DNA from: Armatimonadota bacterium
GTDB taxonomy: Bacteria; Armatimonadota; UBA5829; DTJY01
Length of the DNA: 64,000 nt
Direction: 5' to 3'
Assembly (NCBI GenBank): GCA_029907255.1
Contig: JARYMF010000009.1
Span: forward strand, 1 to 64,000
Below the pieces are notes generated by a model, which was not told where the DNA came from, searched no databases, and saw nothing but the letters and a program-made list of their open reading frames with translations. Shown here piece by piece: positions 1 to 64,000 of the stretch (position 1 is the first letter of the stretch; every line of letters starts with the position of its first letter). The position numbers and the translations under genes were made by a program.

Positions 1-135
1 CGTGCTGTCAATACCTTTAGAGATATTTGTGAAAAAATTGTTGGCGGTAAATCGGGGTTTTCAGCTAAATTTTCACTTTGCAATTTTAAGCCCTTAACAT
101 TCCCGCATGCCTTTTTTTAATATTCCACATAATAG

Positions 136-164
136 TTGATTGCTAAACCCCAATTTGATAGAAT
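136..164 (+). promoter_or_regulatory. sigma70-type promoter for rhaB
   Basis: TTGATT at 136-141 and TAGAAT at 159-164 are separated by 17 bases, each one base from consensus. The predicted start of transcription near 171 leaves a leader of about 35 bases before the rhaB start codon. The preceding 135 bases are AT-rich; a frame open from base 1 to the TAA at 118-120 is too biased and short to call a gene. Confidence 0.5.
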
Positions 165-205
165 CCACACAGTGCTCATTTGCAATTCACTCTAGGAGGA
201 GAATA

Positions 206-1687
206 ATGGCAGAGGAGCTCAAATTTCTTGCATGCGACCTGGGAGCTGAAAGTGGACGCGTCGTGCTTGGCCGCCTCTCTAATGACCACCTGCGACTAGC
301 AGAAATACATAGATTTCCAAACATCGGAGTTAAAGTCGGGACAAGTCTTTATTGGGATGTCCTCCGTCTCTTTGATGAAATGAAAAATGGTATGCGTTCG
401 GCAGGTCTAGAATATGGGGCGGATATTGCAAGCGTCGGCATCGACACATGGGGCGTAGACTTCGGGCTTCTGGGACCCAATGATGTTCTCATTGAAATTC
501 CTCACTGCTACCGCGACCCCCGGATTGATGGAATGATGGAAGAAGTCTTTACCATTATCCCCAGATCGGAAATCTATAACCAAACAGGCATCCAGTTTAT
601 GCCTCTCAACACACTATACCAGCTTTACTCCATCCGCAAGCACAACCCTTGGATGCTAAACACTGCCAGAACTCTCCTGATGATGCCAGACCTTTTCAAC
701 TTTTGGTTCACAGGGGTTAAGGTTTGTGAATTCACCGAGGCAACAACAACTCAATTCTACAACCCACAAAAAGGAGAGTGGGCAAAGCCCCTGCTCGAAC
801 GCCTCAGCATTCCAACTCACTTCCTTGTGGACATATGTGCGCCGGGTACCATCCTTGGAAAACTTCGCCCATCAGTTTCTGAAGAGATTGGCTTATCAGA
901 CATCCAGCTTATTGCTCCAGCGACGCACGACACCGGCTCGGCTGTTGCCGCAGTCCCAGCAAAAGGTAAGAATCACGTATACATCAGCTCAGGCACATGG
1001 TCACTAATGGGTGTTGAGGCTTCAGAACCGATTATAAACGACCGCGCGCTCGAGCTAAACTTCACCAACGAAGGGGGCGTGGCGGGAACATATCGCTTCC
1101 TCAGAAACATTATGGGCCTATGGTTAGTCCAGGAATGCCGGAGAACCTGGGCGCAGGCAGGCAACGAATATTCCTACGCCGAACTTACCGATCTCGCCGC
1201 AAAGGCGGAGCCATTCAAGCACCTGGTTGATCCAGATGATGTGTCGTTCCTCCACCCTGGCGATATGCCAGGCAAAATTCGTGAGTTTTGCCGAAAAACT
1301 GGCCAGCCTGAACCGGAAACTGTCGGGGCAACAGTCCGGTGCGCACTCGATAGTCTAGCGCTTAAATATCGGTGGGTTTTAGAGGGTCTTGAATCTTTAA
1401 TGCACACACACCTCGAGCCAATCCACATTGTCGGTGGGGGCACGCAAAACAAGCTCCTATGCCAACTAGCTGCCAATGTAACCGGCAGACCGGTTGTTGC
1501 AGGGCCAGTTGAGGCTACGGCCGTGGGCAACATTCTTATCCAGGCTCTTGCCCTTGGTCATATCGGAACATTGGAGGAGGGTCGCGAAATCGTTCGCAAA
1601 TCGTTTGAAGTAATTACTTATGAGCCGCAACCAGACGATCGAATCGAAGCCGCTTACGAAAGATTCAAAAAACTTCTTTCGCGGTAA
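206..1687 (+). CDS. rhaB: rhamnulokinase (FGGY carbohydrate kinase)
   Basis: This 493-residue protein fits the FGGY sugar-kinase family, closest in character to L-rhamnulokinase, which phosphorylates L-rhamnulose to L-rhamnulose 1-phosphate in the cytoplasm. The N-terminal ATPase-fold motif is visible as ACDLGAESGRVVLG near residues 8-21. GTWSLMG lies near the middle, and a C-terminal VGGGTQNKLLCQLAA segment followed by GPVEATAVGN is typical of FGGY_C. The TEATTTQFYN stretch resembles the (N)ASTTQ region of RhaB. I chose the ATG at 206 because AGGAGGAG at 194-201 sits just upstream; an upstream ATG at 140 lies within the predicted promoter. No rhamnose isomerase or aldolase gene is in the window, so the pathway must be completed elsewhere. 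A related FGGY kinase such as a fuculokinase is the main alternative. Confidence 0.85.
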   Translation: MAEELKFLACDLGAESGRVVLGRLSNDHLRLAEIHRFPNIGVKVGTSLYWDVLRLFDEMKNGMRSAGLEYGADIASVGIDTWGVDFGLLGPNDVLIEIPHCYRDPRIDGMMEEVFTIIPRSEIYNQTGIQFMPLNTLYQLYSIRKHNPWMLNTARTLLMMPDLFNFWFTGVKVCEFTEATTTQFYNPQKGEWAKPLLERLSIPTHFLVDICAPGTILGKLRPSVSEEIGLSDIQLIAPATHDTGSAVAAVPAKGKNHVYISSGTWSLMGVEASEPIINDRALELNFTNEGGVAGTYRFLRNIMGLWLVQECRRTWAQAGNEYSYAELTDLAAKAEPFKHLVDPDDVSFLHPGDMPGKIREFCRKTGQPEPETVGATVRCALDSLALKYRWVLEGLESLMHTHLEPIHIVGGGTQNKLLCQLAANVTGRPVVAGPVEATAVGNILIQALALGHIGTLEEGREIVRKSFEVITYEPQPDDRIEAAYERFKKLLSR

Positions 1688-1691
1688 AGAA

Positions 1692-1743
1692 GGAGATGGA
1701 GTACGCAAGCTATTTAAGGCGCACCCCATCTCCTCAATTTTTC
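1692..1743 (+). terminator. intrinsic terminator after rhaB
   Basis: GGAGATGG at 1692-1699 pairs with CCATCTCC at 1726-1733, with further partial pairing inside (GTACGC against GCGCAC). An AATTTTTC tract follows on the plus strand. It sits between convergent genes and starts five bases after the rhaB stop codon. Confidence 0.65.
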
Positions 1744-1751
1744 ATCTGCCC

Positions 1752-3002
1752 TTATTCTTCCACGTTTAGGCCTATTTCAACTTTGCCTTTACTTTGATTG
1801 TCAATTTTCATCCCGCCGCGAAAGCGGTTGCCCATAATAACAGTAGCTTTAGAGCTTGCGCCGAGCGTTATCTGCTTCTTTCCTTCATCCATAAAATCAC
1901 AACTTGACACCGTGAGACCATTTCCTTCCGCCATTATACAAGGATCGCCCTTGCCGCCTTGGTCCCACCCGTTGAAATGACACTCATTAAAGAACACATG
2001 CCCGGAACCTCTAATCGTTGCGTGGGTTGTAGTCGTGGGGATACCCCAGAAACCGCAGTTATTGAACTTTACAGGGCCGGTGTTTGTCTCCCTAACCTCA
2101 ACATGGGACATAAACTGGCAATTTGTGAAGACAATTCCCGCATGAGCCTGGCAATTCTCTACCAGGACAGCAGTTGGGCCTATATCCGAACCCGAAGTAT
2201 TTATAACTACGTTGCCGGGGCCATGTCCAAAATCGCCAAATTGGAAGCCAACTTTGTACCAGATGGCAAAACAATTGCTTACGTATTCCCAATCGGTGCG
2301 GCCGAAAATGAAAGCTGTCGCCTGGCTTGTAAGGAATTTCTGCATTTCCTCATCTGCTTTCCAGAAGGGCCAGAGATGCACATCTTCAATTCGCCCAACA
2401 TCATAGCACTGGTCAACAAATATACCTTTGTGAAGTGGATGCGCATAAAGCCCCTTGATAAAATGGCGCCCACACGGAGCAGTGCCAAAATCCACCGCCT
2501 GCCATGGGTTTACTAAGAGCACATTAATAATTGAGCAATTATCGCCTGCACCGCCGATACACCAAGGATACGGGACGGGATTGCTCTTGTCCTGCTCGGG
2601 ATAAAAGATAGTAAGCCCTTTCACACAAGAATTGGTCCGCAGTAATATAAAGGGGTTCCCACTGCTTTTTCCCCTACCTTCAACCGCCAGAAGAGTACTC
2701 CCCTCGTTAATGCCCTTGGTGGTTGGCGCCTGAAAGATGCCCATCAAGGTTACTGCTTCGGGAATTTCTAAATGACCTTTTATCATATATTTGCCGGTCG
2801 GAACAAAGACTATTCCGCCACCATCTTTACCTGCGGCATCAAGCGCCTTCTGAAACGCCGCCGTGTCGTCAGTCTGCCCATCTCCCTTTGCGCCAAACGA
2901 GGTAACAGAGTAGACTCCTTTTTGCCCAATGAGGGCATCCGCTGCATGCAAGGGCACACCACAGATTAGCAACACAATCAGCACAATTATAAAATTGCAC
3001 AC
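1752..3002 (-). CDS. secreted right-handed beta-helix protein, pectate-lyase-3 type
   Basis: The 416-residue product starts with a hydrophobic signal peptide (about residues 1-20, ending LHAADA). It then has VTSFGAKGDGQTDDTAAFQ and GGGIVFVPTGKYMIKG, the opening of the Pectate_lyase_3/glycosyl-hydrolase-28-like beta-helix family. The rest is rich in short beta-strand repeats with N, C and G at turns, as expected of a parallel beta-helix. Such proteins bind or cleave polysaccharides outside the cytoplasm; the exact substrate cannot be read from sequence. The gene converges on rhaB and lies 122 bases downstream of mnmE on the same strand. A link with rhamnose-containing pectin is plausible given rhaB next door. 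Catalytic residues were not identified. Confidence 0.7.
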   Translation of the reverse strand: MCNFIIVLIVLLICGVPLHAADALIGQKGVYSVTSFGAKGDGQTDDTAAFQKALDAAGKDGGGIVFVPTGKYMIKGHLEIPEAVTLMGIFQAPTTKGINEGSTLLAVEGRGKSSGNPFILLRTNSCVKGLTIFYPEQDKSNPVPYPWCIGGAGDNCSIINVLLVNPWQAVDFGTAPCGRHFIKGLYAHPLHKGIFVDQCYDVGRIEDVHLWPFWKADEEMQKFLTSQATAFIFGRTDWEYVSNCFAIWYKVGFQFGDFGHGPGNVVINTSGSDIGPTAVLVENCQAHAGIVFTNCQFMSHVEVRETNTGPVKFNNCGFWGIPTTTTHATIRGSGHVFFNECHFNGWDQGGKGDPCIMAEGNGLTVSSCDFMDEGKKQITLGASSKATVIMGNRFRGGMKIDNQSKGKVEIGLNVEE

Positions 3003-3124
3003 ATTCCGCCTCCGCCAGGTTAATTTGCATACAGGATAGAAAGAAGAATCCTACTTGTCAAGCAAGAGATAGTCTAACTTCGATAGAGAATGCCCAAAGA
3101 GCTTTGGGGATGTTTCTGGGGAAC

Positions 3125-4534
3125 CTACTTGCCTATGCAAAATTCGCTGAATATCCTGTCTATCACATCTTCTGTGACGGTCTCGCCCGTGATTTTGCCA
3201 AGAGACTCAGCAGCTGCTTTGAGGTCAATGCTAATGCAGTCAACGGGCATCTCAGATTGAGATGTACGAAGGGCTTCTTGGAGAGAAACGAGAGCTTCTT
3301 CTAGAGCTTGGCGATGGCGAATATTGCTAACCACAGTACCCGATGAATGTGACACAACTCCTGACAAGACCTTCTCGGCGATGAGGTCCTCAAGGTCGCT
3401 GATACCTTGGTCTGATGGAGCTGCGGTTTTAACAATGCTTGGCTCACATCCAATTTCATCGCAAATCCAATCTTTTATCAAGCAAACAATCTCGTCTGCC
3501 TCAGCCGCCCGAACTAAATCAACTTTGTTTAAGACAATTATGACCTTCTTATCGGATATATCTCTCAGTAGTTCCCGGTCATCATCAGTAAAGCCTTCAC
3601 TTGCATCGATGACCGCTAGCACTAGGTCTGCTTCTTCTATTTTCTTCCGTGTAAGTTCCACCCCTATTTGCTCAACAATGTCTTCCGTGGTCCTAACACC
3701 AGCCGTATCTATGGCGCGGACAGGTATTCCTCTTATGTTTACGCTCTCCTCAATAACATCTCGGGTTGTCCCTGGGAGAGGTGTTACAATCGCTCGTGTA
3801 TCGCGAAGGATTGCGTTGAGAAGGCTGGATTTGCCCACATTCGGGCGGCCGACTATAACCGCCCGAATTCCTTCACGGTAAACCCTCCCGCACTCTGCGG
3901 TTTCGAGCAAACGGCGGACCTTCTCCAGTGTGTCGCGCAGAGATTCTCTAAGTGCCTGCATATCTACTTCGCCGACCTCATCTGGGAAGTCGATGCTCGC
4001 CTCAATATTCGCCATCATTGCAATAAGGCTGTCGCGGAGCTTACGAATTTCGCTCGAAAGCCGTCCATCAAGCTGGCCTCTCGCAATACGCATTGCCTCG
4101 TCTGTTTGCGAGCGAATGATGTCGAGAACAGCTTCTGCCTGCGCCAAATCGAGACGGCCGTTCAAAAACGCGCGCTTTGTGAACTCCCCCGGCTCGGCGA
4201 GTCTAGCGCCAGCCTGGAGGGCAGCATTTAGAACTCTCCGCAAGGGTACTATGCCACCATGGCAGCTTATCTCCACAGAATCCTCGCCCGTATAACTCCT
4301 CGGCGCACGAAACACTGTAAGAATTCCATCATCTATCCGCTCACAGGATACAGGGTCTTCGATATATCCATAATGAGCCGTGTGTGTTGGAAGGCCGTGG
4401 ACATGCACCCCCGATGCTGGATGAAAAATTTCGCCAGCTACTGTAAAGGCATCGCGTCCACTAATCCGAATCACTCCTATGCCCGACTCGCCAATCGGAG
4501 TAGCTATTGCTGCTATCGTGTCGTCGATTCTCAT
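3125..4534 (-). CDS. mnmE: tRNA uridine-5-carboxymethylaminomethyl modification GTPase MnmE
   Basis: MnmE with MnmG modifies the wobble uridine (U34) of several tRNAs. The 469-residue length is normal. The N-terminal folate-binding domain begins MRIDDTIAAIATPIGESGIG, and the helical domain carries the inserted G domain. The G1 motif GRPNVGKSS lies at residues 229-237, followed by TTRDVIEE, DTAG and NKVD. The protein ends in FCIGK, the C-(I/L/V)-G-K motif whose cysteine is essential in the family. The gene follows jag, the usual order in the rpmH-to-mnmE group, but a strong terminator hairpin lies 19 bases before its start codon. The likely ribosome site is GAGGT at 4538-4542. Confidence 0.96.
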   Translation of the reverse strand: MRIDDTIAAIATPIGESGIGVIRISGRDAFTVAGEIFHPASGVHVHGLPTHTAHYGYIEDPVSCERIDDGILTVFRAPRSYTGEDSVEISCHGGIVPLRRVLNAALQAGARLAEPGEFTKRAFLNGRLDLAQAEAVLDIIRSQTDEAMRIARGQLDGRLSSEIRKLRDSLIAMMANIEASIDFPDEVGEVDMQALRESLRDTLEKVRRLLETAECGRVYREGIRAVIVGRPNVGKSSLLNAILRDTRAIVTPLPGTTRDVIEESVNIRGIPVRAIDTAGVRTTEDIVEQIGVELTRKKIEEADLVLAVIDASEGFTDDDRELLRDISDKKVIIVLNKVDLVRAAEADEIVCLIKDWICDEIGCEPSIVKTAAPSDQGISDLEDLIAEKVLSGVVSHSSGTVVSNIRHRQALEEALVSLQEALRTSQSEMPVDCISIDLKAAAESLGKITGETVTEDVIDRIFSEFCIGK

Positions 4535-4540
4535 ATTACC

Positions 4541-4575
4541 TCAAAAATTAAACAACCCAGGCCGCGCCTGGGTTG
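4541..4575 (-). terminator. strong intrinsic terminator between jag and mnmE
   Basis: A perfect 10-base-pair stem (CAACCCAGGC / GCCTGGGTTG, loop of three) spans 4553-4575. On the minus strand it is followed by TTTAATTTTTGA. The U-tract ends against the Shine-Dalgarno of mnmE, so transcripts from the rpmH operon should mostly stop here and mnmE would depend on read-through or control at this site. Confidence 0.8.
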
Positions 4576-4612
4576 GTCTAAGTTTTCTTATTAGCGGCCT
4601 CTCCAGATACCC

Positions 4613-5383
4613 CTACTTCCTTGGAGAGATTACTATCCTCCTATTTGGTTCTTCTCCTTCACTGTAGGTATATACATCGGGATCATTTACAAGAGTAAGG
4701 TGAATTATTCGCCTCTCACTTGCTTGCAGCGATTCGAGAACCGCCTCTTGGCCTGACTCTTTGACCTTTTTGGCAAGGAAAAGCGCCTGGTTTCTCAAAG
4801 CCTCCTCCCGCCGTGAACGATATCCTTCTGCATCCACAATTATTCGAACTTTGTGTTGCAACTGCTTGTTAGTAATTACTCCAACCAAATATTGAATCGC
4901 ATTTATCGTCTGACCATGCTTGCCAATAAGCATACCTACGTCGCCGCCGGTCATATTCAAAACCACCTGCCCATCTGTGCTTTTGATCTCTGCCTTCAAA
5001 TTGTTTCCGATGCCGTCGAGAATATGCTGAAGCACATCCACAGCTTTCTCTGCTGCCAGCGCGATGGCACCAGCAGGCGGCGGTCCCGCTTGCTCTATGG
5101 CGCTGGGGATACTTTCTGTCGAAATCATTACCCCTTCATCTTCCTCAGCCTTATGCGACGACGCCGGAGCCGAAGATGCCTCCGCTATGGTGCTTTCTTT
5201 CAACCCTACGTGAGGCTTCAACGTCACTCTAACCTTCGCAGGGGACTGGCCGATTCCAAGAAAGCCCCTAGTCCCTTCGTCAAGTATTTCAATATCAACT
5301 TCTTCCTCGGTAACTCCTAGAGCCTTGAGGGCAAGCTCAGTTGCTTCCTCAACTGTTTTTCCTGTCTGTTCAATGCTGGTCAT
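4613..5383 (-). CDS. jag: Jag/KhpB family RNA-binding protein (Jag_N, KH, R3H)
   Basis: The 256-residue protein has the three expected parts. A Jag_N domain (about 1-50) contains GKTVEEATELALKALGV and the FLGIG turn. A type II KH domain (about 115-185) has IGKHGQTINAIQYLV. An R3H domain lies at about 190-255. KhpB/Jag binds RNA in the cytoplasm and in some bacteria links to cell elongation and division. The ATG at 5383 is preferred because Jag_N begins there and AGGGGG lies 12 bases upstream; a longer frame to 5500 overlaps the end of yidC and has no family resemblance. It is the last gene of the rpmH-rnpA-yidD-yidC-jag operon and is followed by a terminator. Confidence 0.93.
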   Translation of the reverse strand: MTSIEQTGKTVEEATELALKALGVTEEEVDIEILDEGTRGFLGIGQSPAKVRVTLKPHVGLKESTIAEASSAPASSHKAEEDEGVMISTESIPSAIEQAGPPPAGAIALAAEKAVDVLQHILDGIGNNLKAEIKSTDGQVVLNMTGGDVGMLIGKHGQTINAIQYLVGVITNKQLQHKVRIIVDAEGYRSRREEALRNQALFLAKKVKESGQEAVLESLQASERRIIHLTLVNDPDVYTYSEGEEPNRRIVISPRK

Positions 5384-5451
5384 ATTTGGTGTTACCCCCT
5401 GACAATCACTAAAGAAGGGTCCCTCCCTCTTCTTGGAACCCCCCTTTGAAC

Positions 5452-6669
5452 TCACGTGGCAAAAACTGGCAGAAGCCCTCCAACGGGCAGTCTGTCGCAA
5501 TGTCTCCTTCGCCTTGAAGGTCGCGACCGTGTCCTGCGGACTCTTGTTGGGAGCTCAACTTGCTGTGTAGCAGCGACCCCTGAAGGTGGCTGTTGCCCCT
5601 CCTCTGGGCCGGTCCCTTTCAACACCATCACCTGCTGTGCTGTGGATACAATGTTGAAAATCAACCAATACAGCATAAAGGCTGATGGAAAACTATAGAA
5701 CAGGAAGCCAAACATAAGGGGCATCACTATCGCCATTATCTTTTGTTGCTCAGCCTGAGTAGGATCTACCACGGTTAAGCGCTGCGAGATAAACATGCTT
5801 ATTACGTAAAGGATAACCAGCGGGATATCCGGCTCTGAAAGGTTGCCTCCCACTATTGAAGGATATTTCTCAGCTAACCTGCTACCAATCCACAAAAACT
5901 TGCCTTGGGCAAATTGGTATTGGTACAACCGAACCATATAATATAAAACCCATAACACAGGGAGCTGTACCAACAAGGGCAGACAGCTTGCAAATGGATT
6001 AACGCCTTGCTCCCTATACAGCGCCATCAGCTTCTCGCCCATTTCCTTTTGATTGTCCTTGTATTTCTCCTGAATCTGCTTTACCATCGGCTGAATGCGC
6101 TGCATTTGCTTCATGCTTCTGAACTGGGCATGACTGAGCGGCCAAGTAATTACCTTGAAGATTACTGTAATAATGAGGAGCGCCAAGGCATAACTATAGT
6201 TCGGATTCCTCCCTGTTAAAGCCACAAAGAAATCAACGATTTTGTATAGTGTGTGCTTGGAGTTCCTTTTATCGTATTCTTTTTCAAGCTTAGCAAGTCG
6301 CCTCCGCCCCTCCGCTGCCGCTTGCGACTTTTCTGGCGAAAATCTATCTAAAAGCTTATTATAAGTGCTAATTGCCTGGTGCTCATCGCCAAGCTTTGTT
6401 TCGAGCACTATAGCTTTCTCAAGAAGGGCTTGGGCTGCGTACTCAGTATTGCGGTATTCCCTTGAGTTTGCAAGTTGGTCGTAAATCTGCAATGCGGCGC
6501 GTAGCTTTTTCGGTTCATCCCCTGCTTCCTTTACGCTCTCTCGCGCCTGCTGCAGCATTATCTCTGGCTTCGGCAGCAGTGGAACTGGCCTTTGCTGAAA
6601 ATACATGAATATCATAAGGCTAACCATCATTATAAGAAGCATCATGGTTAGCCCGGATGATCGCTGCAT
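5452..6669 (-). CDS. yidC: membrane protein insertase YidC/Oxa1 family
   Basis: YidC inserts proteins into the cytoplasmic membrane, alone or with Sec. The 405-residue protein has an N-terminal anchor (about residues 7-24) and a soluble segment of about 130 residues. It then has the conserved five-helix insertase core, with SYALALLIITVIFKVITWPL, QMQRIQPMVKQIQEKYK and NPFASCLPLLVQLPVLWVLYY. The C-terminal tail is arginine-rich, as is common where it contacts ribosomes. The soluble segment looks alpha-helical and repeat-like (ALQIYDQLANSREYRNTEYAAQALLEKA... style), more like TPR than the beta-supersandwich of Proteobacteria. GGGGG precedes the start. It lies between yidD and jag, the usual position. 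Confidence 0.93.
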   Translation of the reverse strand: MQRSSGLTMMLLIMMVSLMIFMYFQQRPVPLLPKPEIMLQQARESVKEAGDEPKKLRAALQIYDQLANSREYRNTEYAAQALLEKAIVLETKLGDEHQAISTYNKLLDRFSPEKSQAAAEGRRRLAKLEKEYDKRNSKHTLYKIVDFFVALTGRNPNYSYALALLIITVIFKVITWPLSHAQFRSMKQMQRIQPMVKQIQEKYKDNQKEMGEKLMALYREQGVNPFASCLPLLVQLPVLWVLYYMVRLYQYQFAQGKFLWIGSRLAEKYPSIVGGNLSEPDIPLVILYVISMFISQRLTVVDPTQAEQQKIMAIVMPLMFGFLFYSFPSAFMLYWLIFNIVSTAQQVMVLKGTGPEEGQQPPSGVAATQQVELPTRVRRTRSRPSRRRRHCDRLPVGGLLPVFAT

Positions 6670-6732
6670 AATTCCCCCAATTTATTAAAATTAATTTTCT
6701 AAAGCTTTAACAGCAGTTTAGAAGCCTGCAAA

Positions 6733-6939
6733 CTACTCAACTGGGTCATAGCCACCAGGATTCCAAGGGTTGCATCTGAGCAGTCTCCAGATGGCTAAAA
6801 CTGTTCCTCGTAATGGGCCATGTTTCAAAATCGCCTGGGCTGCGTATTCCGAGCAGCTAGGTTCAAACCGGCAAGTCCGAGGTTTGAACCTGCTAGCTTT
6901 TTGATATACCCTAATGAGGAAAACAATAATATACCGCAT
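6733..6939 (-). CDS. yidD: membrane protein insertion efficiency factor YidD
   Basis: The 68-residue product matches the YidD family throughout, from [14 protein letters not shown] through [19 protein letters not shown] to [13 protein letters not shown]. The conserved cysteines and GGYDPV end are present. YidD sits at the inner face of the membrane and helps YidC-dependent insertion. I start at the ATG at 6939; a start at 7005 would add 22 residues that do not resemble the family and overlap rnpA. rnpA ends 13 bases upstream and yidC starts 63 bases downstream. Confidence 0.93.
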
Positions 6940-6952
6940 GATTCCAACAGGC

Positions 6953-7333
6953 TTAGCTACGCTCGCGCAAAAGGCCTGCCTCCTCGAAAAGTTGTCTTGC
7001 CGCATCTCTAATTGACCAAAAATTCGCTTCCTTTATCGCAGGCCTACCGACAAGAATCGCATCAAAGCCAGTTTTCTTAATTTCTCCTAGTAACGACCGA
7101 ACGGCTTCTCTGATCTGCCGCTTAACCCTGTTTCTAGCTGCAGAGCTTCCTATCTTCGGGCTTGTCGAAAATCCAAATCGCGCGGGCTGTGATTCTTCGC
7201 GCCACAAGACACGCAGTACCAGAAGCCGGTTAACATATCCTTTTCCCCGCTTATAAACTATTTCAAAATCCCGACTACTGGTAAGCCTGTGCTCTTTTGG
7301 TAGCACTTTTATGCCTGCGGCGTCCAAAATCAC
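6953..7333 (-). CDS. rnpA: ribonuclease P protein component
   Basis: RnpA is the protein subunit of RNase P, which trims the 5' end of pre-tRNAs. The family signature [13 protein letters not shown] is present, along with [15 protein letters not shown] near the N-terminus and [10 protein letters not shown]. With the GTG at 7333 the length is 126 residues. A GTG nine codons downstream (at 7309, reading as M-LPKEHRL) is closer to the usual N-terminus and may be the true start; neither has a clear Shine-Dalgarno. The first start begins four bases after the rpmH stop, consistent with coupled translation. Confidence 0.93.
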
Positions 7334-7337
7334 CTAG

Positions 7338-7472
7338 CTAGACTGTCAATCTATATCTTCCCTTGGCTCGGCGGGCGCGAATCACATTCCTCCCACCAGC
7401 ACTAGACATTCTCGCTAAAAAACCGTGAACACGGCTACGCCGCCGGTTCTTGGGCTGATATGTGCGCTTCAT
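7338..7472 (-). CDS. rpmH: 50S ribosomal protein L34
   Basis: The 44-codon gene reads [19 protein letters not shown] and ends [10 protein letters not shown], the complete bL34 pattern: very basic, with the KRTYQP start and R-x-R-GR-x-LTV end. bL34 is a small structural protein of the large ribosomal subunit. A GGAGGT Shine-Dalgarno lies about 12 bases upstream of the ATG. It is the first gene of the operon and is divergent from dnaA, the classical arrangement at bacterial origins. Confidence 0.97.
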
Positions 7473-7499
7473 GGAACTCGTCTACCTCCAATGTGACAT

Positions 7500-7529
7500 A
7501 TTATAGCATATCACTATTTCCTGTTACAA
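7500..7529 (-). promoter_or_regulatory. promoter for the rpmH operon
   Basis: On the minus strand TTGTAA (7524-7529) and TATAAT (7500-7505) are 18 bases apart. The -10 box is preceded by TGC, making an extended -10 element. The start of transcription would be near 7493, about 20 bases before the rpmH ATG. Confidence 0.6.
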
Positions 7530-7576
7530 GTGAAATTTGTCTACAGTGTTACCACCCCTGCATGTCAAAAAAACGT

Positions 7577-7605
7577 TTGATAGCTACTCGGCATTCTGGT
7601 ATAAT
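7577..7605 (+). promoter_or_regulatory. sigma70-type promoter for dnaA
   Basis: TTGATA (7577-7582) and a perfect TATAAT (7600-7605) are separated by exactly 17 bases. Transcription would start near 7612, giving a leader of about 60 bases. No DnaA box with good match was seen between rpmH and dnaA, so this promoter does not look autoregulated through a nearby box. Confidence 0.65.
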
Positions 7606-7671
7606 TACTAGGCCGCTTGCATCAGTCCCGTCAGGCCACGGGGCGCCATCGAACACACCGGAGGCGAAGCC

Positions 7672-9060
7672 TTGGAAAACCAGCTCCAACTTGGTGAGGA
7701 CAGTTCGTCGGTTGCTCTCAAATGCGCCTGGGAGAAGAGCCTCTCACTGCTGGAGCCGGAAATAAACCGGCCTACGTTCGAAAGTTTTTTCAAAACGGCT
7801 CGCCCCATATCTCTCGAAGGATCAACAATCACAATAGCCGCCTCGAGCGAACTTGCAAAGATTTTTCTCGAAAAATACCGCGACCTTATAAAAGCCGCTC
7901 TTGAAGCAAGCCTTAAAACTGACGTCGAAATAGCCGTTGTTGTGTCTGCAGAGCAAAATCAAGATAAAGAGAAAAAAACAACGCTGAAACCGTCGCCTAA
8001 ACCAGAGTCTGCCCTAAGCGCAATTTCTCTCCCACTGAATGAAAAGTACAATTTTTCAAGTTTTATAGTAGGCCCTTGCAACCGCCTGGCGTATGCAGCG
8101 GCACTGGCAGTTGCCAAAAAGCCCGGGCGCGCATATAACCCGCTTTTCTTATATGGCGGTCCCGGACTCGGCAAAACGCACCTACTTCAGGCAATAGGGC
8201 ACTATGTTTTAGAAAACTGCCCTGGTATGAGGATAGCTTACGTGTCAGGCGAGACATTCACATACCACTACGTCTCAGCGCTCCAAGAGCATCGATCCGA
8301 AGATTTCCGCCGAAAATATCGAAGCGTAGATATCTGGCTCGTGGATGACATCCAGTTCCTCGCTGGAAAGGAAAGAACAAAAGAAGAGTTTTTCCATACA
8401 TTCAATGCGCTCTACCAAGCAAATAAGCAAGTAGTATTGACAAGCGACAGACCACCAAAAGATATAAACCCATTGGAGGAACGGCTTAGGTCAAGGTTCG
8501 AAGCAGGCCTTGTCGTGGATGTTGCTCCCCCCGATCTCGAGACAAGAATTGCAATCCTCAAAGATCGTGCTGCTGCCGAAAATGCAAACCTGCCCCCTGA
8601 AGTAATCGAGCGAGTCGCAGAGCTCATAAAAACAAATGTACGCGCCCTTGAAGGCGCACTCATTACTTTAATCGCACACTCCTCCCTAATGAAACGAACG
8701 CTTACTCCAGAGCTAGCCGATGAAATTCTAAGCCGCTACATGATAGATAAGAAGTTTGCCGAAATAACACCCGACGCAATCCAGCGCGCAGTAGCCCGCG
8801 CTTTCGGCGTGGAAGCAGACGACCTTCGAGGCAAGAAGAAAACAAAGGAGATATCTCTAGCTAGGCATGTGGCGATGTATATATGTAGAGAGCTTACTTC
8901 ACACCCCCTCTCAACGATAGGAAGAGCGTTCGGCGGTCGAGATCACACATCAGTGCTCTATGCGTCATCAAGAATAGATGCGCTATTAAAGCATGACTCT
9001 TCTCTTCGTCAGACAGTTGATAAATTATTGGAGGACCTTCGCTCAACATTCTGTGGATAA
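7672..9060 (+). CDS. dnaA: chromosomal replication initiator protein DnaA
   Basis: DnaA binds DnaA boxes at oriC and melts the origin. The 462-residue protein has a short domain I (about 1-80), a linker, and an AAA+ domain III. Its Walker A motif is GGPGLGKTHLLQAIG and its Walker B motif DIWLVDDIQFLAGKE. The C-terminal domain IV carries the signature GRAFGGRDHTSVLYA that contacts the box. Translation is assigned to a TTG at 7672 because GGAGG lies seven bases upstream. The stop codon TAA is the end of a perfect DnaA box (TGTGGATAA at 9052-9060). recF, not dnaN, is the next gene. Confidence 0.96.
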   Translation: MENQLQLGEDSSSVALKCAWEKSLSLLEPEINRPTFESFFKTARPISLEGSTITIAASSELAKIFLEKYRDLIKAALEASLKTDVEIAVVVSAEQNQDKEKKTTLKPSPKPESALSAISLPLNEKYNFSSFIVGPCNRLAYAAALAVAKKPGRAYNPLFLYGGPGLGKTHLLQAIGHYVLENCPGMRIAYVSGETFTYHYVSALQEHRSEDFRRKYRSVDIWLVDDIQFLAGKERTKEEFFHTFNALYQANKQVVLTSDRPPKDINPLEERLRSRFEAGLVVDVAPPDLETRIAILKDRAAAENANLPPEVIERVAELIKTNVRALEGALITLIAHSSLMKRTLTPELADEILSRYMIDKKFAEITPDAIQRAVARAFGVEADDLRGKKKTKEISLARHVAMYICRELTSHPLSTIGRAFGGRDHTSVLYASSRIDALLKHDSSLRQTVDKLLEDLRSTFCG

Positions 9061-9245
9061 CTCCCCTAAAAACCAGTGAAGAACGTATATCTTAAATCGG
9101 CTGGTGGAAAATCCGCCATTTTTACAAAGTTGCTAACAAGTTACGCACATAGTTTCCCTCACCTCATTACTAACAAAATCTAATCTCGCTCCCTCTAGTC
9201 TGCCTTCCCGAAGTGACTTACTAACATTTTTCACAATGTGTATAA
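9052..9245. other. probable oriC region with DnaA boxes (dnaA-recF intergenic)
   Basis: Boxes matching TTWTNCACA are TGTGGATAA at 9052-9060 (minus orientation, overlapping the dnaA stop), TTTTTCACA at 9227-9235 (plus) and TGTGTATAA at 9237-9245 (minus). TTACGCACA at 9141-9149 has one mismatch. An AT-rich stretch (9259-9279) follows. The 273-base gap beside dnaA is the natural place for an origin. The number of boxes is small, so further boxes may be non-consensus or the functional origin may extend elsewhere. Confidence 0.5.
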
Positions 9246-9246
9246 T
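9218..9246 (+). promoter_or_regulatory. possible recF promoter overlapping DnaA boxes
   Basis: A perfect TATAAT at 9241-9246 has a weak -35 (TTACTA, 9218-9223) at 17 bases. The -10 overlaps the minus-oriented DnaA box at 9237-9245 and the spacer contains the plus-oriented box at 9227-9235, so DnaA bound there would cover the promoter. Leader to recF would be about 80 bases. Confidence 0.4.
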
Positions 9247-9333
9247 AAGGAGTGCAATGCATCAAATTAAAAATTTCGTCAAGCCAAAAGACGCTGTGGG
9301 AAATTAATCGAAGGTCGTTAATATCTCCCTGAA

Positions 9334-10458
9334 ATGTACATAGACGAACTAACTCTCCGCAACTTCAGAAACTATACAGAATGCCTTCTGCATCCTAGTC
9401 CTGGGTTGAATATCTTGGTCGGCAGAAATGCGCAGGGAAAAACAAGTTTGCTTGAGGCAGTATACCTGCTTGCGATGGCAAAATCTTGGCGTGCGGGACG
9501 AGATTGCGAAATGATTAATTGGGATGCCGATATGGCATGCGTTTCTGCGAAGCTTGTACGTGAGAAGAGGAGCAATATAGAGATAGAAGTTCTACTTAAC
9601 CGCTCAGGAAAAAAGCGCATAACAATCAATACCATCCCGCAAAACCGTCTTGCTGATGTTATTGGGCAACTAAATGTTGTGTTTATTAGTCCGAGGGATG
9701 AAGAGATAGTCACAGGAGAGCCAAGCGAGAGAAGGAAGTTCTTAAACCTTGAGATAAGCCAAGTTCAGCCTCAATATTGCCATTTACTTATCGGATACCG
9801 CAGGGTACTTGAGCAAAGAAATAAGCTGTTGAAAGAACTGGAGAAGCGCAGAATGGGTGATGGGGTGCTCAAGGTTCTTGATGAACAATTGGTTGACTAT
9901 GGCTCAAAGATTCTCGAAAGAAGATTAGCTTTTATAAACAGACTTGCAAAGATTTCAGAAATTGTTCATTACCAGCTAACTGATTCAAAGGAGAAACTCG
10001 GTATAAAATACGTTTCCAGTATCAGTATCGGAGAGATTATAGATGCTGCAGGTATTGCACGAAAATTCGAAGAAACACTAGAATCGCACCGAGCCGATGA
10101 AATAAGAAGGGGAATTAGCCTTTTTGGGCCGCATAGAGATGATTTAGCTATTACCATTAACAACATAGATGCAAGAACATACGGCTCGCATGGACAACAA
10201 AGAACAGTTGCACTTAGTTTGCGACTTGCGGAGCTTGAGTTGATTGAGGAGTTAATGAAAGAAACGCCTATAGTACTCTTTGATGACGTAATGGCCGATC
10301 TTGATGAGGAGCGGAGGGAGCATGTGATTAATGCTATACTAGGTGGTCGCCAGTCGTTTGTAACCACGACAACACTCTCACTCTTTGATGATAGGTTGTT
10401 GGAAGAAGGAACGGTTTTTAGAGTATCTGGTGGCGAGGTAAAGCAAGATGAGGCGTAA
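9334..10458 (+). CDS. recF: DNA replication and repair protein RecF
   Basis: RecF is an SMC-like ATPase that loads RecA at gapped DNA together with RecO and RecR. The 374-residue length is typical. It opens with MYIDELTLRNFRNY and the Walker A motif GRNAQGKTSLLEAVYLLA near residues 30-47. The ABC-type signature SHGQQRTVALSLRLAE and the Walker B motif IVLFDDVMADLDEERR are near the C-terminus. The ribosome binding site is poor: the nearest purine-rich run, GAAGG, is about 20 bases upstream. The start of the next gene overlaps its end by 11 bases. Confidence 0.95.
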   Translation: MYIDELTLRNFRNYTECLLHPSPGLNILVGRNAQGKTSLLEAVYLLAMAKSWRAGRDCEMINWDADMACVSAKLVREKRSNIEIEVLLNRSGKKRITINTIPQNRLADVIGQLNVVFISPRDEEIVTGEPSERRKFLNLEISQVQPQYCHLLIGYRRVLEQRNKLLKELEKRRMGDGVLKVLDEQLVDYGSKILERRLAFINRLAKISEIVHYQLTDSKEKLGIKYVSSISIGEIIDAAGIARKFEETLESHRADEIRRGISLFGPHRDDLAITINNIDARTYGSHGQQRTVALSLRLAELELIEELMKETPIVLFDDVMADLDEERREHVINAILGGRQSFVTTTTLSLFDDRLLEEGTVFRVSGGEVKQDEA

Positions 10459-11017
10459 GGCGCCTCCCTACACCCTGGCTGATCTTGTTGGGAGTTCCCT
10501 GTCGGCTCTTGGTTTGGAGCAGAAGATCAGGGAACAAACGGCCATTATATTATGGAATGACACCGTAGGTGAACAGGTTGCGGGAGCCGCACAACCAGAA
10601 TTTGTTCGCAATGGCATATTGTTCGTGGTGGTGAAAAATGCCGTTTGGGCAAATGAACTTGGCTTTTACAAACGCGACATTATTAGTAGAATCAACAAGC
10701 AACTAGGAAAGCCTGTCATAAAAGATATAGTCTTCAGGGTAGGAAGCCTCCCTTCTACAAAAGGTTCGAAGGTAAGCAGCAGAGCGAAATGCGAGGACAT
10801 AGAAGGTATTTCCCTCTCAGATGGGGAAATTGAGCAAGTAGAGGCAATTGCAAGGACTGTGAACGACCCTCAGTTGTTTGACTCGTTGCGAGGACTCTTG
10901 ATTACGGTATTGCGCCAAGAAAAGTGGAAGAAGGAGAACGGATGGAAGCCCTGTAGTAAATGTGGCGCGCTCCACAATGGGCAGTGTTCGGTTTGCCCGG
11001 TGTGTCAATTGAAATAG
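10448..11017 (+). CDS. dciA: DUF721/DciA family protein with C-terminal zinc-ribbon-like tail
   Basis: The first 100 residues match the DUF721/DciA family: LADLVGSSLSALGLEQKI, ILWNDTVGEQVAGAAQPEFVRNGILFV and KNAVWANELGFYKRDII. DciA is the ancestral loader of the DnaB helicase in bacteria lacking DnaC or DnaI. The 189-residue protein is longer than a minimal DciA and ends with cysteines at 169, 172, 180, 183 and 186 (CxxC-x7-CxxCxxC), likely a zinc ribbon. The start overlaps the end of recF, so the pair is probably translated in coupling. Its place beside dnaA and oriC supports a replication role. The function of the tail is unknown. Confidence 0.8.
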   Translation: MRRKAPPYTLADLVGSSLSALGLEQKIREQTAIILWNDTVGEQVAGAAQPEFVRNGILFVVVKNAVWANELGFYKRDIISRINKQLGKPVIKDIVFRVGSLPSTKGSKVSSRAKCEDIEGISLSDGEIEQVEAIARTVNDPQLFDSLRGLLITVLRQEKWKKENGWKPCSKCGALHNGQCSVCPVCQLK

Positions 11018-11092
11018 GCCAAATAGCGACAGCAAAGTTGCCGCCTTTAAACAAACAAACTGATTCTCAAATTTTGTAAGGAGATTCGTTGA

Positions 11093-12310
11093 ATGCGAGT
11101 ATTGATGTTGTCTTGGGAGTACCCACCCAGAATAGTAGGGGGCATCTCCAGGCATGTATATGATTTAAGCCGCGCCCTCGCGGAAAGAGGTGTAAATGTA
11201 GATGTAATAACCTGCGAGCATCCGGGGGCGCCGTCAGAGGAATCCGATGGCAGTTTGAATGTCTATCGTGTCCCTGTCGCTCCCGGCAATGACTTCGTGC
11301 ATTGGGTTCACAATCTTAATGCTGCCACTGAAGTAAAGGCGCAAGATATACTAGAGACCTTCAAAAATAAGAATGGCGGCTGGTCTGAGCCGATTGTTAT
11401 CCACGCACATGATTGGCTCTCGGAATTCGCGGCTAAGGGCATAAAGCATAAATACCATCTGCCAATGGTAGCCACTGTTCATGCAACCGAGCATGGACGA
11501 AATCAAGGGATACATAACGACCTTCAACGATATATTAGCGGGGTCGAATGGGAGCTGTGCTATGAAGCATGGCGCGTGATTTGCTGTAGCCATTACATGA
11601 AAGAGGAAATATCTTCCGTACTTGGTGTTCCATATGATAAACTAGATGTTATTCCAAATGGCGTAAATCCACAAAAATTCGAGTTTGATTTTAACCGTGA
11701 AGAGTTCAGAAGTTGGTTTGCAATGCCAAATGAGAAGATTGTGTTCTTTGTTGGACGCATGGTGCGCGAAAAGGGAGCGCATGTGCTGATTCAGGCTATC
11801 CCGGAGATCCTTTCCGCGTATCAAGATGTGAAGTTTGTGATAGTAGGCGGCGGCGACAAATCGCATTTGGTAAAACTTGCTGAGGACTTAGGTGTCTCAC
11901 ACAAGGTGTTCTTCACGGGTTATGTTGATGATGATACCTTGCTTAAGCTTTATAAGGTGATAGACGTAGCGGTATATCCAAGCCTTTACGAGCCATTCGG
12001 CATCGTGGCTTTAGAAGCAATGGTGGCGAAGGTTCCAACGGTCGTTTCGGACGTAGGCGGCCTTAGGGAGGTCGTTGACCATGGGGTAACAGGGCTTACC
12101 GCATGGGCGGACAATCCTGAATCACTTGCTTGGGCAATTCTGCAAATTTTGAGAAACCCGTACACAGCAAAAATGATGGCTGAAAATGCACATCGTAAGG
12201 TGATGGAGACATTTAATTGGGGCAGAATTGCTGAACAGACTGCCGGCGTTTACGAACGCGTATGGTCTGAGTATCTGGATAGCGATTGGGGGTGTGGAAA
12301 ATATGCCTGA
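11093..12310 (+). CDS. GT4-family glycosyltransferase
   Basis: The 405-residue protein is a GT-B fold, family 4 retaining glycosyltransferase. The N-terminal domain begins [21 protein letters not shown], a form common in glycogen-synthase-like GT4 enzymes. The C-terminal nucleotide-sugar domain has [15 protein letters not shown] and the E-x7-E motif in [12 protein letters not shown]. Donor and acceptor cannot be told from sequence; alpha-glucan synthesis and surface-glycan assembly are both possible. AAGGAG lies nine bases before the ATG. It lies 75 bases after dciA, and rtcB starts inside its last codons. Confidence 0.85.
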
Positions 12311-13763
12311 AAAATGGAATGGCCCTCTTAAAAATGTTGGCAAATATCGCTGGCTAATACCGAGATCTTATAAGCCTGGCATGAGGACGGACGGTTTGAT
12401 TTTTGCAAGCGACAAGCTTTTAGAGAAGATACGCGAAGACCAGGCTCCTGAGCAGGTAGCAAATGTTGCCTTTTTGCCTGGAATTCAAGGCAAATCGCTT
12501 GCAATGCCCGACATCCATTGGGGATATGGCTTCCCAATCGGTGGAGTAGCCGCAATGTCGGTCGAAGACGGGGTTATCTCGCCAGGCGGGGTTGGCTATG
12601 ATATTAATTGTGGAGTTAGGCTTCTGAGGACCGACCTGGAGCGCAAGGATGTCGAGCCCAAGATGCAGGAAATAATTGACGCCCTCTTTCGGGATATCCC
12701 TTCGGGCGTTGGAAGCGAGGGGCGTATTCGCCTAAATGAGCAGGAGCTCCGAGAGGTAATGAAAAAAGGAGCAAAGTGGGCGGTAGACCGAGGCTATGGT
12801 TGGCATGAGGATATAGAAGTTACTGAGGAAAACGGCTGTCTTGAAGGAGCTGACCCCTCTGCTGTAAGCGACAAGGCAATAAAGCGTGGCAGACCTCAAA
12901 TTGGCACACTAGGCAGCGGCAATCATTTCCTCGAGATTCAGGTGGTTGATGAGATATACGAGCCTGAGATTGCTCGCATATTTGGCATTGACCACGAGGG
13001 CCAAGTGACAGTAATGATCCACAGTGGCTCAAGGGGATTGGGCTACCAAATATGTGACGACTACTTGGTCGTGATGCAGCAAGCTATGCGAAAGTATAAC
13101 ATAAGCGTGCCCGACCGACAGCTTGCTTGTGCACCGGTAAGGTCGCCGGAAGGGCAAAGATATTTTGCCGCAATGGCTTGTGCCGCGAACTACGCCTGGG
13201 CTAATCGCCAGGCAATGGCACACTGGACCCGGGAGGCATTCTCCCACGTTTTCGGCAAAGGACCTCAAGGCCTTGGCATGCACCAAGTATATGATGTAGC
13301 ACATAACATTGCTAAGTTCGAGGAGCATGAGATAGACGGCGTGCGAAAGAAAGTTGTCGTCCACAGGAAAGGCGCTACTAGAGCCTTCTCGCCAAACCAC
13401 CCAGACGTCCCGGCTCAATATAGAGCTGTTGGACAGCCTGTCATCATCCCAGGGGACATGGGCCGCTACTCATTCCTTCTGGTCGGCACCGAACAGGCAA
13501 TGAAGGAAACGTTTGGCTCAACATGCCATGGGGCTGGGCGCGTGCTCAGCAGGAAGGCAGCTATGAAGGAGTCTCGGGGAGCGGATATCCAGCAGGAACT
13601 TTCGGAGAAAGGTATTATTGTCAAGGCGGCGAGCCGTGGAACCCTTGCAGAAGAGGCTCCGGAGGCATACAAAGATGTCTCGCTTGTTGTTGAAACCGCC
13701 CATGAGACAGGCATTTCCCATAAAGTTGCCCGCATGAGGCCATTGGGAGTTATTAAGGGTTAA
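12303..13763 (+). CDS. rtcB: RNA-splicing ligase RtcB
   Basis: RtcB joins 2',3'-cyclic phosphate or 3'-phosphate RNA ends to 5'-OH ends using GTP and Mn2+. The 486-residue protein carries the metal-site and catalytic motifs: [44 protein letters not shown] and [10 protein letters not shown], where the histidine of HGAGR is the guanylylated residue in the family. I start at the ATG at 12303, eight bases inside the upstream gene and after a GGGGGTGTGG run; a longer frame from 12228 lies wholly inside the glycosyltransferase. No rtcA or RtcR activator gene is adjacent. Confidence 0.95.
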
Positions 13764-13814
13764 TATCATAACTTTCAAAAGAGATATGGCGCTATATAGA
13801 AAGGAGTAAATCAA

Positions 13815-14864
13815 TTGGCAAGAAAGATAAAGGTTGGGTTAATCGGCACAGGTTCAATCTGTCAAAGTGTTCATATCCCTGCATATCTGAAACATCCCGA
13901 TGCAGAGATTGTCGCAATATGCGACATTAATCCAGAAACACTTCAAAAAGTTGGCGACCAATTAGGGATTCCCGAAAACAGGCGGTTTCTAAAATTTGAT
14001 GATCTCCTCAAGCTGAAAGAGATTGACATGGTGGATATTTGCACGCCGAACTATGTGCACATGGATCCGACGGTAAAGGCTCTTAAGGCTGGAAAGCATG
14101 TCATCTGCGAAAAGCCTATTGCGCTAAATGCGAAGCAGGGAGAGAAAATGGTTGCCGCCGCCAAGGAATCCGGCAAGAAGTTGATGATTGCCTACTGCTG
14201 GCGGTGGAATGCTGGTGCCCAGGCGCTCAAGCGGTTTGCTGATTCTGGGGCACTCGGGGAAACCTATTATGCGCGTGTGCAGGCTCTCCGCAGGCGCGGA
14301 GTCCCAAGCTGGGGTGTTTTCATAGACAAGGAGAAACAAGGTGGAGGACCACTAATAGACATTGGCTGCCATGCGCTTGACCTTACCCTTTACCTAATGG
14401 GCCACCCAAAGCCGGTCTTGGCATCGGGAAAGTGCTATACAAAATTTGGGACGAAGAAAGGAACGTTCGGCGTATGGGGTCCTTGGGACTATGATAATTA
14501 CACCGTTGAGGACTTTGCAGTTGGCCTTGTCAGATTCGAAAATGATGCCACGCTTGTGCTTGAATCAAGCTTCTGCGCCAACATTGAGAAGGATATTTTC
14601 AACGTAACGATACTCGGCACCGAGGGTGGTTGTTCGCTGGATCCCTTGAAAATGTATCGCGAGGAGAATGGCACGCTGATTGATGTTTCACCTGTATTTC
14701 TTCCTAAAGTAGGCACCCATGAAGCAGAAATATTTGCGTTTTTGGATGCGATTCAGAATGACAAGCCTTCACCCGTTCCGGGGGAGGAAGGTTTGATGGT
14801 GGCAAAGATTTTGGATGCAATCTATAAATCATCCGAACTAGGCAAGGAAGTCCGAATTCCTTAA
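13815..14864 (+). CDS. Gfo/Idh/MocA family oxidoreductase
   Basis: This 349-residue protein has an N-terminal Rossmann fold (VGLIGTGSICQSVHIPAYL, residues 7-25), the CEKPIALN motif near residue 98 with the family EKP, and a C-terminal alpha/beta domain. The family uses NAD(P) to oxidise or reduce sugars, inositols and related compounds. The substrate is not evident. Translation is assigned to a TTG at 13815 with AAGGAG eight bases upstream. The MFS transporter gene starts one base after the stop codon, so the two probably act on the same compound. Confidence 0.85.
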   Translation: MARKIKVGLIGTGSICQSVHIPAYLKHPDAEIVAICDINPETLQKVGDQLGIPENRRFLKFDDLLKLKEIDMVDICTPNYVHMDPTVKALKAGKHVICEKPIALNAKQGEKMVAAAKESGKKLMIAYCWRWNAGAQALKRFADSGALGETYYARVQALRRRGVPSWGVFIDKEKQGGGPLIDIGCHALDLTLYLMGHPKPVLASGKCYTKFGTKKGTFGVWGPWDYDNYTVEDFAVGLVRFENDATLVLESSFCANIEKDIFNVTILGTEGGCSLDPLKMYREENGTLIDVSPVFLPKVGTHEAEIFAFLDAIQNDKPSPVPGEEGLMVAKILDAIYKSSELGKEVRIP

Positions 14865-14865
14865 T

Positions 14866-16146
14866 ATGAAGCAATTTTTGGATGGTATTTTGGCGCGGTA
14901 TGGCAATTATTTAAGTACATACCGCGCTTTAGCCTGTTTAGGCGTGGTCTCGCTTATAGCGGAGTTGGCTTATGCCATTATTAACCAATCCGCAATTCCA
15001 CCTTACGTTCAGGAAATTGGTCTAACTGCGCATGTCGGGCTAATCTACGCAGTGTTTCTCGGAGTCGAGACAGTATTCAAATCGCCTTTGGGATCTGTCG
15101 GCGACCGCATAGGCAGAAAGCCTTTATTGGTAATAGGTGCACTAGTTTCGTCGGTGACAGCACTTGTATTTACTTTGACCCGTGATCTATGGGCGTTGCT
15201 GGTCCTCCGATCATTTGATGGACTTGCGGCCGCTGCGATATGGCCGACAGTTACTGCTGCAATGAGCGGTAGCGTAGATTCGAGTCGTCGAACGACAGCT
15301 ATGAGTGTGATGATTGTAACGTATATCTCCGGGCTTGCGCTTGGTCCTTTAATCGGAGGTTTGGCGAATGATATGACGAACTCGCGCCTAACGTCGTTCT
15401 ATGTAGTTAGCGGCATGTTTCTTGTAACTGCTTTAATAGCCTTCTTTCTAACGCCATGCCGATCGAAGGAGGAGATGGACGCATCTCATGGACACGATGC
15501 TAGGCAAATGCGCCTGTCGGATCTTTTGATAGGCTTAATAGCTATGCCGGACATGATATTTCTAGCCCTTCTCGCCTTCTTTGGAATCGGGCTTTTGATA
15601 CCAATAGCTAAACTTTTTGCGATGAATGAGGTTGGAATGTCGGAGACAAAGTACGGCGGTTTGTTCCTGCCGGTGGCACTTGGCGTTGCGAGCCTAAGTT
15701 TATTTTCAGGAAAGCTGGGAGACCGGTGGGGGAAGGCAAGATCGGTTAGATTGGGAATCGCATTAAGTGCCCTTGCGATGTGGGCAATTACTGGTAGCTC
15801 AGAAGTGTGGGAGTTTGCTTTGTCAGCGATGTTTCTAGGGGTAGGCTTTGTCATCGCAATGCCAGCGTGGCTCGCTCTGGTCTCCGATATGGCATCTCCG
15901 CACTCTCGAGGTGCAGTGATTGGGGCGCTAGGCACAGCGCAGGGACTTGGTGCGGTGCTGGGAGTAGCATCCGGATCATATTTGTACAAGATGGTGCCCT
16001 TAAACTTTGGGTTTATATCTTTTGAGTCTCATCGAACGCCGTTTGTGGTAAGCGCTTTGACGCTTTCGCTATGTTTCATGCTGGCTGTCATTTTTGTGCA
16101 TGAGACGGAAAAGCGTAGGATTGGCAAGCTCAGAGAAGAATCTTGA
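14866..16146 (+). CDS. major facilitator superfamily transporter
   Basis: The 426-residue product has about twelve hydrophobic segments. The MFS motif A appears after the second helix as GDRIGRKPLLVIGA, and a second copy after helix 8 as GKLGDRWGKARSVRLG. Members export drugs or import sugars and acids by proton coupling. It is co-transcribed with the Gfo/Idh oxidoreductase upstream (one-base gap) and is 12 bases from the exchanger gene downstream. A substrate cannot be assigned. Confidence 0.85.
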   Translation: MKQFLDGILARYGNYLSTYRALACLGVVSLIAELAYAIINQSAIPPYVQEIGLTAHVGLIYAVFLGVETVFKSPLGSVGDRIGRKPLLVIGALVSSVTALVFTLTRDLWALLVLRSFDGLAAAAIWPTVTAAMSGSVDSSRRTTAMSVMIVTYISGLALGPLIGGLANDMTNSRLTSFYVVSGMFLVTALIAFFLTPCRSKEEMDASHGHDARQMRLSDLLIGLIAMPDMIFLALLAFFGIGLLIPIAKLFAMNEVGMSETKYGGLFLPVALGVASLSLFSGKLGDRWGKARSVRLGIALSALAMWAITGSSEVWEFALSAMFLGVGFVIAMPAWLALVSDMASPHSRGAVIGALGTAQGLGAVLGVASGSYLYKMVPLNFGFISFESHRTPFVVSALTLSLCFMLAVIFVHETEKRRIGKLREES

Positions 16147-16158
16147 GGGAATTGCTGA

Positions 16159-17163
16159 ATGGTAAAGTCTGTAGTTACTCTCATAATGAGTTTAGTTATC
16201 ATCCTCCTTGGGGCAGAGCTTTTCACTAATGGGATTGAATGGTTCGGTAAGAGACTTAGGTTGGCTGAAGGGGCAATTGGTAGCGTATTAGCGGCCGTTG
16301 GGACTGCTCTACCGGAGACAATGATTCCAGTGATGGCGTTCATCCAGGGGAGGGAAAGCCACGAGACTGGAATTGGCGCAATCGTAGGGGCGCCGCTTAT
16401 GCTGAACACTCTTGCTTTCTTTGTTACGGGGGCGTCTGTATTTGTCTTTGCAGCTGCGCGGAGGCGCACCGTCGAGATGAATGTGGATTATGTTATTATG
16501 GGCCGTGACCTGAGGTCTTTCTTCCTGGTCTATGCGCTTGCAATTGGAGCTATGTTCTTGCCGGGAGGAAAGATGCCTAGGGTGATTGTAGCTTTATTCC
16601 TCATATTAACATACGCCTATTACGTTCAACAAACGTTCTGTTGTGTGACAAGTCCCAGCACTGAACATGAGCTAGGCCCTTTACACTTTCATCGCGAGGC
16701 CGAGGTGCCGCGACTTAGGATTATAGTTTCTCAAGTATTTGTTGCCTTGCTTTGCATTGTTGGCGGTGCAAAGCTTTTTGTTATACATCTGGAACCCCTT
16801 GCAAGAATGCTTGGAATGCCTGAGCTTGTTCTATCAAGCATCATTGCACCAATAGCTACAGAATTGCCAGAGAAGTTTAACTCGATAACCTGGATTCGCC
16901 AGAAAAAAGATACCCTCGCTCTTGGGAATATAACAGGCGCCATGGTTTTCCAAAGCAGCATCCCCCCTGCATTGGGCTTGATATTCACATCATGGGTATT
17001 CAATGCCGAGGCGTTGGCCGCTGGACTGATTGCTATTGTGGCGTCAATGTTTGCATGGGCTGAGTTGACTTGGAAGAAGCGGCTTAGCCCTTATACCCTC
17101 ACCGCTGGAATTATATTCTACCTATTATATATCGGGGTTTATTTCATCTTTTTGTCGAAGTAG
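16159..17163 (+). CDS. sodium/calcium exchanger family (CaCA) membrane protein
   Basis: The 334-residue protein has two Na_Ca_ex repeats with the alpha motifs GTALPETMIPVMAFIQG (about residues 48-64) and ATELPEKFNSITWIRQ in the second half. Each is followed by a glycine-rich small-residue helix (GIGAIVGAPLMLNT and GNITGAMVFQSSIPP). The acidic residues in both LPE motifs are those that bind the cation in the family. A cytoplasmic loop separates the halves. It probably exchanges Ca2+ or another cation for Na+ or H+ across the cytoplasmic membrane. It is the last gene of a plus-strand group starting at rtcB or the oxidoreductase. Confidence 0.82.
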   Translation: MVKSVVTLIMSLVIILLGAELFTNGIEWFGKRLRLAEGAIGSVLAAVGTALPETMIPVMAFIQGRESHETGIGAIVGAPLMLNTLAFFVTGASVFVFAAARRRTVEMNVDYVIMGRDLRSFFLVYALAIGAMFLPGGKMPRVIVALFLILTYAYYVQQTFCCVTSPSTEHELGPLHFHREAEVPRLRIIVSQVFVALLCIVGGAKLFVIHLEPLARMLGMPELVLSSIIAPIATELPEKFNSITWIRQKKDTLALGNITGAMVFQSSIPPALGLIFTSWVFNAEALAAGLIAIVASMFAWAELTWKKRLSPYTLTAGIIFYLLYIGVYFIFLSK

Positions 17164-17277
17164 TATCTAGCCCAGTGAGCAAAGCCGCTTAAACTTCACT
17201 CCTTTGAAGGTGCATTGGATTTGTATTAGCTAATTCAGCGTTTAAATCAGGTTTCTGACAGTGCTCACTTATGCGAG

Positions 17278-17300
17278 AAATTCTCATTTGATGAGAATTT
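17278..17300. repeat. perfect hairpin with adjoining GGGGACGGGAC motif
   Basis: AAATTCTCAT (17278-17287) and ATGAGAATTT (17291-17300) form a perfect 10-base stem with a three-base loop. They are followed at once by GAGGGGACGGGACATATAG. No U-tract follows, so a simple terminator is unlikely. The stretch sits between convergent genes in a 180-base gap. It resembles solitary palindromic elements left by REP-type transposition, but no second copy was seen in the window. Confidence 0.3.
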
Positions 17301-17343
17301 GAGGGGACGGGACATATAGTGATTTTTCAAAAAACCAGTGTTT

Positions 17344-18195
17344 TTATGCAGGGGGGATTGCAACCAACTCTGTTCCTTCGGGTCGTGCGATTGCAACATT
17401 AAAGCCTTCGCGACTGGCGGATGCGCCCCAGTTGCCAGACTTGTCGAGAGCTAATACTGCCACTGTCACATTGCGAAGGTGAGGTTCTTCGCTTATGGCC
17501 CACTTGATAGTTGAGTAACAGGCAGAGGAGGGATCTTTCCCTCGGCGCATTTCCTCAACTATTCTGAAGCTCATGCAGTAGCGCATGATGTGTTCGCCGA
17601 CGCCGGTGGCTGCGGCAGCTCCGACGGCTTTATCGCAATAAAGGCCGCTTCCAACAAGGGGAGTGTCTCCAACACGGCCGGGTAGCTTGTATTTGATGCC
17701 GCTTGTTGAAGTGCCGACACAGAGGTTGCCATTCTGATCAAGCGCGATAATGCATACGGTGTCATGGGATTCATTGGGCGCATGAGCAAGCTTCCATTCC
17801 TTCCATTTTGCTTTCTCACGCTCGATGAGCAGATTCTGCGGTTTGAACCCTTGCTCAATGGCGAACTGTCGAGCGCCTTCCCCAATAAGCAGGCAGTGAG
17901 GAGTTTGCTCCATGACACGCCGAGCAACGGAGATGGCCTCTTTGATATCTCTCAGCCCAGCTACTGCGCCGTAGCGTCTGCCGTTGCCTAGCATTATTGC
18001 GGCGTCAAGCTCCACTATGCCTTCTGAATTGGGTGCACCGCCAATGCCAACGGAATCAACTTGCAAATCATCCTCGACTTTCCTAATGCCATTCTCAACT
18101 GCATCGAGGACTGACTTGCCTTCAAGAAGGCTTTTTATGGTTTCCTGTGCTCCTTTTGCGCCAAACTTCCAAGTGGCAATTGCTATTGGTTCCAA
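17344..18195 (-). CDS. N4-(beta-N-acetylglucosaminyl)-L-asparaginase / isoaspartyl peptidase family
   Basis: The 283-residue protein belongs to the Ntn-hydrolase family of glycosylasparaginases and isoaspartyl peptidases, which cleave themselves before a threonine that becomes the nucleophile. The cleavage site is NESHDTVC with Thr146. It is followed by GTSTSGIKYKLPGRVGDTPL and GLYCD, closest to glycosylasparaginase. No signal peptide is seen, whereas several bacterial homologues are periplasmic. Translation is assigned to a TTG at 18195 with only a weak upstream GAGAG. The gene stands alone, divergent from the small-RNA region. Confidence 0.82.
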   Translation of the reverse strand: MEPIAIATWKFGAKGAQETIKSLLEGKSVLDAVENGIRKVEDDLQVDSVGIGGAPNSEGIVELDAAIMLGNGRRYGAVAGLRDIKEAISVARRVMEQTPHCLLIGEGARQFAIEQGFKPQNLLIEREKAKWKEWKLAHAPNESHDTVCIIALDQNGNLCVGTSTSGIKYKLPGRVGDTPLVGSGLYCDKAVGAAAATGVGEHIMRYCMSFRIVEEMRRGKDPSSACYSTIKWAISEEPHLRNVTVAVLALDKSGNWGASASREGFNVAIARPEGTELVAIPPA

Positions 18196-18366
18196 CTATA
18201 CACTCTCGTTTTTGGCGATTATTGGTTCTATGCAAAACCGGCAGGCAGCTTAATTTTAGTATACTGTGGACCTTGGGTACCTAATCTTGCACGTGCTGTA
18301 GTAATAGTAAAAAATGTTGTGGGCTAATTCAAGAAATTTCAAAAAAATCACCGTAAAAGTGCTTGA

Positions 18367-18383
18367 TTGGCATGATTCTTGAA
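18367..18383 (+). promoter_or_regulatory. degenerate sigma54-like site of a third unit
   Basis: TTGGCAT-GATTC-TTGAA keeps the GG of the -24 element and the spacing of the two perfect sites downstream, but has A in place of the invariant C of the -12 element. A terminator hairpin lies about 55 bases further on, the same unit plan as the two perfect copies. It may be a decayed copy. Confidence 0.3.
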
Positions 18384-18436
18384 GTGTTTGAAATTGGGTG
18401 ATTGCAAGAAACTTTTTTCATCGTTTCCTAAATAGC

Positions 18437-18486
18437 AAGAAAAATCCTGCTATAGACGCAATGGCAGGATTTTTCTTCTTTTTTCT
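18437..18486 (+). terminator. intrinsic terminator of the upstream third unit
   Basis: AAGAAAAATCCTGC (18437-18450) pairs over 14 bases with GCAGGATTTTTCTT (18464-18477). It is followed by CTTTTTTC. The A-tract before the stem means it can also act on the minus strand, although the only minus-strand gene here starts further downstream on that strand. Confidence 0.75.
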
Positions 18487-18508
18487 TAAAGTACGAGCCT
18501 TAAGAGGT

Positions 18509-18567
18509 GGAATTGGCACAAATTTTGCAAGTATTTTTGCTTGGAAAGAAACATCTTTTTCTCCTTC
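18509..18567 (+). repeat. 59-base direct repeat, copy 1 (partner at 18685-18743)
   Basis: The two copies are offset by 176 bases and differ at only two positions (18539 G against 18715 A; 18549 A against 18725 C by the same offset). The repeat covers the sigma54 promoter and the first half of each predicted RNA but not the terminator stems, which differ in sequence while keeping their structure. Confidence 0.9.
18513..18529 (+). promoter_or_regulatory. sigma54 (-24/-12) promoter, copy 1
   Basis: TTGGCAC (18513-18519), five bases, then TTGCA (18525-18529) match the sigma54 consensus TGGCAC-N5-TTGCW at every position. Transcription would begin at about 18539-18540. sigma54 promoters need an NtrC-type activator; none is encoded in the window, and no clear activator site was identified. 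Confidence 0.75.
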
Positions 18568-18609
18568 CTTACCTTTGCCTGCGGAGACGTTTCCGCAGGC
18601 ATATTTTTT
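18539..18609 (+). ncRNA. putative sigma54-dependent small RNA 1
   Basis: The predicted transcript of about 70 bases begins GCTTGGAAAGAAACATC. It has an unstructured CTTTTTCTCCTTCCTTACC segment and ends in a terminator of ten perfect pairs (18576-18585 with 18592-18601) and TATTTTTT. It contains no ATG and no ribosome site, so a peptide is unlikely. The TCTCCTTC part is complementary to Shine-Dalgarno sequences (GAAGGAGA), suggesting base-pairing with ribosome sites of mRNAs. The first 29 bases or so are the same as in copy 2 except for two bases. The role is inference. Confidence 0.65.
18576..18609 (+). terminator. terminator of small RNA 1
   Basis: TGCCTGCGGA and TCCGCAGGCA form a perfect 10-base stem with a six-base loop, followed by TATTTTTTG. 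Confidence 0.85.
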
Positions 18610-18684
18610 GTGAAATTATTTTAACCATGAGCAAGGGATAGCGCTTGCCTGGTAAAAATTTTGGGTCAAATCTATGAAAGTCGA

Positions 18685-18743
18685 GGAATTGGCACAAATT
18701 TTGCAAGTATTTTTACTTGGAAAGCAACATCTTTTTCTCCTTC
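18685..18743 (+). repeat. 59-base direct repeat, copy 2
   Basis: This is the partner of 18509-18567, with 57 of 59 bases the same. Sequence upstream and downstream of the repeat is unrelated between copies apart from the terminator fold. Confidence 0.9.
18689..18705 (+). promoter_or_regulatory. sigma54 (-24/-12) promoter, copy 2
   Basis: TTGGCAC (18689-18695), AAATT, then TTGCA (18701-18705) is identical to copy 1 and matches the consensus fully. Transcription would begin near 18715. Confidence 0.75.
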
Positions 18744-18783
18744 ACATTTCTTGGCCTGTGGGCAGGGCTCGCAGGCTTTTTTG
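18715..18783 (+). ncRNA. putative sigma54-dependent small RNA 2
   Basis: The predicted RNA of about 68 bases begins ACTTGGAAAGCAACATC. It carries the same CTTTTTCTCCTTC segment as RNA 1 and ends in its own terminator (stem 18754-18763 with 18767-18776). There is no start codon. Its 3' end points towards the convergent exported-protein gene ending at 18817. Retention of promoter and pairing segment while the terminator stem has diverged suggests selection on the RNA rather than a recent simple duplication. Confidence 0.65.
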
Positions 18784-18786
18784 TTT
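18754..18786 (+). terminator. terminator of small RNA 2
   Basis: GCCTGTGGGC pairs with GCTCGCAGGC over ten positions, two of them G-U, with an AGG loop and TTTTTTGTTT after it. Confidence 0.8.
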
Positions 18787-18816
18787 AAACGACTGGGAAA
18801 ACGCATCTATTTTTTA

Positions 18817-20028
18817 TTAGTCAGTTGTCTTAATATAAATAGCCCCATTAACCGCTTCAAGGGATATCTTTGCCTTTCCTGAGCCTAAAATAAGCTTCAG
18901 CCTATCTTTATCCTCAATCTCCGGCTTAATTGATGTTAAATTTTGGACACTGCCTTTGGTTGCCTGGGCGGTAATCTCTGCTGAGGCATTCTTGGGTAGC
19001 TCGATAGTAATGTCGTCACCCGTCGCACCAACGACCATCTCGCCGGTCTCAACCCGCGAGAATGAAATGGCGATCTCAGCGCCGGTTGATTTTAGCATAT
19101 GCACACCGCCAACCAGCGGGAAGTCTTTTAAGGCGATTGGAGCGCCAATGGATACAACGCTGAGTCGCGCTGGTCTAACAGGCTTTGACGGAGCGATTGT
19201 AATGGAGCCCTCCGTTGGCTCGAAGAGAGTCGGTATACCTGCCGGCACAGATATACGGTCGACAGCCAACCTTGCGGCGAGATTCAATACAAGGCGCTCA
19301 TCTATGCGGGAGAGCTCTCCAATGTCGTCTGTGCTGCCAAGGACCCTGATTTCGACGGTGTTTCCTTCGACGAGAAGAACGTTCAAGTCGGATCTTATGG
19401 ATTTGATGTGTACTTTTTCGGATGGTGGAACCGATATCGGTTGCCCGGCTGGAATCCTGGAGCGTGAGGTGACCTCAATCGCAGGTTCTTCACCTTGTTC
19501 CTCAGGAGACATTTTCTTAAGCATTTCTGGAATTTTGCCTTGGGTATTGCCAATCTTTGAGGGGTCCATGGTTCCGAATAACCGCGTTATGTTCACATCT
19601 CGATTCTTCCCTACGCGTGGACCAACAAAAATAATTAGTATCCCCTTGTTCTCATGGAACAATATTGCGCTTGCTTCGTCGCGAGCAAGGCTTTTGTCCA
19701 TTGTCTTCCATTCTTGGCTGGTGATTGCGGGTTCATAAAATTTCAAAATCTGCTCGGGCTCCGAGGTTGCGTCCACTCTAGTCATTACGATACTGACCTG
19801 TTTCAACTCCTTGAGGCCGAACAAGGGACCGAACTCCTTTGCTAGGTCATCAAGCACCTTGCCGGATGGCCAGTTGATTTCTCTTAATGTCTTTGCCCCT
19901 GGATACAGCGGAAGTTCAAGCTGTTCAAGCATGCTTTTTTTTGCAGGGGCGGCATGTAAGGCCGTGATTGAAATAACGGAAATTAATATGCTTAATATTG
20001 CTAACGTTGAGAAACGTCCGCTTCTCAC
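18817..20028 (-). CDS. exported protein with adhesin-like (DUF4097-type) C-terminus
   Basis: The 403-residue protein has a signal peptide (about 1-26, ending ITALHAAPA). The N-terminal half (LPLYPGAKTL, VSIVMTRVDATSEPEQILKFYEP) resembles DUF4252-like domains, and the C-terminal half is regular beta-strand repeats ending GSGKAKISLEAVNGAIYIKTTD. That pattern (residues alternating around GxI and NGxI turns) is typical of DUF4097 domains, often found next to sigma/anti-sigma genes. It probably sits in the periplasm or outer envelope. Its start overlaps the end of the anti-sigma gene by four bases, so it belongs to the ECF operon. The function is unknown. Confidence 0.65.
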   Translation of the reverse strand: MRSGRFSTLAILSILISVISITALHAAPAKKSMLEQLELPLYPGAKTLREINWPSGKVLDDLAKEFGPLFGLKELKQVSIVMTRVDATSEPEQILKFYEPAITSQEWKTMDKSLARDEASAILFHENKGILIIFVGPRVGKNRDVNITRLFGTMDPSKIGNTQGKIPEMLKKMSPEEQGEEPAIEVTSRSRIPAGQPISVPPSEKVHIKSIRSDLNVLLVEGNTVEIRVLGSTDDIGELSRIDERLVLNLAARLAVDRISVPAGIPTLFEPTEGSITIAPSKPVRPARLSVVSIGAPIALKDFPLVGGVHMLKSTGAEIAISFSRVETGEMVVGATGDDITIELPKNASAEITAQATKGSVQNLTSIKPEIEDKDRLKLILGSGKAKISLEAVNGAIYIKTTD

Positions 20029-20846
20029 AGTGTGCCTCCTTTTTCTACAGCCGTATTTATGTTTTCGCTATTTGTTCGCTCTGCTAGAATATCAGCGGTT
20101 TTTTGAAGGGTACCTCTCAATATTTCTAAGGTCTCGTTCATTGTCATTCCCGTTACTCCTAGATTGGATGCGACTACTACACTTGCCTCTTCATGTGATT
20201 TTTGTGCGGCAACAATGCTGTGTAAGATTTCAGCTTCCGATGGCTTTTCTTCAAAGATTTTGTCTGCGGATTTATTTTGCAAGCCTTCAGCAAGGGTGGG
20301 ATGTGGGCTCCTTTTGGCAATGATGGTTTGAGCAACTTTGGGTTTATGGTGTTTGCCTTCTCTTGTGTTTTGAGCAGTTGCCTGTACTGGACGCGATTTT
20401 GTTGCCGTATGATTTTGACCTTTGACTGAATTTGCCGTCTCCAGTTTTGTAGGAGTCTTTGTTGCCTGAACAATAGCAGGCTTTTTGTTTGGAAGTGATG
20501 GCGGCTCAGGACGGCTGATCAAAAAGAAGCCAAACGCTAGCAGTGTCGCAACAAGTCCTGCCGTGGCGGCTCCCACAGCCCAACGAGGCTTACGGGTGGC
20601 AGGTCGCTCTTGCTCCGCCAGAAACTTTTCTAGTTTATAGGCGAAGTTCTCTGCAAGCCAAGGCGAGGGTTCCTCGTCCTCCCAGAGCGCCATGGTTTCG
20701 CGCAGAGCAACAAGCGTGGTATGCTCTTCACGGCATGCCGAACATTCGGCAAAGTGTTGCTCCAGAAGGCGCTTTTCGCGTTCCGAAAGCTCGCCGTCTA
20801 TTGCAGCAGAGGCCAGAATTCTAGCTTTTTTACATCTCATTGCCAT
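20025..20846 (-). CDS. zinc-finger (zf-HC2) anti-sigma factor
   Basis: The N-terminal zf-HC2 domain has an early cysteine in MRCKKARILASAAIDGELS and the HxxxCxxC motif in QHFAECSACREE. One membrane helix (WAVGAATAGLVATLLAFGFFLI, about residues 88-109) follows, then a K/T/P-rich region of about 160 residues. This is the usual plan of a single-pass anti-sigma factor that holds an ECF sigma at the membrane until a signal arrives. The ECF sigma gene lies 16 bases upstream and the exported protein gene overlaps its end by four bases. The alternative start at the ATG two codons downstream makes no functional difference. Confidence 0.87.
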   Translation of the reverse strand: MAMRCKKARILASAAIDGELSEREKRLLEQHFAECSACREEHTTLVALRETMALWEDEEPSPWLAENFAYKLEKFLAEQERPATRKPRWAVGAATAGLVATLLAFGFFLISRPEPPSLPNKKPAIVQATKTPTKLETANSVKGQNHTATKSRPVQATAQNTREGKHHKPKVAQTIIAKRSPHPTLAEGLQNKSADKIFEEKPSEAEILHSIVAAQKSHEEASVVVASNLGVTGMTMNETLEILRGTLQKTADILAERTNSENINTAVEKGGTL

Positions 20847-20862
20847 TACCTCATTCGGCAGT

Positions 20863-21474
20863 TTATGCAGGAGCCTTTAGGTATCCTAGTCTTTCCTTGA
20901 GCTTCTGCCTGGCGCGGAAGATTAATACCTTCACGCTTCCAATTGGGCAGCCGAGAACATCGGCAATCTCTTTGTATTCCATGTCGTGATACTCTCTTAA
21001 GATGATTGCCGTTCGCTCCTTTTCTGGAAGTGTGTTTATTGCTTCTTCGATTGCATTCCGAAGCTCAACTCGAATCAAGTGATTTTCGACAGATGAATTG
21101 CCTGTTTCAAAGTAAGGCTCTATTTGATTATCCGAGTGATTTAGTCCTATGTTGTCGTCAAGTATTGTTTCAGGACGTCTTGCTCGATGCCTGAGATAAT
21201 CTCGGCATTGGTTTCCGGCAACGGAAAAAAGCCAAGTTGTAAACTTTGCATCTGAACCGCGAAAGGTCTGTCCAAATCTACACACTTTCAGGAATGTTTC
21301 CTGAACAAGATCTTCCGCAGTCTCCCGACAACCCACCATTCGGAAAAAGAAGTTGAACAATGGCTTTTGGAACCTAGCGAAAAGCTCCTCCATGGCAGAT
21401 GAATCGCCCGCTTGGAACCTCGCCATCAGTTCCTCGTCGGTCTCCCTGGCTTGATTCGTTGCCGCATGCATCAT
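20863..21474 (-). CDS. ECF-type RNA polymerase sigma factor
   Basis: The 203-residue protein has sigma region 2 (LFARFQKPLFNFFFRMVGCRETAEDLVQETFLKVC, residues about 31-65) and sigma region 4 with its helix-turn-helix (LPEKERTAIILREYHDMEYKEIADVLGCPIGSVKV). Sigma regions 1 and 3 are absent, as expected for ECF (sigma-E-like) factors. It is the first gene of a three-gene operon with its anti-sigma and an exported protein, which suggests control of an envelope response. A possible self-recognised promoter lies immediately upstream. Confidence 0.93.
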   Translation of the reverse strand: MMHAATNQARETDEELMARFQAGDSSAMEELFARFQKPLFNFFFRMVGCRETAEDLVQETFLKVCRFGQTFRGSDAKFTTWLFSVAGNQCRDYLRHRARRPETILDDNIGLNHSDNQIEPYFETGNSSVENHLIRVELRNAIEEAINTLPEKERTAIILREYHDMEYKEIADVLGCPIGSVKVLIFRARQKLKERLGYLKAPA

Positions 21475-21481
21475 AAATGTA

Positions 21482-21507
21482 TACGCTCCATCGTGGAGAA
21501 GGTTAAC
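21482..21507 (-). promoter_or_regulatory. possible ECF-autoregulated promoter
   Basis: On the minus strand GTTAAC is followed after 16 bases by CGTA, matching the AAC-N16-CGTA spacing of sigma-W-like ECF promoters. CGTA lies only seven bases before the ATG at 21474, so the transcript would be leaderless or nearly so. Confidence 0.4.
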
Positions 21508-21665
21508 AATTTGTGTTTGTTGCAGGAGCTAATAGAAAGTTTGCGTGCAAAGCGTATCAGCAAAAATAGTCCGAAATATGAGTGGCTACAACAAGTAGCT
21601 CAATGTTCGACAGATGTTTTGTTCTTTGTATGATTGTTGCTTTTTGGAGCAAAAGTATTTTGCAT

Positions 21666-22871
21666 CTAGCTTACCATATCTTTAGCTCGTATCCTGAACC
21701 GCATTGGCGGGCAAGCATACTCGGCTTCGAGCCGCCCTTCAAGGAGCAGATGGTCCCTCAAGCGCCGTATTGATTTCGAAGAAAGGCAACAGTCGCCGAG
21801 CATTATTACTTTTCCAGGAAGCTTCTCAGGAACAGGGGGTTCCTTGCCGAGGATTAGAGTAATCTCGCGGCTGCCATCGAAAATTCCTTCTTTGGCTAGC
21901 TTATCTAAGCCTCTTCGAATATAGTATTGACATGATCGACAGTATTCTCCGGCGATGATTTTCAAGCCAGGAAATAACTCTGAATCAAAGGCAATATTCG
22001 GCCTGGCAAAATGCCTGCGGACCGACTCTACACTTTCTCCAGCTACAGTAATCTTGGAAAGGTCACCTATTCCGAGGCCCTGCTCGTGTGCAATCTTTGT
22101 GGTATCAATTTCCATTGGGTCGAATCCCATTACCGAGGAGGCAACGGCATCTAAAGCGACAACATCGCGTGAGGCTACAATAATGCCCATGTCCACCGGC
22201 GTGCCCTCTTCGGCATGGTCACCCTCTAGAGCCGTAATGCCATCTAGGACCGTGAGGTCTGGCTTTCTGACTCGGAGGAAGTCGGTAAGTTTGGAAGGGA
22301 GCTCGTTATAGCTGTGCCCGAAAAGTTTGTCCTCATCTGAGATTGCACCGTGCATGTTCTTAATTCCGAGTGTTACGAGTGTGAGGCTGTGGATTTTCAT
22401 GACCGGCACATTGATTAGGACGTCGGCTTCTAATACTGGCCGCGGAATGCGAACTTTGTTTAAAACAAGCCCTCCGACGACGTCGGTTTCAAGCCATTCT
22501 TCTTCGTCAAAGAAAACCATTTTTCCGCCTGCAGCCTCGACTGCAGCAGTCATGCCAACCACTTCGGAGCAAGCGCGTGTTGTATTGTTTGCCTTTCGGA
22601 ATTTGGCGGTAGAAATGCTCCTCCCCTCGCCTACAAGTACTTCGCGGGCACCCGCCTCTTGGGCAATTTTTATTAGCGCAACCACTACCCTTGGGTCGGT
22701 TGTCATTGGCGCAGGATTTGGGGCAAAAATATTAGGTTTGATTAAGACCGTTTGCCCACTTTGAATTAGATTGTCCGATTTTATAAGATTTAGGGCTTGT
22801 CTTACAGCTTTGAGTATTGTATCTTTGGAGTATGGGGTCTGGGCCTTTGTAATTGCAACTATTGGTTCCAT
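21666..22871 (-). CDS. DUF362 domain protein
   Basis: The 401-residue protein matches DUF362: GQTVLIKPNIFAPNPAPMTTDPRVV near the N-terminus, AREVLVGEGRS, VLINVPVMKIH, GIKNMHGAI and VASRDVVALDAVASSVMGFDP. Many DUF362 proteins also carry a 4Fe-4S ferredoxin domain; here only scattered cysteines (EYCRSCQYY, GDCC) are seen, so a cluster is uncertain. No biochemical function is established for most members. I start at the ATG at 22871 because the family begins there; the longer frame to 22916 overlaps the upstream gene. It follows the UDP-glucuronate decarboxylase gene closely. Confidence 0.75.
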   Translation of the reverse strand: MEPIVAITKAQTPYSKDTILKAVRQALNLIKSDNLIQSGQTVLIKPNIFAPNPAPMTTDPRVVVALIKIAQEAGAREVLVGEGRSISTAKFRKANNTTRACSEVVGMTAAVEAAGGKMVFFDEEEWLETDVVGGLVLNKVRIPRPVLEADVLINVPVMKIHSLTLVTLGIKNMHGAISDEDKLFGHSYNELPSKLTDFLRVRKPDLTVLDGITALEGDHAEEGTPVDMGIIVASRDVVALDAVASSVMGFDPMEIDTTKIAHEQGLGIGDLSKITVAGESVESVRRHFARPNIAFDSELFPGLKIIAGEYCRSCQYYIRRGLDKLAKEGIFDGSREITLILGKEPPVPEKLPGKVIMLGDCCLSSKSIRRLRDHLLLEGRLEAEYACPPMRFRIRAKDMVS

Positions 22872-22876
22872 GGGCG

Positions 22877-23827
22877 TTAAATTGTTCTTTCCTCTTTCAT
22901 TTTTGAGTAAAACCATTCGATGGTTTTTACTAATCCTTCTTCAAGGCTTACTTTCGGCTCCCATTTTAAAATGCGCTTTGCCTTGGAAATATCTGGGCGG
23001 CGTTGTCGAGGGTCGTCGGCAGGTAGAGGTGCGAAAGTTATCTTGGATTTGCTTCCCGTCAACTTTAGAACTAAGTTAGCAAAGTCAATGACTGTGATTT
23101 CCTCTGGATTACCAAGGTTGACTGGTTCGTGCTCGTCAGACAGGGCGAGTCGGTAAATGCCCTCGATTAAGTCTGAAACATAACAAAGGCTTCGTGTCTG
23201 CCTGCCGTCGCCATAGATTGTAAGTGGCTCGCCTTTCAAAGCTTGGGTAATGAGCGTTGGAACCAGCCTTCCGTCGTCTCTCCTCATGCGAGGGCCATAG
23301 GTGTTGAATATTCGAGCAATTTTCGTGTCCACGTTATGTGTATTGTGGTATGCCATTGTCATTGCTTCTGCAAACCGCTTGGCTTCGTCATAAACGCCTC
23401 TGGGGCCAACTGGGTTCACGTTGCCCCAGTAAGTTTCAGTTTGAGGATGCACTTGTGGGTCGCCATAAACCTCCGACGTTGACGCTAGGATGTACTTTGC
23501 TTTATGCGCGGTAGCAAGTCCTAGGGTCTTATGGGTGCCAAGTGAGCCAACCTTGAGTGTTTGAATTGGATATCGTAGGTAATCAATTGGGCTGGCAGGT
23601 GAAGCGAAGTGAAAAACAAAGTCTGCTTTTTCCTTTAGAAAAAGGTATTCCGTTACGTCGTATTTTATGAATGAAAAACTCTCTTTGCCAAGATGATGGA
23701 CGATATTATCCGTAGTTCCGGTAATTAGATTATCCATCACCGTAACTGCATAGCCCTTCTCAAGTAGAAGGTCACATAGGTGAGATCCAAGAAACCCTGC
23801 CCCGCCAGTTATTAGTGCATGCTCCAT
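22877..23827 (-). CDS. UDP-glucuronate decarboxylase (UDP-xylose synthase) type SDR
   Basis: The 316-residue extended short-chain dehydrogenase has the NAD-binding [15 protein letters not shown] motif at residues 7-21. The serine-tyrosine-lysine catalytic set is seen in [10 protein letters not shown] and [29 protein letters not shown] and [17 protein letters not shown] are signature stretches of UXS, which turns UDP-glucuronate into UDP-xylose. A related nucleotide-sugar epimerase is the alternative. A GAGGACC Shine-Dalgarno and a near-consensus promoter precede it. UDP-xylose would feed glycan synthesis. Confidence 0.87.
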
Positions 23828-23869
23828 TATGGTCCTCGACTTTCAGGCCAGTGAGGATTTTTCATGGGC

Positions 23870-23899
23870 ATTATAGGAATATGGGTTCTTCTATGTCAA
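23870..23899 (-). promoter_or_regulatory. sigma70 promoter for the UXS-DUF362 pair
   Basis: On the minus strand a perfect TTGACA (23894-23899) and a perfect TATAAT (23870-23875) are 18 bases apart, with a leader of about 36 bases. Confidence 0.7.
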
Positions 23900-23928
23900 A
23901 CCGATTTCAAAAAGTTTTGGTGGCACAG

Positions 23929-25173
23929 CTATTTCGCCAGCAGTTTTAGCAGCCTTCCCTCACCGGGCCTAAGATGTATGGTTGTTTTTCCCTTATCTAG
24001 CTTAAGTTTATGCATGGCTCCTGTTTTCGAGCTCATTTCTTCAACATTCTTAATAGAGCCTTTAAATGAAAGAATAACGGTGGAATCCTTTCTTAGGTTT
24101 CGGTTGACCACCATTGCCCATGTAGAGCCGTCTTCATGACGGAATATGCCCAAGACAGTGGGTAGCTCTGAAGTTACGCTAATGGGTAGGTCGGGGCTAA
24201 GTGGCTTGCATGCGGATGGCACATCGCCTGAGTGGTAGACCCCGGTGGACGTTAGCTTGACCAACACTTTGCCAAGAACTTTTAGCTCGCCATTTATCCG
24301 TTTTGACTGATTGAAATGTTCCGTTCGATTGCCTTTTTCGTCGAGAATTCCATTGTGAAAGTTCCAGAATTCATCGTGGGGGGTCCAGTAAGTGAAATAT
24401 AGGATTGCCTTGTATCCATAAGCAAGCGCATTGTAAATCTGCCAGCGGAGGTCGTCTTCCGTCGGGTTTCTATATTGGCCATGCGGTGTGACGAGCATTA
24501 TGAAGCAGGTGGGGACGCCATATTTTAACCCCGCAGCCCGCACCACTTCCAGATTATGGAAGAAACTGCCCAAATTAGTTGGATTTTCGGGATCGCAGGC
24601 CATCATGATGTAATGGTCATAGCTTAGTATCCTGGGCTTGACTAAGGTGCAAAATTGTTCGACGTGCTCTTCGTAGGTCTTATTACCTAATTGCGCTTCG
24701 CTTGCGTAGTTTGGAAAAAGATTTATGAATGGCATGTGCTTTGGGTCTTTCTTTGTTAGGTATTGATTTATTGCCGCCAGCTTAGGGAAGGCAGAAGAGT
24801 TCGGTTCGTCTGTAATGAAGTATCCTGCAGTGGCTGGATGGTTCGAGTAATCTGCAATTACTGCGTCGAGGTTAGAAGTAAAATCTGGATCGTTTGGCTC
24901 TTTTGCCAGGATGCGTGCATCAGGAATGATATATTTGAGCCCATGCTTTGCACAAGCATCAAGTATTGCCTTGTTCTGCTCAACTGTGACTCCTGCGCAT
25001 GGTGGCATTGCGTGCGTGAAATTGCACTCGGCGACTTCGGCGTATCGGGCATCTAAATTATCATTGGGCAACGGTCCGCACCAATAACTGATTATAAACT
25101 CGTCTAGAGCAGTGGCAGGCACCGCTATTGATATCAAAACCGATAGGCTAAGAATTAGCATTAGATTCATCAT
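23929..25173 (-). CDS. secreted TIM-barrel glycoside-hydrolase-like protein
   Basis: The 414-residue protein has a signal peptide (about 1-22) and a barrel-like body. GYFITDEPNSSAFPKL holds acidic residues at the end of a strand, and AILYFTYWTPHDEFWNFHNGILDEKGNRTEHF resembles the last strands of GH42-like and related enzymes, where the glycone is bound. The C-terminal 90 residues look like an all-beta domain. The family and substrate cannot be fixed by eye. It is exported and stands alone; a palindrome lies 44 bases upstream of its start. Confidence 0.55.
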   Translation of the reverse strand: MMNLMLILSLSVLISIAVPATALDEFIISYWCGPLPNDNLDARYAEVAECNFTHAMPPCAGVTVEQNKAILDACAKHGLKYIIPDARILAKEPNDPDFTSNLDAVIADYSNHPATAGYFITDEPNSSAFPKLAAINQYLTKKDPKHMPFINLFPNYASEAQLGNKTYEEHVEQFCTLVKPRILSYDHYIMMACDPENPTNLGSFFHNLEVVRAAGLKYGVPTCFIMLVTPHGQYRNPTEDDLRWQIYNALAYGYKAILYFTYWTPHDEFWNFHNGILDEKGNRTEHFNQSKRINGELKVLGKVLVKLTSTGVYHSGDVPSACKPLSPDLPISVTSELPTVLGIFRHEDGSTWAMVVNRNLRKDSTVILSFKGSIKNVEEMSSKTGAMHKLKLDKGKTTIHLRPGEGRLLKLLAK

Positions 25174-25216
25174 ATCGCCTCCAAAATATTCAACTTTATT
25201 TTAAAACCCCGTTTCA

Positions 25217-25230
25217 ACAAATTTGTTGTA
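25217..25230. promoter_or_regulatory. 14-base palindrome upstream of the secreted hydrolase gene
   Basis: CAACAAATTTGTTG is a perfect palindrome 44 bases upstream of the start codon at 25173. Its centre ACAAATTTGT is the same as the centre of the palindrome in the groES promoter (30482-30499). Confidence 0.35.
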
Positions 25231-25336
25231 TTGTCCTGCCCGGACAGCGGTTGAAAGTTCACTTGGCAGCAGCTACCATAGGTTGGCTCCTAGCCTGATT
25301 CGATGGCAATTATGAATAGAAACCTAAGGCTTGCTT

Positions 25337-26050
25337 TTATATGGAGACTCCGCGGGGTTCGATTATAATTTGGTCGTTGACTGGCTCGTCGGATTCAAGT
25401 AGGCCGTCGCGGAAGCGAAGTATGCGCTTGCAATATCGAGCGATGTCATGCTCGTGGGTGACTATTACAACCGTCCTTCCTTGTTCGTTTAGGCGTTGAA
25501 AAATCGCCATAATTTCGATGCCTGTAGCGGTGTCTAGATTTCCAGTCGGTTCGTCGCCAAGAATTAAGGGCGGGTCGTTGACGAGCGCTCTTGCAATAGC
25601 TACTCGCTGTTGTTCCCCACCAGATAATTGCATCGGTGTATGCCGTATTCTGCCACCCAATCCCACCGATTCGAGAATTCTTCGCCCCAATTTGCTGTCG
25701 CGCCGGCGTCCAGCGTACATCAATGGCAACAGGGTATTATCGAGCGCTGTAAGACGAGGCAGAAGGTTAAAGCTCTGAAATACGAAGCCTATCTTCCTAT
25801 TTCGAATTGCCGCGCGTGACGCATCGCTCAACTTGCTTACGTCTTGCCCATCAAGGATGTACGTTCCCGACGTCGGCCGGTCAAGGCAGCCAATTATGTT
25901 AAGCAGTGTAGACTTGCCGGATCCAGAGGGTCCCATTATTGCTACAAACTCGCCCCGGTCGATTTTAAATGAAACTCCTCGCAGAGCAGGTATTTCTACG
26001 CTACCAATTCTGTATGTTTTTACTAGATTTTGAATTATGATTAGCGGCAT
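25337..26050 (-). CDS. MacB/LolD-type ABC transporter ATP-binding protein
   Basis: The 237-residue protein is a complete ABC ATPase: Walker [14 protein letters not shown] (residues 40-52), Q-loop [16 protein letters not shown], signature [15 protein letters not shown], Walker [13 protein letters not shown], and the switch histidine in [19 protein letters not shown] and [11 protein letters not shown] are typical of the MacB/LolD group that works with FtsX-like permeases. It is the last gene of the TolC-HlyD-permease-ATPase operon. An inverted repeat lies just upstream of its start codon. Confidence 0.92.
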
Positions 26051-26056
26051 TGATTC

Positions 26057-26073
26057 TTAAACCTAAGGTTTAA
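26057..26073. promoter_or_regulatory. 17-base inverted repeat before the ABC ATPase gene
   Basis: TTAAACCT and AGGTTTAA flank a single A, seven bases before the start codon at 26050. On the mRNA it covers the only Shine-Dalgarno-like AGG, so a hairpin could limit translation of the ATPase compared with the permease. Confidence 0.35.
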
Positions 26074-26086
26074 ACTTATATTGCTT

Positions 26087-27391
26087 TTAAGAGTAGCGGA
26101 GTGCTTCTATCGGGTCTACCATAGCCGCTCTGATAGCTGGGTACATCCCAAAGATAACCCCCACCATTGCTGAGACGCCAAAAGAGACAATGATTGCCTG
26201 CATGGATACAACAGTGTTCCAATTAGCATAAACTGATATGGCTCGCGCGCCCCCGATTCCTAGAAATACGCCAATCAATCCGCCTGCACAGGTGATAACC
26301 AGAGCTTCTAGCATAAATTGGCGGATAATGTCCCATCTAGTTGCTCCAATGCACCGCCTGATTCCAATCTCGCGCGTTCGCTGAGTAACGGTAGCGAGCA
26401 TAATATTCATAATTCCAATACCACCGACGAGTAGCGAGATGCTTGCGATGGCTGCCATAACAATATTAAATATTCGCTGAGTTTGCTGGCTTTGGCGGAG
26501 TAGTTCTGCAGGTATGATAATCTCATAGTCGCGAATTCCGCGATGTTGGCGGTGAAGCACAGAACGGATAACAGAAGCAGTTGGCACAGTGGCGGCATCG
26601 TTTTCCACTTGAATTATGATTTCTGTAATTGGGTTGTCTGCCTTATTTGGGCGTGCCATCAGCCTTCTGGAGAGCTGTCGCAGTAAGATATAGTCCGATG
26701 GCACTGCTTCCTGAGAGCTAATCTTAAAGTCAATGAGAGAAATAGTAATCGGAATGTAAACGTCTGAATTTAAATCTCGGAGGGCTGCAAATGCTTTAGC
26801 CGCCCCTACTTCTTTGGGCTCCATTAGACCGACTACGCGAAACAATCGTCTTCCTATCTTGATGTTCTTGCCAATTGGGTCGTCGAATCCGAAAAGCTCC
26901 CTCCTAGCGGCCGCTCCCAGCACGCAGACCGGGCGATTTTCTCGTATATCTATATTGTTAAGAAAGCGCCCTGTCTGGAGTTTGGTGCGTGTTACGTATA
27001 TATACTCGGGAGTTGTGCCTACTATTTTAACAGGAACAGGTTTATCGCCAATCTTGACGTCGGCGAAAACCTCTCGAAGAGGTACAACGTGCTTGGCATA
27101 GTCGCAAACTTCCCTGATGCTTTCTGTATCGGAGTATTTTAATCCATATGGCGAACGTTCCTGCGCTTTTTCTAATAGCTCGCCAGATATCAGAGCCCGT
27201 CTTACGTGGACGACGTCAATACCCATTAAACGAATTTGCTCAAGGGCTTCTTGCTTTGCTCCCTCCCCAATGGAAACCATGGCAATTACTGCGGCTACTC
27301 CGAAGATTACGCCCAGCATTGTGAGGATTGAGCGTAACTTATGGGAGAGTAGCTCTGTGAGACCGGTGTGGATCGCTGCAAGGATTCCCAT
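26087..27391 (-). CDS. MacB-type ABC transporter permease
   Basis: The 434-residue protein has the MacB/FtsX plan: an N-terminal helix (LTMLGVIFGVAAVIAMVSIGEGA), a periplasmic MacB_PCD domain of about 230 residues, and three C-terminal helices. The conserved TQRTREIGIRRCIGATRWDIIRQFMLEALVIT loop contacts the ATPase. Unlike full MacB it lacks a fused ATPase, which is encoded separately 36 bases downstream. It works with the HlyD-type adaptor whose gene ends two bases upstream and with the TolC-type channel. Substrates of such systems include antibiotics, peptides and lipids; none can be assigned here. Confidence 0.9.
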   Translation of the reverse strand: MGILAAIHTGLTELLSHKLRSILTMLGVIFGVAAVIAMVSIGEGAKQEALEQIRLMGIDVVHVRRALISGELLEKAQERSPYGLKYSDTESIREVCDYAKHVVPLREVFADVKIGDKPVPVKIVGTTPEYIYVTRTKLQTGRFLNNIDIRENRPVCVLGAAARRELFGFDDPIGKNIKIGRRLFRVVGLMEPKEVGAAKAFAALRDLNSDVYIPITISLIDFKISSQEAVPSDYILLRQLSRRLMARPNKADNPITEIIIQVENDAATVPTASVIRSVLHRQHRGIRDYEIIIPAELLRQSQQTQRIFNIVMAAIASISLLVGGIGIMNIMLATVTQRTREIGIRRCIGATRWDIIRQFMLEALVITCAGGLIGVFLGIGGARAISVYANWNTVVSMQAIIVSFGVSAMVGVIFGMYPAIRAAMVDPIEALRYS

Positions 27392-27392
27392 A

Positions 27393-28790
27393 TTACTCCT
27401 TTTTCGCTTTTGGAACTGGCGGTGCTGTGGGCTCTTGTTTAGTCACGCCTGGCGCTGTGCTGCCTGCCTCTTGTAACTCAAGCTCTCGGGTTGGATCACG
27501 GAGGGCAATTACCTGTCCTTTTTTCAATCCCTTGGTGACGCAGACAAAATTGTCATTATACTTGCCGGTTTTTATGGGAACGCGGGTGAATTTGCCACCT
27601 GATTTAACGTAGACAAACGTTTTGTTCCCCTGCTCGACTACCGCTTCAATCGGGATGTAAATAGCATTCTTAATTTGGTCTACTATAAATTCTAGGTTTG
27701 CAGTCATGCCAGGTTTGATAAGGCGGGGATTATTCTCTTTTACGGAAACTTTAACCTCAAAGTCCTTTTTTCCTGGCGTGCCGCCTTCCCATGGCGATAG
27801 CTCAGTAGCAAGACTCGATATGCTAACGACTCGGCCGTGGAAGACTTTATTCGGCACAGCCTCAAGCCGAATAAGTACGGGCATGTCAAGGCGTACTCTT
27901 GGAGCGTCAGCTTCGCCTACGCGAACTTTCACCATCATTTTAGATAGGTCAGGCAAGCGGCAAATTGTTTGTTGGGGCCTTACATCGTCTCCTTCTTGAA
28001 GCTTGCGGCGGCCGTCTCCCATCCAATCTTCTGTCAAAACAACTAAACCAGCCGCCGGCGCTCTAATGCGAGTTTTTTCTCGGTCATCTTCTGCTTCTGC
28101 CAGCGCTTCATCAGCTAAGCCCTTGCGAAACTCCACATTTTTAACGTCTGCCATTTTTTGCTTTTCTTTGGACTCGCATTCTTTTTTCTTTAATTCAAGT
28201 TGGGCCTCGCCTTTCATGACGGCAAGCTCCTTAGAGCGAACCTCGCCTCTTGCCTGCTCAACCTGTTCGCCTGTCACGAGCTTTTCAGCAAGAAGTCGCT
28301 CCATTTTTGCAAGCTCGTCTTTTGCAAGCTTTAGTTCGTTCTTGTCGAAGTCAAGCTGGGCCTGGGCTTGCATAAGGTCGGTCTTGTTTGCTTCTTGGAG
28401 AAGTTGCAACTCTGCTTGAGCCCGCATTACTTCCGCCTCTGCGTTCCTTGCTTCCAATTTTTTAGTACGAATCTCGCGCTCAATGTCTTTACTATCCAGG
28501 AGTGCTATTAGGTCACCTTGAGAGACCATTGCACCATCGTTAATAAGGTAAATGATCTTGCCGCTTATGCCAGCGGTAACTGCAACCGACTTCTCTGCTT
28601 CTAGGGTTCCTATGGCTGGAAAGCTAATTGTGAATAGGCCTTGTTTTACCCTAGTGGTAGGGATATAGACTTCTACCTTTTTCGGGGCAAAGTACTGTCG
28701 GTAAAGAGGCACTCCCCAGTGCTGTATTGCAAAGACAATGATTGCTAACCCAAGAACACGGCTTCCCCAAATTTTTATCTGCTCTTTCAT
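27393..28790 (-). CDS. HlyD/MacA-type periplasmic adaptor protein
   Basis: The 465-residue protein has one N-terminal membrane segment (residues about 9-27). The first half of a lipoyl domain (AVTAGISGKIIYLINDGAMVSQGDLIALLDS) is followed by a long coiled coil (about residues 100-225, rich in E, A, K and L). The return half of the lipoyl domain and beta-barrel domains follow, with IKPGMTANLEFIV near the C-terminus. The adaptor joins the inner-membrane MacB-type permease to the TolC-type channel. Its start overlaps the end of the TolC gene by four bases (ATGA). The C-terminal 25 residues are P/T/K-rich. Confidence 0.9.
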   Translation of the reverse strand: MKEQIKIWGSRVLGLAIIVFAIQHWGVPLYRQYFAPKKVEVYIPTTRVKQGLFTISFPAIGTLEAEKSVAVTAGISGKIIYLINDGAMVSQGDLIALLDSKDIEREIRTKKLEARNAEAEVMRAQAELQLLQEANKTDLMQAQAQLDFDKNELKLAKDELAKMERLLAEKLVTGEQVEQARGEVRSKELAVMKGEAQLELKKKECESKEKQKMADVKNVEFRKGLADEALAEAEDDREKTRIRAPAAGLVVLTEDWMGDGRRKLQEGDDVRPQQTICRLPDLSKMMVKVRVGEADAPRVRLDMPVLIRLEAVPNKVFHGRVVSISSLATELSPWEGGTPGKKDFEVKVSVKENNPRLIKPGMTANLEFIVDQIKNAIYIPIEAVVEQGNKTFVYVKSGGKFTRVPIKTGKYNDNFVCVTKGLKKGQVIALRDPTRELELQEAGSTAPGVTKQEPTAPPVPKAKKE

Positions 28791-30184
28791 TTTGAACCTA
28801 TCTTTGTAAGATCCTCTCCCATAGCGTATTTGAGTTCTAACGTTGCTAGATACAAGTCGATTTTGGCGGAGATAATCCCCATCTCCGCATGGGTGAGCGC
28901 TTCTTGTGCACTCAAAACATCTCGGTTGTCACCTTCGCCTTCCTCTACCATCCTCTCAGCAATATGAAGGTTTTGTTTTGCAACTTCTAAGTTTGTGGTT
29001 AGTATTTCAAGTGAGGTAGCTGTAGATTCAAGCGCACGATATGCACTGCGAACTTCTTCGGCGATTCGCTCCATCTGAAAGGCACGTTCTTCGTTTAATA
29101 TGTTGAGCTCACGTTCGACAATTGCTTGTTCCTCTTTAATCGCTCGTTTGTCTAGAGGCAATCGAAGCTCAAGCCCAATAGTAGTAGTACCAAGGTCGAA
29201 TAAGGATGATGAGAAAACGCCTCTATCGGCATTTGAGGAGCGGAATCTTGTGAAAATATCAAGGCCAGGTCGAAATTCTTCTTTGGCAATGGCAAGCCTT
29301 CGTTGCTGAGTTGCTAGACGCTCATCATAAACTGATAGCTCGACGCGATTCTTGAGAGCCTGCGCAATGGCTTCCTCAAGTGTGGGAACTTCAGGGTTGA
29401 CCTCTGGCACTGGGTCGATAAGCTCGGGGGTTTTGCCAATGCCAACACCGATTGCTAGCATTAAGCGGTCGATGGCTGCCTTTGCTGCTTCGCGTTGGCT
29501 GTTTAATCGCTCACGAGTCTGCTGAACTTGAACTTCTGCTCTATATACGTCGATGCCTCTTGCAAATCCGGCCTCTTCCCGCCGTTTGGCGAATCTTGCC
29601 GATTGCTCCACAAGTTCAAGAGCTTTTTCTTGGACTTTAACTTGCTCGCGTGCCTCGATTGCTTTGAAGTACGCTCGAATTACATCAAGCACGGTTGACT
29701 GCTGAGTTCGGTAAAGCTCCTTGTCTTGAATAATCATTTCGCTTTGGGCCGTTAAAACTTTATCTGCCTTTGGGGATAGAGGACCCTTGCGTCTAGTTAA
29801 TGGGTGGCGAATTGATAAATCTACCGTGCTCGATTCATTGCCCGAAGCAAATGGGGATATGTTCAAGGATGCCTCTGTCCCCATCATATTTTCATAGCCA
29901 AGGCTTCCAAATATGGAATTAGAAAGCTCCGACTCGCCAGGCATCCGCTCGAAGCTGGTGTTTGCTCCCACAGAATAGGAAGTAAGTAGTTCTGCCACAC
30001 GTAGCCTTGAAAGAGCTGTTAACTGGTTTGATTTTGCGCTCTTTAAGTTCACATTTGCAGTTAGAGCAAGCTTAACAGCATCCGCGACCGAAAGCTTTTC
30101 TGGCACTGTTTCGGCTTGGGCGGCTGTCGTCACCGCAGTCAAAGTTAGAACTATCAGTGATATCGAAAGAATCGAATGACGCAT
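28787..30184 (-). CDS. TolC-family outer membrane efflux protein
   Basis: The product of 465 residues has a signal peptide (MRHSILSISLIVLTLTAVTT, ending AQA). Two OEP repeats follow, with SVADAVKLALTANVNLKSAKSNQ in the first and TLEEAIAQALKNRVELSVYDERL in the second, plus long helices typical of the channel tunnel. It forms the outer-membrane exit of the efflux pump encoded downstream. I chose the ATG at 30184: the upstream ATG at 30226 overlaps a perfect -10 box, so it would not be in the mRNA. Presence of this protein argues for an outer membrane. Confidence 0.88.
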   Translation of the reverse strand: MRHSILSISLIVLTLTAVTTAAQAETVPEKLSVADAVKLALTANVNLKSAKSNQLTALSRLRVAELLTSYSVGANTSFERMPGESELSNSIFGSLGYENMMGTEASLNISPFASGNESSTVDLSIRHPLTRRKGPLSPKADKVLTAQSEMIIQDKELYRTQQSTVLDVIRAYFKAIEAREQVKVQEKALELVEQSARFAKRREEAGFARGIDVYRAEVQVQQTRERLNSQREAAKAAIDRLMLAIGVGIGKTPELIDPVPEVNPEVPTLEEAIAQALKNRVELSVYDERLATQQRRLAIAKEEFRPGLDIFTRFRSSNADRGVFSSSLFDLGTTTIGLELRLPLDKRAIKEEQAIVERELNILNEERAFQMERIAEEVRSAYRALESTATSLEILTTNLEVAKQNLHIAERMVEEGEGDNRDVLSAQEALTHAEMGIISAKIDLYLATLELKYAMGEDLTKIGSK

Positions 30185-30224
30185 GGGATTTTTTTCGTGG
30201 GTAAGTTTCTGAACTAGCAACGTC

Positions 30225-30254
30225 ATTATACCTTGTAACTGCATCTGATTTCAA
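30225..30254 (-). promoter_or_regulatory. promoter of the efflux operon
   Basis: On the minus strand TTGAAA (30249-30254) and TATAAT (30225-30230) are 18 bases apart. Transcription would start near 30218, about 34 bases before the ATG at 30184. Confidence 0.6.
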
Positions 30255-30481
30255 TACTGGCAACCGTTCAGAAAGCGTTAATTCAGAAGTTTGAAGCAAT
30301 TTTATGTGAAATCCAAAGTTTAGACGAGCAAACTCTCTATGAGGTGAGCAGTAGCGCGATGAAATCTTTAAAAGCAAAATATTTAGGGTTTCTGGGGGAA
30401 TCGCTTCTTTAAAGGCTACGAGAGCAGGTTTATTAACGGAGGTGGAAGGGAAAATATTTCAAAGAAAGTTCATATTGCTAG

Positions 30482-30499
30482 CTTGACAAATTTGTCAAG
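30482..30499. promoter_or_regulatory. 18-base palindrome overlapping the groES -35 box
   Basis: CTTGACAAATTTGTCAAG is a perfect palindrome. Its left part contains the -35 hexamer TTGACA (30483-30488). It is separate from the CIRCE element downstream and could be a second operator. The protein that would bind is unknown. Confidence 0.5.
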
Positions 30500-30511
30500 T
30501 CCTGATATAAA
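30483..30511 (+). promoter_or_regulatory. sigma70 promoter of groESL
   Basis: Perfect TTGACA (30483-30488) and TATAAA (30506-30511) are 17 bases apart. Transcription would start near 30518, just before the CIRCE element. The gene-free stretch from 30255 to 30481 holds nothing else that I recognise. Confidence 0.75.
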
Positions 30512-30524
30512 TACTGGTTGCCCA

Positions 30525-30551
30525 TTAGCACTTAAGTTATTTGAGTGCTAA
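30525..30551. promoter_or_regulatory. CIRCE element (HrcA operator)
   Basis: TTAGCACTT, nine bases, then GAGTGCTAA match the CIRCE inverted repeat TTAGCACTC-N9-GAGTGCTAA with one mismatch in the left arm. HrcA bound here represses groESL until heat shock. hrcA itself is not in the window. Confidence 0.93.
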
Positions 30552-30588
30552 TAACTCACTGTTTTTAAATTAGGAGGTGATTTGTTCG

Positions 30589-30873
30589 ATGTTAAAACCC
30601 ATTGGTGATAAAGTGATCGTGAAACCCAAGGCTGAAGAGGAGAAGACCTCAGGTGGCATCATCCTACCAGATACTGCCAAAGAGAAGCCGCAGGAGGGCA
30701 CAGTGATTGCCGTTGGACCCGGGAAAATTCTGGAAAATGGCGAAAGGAAGCCCATGACAGTAAAGGAGGGTGACACCGTCATCTATTCGAAATACGGAGG
30801 CACCGAGGTAACCGTCGAAGGTGAGGATTACATAATCCTAGATGAGGATTCCATACTTGCAATTCGAGCCTAA
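30589..30873 (+). CDS. groES: co-chaperonin GroES
   Basis: The 94-residue protein matches GroES in full: [20 protein letters not shown], the mobile-loop region [16 protein letters not shown], and [14 protein letters not shown]. GroES caps the GroEL ring during protein folding in the cytoplasm. I chose the ATG at 30589 because AGGAGGTG lies nine bases upstream and the family begins MLKP; a start four codons earlier is poor. It is controlled by the CIRCE element directly upstream. Confidence 0.97.
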
Positions 30874-30951
30874 GAATGTTTTGAAATTGCAAGGAGGAAG
30901 AAGATAAAGCTAGATTCTGAAAGCAAATTTTTTTCCTAACATTCAAAATAG

Positions 30952-32646
<1,695 letters not shown>

Positions 32647-32671
32647 GCAGTATTTAATGAAGCAGACAATT

Positions 32672-32709
32672 GGGGCAGGTCCATCATGGGCCCGCCCCTC
32701 TTTGTTTGA
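32672..32709 (+). terminator. intrinsic terminator after groEL
   Basis: GGGGCAGGTCC (32672-32682) pairs with GGGCCCGCCCC (32688-32698) with one mismatch and one wobble, followed by TCTTTGTTT. Confidence 0.75.
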
Positions 32710-32735
32710 CTCCTGTCAAGAGGGTGTGTTACAAT
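32706..32735 (+). promoter_or_regulatory. promoter for the HAD phosphatase gene
   Basis: TTGACT (32706-32711) and TACAAT (32730-32735) are 18 bases apart, giving a leader of about 22 bases. The -35 box begins in the U-tract of the groEL terminator. Confidence 0.55.
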
Positions 32736-32763
32736 AATTAAGCATCGTTTTGAGAGGCTGGTT

Positions 32764-33612
32764 TTGCGTCAACGTACATTTGTTTTCGACCTCGACGGTG
32801 TCATCTACCGCGGCGAGCAACTCCTACCTGGGGTGGCGGAGACCATCGAAACCTTGAGGCGGTTTGGCCACCAGGTATACTTCTTCACCAACAATTCCAC
32901 TAAGACCCGGGAGCAGTATGTTGACAAGCTCCGTCGCATGGGCATCCTAGTTGATAAAGCGCAAATAATGACGTCAGGATACGCAACTGCCCTATATTTT
33001 TGTGAGCATGGTGCAAAGGGTAAGTCAATTTACCTAATTGGTGAGCCGGGACTCCGACAGGTTCTAATCGAAGCTGGCATGCGTATTGTGGAGAACATAC
33101 CCGAAGAGAAAGCCGACTATGTTGTGGTTGGTTGGGACAAAGGATTTAACTACGAAAAGATTACGAAAGCGCTTTGGGCGATACGAGGTGGCGCTGAGTT
33201 TATTGCCACTAATAGGGATGCAACTTACCCGCTAGAAGGAGGGCAGGTCATCCCTGGGGCGGGAGCAATGGTTGCGGCAGTGGAGGCAGCGGCCGGGGTC
33301 ACCCCGCGAGTAATTGGAAAGCCGGAGACATATGCAGTGCGAAAGCTTTTCGAAGTTGCTGGCGCTTCTCCTGAGAATAGCGTGATTGTTGGAGATAGGC
33401 TTGATACAGATATCCTTGTTGGAAAAAGGCTTGGCATTACGACCGTCTTAGTTCTTACAGGCATATCAACTGAGAAAGACGTAGAGTTAGCACCAAAAGA
33501 GATGAAGCCTGACTTTGTGGTTAAGACACTTCCTGAAATCTTGAGACTTTTTCTTGGCAATGCAGTGAGGGCAGAAGCTAGAGCTTGCAGTATCTTGGAT
33601 GATAAACAATAA
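32764..33612 (+). CDS. NagD-like HAD-IIA family hydrolase
   Basis: The 282-residue protein is a type IIA haloacid-dehalogenase phosphatase. Motif I FDLDGVIYRGE (residues 8-18) holds the nucleophilic and acid/base aspartates, motif II FTNNSTKTREQY follows, the lysine is in IGKPETYAVRK, and motif IV is VGDRLDTDILVGKRLGI. Relatives dephosphorylate nucleotides, glycerol phosphate, phosphoglycolate or 4-nitrophenyl phosphate. The true substrate is not evident. Translation begins at a TTG with GAGAGG upstream. thiD starts 34 bases downstream. Confidence 0.87.
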   Translation: MRQRTFVFDLDGVIYRGEQLLPGVAETIETLRRFGHQVYFFTNNSTKTREQYVDKLRRMGILVDKAQIMTSGYATALYFCEHGAKGKSIYLIGEPGLRQVLIEAGMRIVENIPEEKADYVVVGWDKGFNYEKITKALWAIRGGAEFIATNRDATYPLEGGQVIPGAGAMVAAVEAAAGVTPRVIGKPETYAVRKLFEVAGASPENSVIVGDRLDTDILVGKRLGITTVLVLTGISTEKDVELAPKEMKPDFVVKTLPEILRLFLGNAVRAEARACSILDDKQ

Positions 33613-33646
33613 AGGTGCCTTCGTGTTTCTGACGTAATGGCGAGCC

Positions 33647-34423
33647 ATGGACGAAAGAATTCCTAGGGTTTTAACAATTGCCGGGTCGGATTCGAGCGCA
33701 GGGGCAGGAATACAGCTCGATCTTAAGGTATTTAATCGCCTAGGTGCGTATGGCATGACTGTGGTTACAGCCGTGACCGCGCAAAACACGCTAGGTATCC
33801 AGAAAATTGCGAAAATCGCGCCACGTATTGTGGCCGCCCAAATTGATTCGGTTACTCGCGATATAGGCGTTGATGCTTGCAAAATAGGAATGTTATTTAG
33901 CAGTCAAACTATTAGCGTTGTTGCAAAGCGAATTCGCAGGAGAAATATTCCAAATGTAGTTGTTGACCCGCTGATTGCTGCAAAGGACGGAACGGCGCTT
34001 ATAGCAACCAAAGGGGTAGAGCGTTTAAGGCGGGAGCTCATACCGTTTGCCCTTGTTGTTACGCCAAACGTCAGGGAGGCGGAAATACTCTCAGGGATGA
34101 CAGTTAAAACTCTCGCTGATTTGAAGGCAGCAGCAGTGGAGATATACAAAATGGGTTGCCAATATGTGCTTGCAAAAGGTGGGCATTTGGAGGGGGAGCC
34201 AGTTGACATCTTATTTGATGGCAGCAATTTTGTGGAGCTTTCTGGCGTTCGTTTGGCAGGGCCCCCAGTTCACGGGACAGGGTGCGCGTTCTCTGCGGCG
34301 TTGGCGGCAAGGATTGCCATGGGAGATGATGTATTGACGGCTGCCCAATTTTCGAAAAATTTTGTTTTCGAGCTAATTCGTTCAGCTGTGAAGTTGGGAA
34401 AAGGGAACTTACTGATTAGGTAA
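33647..34423 (+). CDS. thiD: hydroxymethylpyrimidine/phosphomethylpyrimidine kinase
   Basis: ThiD adds two phosphates to the pyrimidine of thiamine (HMP to HMP-PP). The 258-residue length fits. Key motifs are TIAGSDSSAGAGIQLDLKVF at the N-terminus, VVDPLIAAKDG in the middle, VVTPNVREAEIL, and HGTGCAFSAALAARIAMGDD, the anion-hole segment of ribokinase-fold kinases. No other thiamine gene is near, so it may serve salvage. It is probably co-transcribed with the HAD hydrolase, itself a possible phosphatase for cofactor intermediates. Confidence 0.92.
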   Translation: MDERIPRVLTIAGSDSSAGAGIQLDLKVFNRLGAYGMTVVTAVTAQNTLGIQKIAKIAPRIVAAQIDSVTRDIGVDACKIGMLFSSQTISVVAKRIRRRNIPNVVVDPLIAAKDGTALIATKGVERLRRELIPFALVVTPNVREAEILSGMTVKTLADLKAAAVEIYKMGCQYVLAKGGHLEGEPVDILFDGSNFVELSGVRLAGPPVHGTGCAFSAALAARIAMGDDVLTAAQFSKNFVFELIRSAVKLGKGNLLIR

Positions 34424-34467
34424 ACCATATCATATTTTAAAGAGTGGGGACCAAGGGGGGTAAGGAC

Positions 34468-35136
34468 ATGATTGCAGGAGTTGTGATTAAATGGTTGGGA
34501 CACGCATGTTTCCTGGTTACCGCATTGGCAGGAACGAACATCGTATTTGATCCTTTTGGTGAGGGTTTGGGTTATAAAGTACCCAGGGTAGAAGCTGACG
34601 TTGTGTTTGTAAGCCATAGTCATTTTGACCACAACGCAATAAACGTGCTTAAAGGCAGTCCCAAAGTAATAGGTCCTCTAGAAGGCAAAGCTTGCGACTC
34701 TGGCAAGATCAAAGTTGGTAAGAGTTTTATTTCCTACAAATCAATCCTTACAGACCACGACCCATCGGGTGGGCGGCAGCGCGGCAAAAATACTGTGCGT
34801 GTGGTTGAGCTTGAAGGTGTAAGAATTTGCCACCTTGGTGACCTGGGGCATTTGCTGACTTCTGATCAAGTGAAGGAAATTGGGAAAGTGGACGTATTGA
34901 TGATTCCGGTTGGCTCTGTGTACACGATTGATGGTAATCAGGCGAAAAAAGTTGTTGCCCAGCTTAAGCCTAAGATGGTCATACCCATGCATTTCAAAAC
35001 GCCAGACCTGAAGCTCAACCTTGAAACCGCGGATGAATTTCTGAGGGGTTGGAAAAATATCGAGCACAAGGAAAAGATTCAAATAACAAAAGGGTCGCTT
35101 CCAAAGGAGACCACCATAGTAATGTTGAAGTACTAA
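34468..35136 (+). CDS. UPF0173-type metal-dependent hydrolase (metallo-beta-lactamase fold)
   Basis: The 222-residue protein has the opening IKWLGHACFLV and the metal-binding HxHxDH motif in VFVSHSHFDHNAI. Further metal ligands are in the LGDLGH region and VIPMHFKT near the C-terminus. This is the pattern of UPF0173 (YtkL-like) enzymes, whose substrates are largely unknown. I start at the ATG at 34468, after GGGGGGTAAGG; an earlier start at 34444 adds only eight residues that do not match the family. Confidence 0.88.
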   Translation: MIAGVVIKWLGHACFLVTALAGTNIVFDPFGEGLGYKVPRVEADVVFVSHSHFDHNAINVLKGSPKVIGPLEGKACDSGKIKVGKSFISYKSILTDHDPSGGRQRGKNTVRVVELEGVRICHLGDLGHLLTSDQVKEIGKVDVLMIPVGSVYTIDGNQAKKVVAQLKPKMVIPMHFKTPDLKLNLETADEFLRGWKNIEHKEKIQITKGSLPKETTIVMLKY

Positions 35137-37730
<2,594 letters not shown>

Positions 37731-37771
37731 GGAATTGCCGAGTCAGGTCATGCTGTTAGATGTTTTGGGAA

Positions 37772-38089
37772 TTAGTGAGAAGGTCTTGGCTTGAGGAATT
37801 GGTCAATTCCACAACGCTTGATTCGGTCTGCAACCGCTTCTTTTGCGCCTTCGAGATAAATTGTTGCTCCTCGGCTTACTGCATCACGGTATAAAGAGAC
37901 CAGCAGAGCCAAACCGTCTTCGGAAATATATGTTACGCCGCTGAGATCCAACAAAACGGGGCCTTTTTGGTCTTTGACGACGTTTAAAATCTTTTGACTC
38001 GCGTCTTGTAGGAACTCGTATGTCATTTCGCCCGACAGATTAATTCGAAGTAGGGCGTTTTCGCTTTCTATTTGAAAGTTTAAAGGCAT
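37772..38089 (-). CDS. STAS domain protein (anti-sigma factor antagonist-like)
   Basis: The 105-residue protein is a single STAS domain: FQIESENALLRINLSGEMTYE, GPVLLDLSGVTYISEDGLALLVSLYRDA and LEGAKEAVADRIKRCGIDQFL. In the SpoIIAA-like family the loop normally reads DSSG, with the second serine phosphorylated by an anti-sigma kinase. Here the loop is SEDG, so an acidic residue stands at the phosphosite. Partners may be a kinase elsewhere, or the domain may not be switched. The start at 38089 is preferred for family length; an ATG at 38122 would add 11 residues, and both have weak ribosome sites. Confidence 0.8.
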   Translation of the reverse strand: MPLNFQIESENALLRINLSGEMTYEFLQDASQKILNVVKDQKGPVLLDLSGVTYISEDGLALLVSLYRDAVSRGATIYLEGAKEAVADRIKRCGIDQFLKPRPSH

Positions 38090-38241
38090 TGCTATTGTGT
38101 TCCTCACCTTTTTTCTCTCCATCTACATCATTCCACATAGAAGCTGGAATTGAAACATGGCGGACAAGCGCAAAGAGGGAATTCCGACGGTAACAAAGAA
38201 GATATAGATGAATATTGTATTTATAGCCAGGAGGGATGAGG

Positions 38242-38430
38242 TTGCTAAAAGCCCAGATATTGCATGCAAATTCGGTTGATAAGCTTCCAAAAATCCACGA
38301 ACAGGTAAATAGCCTACTAAGTCAGCTTGATGACGATGCAATAGTTAGTGTATCAACCACCGAGTTTGGCCCTGCGGGGGTTCATGATTTCTACAGCTAT
38401 ACTGTTTTGATTATTTACAAGACTAAATAG
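38242..38430 (+). CDS. small Cse60-like protein
   Basis: This 62-residue protein reads MLKAQILHANSVDKLPKIHEQ, then SLLSQLDDDAIVSVSTTEF, and ends SYTVLIIYKTK. The order (amphipathic helix, short acidic turn, two beta strands ending in a VxIIYK motif) resembles Cse60-type small proteins, first known from sporulating bacilli, where the function is unclear. I start at the TTG at 38242, six bases after AGGAGGG; an ATG at 38236 lies directly against that ribosome site. It is convergent with the lytic transglycosylase gene and divergent from the STAS gene. Confidence 0.5.
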   Translation: MLKAQILHANSVDKLPKIHEQVNSLLSQLDDDAIVSVSTTEFGPAGVHDFYSYTVLIIYKTK

Positions 38431-38470
38431 CTGGATGAAGGAAGTTTCGCCTTCAAAAGCTTGAAAGGGC

Positions 38471-39442
38471 TTACTTGCCGCACAATAGGCGGTAGATTTC
38501 GGTGACCTTGCGGACGTAGTTTTGGGTTTCTCGGTAAGGCGGAATGCCGCCGTATTTCTTTACCGCCCCCGCACCAGCGTTATAGCAAGCGAGTGCCAGT
38601 CTGAGGTCGCCGTGTTTGTCAAGATGGCCGCGCAATAATTTGATACAACCAGCAATGTTTTGAACTGGGTCATATGGGTTTGAAACTCCCAAACCCCGCG
38701 CTGTTCCAGGCATCAGCTGAGCAAGTCCCATCGCCCCTTTTGGCGATGTGGCGTTCGTCCGGAAGTTCGACTCGGCTAGTATGAGGGCAACAATCAACCT
38801 TGGGTCTATCCCATAATGCTCGCTGAAGGCTAGAATGCTGGCAGTAATCGTATCGAGCTGTTGGGAACTAAGCCGAGGATTGAAGCGCTTAATGGCATTG
38901 CGGTAAGCGTCAAACACCTGCATGGCTCGGCTCGACAAAGCGGTGCCTCTCTTTAGCCTGGTGGTAGTTGTTTTTGGTGTTTGCTTTTTTTGAATTACAG
39001 GGGTAGTTTCGGTCTTTTGCGTTCTCGAGGCAAGTTCTTTCTCGCGTTTTGTGACGTCGTAATCGTAGGCGGCGGCGATTAACTGTAGGTCAGATAGACT
39101 TGCAACCGAACCATTGGCGATTTTTACCAGCACGCGAATGGTGTTTCCGTTCGAAATGCAGTCGGGGAGCTCAGAGGCGGAAATAACCACGGAGTCCCCG
39201 GAGAAATTTAGAACGAAGCTGGCAGTGCTTCCACCGCTGGCATAGCCGTTGACCGTACCTGTAAGCTCAAAAATTTTCCCAATGTGCGAGCATGGGTTCG
39301 CTTTTGCAGATGAAAAGATGACGAGATTTGCCCCAAGTGATCTCCTCAGGGCAATATATTCATCGCCGGACAGGCTTTTCCCAAAAACCGCTTGAGTGAT
39401 AGCAAGGATAATTGCGCAAGTAGCCGCTATTCTCGACGGCAT
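38471..39442 (-). CDS. lytic transglycosylase with SLT domain
   Basis: The 323-residue protein has a signal peptide (about 1-21) and an N-terminal beta-rich domain resembling an OB-fold (about 50-130). A Q/K/T-rich linker precedes a C-terminal SLT domain. The catalytic glutamate lies in LILAESNFRTNATSPKGAMGLAQLM in pieces, followed by YDPVQNIAGCIKLLRGHL and LACYNAGAGAVKKYGGIPPY. It would cut peptidoglycan in the periplasm with formation of 1,6-anhydromuramic ends. The OB-like domain may bind glycan or a partner protein. Confidence 0.88.
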   Translation of the reverse strand: MPSRIAATCAIILAITQAVFGKSLSGDEYIALRRSLGANLVIFSSAKANPCSHIGKIFELTGTVNGYASGGSTASFVLNFSGDSVVISASELPDCISNGNTIRVLVKIANGSVASLSDLQLIAAAYDYDVTKREKELASRTQKTETTPVIQKKQTPKTTTTRLKRGTALSSRAMQVFDAYRNAIKRFNPRLSSQQLDTITASILAFSEHYGIDPRLIVALILAESNFRTNATSPKGAMGLAQLMPGTARGLGVSNPYDPVQNIAGCIKLLRGHLDKHGDLRLALACYNAGAGAVKKYGGIPPYRETQNYVRKVTEIYRLLCGK

Positions 39443-39766
39443 ATGGCTCTTAATCCCCTTTTATATAAATTGAGTTAGTCCTCTACATTAGATTGTCGGA
39501 ACGTACGAAAAGTTCCTCCACCATGCTTATTATAAGTAAGGTTACCAGTTTTTTGCTTTGCATAAGCGCGGCGATTATTGAGGGATGAAAAAGGCATTGT
39601 GCGCCTAAGAAGCTCAAATCAATTTTATAAGCAAATTAAAGGGTGAGACTCTGCTGATGCAGTGCCCCGAAAGCCTAAGCAGAAAGAAGATCTCAAGTTT
39701 TTATATACTTATCTCAGATTGGTTGCGCAGAACGTCCTCGCCCGGCGGGGAATTCTTTTTTCTAAA

Positions 39767-39861
39767 TGGCGGAGAGACCGGGATTCGAACCCGGGGTGGA
39801 GCCTTAACAGCCCCACAACCGCTTAGCAGGCGGCCGCTTTCGTCCACTCAGCCATCTCTCC
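39767..39861 (-). tRNA. tRNA-Ser (anticodon GCU)
   Basis: On the minus strand the RNA runs from GGAGAGA at 39861 to an encoded CCA ending at 39767, 95 bases. The acceptor stem pairs GGAGAGA with TCTCTCC. The anticodon loop is CTGCTAA with anticodon GCU (39825-39827), reading AGC and AGU. A long variable arm and a GGTTCGAATCC T-loop are present, as in class II serine tRNAs. The remaining gene-free bases from 39443 to 39766 and 39862 to 39975 hold no feature that I recognise. Confidence 0.97.
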
Positions 39862-39975
39862 GCACAATGACGTGAGTATTCTACCATAATTGCTTTAGAA
39901 AATCAATTACGGAGTTTTCTAAAAATAATTTGTTGAATTGTGCTGGCGGCCAAACCCATTAGTTGATTTTTCAAA

Positions 39976-42900
39976 TTAATTGGGCAGTTTAATATTGTTT
40001 TCCCTTTGCATTAAGCTAACAGGGCCTAGGATGCCGGAGATTTCCTGCCCTGGGTAGACGTATGGCGTTGGCATCGCAATACGATAATGCGGGCCCAGAG
40101 TATTGGTTACGATTATTTCTACTTTGTTGTCGCCAGCTCTTACGAGGTTGCCGATTTCGAAGCGATAGGGCTTCCATATCCGAACGCCTGCTTGCTTGCC
40201 ATTAATTCGCACTTCGGCCGTCCCTCTTACCTCGCCGAGGTCGAGTATTAGCGGCTTGCCTACGTATTCCCCTGGTAGATTGAATGTTCTGCTGTAGACC
40301 CCAATGCCTGAGTATGTGGACAATCCTTTCTCATGCCACGAGCCTAGGGTAATCTTTCCGGGTGCGCACTCGAATTGTATCGGCTTAGAGAAGATAGCTC
40401 CCGCCTTGAGCCCCGGCTTCTGCTTCGCTCGAATTGCGCATACTCCTCCGCTAACTGGTGATTTGAGCCTGACTACCCCATCTTTTCCAATTACCTGCCG
40501 ATTGCCATTGACATATATTTCATATGGGACTGATACCGAAGGGCGAATTGCGATTGTGCCAGGCGGGAGTTTGAATCTATACCAAGCATAGGGAGCATAA
40601 GTCGGGTTGGGGTCGTAAATTGTGCCCGGTAAGTCGAAATTCGGCATGGCTGGGCATTGCTTGAGATTCTGTGAAGCAGGCTGAGCGAAAACTTTCCCCC
40701 ATTGTGAATTGTCGAGACTGCCGAGGCACTTTGCTGGAAGCCAACCGGTCAGTGCCTTCTTTGTCGTCCATCCTGGTTCCCACCGCGTCGAGAACTCCCA
40801 TGTCTCATTAGTTGCAAGAGGAAGTCGTTTGTTGGAGGCGGATTTCACCTCGCCCCATGCAACAAGGCCTCCTGGGCCTCCGAGGTTTATCGCCTTAACG
40901 GCGATGATGTTCTTGCCTTTGCGCAGAGGAATCGAGAAGTGCTCGGCAGTTTGCCAATACGATTGGTCGTATCCCACTTCTCTGCCAATCAGCTTCCCAT
41001 TCACATACAGTTCATAACCGTTATCACACGTGATGTTTATGGAAGATTCCTTTGGCTGATAGGGCACTTCTAGCACTTTACGGAAGTAGACTATCGGTGC
41101 TTCAGGCTTTGCCGCCCAAATCCATTTCGCAGATGGCATGTTTTCATCTGATATCGAGAATGAAAGACGCTCAGTGGCGGCCCCATCATGCGCAAGCTTT
41201 ATCAAAACTTTATTCCAGCCTTTCATTAACTTCACTCGTGCAGAAAAGACAGGAGGTTTGTTGGCAGGCTGATTGATGACAAGAGAGCCGTTTAGCCATA
41301 CCCTCTTTGGGAATTGGCTGCTTACATACAAAGTTGCCGAGCGTGCCTTGGGCGAGTAGACGAATGTGGACAGGTATCGGGCGGAGATAACCTCGTCAAA
41401 TTTTACCAGAGCAAAATCCGCTGGAACTCTGGATTTAGGGCCGAGCGTAGTGAGGTGAATTGGGTCTTTTTCAATGCCAAGCTGGCGTGAATAAACCACA
41501 GCTCGCCAGTTTGGTGAGTTGGCGTGCCATTCCTCTGGTGGCATGGGCTTTTCAAGTTCGTCGAGGCTTGACATCCTAATCGGATCGGACATATTCCAGT
41601 ATGGTCCAAAGGTGTATACCGCACGGGCCCATTTGGAATCGTCGAAGTTGCTCTTATGCCATCCTGCCTTGAGCCCCTCGTTTTTGGGGTCATCTGTATA
41701 GCGGAAGTCCCGAACTTCGACAGGCATCATCCCTTTCGAAGCTGGAAGACGAAAGTCGCCCCACCTATTGTCCAGCGTTGGATAAATCCGGAAATCCCAC
41801 TCGTCTGGAAATTGAAGAATGGGAGACTGAGGCGCCGTTGATTGTTGGGAGTTATTAGTTAAAAGGTTTTTCCCTTCGTTTGCGGTGGCTTTGGGGTTGA
41901 TTACTATGAAGAAAGCTGGCGATAGGTCAAAATTAAAGGTCATCTCTGTTCCAGCATCTGTAATCGAATAGTCGGTTACCGGGTATACGTTGCCAGTGTA
42001 TGGGTCCCAAACCTCTGGCTGTCCCTTTGCTGAGAGTGTAATCTTCCAGGGGCCAGCGCTCTCCGGCAAAACAAAATAGAAGTGAATATCGCCTACAGCT
42101 CGGTGTGTACAGCGAATGTTCGGCGAGTGGTCCCGCGGTAACAGTACCTCGAGCGTCTCGGGGATTATTCCAGGATATGAGAGCATTGTCACCAAACCTT
42201 GGTCTATAAGCTTTGCAAAAAGACTTTGTATCTCGGGGTCATCCCTACCGCTTTCGGCTGACCCAATTGGGGCATTATCCACAACGAGAACCAGCCCACC
42301 GGATCGCGCGAACTCCTCTATTTTCTTGGCGCTTGAAGTTTTTAAATAAAGTGCGCGGGGTAGAATCAACACTCGGTAGCTTTCAGAGCTTACATTCAGT
42401 CTTCCATTCGCGCATACAGCTCTCTGGAGGCTATCTTCATCTATCCAGTCGAAGTCTCGTTTATCTTTATCGAGCGATTGGACGGTCTGCCAGAACCTTT
42501 GAGCTGTTTTCCCAGCAGAATCGGAAATGTTGTCCTCTACCGTCATCTCAGCATGGATGGTTGTAGAAGGGTAGAGCACCGCGATGTCGCAAACATGCCT
42601 CCCCTGACTAAGCAAGAAACTAAGGCGTGCAACATAATCAGCAAAGTATTTGTAATGCCTCCAGTATGGTTGACGGAACGAGGTGCAAGGCGGCGCCCAT
42701 TCCCACCATCCGCCAGCAGTGCTATAGTACCAGGCATGGGGATCATATAAATTCGCACCGCGGACGTACCAAATGTTTACAAGTTGGGCAAGTTCTTCTA
42801 GGGTCTGCCCCCAGCCTGAATTATAGAAGCCTTCCAGCCATACACGGGGTCTTCCATATAAATGGGCAATTGAGGCATGAGGTCTAGCATCACCATGCTG

Positions 42901-43962
42901 ATCCTGGCCAGGGGCGCCGAACCATCTCATGGTGCGGAAGTAGTCGTGGTAATAAATCTGAGCGTTGATGGGGTCTGCATTGCGGATAAACTGGTCCATG
43001 CCGCATATCATCCCATGCTTCTCGTGCCACTCAAAGAGCGGTTTGAAGAAGGCGTCTTCGCACATGCTTGCTATTACATCGCGGTAGTCTATGCGGTACT
43101 TGGCTGTCTTTGGGCCGCAGTCATAAAAAAGCGCTGGAAGGTGCGGTGTTAAATCGTATCCCTTGCGCTTCTGAAACTCAACGAGGAAAGTTTTTGACCA
43201 GTGGGGTAGTGGTGGCAGCTCATCCTGAAAGCTGCCAGGAATAGTTTTACCAAGATAGCGGGCATATCGGCGCTCATACTCGCCATGAATGCTATCGATT
43301 AACTTGCTGCATGCAATCGCATTTGAGTAGTCGAACCTTGACGAAGGCATTGCATAGAAGAGCATTACGCGCCAGCTTCCGGCTAATGGCGTCCACTTTA
43401 GCACTCCACCCTTAAACTCTGCAGACAAATCTTTTGGTTCTCCAAGCGATGAATTTTCTAGTATTGGTGCCGCACAGGCGGCAATAAACCTGCCAGCCGG
43501 CAGCTTTAGCTCAGCCGCTTTTCCTTCGGTCACGTCGGTTGATTCACAAGCTAGATATTCTGCCTTAAACTCAGCGTTTGTTCCCATCAGACGGTTTTGA
43601 ATGTCCGATTCAGCGAAGCCCAGGCCATCATAAAACCATATTTTCATGCCAAGTTCATCAGCTTTGCGGAGGGTGAAATCCATTAGTTCCCACCATCTAG
43701 GAGAAAAATATGGCGGGTCGTCTGAAGTTGGATATAGATTTAGGATTATTGCGTTATAAATATGCCCCTCAACCATTTTTTCCATCTGCCAGGCAAGCCG
43801 CTCTTCTGTGATTTTGTCCCCACTCCACCACCAAATGGGAATAGGGCTGAATTCCTTTGGCGGATATCGAAATGACATTAGAAGAGAGTTTTGTGAACAT
43901 ACGGATGGGCTGAAGCAGAAAAATAACAGAAACAGCAAGAGTACCAAACGCGGAAGTCTCAT
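39976..43962 (-). CDS. very large secreted glycoside hydrolase, GH106 (alpha-L-rhamnosidase)-like
   Basis: The 1328-residue protein has a signal peptide (about 1-24). A barrel-like catalytic region then opens PIPIWWWSGDKITEERLAWQ and continues with FDGLGFAESD-like strands (WFYDGLGFAESDIQ). WWWSGDKIT and the order of strands match GH106-type rhamnosidases and related uncharacterised families. Around residues 850-1050 lie jelly-roll modules with DNGYELYVNGKLIG and VRINGKQAGVRIWKPYRFEI turns, like sugar-binding domains of GH2-type enzymes. It probably releases rhamnose or other sugars from complex polysaccharides outside the cell, which fits the rhamnulokinase at 206. Catalytic residues were not assigned. 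Confidence 0.6.
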   Translation of the reverse strand: MRLPRLVLLLFLLFFCFSPSVCSQNSLLMSFRYPPKEFSPIPIWWWSGDKITEERLAWQMEKMVEGHIYNAIILNLYPTSDDPPYFSPRWWELMDFTLRKADELGMKIWFYDGLGFAESDIQNRLMGTNAEFKAEYLACESTDVTEGKAAELKLPAGRFIAACAAPILENSSLGEPKDLSAEFKGGVLKWTPLAGSWRVMLFYAMPSSRFDYSNAIACSKLIDSIHGEYERRYARYLGKTIPGSFQDELPPLPHWSKTFLVEFQKRKGYDLTPHLPALFYDCGPKTAKYRIDYRDVIASMCEDAFFKPLFEWHEKHGMICGMDQFIRNADPINAQIYYHDYFRTMRWFGAPGQDQHGDARPHASIAHLYGRPRVWLEGFYNSGWGQTLEELAQLVNIWYVRGANLYDPHAWYYSTAGGWWEWAPPCTSFRQPYWRHYKYFADYVARLSFLLSQGRHVCDIAVLYPSTTIHAEMTVEDNISDSAGKTAQRFWQTVQSLDKDKRDFDWIDEDSLQRAVCANGRLNVSSESYRVLILPRALYLKTSSAKKIEEFARSGGLVLVVDNAPIGSAESGRDDPEIQSLFAKLIDQGLVTMLSYPGIIPETLEVLLPRDHSPNIRCTHRAVGDIHFYFVLPESAGPWKITLSAKGQPEVWDPYTGNVYPVTDYSITDAGTEMTFNFDLSPAFFIVINPKATANEGKNLLTNNSQQSTAPQSPILQFPDEWDFRIYPTLDNRWGDFRLPASKGMMPVEVRDFRYTDDPKNEGLKAGWHKSNFDDSKWARAVYTFGPYWNMSDPIRMSSLDELEKPMPPEEWHANSPNWRAVVYSRQLGIEKDPIHLTTLGPKSRVPADFALVKFDEVISARYLSTFVYSPKARSATLYVSSQFPKRVWLNGSLVINQPANKPPVFSARVKLMKGWNKVLIKLAHDGAATERLSFSISDENMPSAKWIWAAKPEAPIVYFRKVLEVPYQPKESSINITCDNGYELYVNGKLIGREVGYDQSYWQTAEHFSIPLRKGKNIIAVKAINLGGPGGLVAWGEVKSASNKRLPLATNETWEFSTRWEPGWTTKKALTGWLPAKCLGSLDNSQWGKVFAQPASQNLKQCPAMPNFDLPGTIYDPNPTYAPYAWYRFKLPPGTIAIRPSVSVPYEIYVNGNRQVIGKDGVVRLKSPVSGGVCAIRAKQKPGLKAGAIFSKPIQFECAPGKITLGSWHEKGLSTYSGIGVYSRTFNLPGEYVGKPLILDLGEVRGTAEVRINGKQAGVRIWKPYRFEIGNLVRAGDNKVEIIVTNTLGPHYRIAMPTPYVYPGQEISGILGPVSLMQRENNIKLPN

Positions 43963-44174
43963 TTGTACCTCCCCAAGGCTTTCAGGCTATAGGCATGGTG
44001 GGCATTACTTGATTCTATCAAAAGCTTTGACGCATGGTCAAACCTAGGTTCTAGGAAAGCTAGAGAAAATTGGTAATGCGTTGCTTTTTGGTTGGTGGTC
44101 ATACGAGTTTAAATTTCGATGTTTTTTGTCAATAAGATTTTTGCCGGACTCGGCAGAAGGAGCGTGAGCATTTT

Positions 44175-44369
44175 ATGGTGCGCGATCCCGTATGTGGTGA
44201 AGATCTCGAAGATGTGGAGTACCCTGAAGTTGAGGAATATAAGGGTCGTTATTATTACTTTGGCGCGCTTGAATGCGCTCAAGAGTTTCGACGAAATCCT
44301 GAGAAATATGTCGCCGGCCGTGAAGAAGAGTTAGGCGTGCCGGTGCCAGAGTATGCAAGGAAGGATTAA
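44175..44369 (+). CDS. YHS domain protein
   Basis: The 64-residue protein is a single YHS domain: RDPVCGEDLED, then EEYKGRYYYFGALECAQEFRRNPEKYV. The cysteines of DPVCG and LECA may bind metal. YHS domains occur in copper- and other heavy-metal transport and in monooxygenases. AAGGAG (44157-44162) lies 12 bases upstream. A 51-residue basic protein is encoded 13 bases downstream and may form an operon with it. Confidence 0.85.
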   Translation: MVRDPVCGEDLEDVEYPEVEEYKGRYYYFGALECAQEFRRNPEKYVAGREEELGVPVPEYARKD

Positions 44370-44382
44370 GGAGGAGATTGAT

Positions 44383-44538
44383 ATGCCCATAGAAATTGGA
44401 AGAAAACAGACTATTGAGGAAATCACGAACGGTCGAATCAAGAAAAAGGGCAAAGAAGAGATGGCTCCAACTGCTCCGAAGGGGCGTGTTGAGGAAGAAG
44501 AGACCGCTGCAAGAAAAGGCGGTCGTGCACGCAAATAA
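44383..44538 (+). CDS. small charged protein of unknown function
   Basis: The 51-residue product is rich in lysine, arginine and glutamate (IKKKGKEEM, GRVEEEETAARKGGRARK), begins MPIEIGRKQTIEEITNG, and has no cysteine. A strong AAGGAGGAG eight or so bases upstream and the close YHS gene support expression. It is probably largely disordered with a short N-terminal structure. I do not recognise a family. Confidence 0.55.
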   Translation: MPIEIGRKQTIEEITNGRIKKKGKEEMAPTAPKGRVEEEETAARKGGRARK

Positions 44539-44551
44539 CTCTTGCGGCCGC

Positions 44552-45241
44552 TCAGCTTGTTGCTTTGCGGGTGGCCGCTTCACCTCTTAATCCAAGCTTT
44601 TCCGCTTCCTTTAAGCAGGCGATTACATCTTCGTCGGCTAGGTCCGTCCAGTGAAGATAGAAGTCTGCTACAGCGAACGGCAGCCTCTCACTTATGATGA
44701 GTGCCACAAAATCGTCGGCTTTTGGTTGGACGAGACGCACTGCACCTCCTGATGCGACTGGTACTGCGACGATAACTGCGGATGGGCCATGTTTTCTAGC
44801 CGATTCAATCGCTGCAAGCATGGTGTAGCCTGATGCTAGTCCGTCATCAACGAGAATAACAGGTCTTCCTTCAATTTCTAAGGGTGGTTTGCCTCCCCTA
44901 AAAGCTTCTGCACGTCGAATAATTTCCTTACGTACTTCATTTGCAGCTTCCTCAATCTCTTCGGGGGTTAGGCGAAGGCTTCGAACCATTCTGTGGTTTA
45001 GCACCATAGTCCCGTCTTCAGTTATTGCGCCAAAGCCAGCTTCTGGATTCCAAGGGATTGGAATCTTTCGGGGGACAATCACGTCAAACAACGCATGTAT
45101 GCGTTTTGCTACTTCTAGACCGACGGGCGCCCCACCACGGGCTATTGCTAGAACCACAGCACCCTTGTCTTTGTAATTTAGGAGATGTTCTGCAAGCTTG
45201 CGGCCGGCGTCTACTCTGTCCTCGAAAAACTCATTTTCCAT
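44552..45241 (-). CDS. COG1926-type phosphoribosyltransferase, copy 1
   Basis: The 229-residue protein has the PRPP-binding motif VILVDDGLASGYTM (13 residues before an AIESARKHG helix) and an N-terminal FEDRVDAGRKLAEHL followed by VVLAIARGGAPVGLEVAKR, as in predicted phosphoribosyltransferases of COG1926. Function of the group is unknown. I chose the ATG at 45241, at which the family begins; it lies 11 bases inside the upstream protease gene, which suggests coupled translation. A paralogue lies at 46335-47000. Confidence 0.85.
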   Translation of the reverse strand: MENEFFEDRVDAGRKLAEHLLNYKDKGAVVLAIARGGAPVGLEVAKRIHALFDVIVPRKIPIPWNPEAGFGAITEDGTMVLNHRMVRSLRLTPEEIEEAANEVRKEIIRRAEAFRGGKPPLEIEGRPVILVDDGLASGYTMLAAIESARKHGPSAVIVAVPVASGGAVRLVQPKADDFVALIISERLPFAVADFYLHWTDLADEDVIACLKEAEKLGLRGEAATRKATS

Positions 45242-46103
45242 GCGGTGGCTCCGATTCTCTTCGATAAGGAACAGGTATATACTCAACGGATGGTCTCCGC
45301 TGGACCGGCTGTGGATATAACTCCATAAGATAATAGATGGTCTCAGGCAATTCCTCGCTAACAGGCAGTCCTAGTTCACGGGCTTCTGTAACGCTAATAG
45401 GATAATCATGTGTCCATGTACCCTCGCTAAGCACACGTGCTAATTGACGAGCTTTTTCTTCGTCCATGTTCTCTTTTAATAAACAGTAGACGGATTCCCT
45501 CACTTGATGAATTGCTTTTCTAGCGATATCGGCTAGTATCAGGGTCTTGTCCTCAAGCTCGTTCTTATCTTTAACTTTGACAGCCTCAAGGATTGAAGAA
45601 GCCGGATACTCCTGGAGTTGTGGGTCAACTGGGCCTAGGACAGCATTTGGGTCCATAACTATCTCATCTGCCGCCAGCGCGATGAGAGTCCCGCCGGACA
45701 TAGCATAGTGTGGAACAAAGACAGTAACCTTTGCCTTGTGACGTTTGAGAGCCATTGCAATTTGCTCGGCGGCAAGGAGTAATCCGCCAGGCGTATGAAC
45801 TACAAGGTCAATTGGCAGGTCGGGTGGAGTTAGCCGTATTGCCCTGAGGACTTGCTCGGAATCCTCAACGGTTACATATCGTACTATTGGGATTCCGAGG
45901 ATGCTTAACGCTTCTTGGCGGTGGATTAGTGTGATAACACGAGATTTGCGCTCCTTTTCAAGTTGGCGGATTAACCGGTAGCGCTCCAACTGAATTCTTC
46001 GTTGCTTAAAGAGCGGCACAAGCGCCGAAAGTATAAAGAATAGCCAAATCAAAGAGAAAAAGAAGTCCATCGGATTCGAGCCTGCTTGGTTTGACGTCGG
46101 CAT
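45231..46103 (-). CDS. membrane-anchored serine protease of the SDH/SppA-like (ClpP fold) family
   Basis: The 290-residue protein has one N-terminal membrane helix (about 13-33), a charged linker and a ClpP/crotonase-fold domain. The nucleophile is predicted as Ser136 in HYAMSGGTLIALAADEI, with an upstream oxyanion segment HTPGGLLLAAEQIA. This matches the serine dehydrogenase proteinase family (PF01972), related to signal peptide peptidase A. It should act at the membrane, degrading peptides or membrane proteins. I start at the ATG at 46103, nine bases after GGGGGGAG. It is flanked by two phosphoribosyltransferase genes. Confidence 0.82.
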   Translation of the reverse strand: MPTSNQAGSNPMDFFFSLIWLFFILSALVPLFKQRRIQLERYRLIRQLEKERKSRVITLIHRQEALSILGIPIVRYVTVEDSEQVLRAIRLTPPDLPIDLVVHTPGGLLLAAEQIAMALKRHKAKVTVFVPHYAMSGGTLIALAADEIVMDPNAVLGPVDPQLQEYPASSILEAVKVKDKNELEDKTLILADIARKAIHQVRESVYCLLKENMDEEKARQLARVLSEGTWTHDYPISVTEARELGLPVSEELPETIYYLMELYPQPVQRRPSVEYIPVPYRRESEPPHGK

Positions 46104-46222
46104 TAGCAAGAACTCCCCCCAACTATTTCTTGTCTATTATTCGCATCCGTCGAACAACATTTTATCACCTGCAAGCATAATGATGCACTGGCCTTTTTTG
46201 GGTATTTGAGAAGCACTTTCAT
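46103..46222 (-). CDS. possible 39-residue leader ORF overlapping the protease start
   Basis: A small frame starts at the ATG at 46222 (AGGA five bases upstream) and ends with TAA that shares its last base with the protease start codon (TAATG). The predicted peptide MKVLLKYPKKASASLCLQVI continues with three further cysteines and resembles no family. The stop/start overlap is suggestive of coupled translation, but the frame is short and may be chance. Confidence 0.25.
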   Translation of the reverse strand: MKVLLKYPKKASASLCLQVIKCCSTDANNRQEIVGGSSC

Positions 46223-46276
46223 TTTGTCCTATCAGGTGGTTCTCCTCCTATGTGATTTTGAATGGCTTATTATGAC

Positions 46277-46326
46277 AAAAAAGTGATACCCTGAGAGCCA
46301 AGTCTCTGAAACTTGGTTACCGCTAT
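46277..46326 (-). terminator. possible terminator after phosphoribosyltransferase 2
   Basis: CCAAG and CTTGG (46298-46316) form the inner stem, and GATA with TATC (46323-46326, 46285-46288) can close an outer one. Six T residues follow on the minus strand (46277-46282). Pairing is limited. Confidence 0.35.
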
Positions 46327-46334
46327 CATGTGTA

Positions 46335-47000
46335 TTAACTGGGTGGTTGCTGTGAAGCGGCATGCTCTGTTTCTGCTTTCTTTAACAGTTCGATGACTTC
46401 CTCGTCGGTCGTCTGCTCGAACTGTTCATACCAGGATCCGACTGAGAAGAAGGGCTCGGGGGTTTCAAGTACTATTAGTTCGTCGACTAAAGGTCTGAGC
46501 CGCGAAACAGCCTCGGGAGGGGCGACCGGGACGGCTAGGATAAGCTTGCTAGGTTGCATGCGTCTGATTGCATGGATGGCTGCCATCATTGTGTAGCCAG
46601 TTGCAATTCCATCGTCCACGAGTATAACCGTTTTGTCTTTGAGCTTAGGGAATGGACGGTCACCCCTGTATATCTTTCGCCTGCGCTCAATCTCCTCTTT
46701 TTGACGGCGAACTTCGGCCTCTATGTACTCTTGGGAAACGCCAAGGAGGTGAATCATTTGGTGGTCAAGGAAAGGCTTCTCATCAATAGCAACTGCGCCA
46801 ATTGCAAGCTCAGGTTGTCCTGGGGCGCCAATCTTCCTTGGGATGACCACATCAAGTGGTGCATTGAGGGCACGGGCAACTTCATAACCCACGACAACGC
46901 CGCCACGGGGAACCGCAAGGACAATGACATCTTGGCCCTTATAATGTTCTAATGCCTCTGCAAGCTGCCTGCCTGCATCTACACGGTCTTCGAATATCAT
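46335..47000 (-). CDS. COG1926-type phosphoribosyltransferase, copy 2
   Basis: This 221-residue paralogue of the 44552-45241 gene has FEDRVDAGRQLAEALEHY, VLAVPRGGVVVGYEVARAL, RKIGAPGQPELAIGAV and the PRPP loop VILVDDGIATGYTMMAA. It ends with a short acidic helix. AGGAGG precedes the ATG at 47000. The stop codon of the AmrS-type gene lies 30 bases upstream, so the two are probably co-transcribed. Confidence 0.85.
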   Translation of the reverse strand: MIFEDRVDAGRQLAEALEHYKGQDVIVLAVPRGGVVVGYEVARALNAPLDVVIPRKIGAPGQPELAIGAVAIDEKPFLDHQMIHLLGVSQEYIEAEVRRQKEEIERRRKIYRGDRPFPKLKDKTVILVDDGIATGYTMMAAIHAIRRMQPSKLILAVPVAPPEAVSRLRPLVDELIVLETPEPFFSVGSWYEQFEQTTDEEVIELLKKAETEHAASQQPPS

Positions 47001-47030
47001 TGGTCCTCCTATTTCTTGTTTGGCTACCAA

Positions 47031-48083
47031 TTAAGCTTTGATTACTATTCCAAGCTCTGTCCCGCACTTTGAACATTTGCCATCCTGCGTTACATTTTCT
47101 ACGCGAGCGGTGTATCCAAATCTCGAGACAGCCACGGCCCCACAGCTTGGACAGCGGGTATTAGGGTCGCCGGAAGCCCCAATATTTCCTATATAAACGA
47201 ACTTCAGGCCTTCTTCGAGGCCAATGTCTCGTGCTAGTTCCAGAGTTCTCAGCGGAGTGGGAGGGACGTCAACCAGCTCTGCGCAAGGGAAGAAGCGCGT
47301 CACATGCCAGGGAGTTAGCTCGCCGAGATTTTCCTTTATCCATCGAGCGATTGCACGCAAGTTTTCAGGCGCGTCATTCCAAGTTGGGATTATGTTCGTC
47401 ACGGTCTCAATATGCATATGCCACTTCTCTTTTGCTAGCTTTGTGGCGTCGAGAATCCCTTGCACAGATGGTATATTTATAAGCTTTCGATAGAAATTGT
47501 CATCGAAGCTTTTTATATCCACGCGATATACGTCGAGGTATGGACCAATCATGTCTAGGTGTTCAGGGGTTGCATAGCCATTAGTTACATATATTGTGTG
47601 AAGCCCGTTCTCTTTCGCCAACTTTGCAGAGTCGAGAGTGTACTCCAGCCAGATTGCTGGCTCATTGTATGTCCAAGATATACTTGCGCACCGATACTCC
47701 TTTGCGAGGTCCACAGCTTTTTGAGGACTCACGTAGCGTCCTTCAACTGCTGGGATCTTCACACCATCAGCATAAGCAATTTCCCAGTTTTGACAAAATA
47801 CACATCGGAAATTGCATCCAAAACTTCCGAACGACATACTCAGGCTACCAGGGAGGTAGTGATAGACGGGCTTCTTCTCGATGGGATCTGCATGGGCGGA
47901 AGAAACTATGCCATAGATGGTAGAATATAATTCGCCACCTTTGTTAATCCGCGTTAAGCAGATGCCCATCTTTCCTTCAGCGATATTGCAGCGGCGCTGG
48001 CAGACATTGCACCTAACGCGGTTGTCTGGCAGCTTATCATAAAGAATCGCTTTATGCAGTTTGATTTCCTCATGGATGGCCAT
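47031..48083 (-). CDS. amrS: AmmeMemoRadiSam-type radical SAM enzyme (AmrS)
   Basis: The 350-residue protein has the radical SAM cluster motif CNFRCVFC at residues 90-97, preceded by a cysteine-rich segment (CNVCQRRCNIAEGKMGIC) and YNEPAIWLEYT. It ends with a zinc-ribbon-like CPSCG and CSKCG pair. This matches the AmrS family, related to pyruvate-formate-lyase activating enzymes and usually grouped with Memo (AmrB) and AMMECR1 (AmrA) genes, which are absent here. The chemical reaction is not well established. A strong GGGAGG lies before the start. The KOW-like protein gene ends 15 bases upstream. Confidence 0.88.
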   Translation of the reverse strand: MAIHEEIKLHKAILYDKLPDNRVRCNVCQRRCNIAEGKMGICLTRINKGGELYSTIYGIVSSAHADPIEKKPVYHYLPGSLSMSFGSFGCNFRCVFCQNWEIAYADGVKIPAVEGRYVSPQKAVDLAKEYRCASISWTYNEPAIWLEYTLDSAKLAKENGLHTIYVTNGYATPEHLDMIGPYLDVYRVDIKSFDDNFYRKLINIPSVQGILDATKLAKEKWHMHIETVTNIIPTWNDAPENLRAIARWIKENLGELTPWHVTRFFPCAELVDVPPTPLRTLELARDIGLEEGLKFVYIGNIGASGDPNTRCPSCGAVAVSRFGYTARVENVTQDGKCSKCGTELGIVIKA

Positions 48084-48098
48084 GTAAAGCCTCCCATG

Positions 48099-48719
48099 TT
48101 ATTTCTTCTTTTTTAATGCCCGTTCACGCTGTTTAAGAAACTCAAGTTCAGCTGGAGTAAGGTCATTATTATCATTTTGTTCCGTACTTTTAACTTTTGA
48201 TGACGTTTTTATTGTAGAACCGGATGATTTGGCTTCGGTCTTAGCAGAGGATTTTTTTGTTGGCTTTTCGGCGATAGCTGTTTCGGACGGCTCAACTTGC
48301 GCCTTGCTTTCTGTGACGGGCGGGTTCAACTGCTTTGAGCTTTTAATAGCTATAGGTCTTGGTTCGGTGGAGGCATTCTTCTTGACGTCCTTGATCTTCT
48401 CGATATCGCTTGCGCTCACTAATATGGTATATGAGAGCTCGAAATGCTTTTCCTCAGAGGTTAGATGGTTTCTTGCTTCATTTGAAAGGCCATTAAGCCA
48501 CTTACGTTTTATTGATTCTTGAATTTCAATGTGGCGTTTTAATATATCAGGTGGAAGGGTTTCTAAATCGACATTAAGGCATACTTCATCGCCTTCATAG
48601 ATACGTACAACTGTGCCGCACAAACCGCCAAAATATCCATAGAATAGCCCATTCTTGGCGTCAGCTGGCGTACATTCTCTCGGGATTACCCTAACATAAT
48701 CTCCTTCTTTTATTTTCAT
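48099..48719 (-). CDS. KOW/SH3-like protein with disordered tail
   Basis: The 206-residue protein has an N-terminal beta-barrel-like domain (GDYVRVIPRECTPADAKNGLFYGYFGGLCGTVVRIYEGDEVCL in pieces) resembling KOW/SH3-type domains. About 60 helical residues and a lysine-, serine- and threonine-rich tail follow. It has no clear enzyme motif and may bind RNA or another protein. AAGGAGAGC precedes the ATG. It lies between rpoN and amrS on the same strand. Confidence 0.45.
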   Translation of the reverse strand: MKIKEGDYVRVIPRECTPADAKNGLFYGYFGGLCGTVVRIYEGDEVCLNVDLETLPPDILKRHIEIQESIKRKWLNGLSNEARNHLTSEEKHFELSYTILVSASDIEKIKDVKKNASTEPRPIAIKSSKQLNPPVTESKAQVEPSETAIAEKPTKKSSAKTEAKSSGSTIKTSSKVKSTEQNDNNDLTPAELEFLKQRERALKKKK

Positions 48720-48826
48720 ATGATGCTCTCCTTAAGGGGAAATTTCCTAATTTTGGTTGCATCCTTTGAATGCATTCTACCAGAAAATGGCACAGGTTTC
48801 CACTATTGGAGCTTGTCAAAAGGAGG

Positions 48827-50236
48827 CTAACGGCGGCGCTGGCGAGAGGACAATATCTTCATGGCTTCGCGGTATTTGACGACGGTGCGGCGGGCCACAT
48901 TATAGCCGCGTTCGTTAAGTATTCGAGCTATCTCCTGGTCGCTAAGGGGGTGCGCAGGGTCTTCATTCTCGATAAGTTGGGCAATGATATCTGAGACGGA
49001 GTGGGATGAATTGAAGAAGAAGTCGAAAGGCACAACCTCTTGGGTGGGAATCTGAACGTATTTGTTTGCTGTTGCACGGCTGACCGTGGATTCGTGAATT
49101 CCAAGCTCTTCTGCTATCTTTACGCGAGTAAGTGGCCTAAGGAATAACCTTGAGCCGGTGTCAAGAAAGCCGTGTTGATGTTCAATAATACGCTTTGTTA
49201 TGTTGCGAAGAGTTCTTCGGCGCTGGTTGAGGTTTTTTATGAAAAGGTCGGCACGCTCGACGTAGTCAAATATGTGTTTTTTTTCGTCTTCTGAAATGTT
49301 TTTTGTTTTGCCGCTTTTCAAGTCATTGTATATCTGGCGGTAGTATGGGTTTATTGTAAGCGAAAGATGCTCGTTGAAGACAACATCTATCTCATATCCG
49401 GTTGGAGTGCGGCGAATGATTACATCAGGGCGAACCGACAGTTTAGCATCGGTGGGCTTGTAGTCCCAGGGTGCCACAAAACTGCCGGCAGGATGAGGAT
49501 TTAACTTTGTTTGGATAAACCTTAGTGCTGCCCGAACATTCTCAGGCTTTGTCCTTAATTTTCGAGCGATACGGTTGATTTTTCGCCCGACCATTTCTTC
49601 CCAGCAATTCTCGACTATGCGTTGGGCAAGCGTATTTCCTCTACCTTGTTCATCAAGGTAACGGAGTTGGATGAGAAGGCATTCCCGTAAGTCTCGCGCT
49701 CCTACGCCAGGTGGATCGAGGGTCTGCAGCACTGCCAAGGCTTCGGCAATCTCGTCGTCGGTGGCATTAAGCTCGAGAGTAAGCTCGAGAAGATCACACT
49801 CAAGATAGCCCCTGTCATTTATGTAGTTCACGAGATAGTCGGCGATCTCGTAGGTTTTCCCCGTCACTAAGGCTCGGAGTTGGTTGCGTAGATGCTCGGG
49901 TAAGGTAACATCTGCCTGCAAACTGCTGATTGGGTCATTATCATCATCAGGGTCGAATGTAAATTCAAATTGGGGCTCTATCTCGTAGATTGAGATATCG
50001 GTTTCTTCGTTTTGTGCAGCCAGCTTTTGGAATGAGCAGTCCTTGCACATAAAAGGTGCAAGCTCACACCCCGAACAAGGTTCCTCGTCTTCGAGCTCGA
50101 GCGCTGGATTTTCTGCGAGTTCCTGCTCGATTGCTTCCTGAAGCTCCAGACTGGATAGCTGCAGAAGGGTATTCGCCATTATGATCTTCGGATCTATCCG
50201 CTGTTGCTGTGTTTGAGATTGATCCTGGATCAGCAA
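48827..50236 (-). CDS. rpoN: RNA polymerase sigma-54 factor RpoN with N-terminal CxxC-x6-CxxC
   Basis: The 469-residue protein has RpoN region I (glutamine-rich, MANTLLQLSSLELQEAIEQEL), the core-binding domain (LDPPGVGARDLRECLLIQL), a helix-turn-helix (VKIAEELGIHESTVSRATANK) and the RpoN box ARRTVVKYRE at residues 448-457. sigma54 directs polymerase to -24/-12 promoters and needs an activator ATPase. Cysteines at 54, 57, 64 and 67 in the acidic region II form CxxC-x6-CxxC, unusual for RpoN, perhaps a zinc site. Translation begins at a TTG nine bases after GGAGG. Two perfect sigma54 promoters lie at 18513 and 18689. Confidence 0.95.
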   Translation of the reverse strand: MLIQDQSQTQQQRIDPKIIMANTLLQLSSLELQEAIEQELAENPALELEDEEPCSGCELAPFMCKDCSFQKLAAQNEETDISIYEIEPQFEFTFDPDDDNDPISSLQADVTLPEHLRNQLRALVTGKTYEIADYLVNYINDRGYLECDLLELTLELNATDDEIAEALAVLQTLDPPGVGARDLRECLLIQLRYLDEQGRGNTLAQRIVENCWEEMVGRKINRIARKLRTKPENVRAALRFIQTKLNPHPAGSFVAPWDYKPTDAKLSVRPDVIIRRTPTGYEIDVVFNEHLSLTINPYYRQIYNDLKSGKTKNISEDEKKHIFDYVERADLFIKNLNQRRRTLRNITKRIIEHQHGFLDTGSRLFLRPLTRVKIAEELGIHESTVSRATANKYVQIPTQEVVPFDFFFNSSHSVSDIIAQLIENEDPAHPLSDQEIARILNERGYNVARRTVVKYREAMKILSSRQRRR

Positions 50237-50433
50237 CTGCTATATCCTCCATTCCGCTCGGCAAGAGCTGGGGGTCTTGTCTCAATACCATTTTCGGTAA
50301 AGGCCGCGGAATCTTATAAGATTTCTGGCTTGGTGGCAGATGTTTGAGGTACAAATCAGCTATCGGATACGCTCTGCTGGAGCTAGGCCACTTCTTCGCT
50401 CCCCCAGCGACGCCGTCTCGAACGTTTGAATAA

Positions 50434-50462
50434 AGTATAACCATTTTTTTAACATATGTCAA
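50434..50462 (-). promoter_or_regulatory. sigma70 promoter of rpoN
   Basis: On the minus strand a perfect TTGACA (50457-50462) and TATACT (50434-50439) are 17 bases apart. Transcription would start near 50427, leaving a leader of about 190 bases. No protein-coding frame is supported in that leader. Confidence 0.65.
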
Positions 50463-50783
50463 CCTTACACTTGCCTCGCGCCTTTGTTGGTCACTTATTT
50501 ATGCCTTTTGCTATTTTTAATCACCCCGCTGAACTTTGTGGCATATTTCTTTGCAATTTGGCCTTGATTGCGTAAGATTGGTTGCCACTTTATGGGAAAA
50601 TATTGTTAAGGCAAGATTCACAGACCTCGTCTATTTTCGGCAAAAGCTCATATTGCATTTTACCCAATGTACTGCAGGCATACAGCTCTTTCACTCGTTC
50701 TTCGTGGTAAAGTTGAGCCAATAGGCTTGACACTCTGAATAATGCGTGGTTATTGGAAAGCCGGCTGCTATATTTTCGGAGTG
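50463..50783. other. gene-free stretch between the TIGR03790 gene and the rpoN promoter
   Basis: I see no RNA gene, terminator or conserved motif here. A minus-strand frame of 83 codons (50590-50841) overlaps the end of the upstream gene, has no ribosome site and no family resemblance, so I do not call it. Confidence 0.5.
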
Positions 50784-51848
50784 TTAACGGTTCTCGGCAT
50801 ACGGAGCCGTGAGGGGATCGCCAACGACTATGTCCTTCCAAAAAATAAACCGAGATGCCATATAAAAACTCTCAGCCAGGTTGAAGCCCGAAATATAACG
50901 TTCGAAAAGAATAGAGGGCATGGCTATTGCGCTGAGATATGGTTCAGAAACATAGCCTTTTATCCCAGTGATTCCAGCTGCAATTAAGTCGGCGATCATT
51001 GACTGGCCTGCTTTGTAGTAGCCAAAAGATCGGGCGCTAGTAGACACTGCGGTTTCCCCAATGGCACCAGGTAAAAACTGGTTTGAGCGGTATTTTTTAA
51101 AGTCATATGCAGGGTCATTGCTTCCCCATGAAAAGTAGCCCATGATCTTTTTTCGGCCGCCGATAAACTCGGCGGTGTTGTCGAAATAAGAGATGTATCC
51201 ATTGTGGATGAGAAAGTCGTGCGTCTTCCTCATGTCGTCGTTGTATATTCGATAACTGCCGCCGTTCTTGGCAGGGCACATATCGAAAATGAAGACGCCG
51301 CGAGCAGCCTTTGCCGCCAACGCTCTATCTACGAGAGCTTTTGCATCTTTCTTTGTATGGCCATCAAGTCTTGTGGCGAGATAGAATCCGTACTTTTTGT
51401 GCGAGAAATGTTCTCGCTTCTTAAAGTATGGATTGGGTATTCCTTGTTTAAGGCCTTCAAAAGAAAATCCAAGGTCCATACACATCAGCATGCTGTCTAC
51501 ACTCATGCCGCTGTTTCGAAGCTTAATGGGGATGCCTTTTGTGAGCACGAGGTAATCCACAGTCTTATTTAGGCCGGTTTTAGCAAGATAAGCCTTAACA
51601 GGCTTTTCGATGAGCGGGCGGTAGTCTTTGTCATTTAGTTCTTCGGTTGCCGGGCATTTAATGTGGCAAATATTCTTTGTTGGTATGCCCCGCTTTTTGG
51701 CATAATATATGCCGATTTCTTTTGAGTCAGGGCTGTTATCGTTTATGATAACCAGTACGTTTGCTGGTTTAGCGGCATAACAAAGAGAAAATGATAGACT
51801 AAGTGTTAAAATCAGGTTTGCAATTATTTGCCATTTCGCAATTTTCAC
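50784..51848 (-). CDS. secreted TIGR03790 family protein
   Basis: The 354-residue protein has a signal peptide (MKIAKWQIIANLILTLSLSF, ending CYA) and the body of the TIGR03790 family: ANVLVIINDNSPDSKEIGIYYAKKRGIP, VDYLVLTKGIPIKL, YISYFDNTAEF, SWGSNDPAYDF and the late IVVGDPLTAPY. The family occurs in several phyla with large secretomes and has no known function. I start at the GTG at 51848, after AGGAAGG; a longer frame to 51917 lacks a signal at its N-terminus. The YhaN-like gene ends 80 bases upstream. Confidence 0.75.
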   Translation of the reverse strand: MKIAKWQIIANLILTLSLSFSLCYAAKPANVLVIINDNSPDSKEIGIYYAKKRGIPTKNICHIKCPATEELNDKDYRPLIEKPVKAYLAKTGLNKTVDYLVLTKGIPIKLRNSGMSVDSMLMCMDLGFSFEGLKQGIPNPYFKKREHFSHKKYGFYLATRLDGHTKKDAKALVDRALAAKAARGVFIFDMCPAKNGGSYRIYNDDMRKTHDFLIHNGYISYFDNTAEFIGGRKKIMGYFSWGSNDPAYDFKKYRSNQFLPGAIGETAVSTSARSFGYYKAGQSMIADLIAAGITGIKGYVSEPYLSAIAMPSILFERYISGFNLAESFYMASRFIFWKDIVVGDPLTAPYAENR

Positions 51849-51928
51849 TTGCTTTCGCCTTCCTAAGGGAAAGTGTACTCCATAGCTTAGTATAGTATGG
51901 CTTAGGGAGAGTTTCAATAGGGGGAGCG

Positions 51929-54022
51929 TTACAGCTTAGAAAGATCAAGTATAGTACACGATGTCTGTTTCGCCCACTCGAGAGTGAATGGGTCATGGGT
52001 GAGTAGAAGGATTTGGTTTCTAGATGCAAGCTTTCCAAGGAAAAGTAGCGTTCGTTCCAGACGCTCACGGTCAAAGCTTACAAATGGATCGTCTAAGATA
52101 ATTGGCAGTTTGTGTCCGGAGGAGAGCAGTTCTCCGCAGGCGGCACGTAGTGCGAAAAAGACTTGGTCCGAAGTGCCAGTGCTTACAATGGACGGAGCGA
52201 TGCCAGTTTTTTCCGTACAATCGAGCGAAATTACCCAATCGGGTGTTAGCCTTACAGCTGTATATCGGCCATTTGTGATATGGCTGAGACACTCAGTGGC
52301 TTTTTCGGAGAGAACCGGAAGGTATTCTTCAGAAACATGTTGAATGACGGCTTCCAAGGCAGCGATTGCTTCGCCATATGCCTTGTTTAGAAACTCCAAT
52401 TCGGCCTTTCGTTTGTGCAAAAACTCAAGTTCGCCCTCTACGCACGCCATATCTCTCATATTTCTATGCTCTGCCTCGAGCTCGCCCCTTAGTTTAGATA
52501 GCCTTTCAGACGCATTCGCTGTCGAAGTCAGAAGCGATGCATGCTCAGACCGCCACCGCTCCACTTCCTCGGTCGTGGGTGAGTATTCTGCAAACTGTTC
52601 TTCCAATTCATGGTTGATTATAGAAAGTTCCCGTGCGAGGTCTGCTTCCTGTTTCTGCCAGTCCTCAAGGTTCCGCCCATCTAGCAGAGTTTTGATGGAA
52701 ACCTCAAGCTCGTGTGTTCGTGCTGCTCGTGACCGATAGGCTTTTATTCTTGCGAAAGCACGTTCTAGGTCTGGGCACTTTAAGTAAGCCAGTATGCTCT
52801 GTTCCTCAAGGTTGACTGCTTTTAGTTCCTCCTGTGTTGATGTAATCAACTGATTGAGATGTTGGTGTTCGTCCCACCTTTGTAAGCCTTTCGATAGTGC
52901 CAATTTTGCTAATATCGCAATTGCAGGGATTATAAGCAGGAAAAATAGAGGGTTCTTTGCTAAACCAAGAACAATTGCTGCTGCTGCAAAAGCTAGCGCT
53001 CCTCCCGCCCAAATTGCCTGCGCGAGAATTCCTGCACGCTCCGGTAGATTCTCGAGGGTTTGCTTTAACTGGGAAAGACGATCCTCAAGTGCCGTGCGTT
53101 TTCCATAAAGCTTCGCTAGATGATCGGCAATCTCGTCGGCCTTCCCAATAAGGTTAGCGTCCTCCTCAAGCTCTTTTTGTGCAAACTTCAGGTCTGCAAG
53201 GCTATCATTTATTTTTCTTACTCGTGCAAAGACGGATTCGTGGAGTTTACCGATTTCCAGTTGCTTTTGCTTGAGTTCGGCCCATCGTGTATGCCGCGCA
53301 AGTAGCTCCTCAAGCTCAGAGAGGCGTTTTGATTCGTGCGAAAGCTTTTCTTCAAGAAGTCTAATTTCATCTTCTAGCTTTACGATTCGATCCCGGGATG
53401 CTCGGGCTTGCGCTAGGGTTTCCGCAAGTTTTTGGAGGCGATTTGTGATGTTTTCGTATTCTCGGGGGTTCTTTGGGCGTGGTGGTCCAATTATATCAGT
53501 TTGTTGCCTACGTAGTTTTGATAGAGCTTTGGAGGCTGACCCTTGAGCAGTACCAGTGAGCACTCGCTGGATTTCATTGCCCACAGATGATAGGCTGTTG
53601 CTGGTTAATTTGCTTACTTCGGCCTGTCGTATGGAAATTGTGTTGTTAAAAATGGTTTTATCCCTTATGCCGAGGTGTTCCGCAATCTTTTCTTCAACCG
53701 CACTTTTTTCAGTGATTACATCGGTTTCCTCTCCCGCTCGGAGAACGCAAAGCCTCTGCACACCGGCAGTGAGTTTTCGCTCTATTAGAAATGTCTCGCC
53801 ATCGGCGGAGTAAATAAGGCGCACCGAACAGGTGCCGTCACTGTTCCAGTTTTCGACTGCCTGTCCGCGCTCTCGCCCAAAGAGAGCACAGCATATGGCT
53901 TCGTGGAGTGTGGACTTGCCGGATTCGTTCGGCCCCCATACTAAGTTGATTCCAGGTGTGAAGGTGAATTTTTGTCCAGTAAACCGTTTGAAATTTGTGA
54001 GTTGAAGCTCCAAGAGCTGCAT
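51929..54022 (-). CDS. YhaN/SbcC-like AAA ATPase with internal membrane segment
   Basis: The 697-residue protein starts with an SMC-type ATP-binding half (FTPGINLVWGPNESGKSTLHEAICCALFGR, Walker A GPNESGKS near residue 31). It continues with coiled coil on both sides of a pair of membrane helices (about 345-395), then the C-terminal half with VSTGTSDQVFFALRAACGELL and PIILDDPFVSFDRERLER (Walker B). Such proteins work with a Mre11-like nuclease, here encoded three bases upstream. The membrane helices point to a YhaN-type rather than a soluble SbcC. Confidence 0.85.
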   Translation of the reverse strand: MQLLELQLTNFKRFTGQKFTFTPGINLVWGPNESGKSTLHEAICCALFGRERGQAVENWNSDGTCSVRLIYSADGETFLIERKLTAGVQRLCVLRAGEETDVITEKSAVEEKIAEHLGIRDKTIFNNTISIRQAEVSKLTSNSLSSVGNEIQRVLTGTAQGSASKALSKLRRQQTDIIGPPRPKNPREYENITNRLQKLAETLAQARASRDRIVKLEDEIRLLEEKLSHESKRLSELEELLARHTRWAELKQKQLEIGKLHESVFARVRKINDSLADLKFAQKELEEDANLIGKADEIADHLAKLYGKRTALEDRLSQLKQTLENLPERAGILAQAIWAGGALAFAAAAIVLGLAKNPLFFLLIIPAIAILAKLALSKGLQRWDEHQHLNQLITSTQEELKAVNLEEQSILAYLKCPDLERAFARIKAYRSRAARTHELEVSIKTLLDGRNLEDWQKQEADLARELSIINHELEEQFAEYSPTTEEVERWRSEHASLLTSTANASERLSKLRGELEAEHRNMRDMACVEGELEFLHKRKAELEFLNKAYGEAIAALEAVIQHVSEEYLPVLSEKATECLSHITNGRYTAVRLTPDWVISLDCTEKTGIAPSIVSTGTSDQVFFALRAACGELLSSGHKLPIILDDPFVSFDRERLERTLLFLGKLASRNQILLLTHDPFTLEWAKQTSCTILDLSKL

Positions 54023-54025
54023 AAG

Positions 54026-55138
54026 CTATTCCTCACTCAATGCGGCCAAGCCAAGATCGAGTGCCCGAAGAAGCAAGCGCCGCCTTTCAGGGTCGTTTGT
54101 TTTTTCAATCTCTTTTATTAAATATTGCTTAAAAAGTCCTCTAATTGTCCGGTCGTCATCGTCAACTTCGGTAGACGTAACTAAACCAGAGTGGTCAACT
54201 GATAGCCAATAGCATGAGTCTTTGAATCTCTCGCCCACCTCCTGCAGAGCCGGAATTAACTCGCCGGGCGGTGTCCCTGTTAGGCGTATCTCAACTAGTG
54301 CAGCTGGGTTGCATACCTTGCGGATAGCTTCTAGGAGAGCATCGATTGAATCAAACGATGTGCAGTCAATTTCGACGCTCCGCATAATCCGCCGATTTAC
54401 CGGCACTTGCTCAGTAGCAACTTTACCGTCATCATCTATCTTGCCAATTATTACGTAGCGTTCTTCGGTCTCGGGTGCATCGAAGCTGATGCCTTCAGGA
54501 GTACCTGGGTAACAAGCTATTACGCCATTGCTGTTAATAAAATTCAGCCGATGGTAGTGGCCAAGCGCGATATATGCCGCGGGTAATTGTGCAATCTCGG
54601 CAGCTGAGAATGGATGGTATCGCTCGATTTGCCCCTCAAAGCTTTCATATGATGAATGAACTAAGATAACTGCAGGTAAGTCGGATTGAAGATTGAGCCC
54701 CTCAAAGGCGCGGCGGCTCGAATTTTCACGGTCAAAAGCGATGCCAGTCACTATTATTCCAAGGTCGCCGAGGATTTCAGATTGGTATTCGGGCTCGGTA
54801 AATACTCGGACGCCGTCCATATTAAAGCGTCGCCAAAAGCCTCCCATTGAGCAATGGTCATGGTTGCCTGGGATGGCGAAAATCAGCTTCCCAGCCTCGG
54901 TTAGCCGTCGAAAATTCTCAGTCACTGCCTCGATATCCGACGGGTCGGGGTCTGGTCGGTCGAATAAGTCGCCGGCTACCAACAAGAAGTTCACATCGCG
55001 TTCAAGCGCTAAATCTACGATTTTGCTGAGCGTCCTTCGTTGGTCGCGCCTCCGCTCCTCGGCAATCTGTGGGGGCAGAAAGCCAAATGGACGGCTGAGA
55101 TGCAGGTCGGCGGTATGCAGGAAGCTTGCACGGGCCAA
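54026..55138 (-). CDS. YhaO/SbcD-like DNA repair metallophosphoesterase
   Basis: The 370-residue protein has the Mre11-type phosphoesterase motifs FLHTADLHLSRPFG (residues 6-19), VAGDLFDRPDPD, PGNHDH, and HSSY and ALGHYH further on. It would cut DNA ends with Mn2+ together with the YhaN-like ATPase. Translation begins at a TTG after GGAGGGC. The two genes are three bases apart and share the promoter upstream. Confidence 0.88.
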   Translation of the reverse strand: MARASFLHTADLHLSRPFGFLPPQIAEERRRDQRRTLSKIVDLALERDVNFLLVAGDLFDRPDPDPSDIEAVTENFRRLTEAGKLIFAIPGNHDHCSMGGFWRRFNMDGVRVFTEPEYQSEILGDLGIIVTGIAFDRENSSRRAFEGLNLQSDLPAVILVHSSYESFEGQIERYHPFSAAEIAQLPAAYIALGHYHRLNFINSNGVIACYPGTPEGISFDAPETEERYVIIGKIDDDGKVATEQVPVNRRIMRSVEIDCTSFDSIDALLEAIRKVCNPAALVEIRLTGTPPGELIPALQEVGERFKDSCYWLSVDHSGLVTSTEVDDDDRTIRGLFKQYLIKEIEKTNDPERRRLLLRALDLGLAALSEE

Positions 55139-55205
55139 TTGAAAGCCCTCCTTTTAGATGGGATAGCATTTGGATGCTCATTGCCTTAGAAGGCCGCTTG
55201 GTCGG

Positions 55206-55234
55206 ATTATATGCCGCTTGACGTGTGTTGTCAA
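55206..55234 (-). promoter_or_regulatory. consensus sigma70 promoter of the YhaO/YhaN pair
   Basis: On the minus strand a perfect TTGACA (55229-55234) and a perfect TATAAT (55206-55211) have exactly 17 bases between them. It is the closest to consensus of all promoters seen in this window. The leader would be about 60 bases. Confidence 0.75.
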
Positions 55235-55424
55235 GTACTTTGCACAAATAATTTAATTACTATATCGCTAAAGCTGGCATATTCTGCTTATTATGGCTAC
55301 AGACAGGATGCTCTCCGCGTCTTCTATCTACCATCCTGATAATGGAGCTGACGTTATGAGGAAATTTCATTCCAGGTATTCAAAGGCTTTCGTGTATATT
55401 TTATAAAAAGCAGTCTTCCCGGAA

Positions 55425-56375
55425 CTATCCCTTTGCCTTTAGTCGCGAGGCACGCTGCTTGACAGTTGCGTCGGCAACAACACCGATTAGTATTACTGTC
55501 CCAATTACCGCGAATTCCCAGAAGGTGGAAATTCCTACTAGTATTATCCCATTGTACATTACTCGCATTATGCTGGCGCCCACTATTATGCCAAGGATTG
55601 TGCCTTCTCCACCACGCATCGAACATCCACCAAGCACTGCCGCCGCGATTGCATACAGTTCATATGCCTGCCCAGTCGTCGCCGGTTGAACAGAGTTCGT
55701 ATAGGTAGCATAGAGTATTCCCGCCACCCCAGAAAGGAGTGCACATACAAGATAAGAGGCAGTTTGCATTCGATCGACCTTTACGCCAGCATAGCGGGCT
55801 GCATTAGGATTGCGGCCGATTGCATAGAGGTATCTACCATACACTGTATAGCGCATAAAAAAATGGGCGATGACTGCTACTGTGATGAGGATTATCACAG
55901 GAACTGGAATACCCCAGAGCGCTCCTTCGCCTAGCATGCGGAAAGATTCGAACTGGTTGCCGAACCCACGGGTGTCGTCTTCAGTTAGTCGCCGGGCAAG
56001 GCCGCGGAAGATAAGCATGGTGCAGAGCGTAACGATAAAGGGTTGTAGTTTGAGTTTAGTAACTAGCATTCCGTGCGCAAAGCCGATAATGACACACAGG
56101 GCTAGCACGAAAGTAGTGGCTAAAGCTGGCGGGACCCCTAGAGTGGTCACTAGGTATGCGACTAGGAGGCCTGTAAAGGCGATTATTGAACCTACGGAGA
56201 GGTCAATTCCACCAGAAAGGATAACAATCCCTTCTCCAATGGCAAAGATGGAGAGGAGGGCTATTTGTCGCGTAAGGTTTTGGAGGTTGACCGGCGTTAT
56301 GAACCTTGGATTGACCAAATAGATTGCTATGCACAGGGCGACCAGAAGTAAGATCATGCCGAGAATTTTTCTCAA
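55425..56375 (-). CDS. ribose-type ABC transporter permease
   Basis: The 316-residue protein has about ten membrane helices and the BPD_transp_2 pattern: LSGGIDLSVGSIIAFTGL, IVGFAHGMLVTKLKLQPFIVTL in pieces, YAIGRNPNAARYAGVKVDR, and GRGEGTILG-like residues near the end (GGCSMRGGEGTILGIIVG). It forms the channel for a sugar importer with RbsA- and RbsB-like partners. The start overlaps the end of the ATPase gene by four bases. Confidence 0.9.
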   Translation of the reverse strand: MRKILGMILLLVALCIAIYLVNPRFITPVNLQNLTRQIALLSIFAIGEGIVILSGGIDLSVGSIIAFTGLLVAYLVTTLGVPPALATTFVLALCVIIGFAHGMLVTKLKLQPFIVTLCTMLIFRGLARRLTEDDTRGFGNQFESFRMLGEGALWGIPVPVIILITVAVIAHFFMRYTVYGRYLYAIGRNPNAARYAGVKVDRMQTASYLVCALLSGVAGILYATYTNSVQPATTGQAYELYAIAAAVLGGCSMRGGEGTILGIIVGASIMRVMYNGIILVGISTFWEFAVIGTVILIGVVADATVKQRASRLKAKG

Positions 56376-57868
56376 GCCGTCATCCCTCCCGTCGCTAATT
56401 GCATGATTTTCTCTTCGCTCATTTCCTCATGTGATAGGAGACCAGTTTGCCGGCCTTCGTGAAGCACAAGAACCCTGTCAGCTAAACCGAGGATTTCCTC
56501 TAGCTCTGATGATATCATAATGACCGCCAACCCTGCATCTGCAAGCTCGCGGATAAGAGAGTAGATGTCGCTCTTCGATCCCACGTCAATCCCCCTAGTT
56601 GGCTCATCGAGTATCAAAATCTTTGATCTGACGGCAAGCCATTTTGCAAGCGCCACTTTTTGCTGAGTGCCGCCCGAAAGCAGCTCGACACGCTGGTTGA
56701 TTGTTGGTGTGCGGATATTTAATTTTTTTATCTGCTCCTCGGCAAGCTTCGATTCACGTCGCTCGTCAAGCCAAAACCGACCGGACGCGCAGAAATCTGG
56801 AAGCGAGATATTTTCCTTCACTGCCATCTCAAGTATCAAGCCAAGGTATTTCCGATCCTCCGGCACCATACCAATTCCGTTGCGGACTGCATCTAGTGGG
56901 CTTTTGATGCGGACGGTTTTGCCGTCAATGACGATTTCTCCTGAAAGCGCGGGCTCAATCCCGAAAAGACATCGTGCAAGCTCGGTCCTTCCAGAGCCGA
57001 CCAAACCAGCGATTCCAAGGATTTCGCCGCGGTTGACGGAAAAGTTAAACTCTCCCTTACATTCAGGAGGGCGAAGTTCCCTTACGCAAATGGCAGGTTC
57101 TTCAGTCGGCTTACCGGCTTCAGGGAAAAACCTAGAAATGTCGCGCCCTACCATTAGTCGAATCATCTCGTCGCGGCACATCTGCTTCCTAGCCAGTTCG
57201 CCAACCCGCCGCCCATCTCGGAGAACAACTACCCGGTCGCAGACCTCCTGGACCTCCGAAAGCCGATGCGATATGTAGATCATTGAGACGCCTTGGTCTT
57301 TTAGTTTGCGCATCACAGAAAAAAGGTTCTCGGCTTCTCTTGGCGAGAGGGAACTTGTTGGCTCATCGAGCACAAGGATACGCGCGGACATCGAGAGGGC
57401 TTTCGCAATTTCCACGAGCTGTTGCTGGCCTGGCGATAGATTCTCGACGATGGTTGTCAGCGGCGCCGTGATTCCAACACTCTTGGCAAGCTCGCCTGCT
57501 TTTTCCATGAGCACGCGGTTGCTTACCAAACAAAGAAGGCTGGCAGTTGGCTCGCGACCAAGGAAGATGTTGGAGGCGATGTCCAAGTTTTCGGCTAGGT
57601 TGAGCTCTTGATGTATGATAGAGATACCTAGTGCAAGCGAGTCATCTACTGAGGCAATTCTTACCGGCTTGCCCTCAACAAAAATCTCACCTGAGTCGGC
57701 TGGAAAGATGCCGCCAAGTATGCGTATGAGGGTGGATTTGCCAGCGCCGTTCTCGCCGACTAGCCCACAGATTTCACCGGTGTAGAGCTCAAAGTCAACA
57801 TTGTCGAGCGCAACTACGCCAGGGAAACGTTTTGTTATTCCTTTCATTAAAAGCAGAGGATTTGCCAT
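56372..57868 (-). CDS. ribose-type ABC transporter ATP-binding protein (two ABC domains)
   Basis: The 498-residue protein has two tandem ABC domains, the hallmark of the CUT2 group. Domain 1 has Walker A GENGAGKSTLIRILGG, signature LSPGQQQLVEIAKAL and Walker B ILVLDEPTSSL. Domain 2 has a degenerate Walker A (GLVGSGRTELARCLFG) and LSGGTQQKVALAKWL, with ILILDEPTRGIDVG. It energises import of a pentose or related sugar. It lies between the substrate-binding protein and permease genes. Confidence 0.93.
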   Translation of the reverse strand: MANPLLLMKGITKRFPGVVALDNVDFELYTGEICGLVGENGAGKSTLIRILGGIFPADSGEIFVEGKPVRIASVDDSLALGISIIHQELNLAENLDIASNIFLGREPTASLLCLVSNRVLMEKAGELAKSVGITAPLTTIVENLSPGQQQLVEIAKALSMSARILVLDEPTSSLSPREAENLFSVMRKLKDQGVSMIYISHRLSEVQEVCDRVVVLRDGRRVGELARKQMCRDEMIRLMVGRDISRFFPEAGKPTEEPAICVRELRPPECKGEFNFSVNRGEILGIAGLVGSGRTELARCLFGIEPALSGEIVIDGKTVRIKSPLDAVRNGIGMVPEDRKYLGLILEMAVKENISLPDFCASGRFWLDERRESKLAEEQIKKLNIRTPTINQRVELLSGGTQQKVALAKWLAVRSKILILDEPTRGIDVGSKSDIYSLIRELADAGLAVIMISSELEEILGLADRVLVLHEGRQTGLLSHEEMSEEKIMQLATGGMTA

Positions 57869-57919
57869 GAGATATTAACTCGCTTGATCGGCAGTCCTTT
57901 TATTAAAGTGAAGTTACTA

Positions 57920-58879
57920 TTATTTCTCTCCCTCTGCCAAATGCTTTTTCAGCTCTTTCCAGAAGGCATCAACGTTGGTCTTATTAATCACTCTCTCTGG
58001 AAGATAGATGACCTTATTTTTTGGTATTTTTGGGTCTTCGCCCCTTGCCAGAGCTGCGAGAATGCGCATGGACTGATAGCCAAATTGGTATGGGTTCTGG
58101 ACAATAGTGGAGAAAATAACTCCATCTTTTATCCCTTGGAGTGTGCCGTCTTCCTCATCGAAGACAACGACCTTGATCTTGCCAACCTTGCCTGCCGCCT
58201 TGACTGCCTCAGCAATTGCTGGTCCGTTGTAGCTCCAGAGTCCCATGAGGCCAGCAACGTCGGGGTGCTTGACAATAGTGTTTTCGACGTTCTGCTTCGC
58301 TTTTACGTGGTCTGCATTGTCGGTGAGTGTGTCAATTATTTGTACCTTTGAGCCCTTGACTTCGTCTATGATTCCCTGCCGCCGCTCCCGGGCATTAAGT
58401 GCGTCGAGGGTTCCCACAAACAAGACGACTTTGCCACCATTTGGCAGAGCCTTTTTTATTTCCTTGCCTGCTGTTCTGCCTGCTTGGTAATTGTTTGTAC
58501 CGACGTAGCATATCCGCTTTGATTCCGGAGCATCGGAGTCCATGGTAATTAGATTGGCAGACTCAGCAACCTGATTAAGGATGTCAGTTTGGTTCGCGGG
58601 GTTAATTGGCGAGATTGCGATGCCAGTAACGCCCTTGACAAGCAAATCCTCTAGAATTTGTTTCTGTTCAGTTGCGTTTCCCTGGGCTGGCATGCGGAAG
58701 TCGCACTCGACGTTAAAATCTCTTTCCCCAGCATTGACGCCGGCTTTGGCTATGCGCCAAAACGGTGAGACGGTGTTTGAGACAAAAGCAACCTTGACTT
58801 TCCCGCTGGTCTTTCGCCCGCACGATACAATTGTGAGGGCTATGAGTAGGGCAGCTAGAACAAAGGCAAATCTTTTCAT
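57920..58879 (-). CDS. sugar-binding lipoprotein of a ribose-type ABC transporter
   Basis: The 319-residue protein has a lipoprotein signal ending LTIVSCGRK, with the cysteine at about residue 20. It then has the periplasmic-binding type 1 fold: VKVAFVSNTVSPFWRIAKAG, GIAISPINPANQTDIL, TMDSDAPES, RTAGKEIKK and the ending with FDEEDGTLQGIKDGVIFSTIVQ. It captures a sugar for import. ATG at 58879 follows GGAGGACC. A 51-base gap separates it from the ATPase gene. Confidence 0.88.
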   Translation of the reverse strand: MKRFAFVLAALLIALTIVSCGRKTSGKVKVAFVSNTVSPFWRIAKAGVNAGERDFNVECDFRMPAQGNATEQKQILEDLLVKGVTGIAISPINPANQTDILNQVAESANLITMDSDAPESKRICYVGTNNYQAGRTAGKEIKKALPNGGKVVLFVGTLDALNARERRQGIIDEVKGSKVQIIDTLTDNADHVKAKQNVENTIVKHPDVAGLMGLWSYNGPAIAEAVKAAGKVGKIKVVVFDEEDGTLQGIKDGVIFSTIVQNPYQFGYQSMRILAALARGEDPKIPKNKVIYLPERVINKTNVDAFWKELKKHLAEGEK

Positions 58880-59032
58880 TTGGTCCTCCACTTCGCGAAA
58901 GTATTAGGCAATATTTACAACTGCCGAGAACAATGATACGTTATCTAGGAACACGCCGAATTCCTGCACATGGGCTGTAACGCAAGCTTGTGCAGAAATC
59001 CTCTAACTCTGTCTTTTCGGCTTCTATAAACA

Positions 59033-59647
59033 TTAGGGGCTAATATTCGGGCGATGGTTATTTATCTTTGAAACATATGGGTTTCCTGCGATATAGAACC
59101 GCCAAGGTTTGTCGGCAGCTAGGCGGATGCCGATTCTTGTAGCGGTTACTATTTCGGCGGGAACGTAACCGTCATCAGTAATGAAAAGTTTGCTTAGCGT
59201 TAGGTCAAGGCCATTGTGGCGGCGGTCAAGCCCGAATGCTCGGCAGAGCTTTCCTGGGCCATTAGCCAGGTTTATTATGTCGTCCGTCCCGCGCTTTTCA
59301 GCCATGATTTCGATGCCATCAAGCGGTTCGGCAGCTCGGATAAGCACAGCTTCGCCTACTCCTTTGGGGCCGGTTACCGCATTGAAGCAAAAGTGCATAC
59401 CGTAAGTAAAATACACATATGCATGCCCTGGCTCGCCGAACATTACAGAGTTGCGTGCAGTTTCTCCTCGTGAGGCATGGCAGGCGGGATCGTCGCATAG
59501 GTATGCCTCGGTTTCAACAATTCGTCCTGCAATTGTTCCGTCATCGGTTATATGCACGAGCACTTTGCCCAGCAACGCACGCGCCACATCTACGGTATTG
59601 CCGGCGTAAAACTCCCGCGGAAGTGGTTTGAATTTCGAATAAACCAT
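59033..59647 (-). CDS. DNA-3-methyladenine glycosylase (AAG/MPG family)
   Basis: The 204-residue protein is a AAG-type glycosylase: LPREFYAGNTVDVARALLGKVLV, IAGRIVETEAYLCDDPACHA (catalytic glutamate in ETEAY), GHAYVYFTYGMHFCFNAVT, and the C-terminal FYIAGNPYVSK. It removes alkylated purines from DNA as the first step of base excision repair. The ATG at 59647 lies only eight bases after a TATAAT box, so the message may be leaderless; no Shine-Dalgarno is present. Confidence 0.93.
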   Translation of the reverse strand: MVYSKFKPLPREFYAGNTVDVARALLGKVLVHITDDGTIAGRIVETEAYLCDDPACHASRGETARNSVMFGEPGHAYVYFTYGMHFCFNAVTGPKGVGEAVLIRAAEPLDGIEIMAEKRGTDDIINLANGPGKLCRAFGLDRRHNGLDLTLSKLFITDDGYVPAEIVTATRIGIRLAADKPWRFYIAGNPYVSKINNHRPNISP

Positions 59648-59655
59648 GGTGCAAT

Positions 59656-59685
59656 ATTATAACATAGCTAACGCCTTGCATTGAA
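59656..59685 (-). promoter_or_regulatory. -10 promoter element of the glycosylase gene
   Basis: TATAAT (59656-59661 on the minus strand) is perfect; the -35 (TTCAAT, 59680-59685, spacing 18) is weak. Transcription would begin at or within two bases of the start codon. Confidence 0.4.
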
Positions 59686-59802
59686 TTGCGTGCCTATTGG
59701 GCGCTGGGCGGAGCTGGTTTGTCATCTTTGTGTTGGCTTCTTAAAATCAGTATGCTCGCTTCTTTGCCACAAGGCTTATGTTCTCTTGCGGTTTGCAAGC
59801 AG

Positions 59803-61026
59803 CTAATTAATAGCGGATGAATCTGCGCCGATGCCGGTTTCCCATTTATCCCGTGCCCATCCTGCTACCAATATTGGAAACACTATCGCCCCTGTAAGCG
59901 CTGTGATTCCAACAAAGGCAAAGACAGAGGGAATTCCAAGCCAAGAGCCAATTTTCGCTGCGAGAAGTGGCGCAATCATATTTCCAATCATGTTGGCTGA
60001 GGTGTGCATTCCATATGCCCTGCCGCGGAAATGCTCGCCGACTTTTGTGCAGATGATTGCGCCAGTAGACGGGTTTAATGCAGCAAGGAAAATCCCAGCT
60101 ATAAAAAAGATTGCTGAAAATAACCATACGTTTCTCACAAAAGTTAAAGCGACAGCACACGCACCGGCGCCAATTAATCCTGCCTGTATCGTTCGATTGT
60201 AGCCTCTCTGTTCGCCAAGTCTGCTCCAGGAATGGGCGCTCAATATAAATGCACCGGGCAGGAGGGAGAAGACAAACCCAGCAAGCCAGCTAGGCGCGTG
60301 CCCGCCATTCATGTTCGTTAAGTGAAGCGCCAAAATTGGGTTGATTGCGCCAATATAGATTCCATAGATCATTACTGTCAACATAATTGAGCTGAGAATG
60401 CGTGAGTTGAAAGAGATTATGAAATCTTGAAGTAAGCTTGTCTCCTCCCCTGTACTTGCCTTGTTTGGTTCCTTCACCATTAGCCAGACAAGAATTGCTG
60501 AAAGTAGGACAGCGAAGCCTGATATTCTCATGGAAATCCTATAACCAACAAGTTCAGCAAGGCCTGCGCCTATTACCGGTCCAATAATAAGACCAGCAGC
60601 TGAGGCGGTTTGGGCGGTGGCGATTGAGCGAGGAGCAAACTCCTCAGGCGTATTCGTGGCTATAAGTGCCATCGAAGAGGGAATGAAGCCGGTCAAAGCC
60701 CCGTTTAGGAACCGGAGAATGGCAAGTTGGAGAGGCGTAGTACATATGCTCATTGCAAAGTAAATCGCGCTGAGGCACATACCAGCTCGAACTGCCATTG
60801 GCTTGCGGCCATATTTATCGCCGAGTTTTCCCCAAAAGGGCAGTGCAATTATGCTGGCGCCGGATTGAAGTGCAAAGATTATCCCGACCCATCCTAGAAG
60901 CTTTCCTTCGCCAACATTCAGCTCCTTCATGAATAGCGGTAAGAATGGGATAATTTGGTTCCAGCTCACACAGGTTAAAAATATTGTGGTTGAAAGTATT
61001 AGTAAGTTTTTCCGATAGTAAGGCAT
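59803..61026 (-). CDS. major facilitator superfamily transporter (MdtG-like)
   Basis: The 407-residue protein has about twelve helices, with motif A as GKLGDKYGRKPMAVRAG after helix 2. AAGLIIGPVIGAGLAE (motif C, antiporter-type) lies in helix 5, and a further ARG-like REGYNRTIQAGLIG in the second half. Motif C suggests a drug/proton antiporter as in MdtG and TetA. No clear ribosome site precedes the ATG. It stands alone. Confidence 0.85.
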   Translation of the reverse strand: MPYYRKNLLILSTTIFLTCVSWNQIIPFLPLFMKELNVGEGKLLGWVGIIFALQSGASIIALPFWGKLGDKYGRKPMAVRAGMCLSAIYFAMSICTTPLQLAILRFLNGALTGFIPSSMALIATNTPEEFAPRSIATAQTASAAGLIIGPVIGAGLAELVGYRISMRISGFAVLLSAILVWLMVKEPNKASTGEETSLLQDFIISFNSRILSSIMLTVMIYGIYIGAINPILALHLTNMNGGHAPSWLAGFVFSLLPGAFILSAHSWSRLGEQRGYNRTIQAGLIGAGACAVALTFVRNVWLFSAIFFIAGIFLAALNPSTGAIICTKVGEHFRGRAYGMHTSANMIGNMIAPLLAAKIGSWLGIPSVFAFVGITALTGAIVFPILVAGWARDKWETGIGADSSAIN

Positions 61027-61106
61027 AGGTTTGTTTTCTTTAGTAACGCCAATTTTTACCGTTCTGTCTGGTTGAGATGTCTTTAAGTCCTAAGCATGGA
61101 GAGGGC

Positions 61107-61727
61107 TTAAGAGTGTTTTATTAATCGTGCATTGCGTAGGTTCCTTAGAAACTCCATTGGGCTCGAGAAGTCCTCCATTTCATTTAAACAAAGACCAATA
61201 GCTTCTAGGTGGTGTGCGTCGCTTCCAGCTGCCCCGATTTTTCCATACTTTTTTGCAAATCTTGAAGCTTTCCAATTGAATATTTTAAAAATTGATTTTG
61301 CATTGAACACTTCGATTATGTCCACCATGTCGAGTATCTGCATCAGGGTTTGCTTTTTCAAGCGACGAATTTTGAAAATGTCGAATGGATGCGGGACGTA
61401 GACCAAACCATGCTGAGCTTTTATACGCTCGCAAGTCTCTACTGCATCGAGGCCTGGCTCAATCTCTTGCTCTAGAAAAAGACCGATAATTTCTCCTTGT
61501 CGTGTTTGGATTTCCTCTCCGATTATAATTCGGAGGTCGGGGGCTAGTGCACGTAGATATAGTGCGCCACCGATTGTGTTGTGGTCAGTCACAGCAATTA
61601 CGTCTATCTCGAGTTTGCGGCAGTATTCATTAATGTCTTCAAGTTTTGTCTCAGCGCATGGAGAATATAGTGTGTGAATGTGGAGTGCTACTCTTATTTT
61701 TGAATTATTAAGCCCAGACACAGCCAC
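61107..61727 (-). CDS. PHP domain metal-dependent phosphoesterase
   Basis: The 206-residue protein carries the PHP motifs HIHTLYSPCAETKLED (HxH at the N-terminus), VTDHNTIGG, IIIGEEI, VPHPFDI and GSDAHHLEAIG. The family uses two or three metal ions to cleave phosphoesters; short members are often nucleoside 3',5'-bisphosphate or oligonucleotide phosphatases. The start is a GTG following AGAGGTG; a second GTG two codons on is equally possible. It is divergent from the DUF5107 gene. Confidence 0.82.
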   Translation of the reverse strand: MAVSGLNNSKIRVALHIHTLYSPCAETKLEDINEYCRKLEIDVIAVTDHNTIGGALYLRALAPDLRIIIGEEIQTRQGEIIGLFLEQEIEPGLDAVETCERIKAQHGLVYVPHPFDIFKIRRLKKQTLMQILDMVDIIEVFNAKSIFKIFNWKASRFAKKYGKIGAAGSDAHHLEAIGLCLNEMEDFSSPMEFLRNLRNARLIKHS

Positions 61728-61898
61728 AGCACCTCTGCATAGTACAGTGTGATATTATTTACCCGAGTCGCCTCAACTTACATTTTGACATGGCAGTCGG
61801 CTTACCCTTCAGAGGTGTTCAAAGAAGGGTATTCGTTGAAGGAATCTACTAATGTGCCGTGTAAGGTATCGGCGGTTAGATTCTTAGGGAGAGATGTT

Positions 61899-64000
61899 AT
61901 GAGTGCAGAGGTTCGTCGTGAAACTATAGAACTGCCGACATATGTTTTGCGTTCGGAGAGTCCAAATCCTTGCTTTACCAAGCAGTTGGGGGCTCATCCC
62001 TATCCTTATAGAATGCAGAACCGCCTGAGCTCAGAACGTATCGTTAGGCAGTATGATTGTGTTATACTTGAGAATGAGTTTCTTCGCTTGACGTTTCTAC
62101 CCGATTTTGGTTGTCGCTTGTTCTCTGCATATGATAAGTTGCTCGGGCGTGAAATATTTTACAGAAATGACTGTATAAAACCGGCGCTTATAGCTATCCG
62201 AGGCGCATGGATTTCCGGCGGCATCGAGTACAACTTCCCCATTGGCCATTCCGTTTATACTTATTCGAGAATTCCTTATGTTACGCGCCAGAATGCCGAT
62301 GGCTCGGTTTCGATTATATTTGGTCATACTGAGCGCATGACGGGGATGCGTTTCACAATGGAAGTTCGTCTTGCTCCCGAGGAGTATCGGTTCTTCCAGC
62401 ATGGCAGACTCTATAACGGAACTTCTATGCCCCATCGCCACTATTGGTGGACTAACGCTGGAGTTTATCAGACACCTCGCACCCAACTAATTTATCCAAT
62501 GACGATGGCTACTTCTGGCGCTTATGGAGACGAGATGGCGTGGCCTGTCCACAAAGGAACTGACCTAAGCTGGGCATATGCGCATGAAACCTCGTGCGAT
62601 ATTTTTGCCACTGAAGTCTACGACGATTTTTTTGGGATTTACTATTGGGATTGGGATTATGGGGTTGCTCACTGGTCGCCCAGGGAGGAATTGCCAGGCA
62701 GAAAAGCCTTCTTCTGGGGCAGGGATGAAATGGGTAGGCTTTGGCAGAGAATGCTTACTGAAAATGCTGGCGATTACTTTGAGATTCAAGCAGGAAGATT
62801 TGCCACGCAAGGTGATTTTGACTTTCTCATGCCTCATGAGCTTGTTGAGTTTAACGAAGTATGGATACCTGTTGGCCCAACTGGCGGTTTTGTGAAGGCA
62901 CACAAAGAAGGCGTTATAAACATACGTGAGGAAGGTGCGGCCACCGAGGTCATCATCCAGATGACTCGAAAGGTTCCTCAAGCTCAAGTTCTGGTTTTGC
63001 AGGGAGGCATTACCATAAAAGAGCGGCGGCTTGATTTATTGCCAGGTTGCGTAGAAAGAATATCAATTGAGCATCCTGCAAAAGAATTGAACATAGAGAT
63101 TAGGGATAGCGGCGGGAGGCCCATTCTCCAATACGATTCTCTTGCGAAAGATAGGATTCGAAATGCGGTGCCGCGCACTAGTGTGATGCCTCCGAAAGTG
63201 CAGACGCCTGATGAAGTACTTCAGGCGGCTTGTGTTTTCGAGCGGTTGGATTCCTTAGCGACTGCGGAGGAGCATTATTGGCGACTACTTGGCACAGAGC
63301 ATGAAGCCGAAGGCCGGAAGGGGCTTGCAAGGCTGAGGTTGCTCGCCGGACGCTTGCAAGAAGCTGCCGAACAGGCACGCATTGCGTTGTGCTTCCGCCA
63401 CGACCCTGAAGCAACGGCATATCTGGCGCTAGCCTTGGGTGATTCGCCGGAGGCTGGAAAGCTTTGGAGGTCGCTTCTTAAAGATACGGTTTTTGGCAAA
63501 CTTGCATCTTGGCGATTGGCTCTAGCAGGTCTACGGGATGGTGCGTACAAAGAGGTTATCCAACTATACGAGAACAATCCTTGTGATCCTCTACTCACCC
63601 TTGCGGCGGCGGTATCAGCTAGAAAACTCGGAGAGACAGAACAGGGGCTTAGTTTGATTTGTAAGTTGCAGGATACAGACCCTTTATGGCGAACGGCGCA
63701 GTGGGAGAGGTATTTCCTCGAAAGTGGGCTTTTTAATTCATCAGACCTGGTTCAATCTTCTGGTAAGAAAAGGCAAGTATATCCAACACTTTTGTTGGAA
63801 GGATTCCAGGAAGACATGGATGCGGCTGCATGGTACTTCGAGCTAGGTTTGTTGGAGGAGGCAAGGGAGGTCATTAATGCTTGGGTCGAATATGGGCCGC
63901 CGGATGATCCATTTTTAAATGGCATTGCAGTTGAGCTTGGAATAGAATTGCCGAGCAAACGCCGGCCAGATGAGTTAGGAATAGTAAATTGTTTTGCTCA
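61899..64000 (+). CDS. DUF5107 domain protein with TPR-like C-terminus (partial)
   Basis: The frame is open from the ATG at 61899 to the end of the window (700 codons so far, no stop), so the gene is cut by the window edge. AGGGAGAG lies just upstream. The N-terminal 380 residues (ENEFLRLTFLPDFGCRLFSAYDK, GGIEYNFPIGHS, WTNAGVYQTPRTQLIYPM in pieces) match DUF5107, a beta-sandwich domain related to carbohydrate-active enzymes. The rest is helical with TPR-like repeats (ARLRLLAGRLQEAAEQARIAL). No signal peptide is seen. A role in sugar polymer turnover is likely but not shown. Confidence 0.75.
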   Translation, partial: MSAEVRRETIELPTYVLRSESPNPCFTKQLGAHPYPYRMQNRLSSERIVRQYDCVILENEFLRLTFLPDFGCRLFSAYDKLLGREIFYRNDCIKPALIAIRGAWISGGIEYNFPIGHSVYTYSRIPYVTRQNADGSVSIIFGHTERMTGMRFTMEVRLAPEEYRFFQHGRLYNGTSMPHRHYWWTNAGVYQTPRTQLIYPMTMATSGAYGDEMAWPVHKGTDLSWAYAHETSCDIFATEVYDDFFGIYYWDWDYGVAHWSPREELPGRKAFFWGRDEMGRLWQRMLTENAGDYFEIQAGRFATQGDFDFLMPHELVEFNEVWIPVGPTGGFVKAHKEGVINIREEGAATEVIIQMTRKVPQAQVLVLQGGITIKERRLDLLPGCVERISIEHPAKELNIEIRDSGGRPILQYDSLAKDRIRNAVPRTSVMPPKVQTPDEVLQAACVFERLDSLATAEEHYWRLLGTEHEAEGRKGLARLRLLAGRLQEAAEQARIALCFRHDPEATAYLALALGDSPEAGKLWRSLLKDTVFGKLASWRLALAGLRDGAYKEVIQLYENNPCDPLLTLAAAVSARKLGETEQGLSLICKLQDTDPLWRTAQWERYFLESGLFNSSDLVQSSGKKRQVYPTLLLEGFQEDMDAAAWYFELGLLEEAREVINAWVEYGPPDDPFLNGIAVELGIELPSKRRPDELGIVNCFA

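Follow-up and report, generated by a model that had tools for sequence, protein, structure and literature searches.

The window analysed here, a 64-kb stretch of DNA, forms part of contig C9 of a 3.23-Mb Armatimonadota MAG (G000). Its forward strand carries an array of sigma54 units at 18367–18784, which includes two direct repeats of 59 bases (18509–18567 and 18685–18743) with 57 identical positions. Inside each repeat lies TTGGCAC-N5-TTGCA, the promoter TTGGCACAAATTTTGCA of unit a (18513–18529, 25.6 bits) and the same sequence in unit b (18689–18705); both meet the −24/−12 criterion, with GG-N10-GC at the correct distance. When up to one mismatch was allowed, units a and b were the only sigma54 matches in the 64 kb, where shuffling expects 0.54, and the whole genome held 63 matches versus 14 for the reversed pattern. 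The window also encodes RpoN (sigma54) itself on the reverse strand (48827–50236), with all three Pfam domains.

Start positions of the RNAs were assumed to lie 12 nt past the −12 C of each promoter, which gives a predicted small RNA a of about 70 nt (18540–18609) and a predicted small RNA b of about 69 nt (18716–18784), both on the forward strand. Predicted intrinsic terminators close the two units at 18576–18601 and 18753–18777 (annotated through to 18609 and 18783), with stems unlike in sequence, and neither RNA has an obvious protein start: ATG is absent, while TTG triplets occur twice in a and three times in b, and one GTG occurs in b. The invariant pairing segment of unit a, CATCTTTTTCTCCTTC, combines an anti-start-codon and an anti-Shine-Dalgarno stretch (18552–18567), and that of unit b, CATCTTTTTCTCCTTCAC (18728–18745), is the complement of a PEP-CTERM start region on contig C6. 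The sequence CTTTTTCTCCTTC, shared by both segments, has just two occurrences in the window (18555 and 18731), against a chance expectation of 0.16 with one mismatch allowed. Although many single-sequence folds predicted a 5′ hairpin, RNAalifold returned zero consensus pairs, and a conserved 5′ hairpin with covariation is therefore not claimed. No convincing common motif that could serve as a shared activator site was found upstream of the units.

A third unit (18367–18483) lies upstream of a and b. Its slightly degenerate sigma54-like promoter, TTGGCATGATTCTTGAA (18367–18383), scores 20.1 bits (a and b aside, nothing else in the window exceeds 13.0 bits) and is unchanged in a sister species (G001), where the unit as a whole is nearly invariant. 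The third predicted RNA (18394–18483, forward strand) has a terminator stem at 18437–18477 and lacks the CTCCTTC core. Beside the array, on the reverse strand at 18817–21474, genes for an ECF sigma factor, a zf-HC2 probable anti-sigma factor and a weakly matching DUF4097 protein lie in a row.

These observations bear on an original prediction made for the locus, which had described two nearly identical repeats with full sigma54 consensus, a strong terminator of differing stem sequence after each unit, a shared anti-Shine-Dalgarno segment and no start codon. On sequence checking, the repeats, promoters, terminators and shared segment held. The absence of a start codon held for ATG only, because TTG and GTG triplets are present, and the count of two units held in part, the third unit having been missed.

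The distribution of the units was assessed with R1, a 67-position sequence model built from 22 members. Full-length relatives were retrieved at E <1e-5 in 21 of the 28 genomes of the class, with promoter and pairing segment conserved; named relatives carrying the RNA are mostly labelled as Armatimonadetes or Armatimonadota MAGs. In the rest of the phylum, R1 yielded no full-length relatives, only promoter-like or weak partial matches, and no full-length match was obtained in two genomes of the class positive for both PEP-CTERM genes and RpoN (G012 and G019). Two matches outside the phylum (L059 and L064) were rejected as probable chance hits lacking a proper promoter and terminator. Across the class, promoter, core and terminator are conserved while the flanks diverge, which rules out a chance repeat as the origin of the units. 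Tandem arrays recur in G003 (three units), G022 (three), G014, G004 and G017, and in G004, a member of another genus, the pair adjoins a homologue of the same neighbour gene as in the window (18817–20028). The own genome contains another full copy at C18:21618 and, at C1:214662, a core with terminator but without promoter. A divergent unit at C8:120499 (L180/L303), in which ACTCTACTCCTTCC and a pair of strong hairpins come after a perfect sigma54 promoter, with a terminator at the end, is inferred, with good likelihood, to be a further small RNA of this genome.

A sister RNA type with the core CCATCTTTTCCTCCTTCC and the terminator GGGCTTCGC..GCGAAGCC was also observed (L182, L183, L184, L185, L187 and L188 in G023, G022, G008, G012 and G016; L186 in G015). 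It has no sigma54 promoter; often a conserved AGTTGTG..CACAACT dyad is located upstream, with TGGCAC immediately ahead of the RNA.

The columns of CATCTTTTTCTCCTTC show the highest conservation within the transcript. Its reverse complement, GAAGGAGAAAAAGATG, reads as a Shine-Dalgarno sequence, a spacer and a start codon, and the invariant segment CAUCUUUUUCUCCUUC likewise has the reverse complement GAAGGAGAAAAAGAUG, a ribosome site plus spacer plus AUG. Among the loci returned from the 28 genomes of the class, 17 open reading frames of at least 100 aa begin with the start signature AAGGAGAAAAAGATGA (at most one mismatch), and PEP-CTERM proteins account for 9 of the 17; of the remaining eight, two belong to genomes in which PEP-CTERM genes are absent (G013 and G025). 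The number of PEP-CTERM genes per genome of the class ranges from about 0 to 38.

Target searches relied on patterns, lists of PEP-CTERM genes and control genes from about 64–100 kb per genome. Leaders, defined as −60 to +15 with start codons assigned by a simple rule, were compared between PEP-CTERM genes and other genes of the same genome in G000, G003, G016 and G022. By duplex energy, PEP-CTERM leaders pair more strongly than other leaders for most units (p 0.02 to 1e-7). Against controls matched for Shine-Dalgarno sequence, the preference was significant in G016 (p 5e-5), G022 (p 1e-4), G003 unit a (p 0.02) and G000 unit a (p 0.02), and not significant for G003 units c and d or G000 units b and c. 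None of 100 dinucleotide-shuffled RNAs matched the observed mean difference for G016, G022 or G003 unit a, and 2 of 100 did so for G000 unit a; G000 units b and c showed no overall preference for PEP-CTERM leaders over shuffled controls, and single targets alone stand out. Among PEP-CTERM genes not driven by sigma54, 22 of 56 showed strong pairing (z < −2). The best predicted partner of unit a is the PEP-CTERM mRNA L202 (G000:C2:333176-334219; −37.7 kcal/mol), to which pairing is lengthened by CCTTACCTTT after the pairing segment; in this duplex, CCUUACCUUU extends the match to AAAGGUAAGG. Unit b finds its best partner in the PEP-CTERM mRNA L198 (G000:C6:2180-3334), with an 18-base perfect duplex through the AUG (−33.5 kcal/mol). 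Since the best PEP-CTERM targets differ, the siblings appear specialised rather than redundant. Units a and b combine a conserved pairing segment with targets in trans, on computational grounds only, and the mRNAs of PEP-CTERM (exosortase-sorted) proteins are, judging from sequence alone, the likely targets. As a separate observation, five PEP-CTERM leaders of G016 (L244, L245, L246, L249 and L250) have about 45 bases in common, AAGCGGGCAATAGACGCCGCTGGAGCCAAACCACA, for which Rfam gave no match at E up to 0.05.

Two families, f3 and f5, carry an additional segment, AGUGUUGUGG, and its complement is found in PEP-CTERM leaders, on the 5′ side of a hairpin; the RNAs of both families have AGTGTTGTGG 3′ of the core. 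The pattern CACAACAC-N16-46-AGGAG-N4-9-ATG returned 14 matches versus 5 for a reversed control. Where a hairpin of the type GGCTCCGAAGAGAGCC separates the two sites, all five cases with a complete open reading frame encode PEP-CTERM proteins; of the two remaining hairpin-bearing matches, one falls at an interrupted gene and the other at the end of a contig. The second site, CCACAACACU, lies outside the ribosome site and marks PEP-CTERM leaders. Two complementary sites bracketing a leader hairpin are difficult to explain without pairing of the RNA to that leader. The RNAs of the family to which the own genome's units belong lack the second segment.

Presence of the RNA follows both rpoN and PEP-CTERM genes. 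Twenty of the 21 RNA-positive genomes possess rpoN, the exception (G011) being 69% complete, and all 21 possess PEP-CTERM genes (Fisher p 0.001 and 0.002, respectively); these tests overstate independence, because the genomes are related. The five genomes without intact rpoN (G002, G010, G013, G021 and G025) have no RNA, including G021, which has 26 PEP-CTERM matches yet neither RNA nor intact rpoN. A degenerate rpoN remnant with two stops was noted at G013:C43:31741-31884, in a genome devoid of PEP-CTERM genes and of the RNA. RpoN dependence of PEP-CTERM genes has been reported in Proteobacteria (PMC1569441, PMC9850573), and sigma54 promoters ahead of PEP-CTERM genes, as in the PrsK/PrsR regulon, were found here: 14 of 80 PEP-CTERM genes have a strong site in the 230 nt preceding them, as against 0 of 237 controls. 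Pairing with the RNAs is weaker for the sigma54-driven PEP-CTERM genes than for the rest of the PEP-CTERM genes (median z −0.1 vs −1.6, two-sided p 0.003), a comparison made after the data had been seen.

The activator of the RNA promoters remains a matter of inference. PrsR was considered and rejected, as the best TIGR02915 match scores 433 bits, below the NCBI cut-off of 502.6; in the own genome this protein is more likely a flagellar regulator because it is encoded within a flagellar gene cluster, though beside a second rpoN. In that region (L301, 6514–12109, contig C7), the second rpoN, an NtrC-type regulator and histidine kinases stand directly ahead of flagellar genes, probably constituting a flagellar sigma54 system, an assignment that is itself inferred. 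Elsewhere (L310, 2684–7913, contig C3), a GAF/PAS histidine kinase, an NtrC-type sigma54 activator and a receiver-PilZ protein are encoded in a row. Counterparts of this activator (G000:C3:148424) occur in every RNA-positive genome; it could regulate the RNA promoters but is no more than a candidate.

Taken from sequence alone, with no transcript data, the array is likely to encode sigma54-driven, trans-acting small RNAs that pair with PEP-CTERM start regions and repress translation, with siblings having targets of their own. In the proposed mechanism, RpoN together with an NtrC-type enhancer-binding protein would produce RNAs of about 70 nt from the −24/−12 promoters, both transcription and activator being inferred. 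Units a and b would expose CAUCUUUUUCUCCUUC. PEP-CTERM proteins are exported and sorted by exosortase, and by computation this segment is complementary to their mRNAs from the Shine-Dalgarno sequence through the spacer to the start codon. Initiation should be blocked because the pairing covers both the Shine-Dalgarno sequence and the AUG; ribosome binding would be prevented and PEP-CTERM synthesis lowered. The sequence immediately 3′ of the core would set the best target of each sibling (contig C2 for a, contig C6 for b), and Hfq, which is encoded in the genome, may assist the pairing.

The original prediction had proposed sigma54-driven sibling RNAs, acting on ribosome sites, in a lineage unrelated to Vibrio and the enterics. 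The lineage claim is correct, the organism belonging to Armatimonadota. The sibling RNAs are supported by class-wide conservation and co-occurrence with rpoN, transcription still being inferred, and action on ribosome sites is supported computationally, the segment fitting mRNA ribosome sites better than controls. Absent from that account were the PEP-CTERM targets, the fact that pairing takes in the AUG, the third unit and any specialisation between siblings a and b.

Several other explanations were weighed. The strongest, which we nonetheless regard as unlikely, is that the RNAs are real but act broadly as anti-Shine-Dalgarno riboregulators whose many targets are unrelated to one another, with PEP-CTERM genes surfacing only through their strong purine-rich ribosome sites. 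In its favour, the core would pair with any site of the GAAGGAGA type, eight of the 17 start-signature reading frames are not PEP-CTERM genes, and G003 units c and d fail to beat the matched controls. Against it, G016, G022 and G003 unit a beat both matched controls and shuffled RNAs, PEP-CTERM leaders are marked by a second site away from the ribosome site, and sigma54-driven PEP-CTERM genes mostly escape pairing. Activation instead of repression, for instance through the unfolding of leader hairpins in the way that GlmZ acts on glmS, is considerably less probable; the f3 and f5 pairing sites on both sides of the leader hairpin speak for it, whereas the conserved pairing spans the Shine-Dalgarno sequence and the AUG. 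More doubtful still is action in cis, with the units serving the neighbour gene at 18817–20028, for instance, as leaders or as antisense RNA. The array does adjoin the 3′ end of that gene, also in G004, but every unit is terminated ahead of it, one copy elsewhere adjoins an unrelated BioY-like transporter gene, and the pairing segment fits PEP-CTERM start regions on other contigs. That the sites are non-functional repeats or sequester sigma54 finds support only in the absence of transcript data and can almost be dismissed, since core and terminators are kept class-wide despite diverging flanks.

Comparison with known systems places the RNAs in a familiar kind. No Rfam family reached its gathering score for the units, with weak matches alone at E up to 5; the covariance models for Qrr and for GlmY/GlmZ do not match, and NmsR (RF02877) scored 24.2 and 22.5 bits against a gathering score of 52, so the units are not members of that family. 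Like Vibrio Qrr, the units have sigma54 promoters, several sibling copies and trans-acting pairing; they differ in phylum, core and targets, Qrr acting on quorum-sensing regulators and the Armatimonadota RNAs on predicted PEP-CTERM mRNAs. Enteric GlmY/GlmZ are likewise sigma54-linked siblings with a cell-envelope role (PMC7073468), although GlmZ activates glmS. Myxococcal Pxr also has paralogues and an apparent sigma54 promoter and adjoins a sigma54 response-regulator gene (PMC5568312), but has a developmental role in another lineage. Neisseria NmsRA/NmsRB (RcoF, NgncR_162/163) are tandem siblings with anti-Shine-Dalgarno motifs that repress many mRNAs (PMC5362039); they differ in their sigma70-type promoters, RelA control and TCA-cycle targets. 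PrsK/PrsR regulation of the PEP-CTERM/exosortase system shares RpoN promoters ahead of PEP-CTERM genes (Haft 2006, PMC1569441; PMC9850573), but no RNA arm is described there, and no protein examined here exceeds the PrsR cut-off. In the open-access literature searched, we found no report linking PEP-CTERM or exosortase with a regulatory small RNA and no paper joining small RNAs and RpoN in Armatimonadota. Sigma54 sibling RNAs are a known kind; what appears new is the present family, together with the phylum that carries it and the class of mRNAs that it targets.

Under the preferred reading, repression in trans of PEP-CTERM translation, the surface-protein repertoire may shift when RpoN is active, since a further set of PEP-CTERM genes, with leaders that are mostly non-pairing, is itself driven by RpoN. 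This repertoire switch is a proposal only, given that the comparison was post hoc and covered just 10 genes. A bolder version, slightly more apt to prove wrong than right, gives RpoN two arms with which to switch the surface proteome: it transcribes one PEP-CTERM set and silences another through class-wide sibling RNAs pairing with start sites, in some families at two sites bracketing a hairpin.

Among environmental bacteria, PEP-CTERM/exosortase ranks as a major system for sorting surface proteins, and its described regulation ends at RpoN with PrsK/PrsR. The two-armed switch, if true, would add a layer of RNA control over exosortase-sorted proteins for which we found no precedent. In enterics, sigmaE RNAs hold down outer-membrane proteins; an RNA family devoted to a secreted-protein class in Armatimonadota would, if confirmed, parallel them and extend sigma54-driven sibling RNAs to this little-studied phylum, with target predictions that can be tested for every genome of the class.
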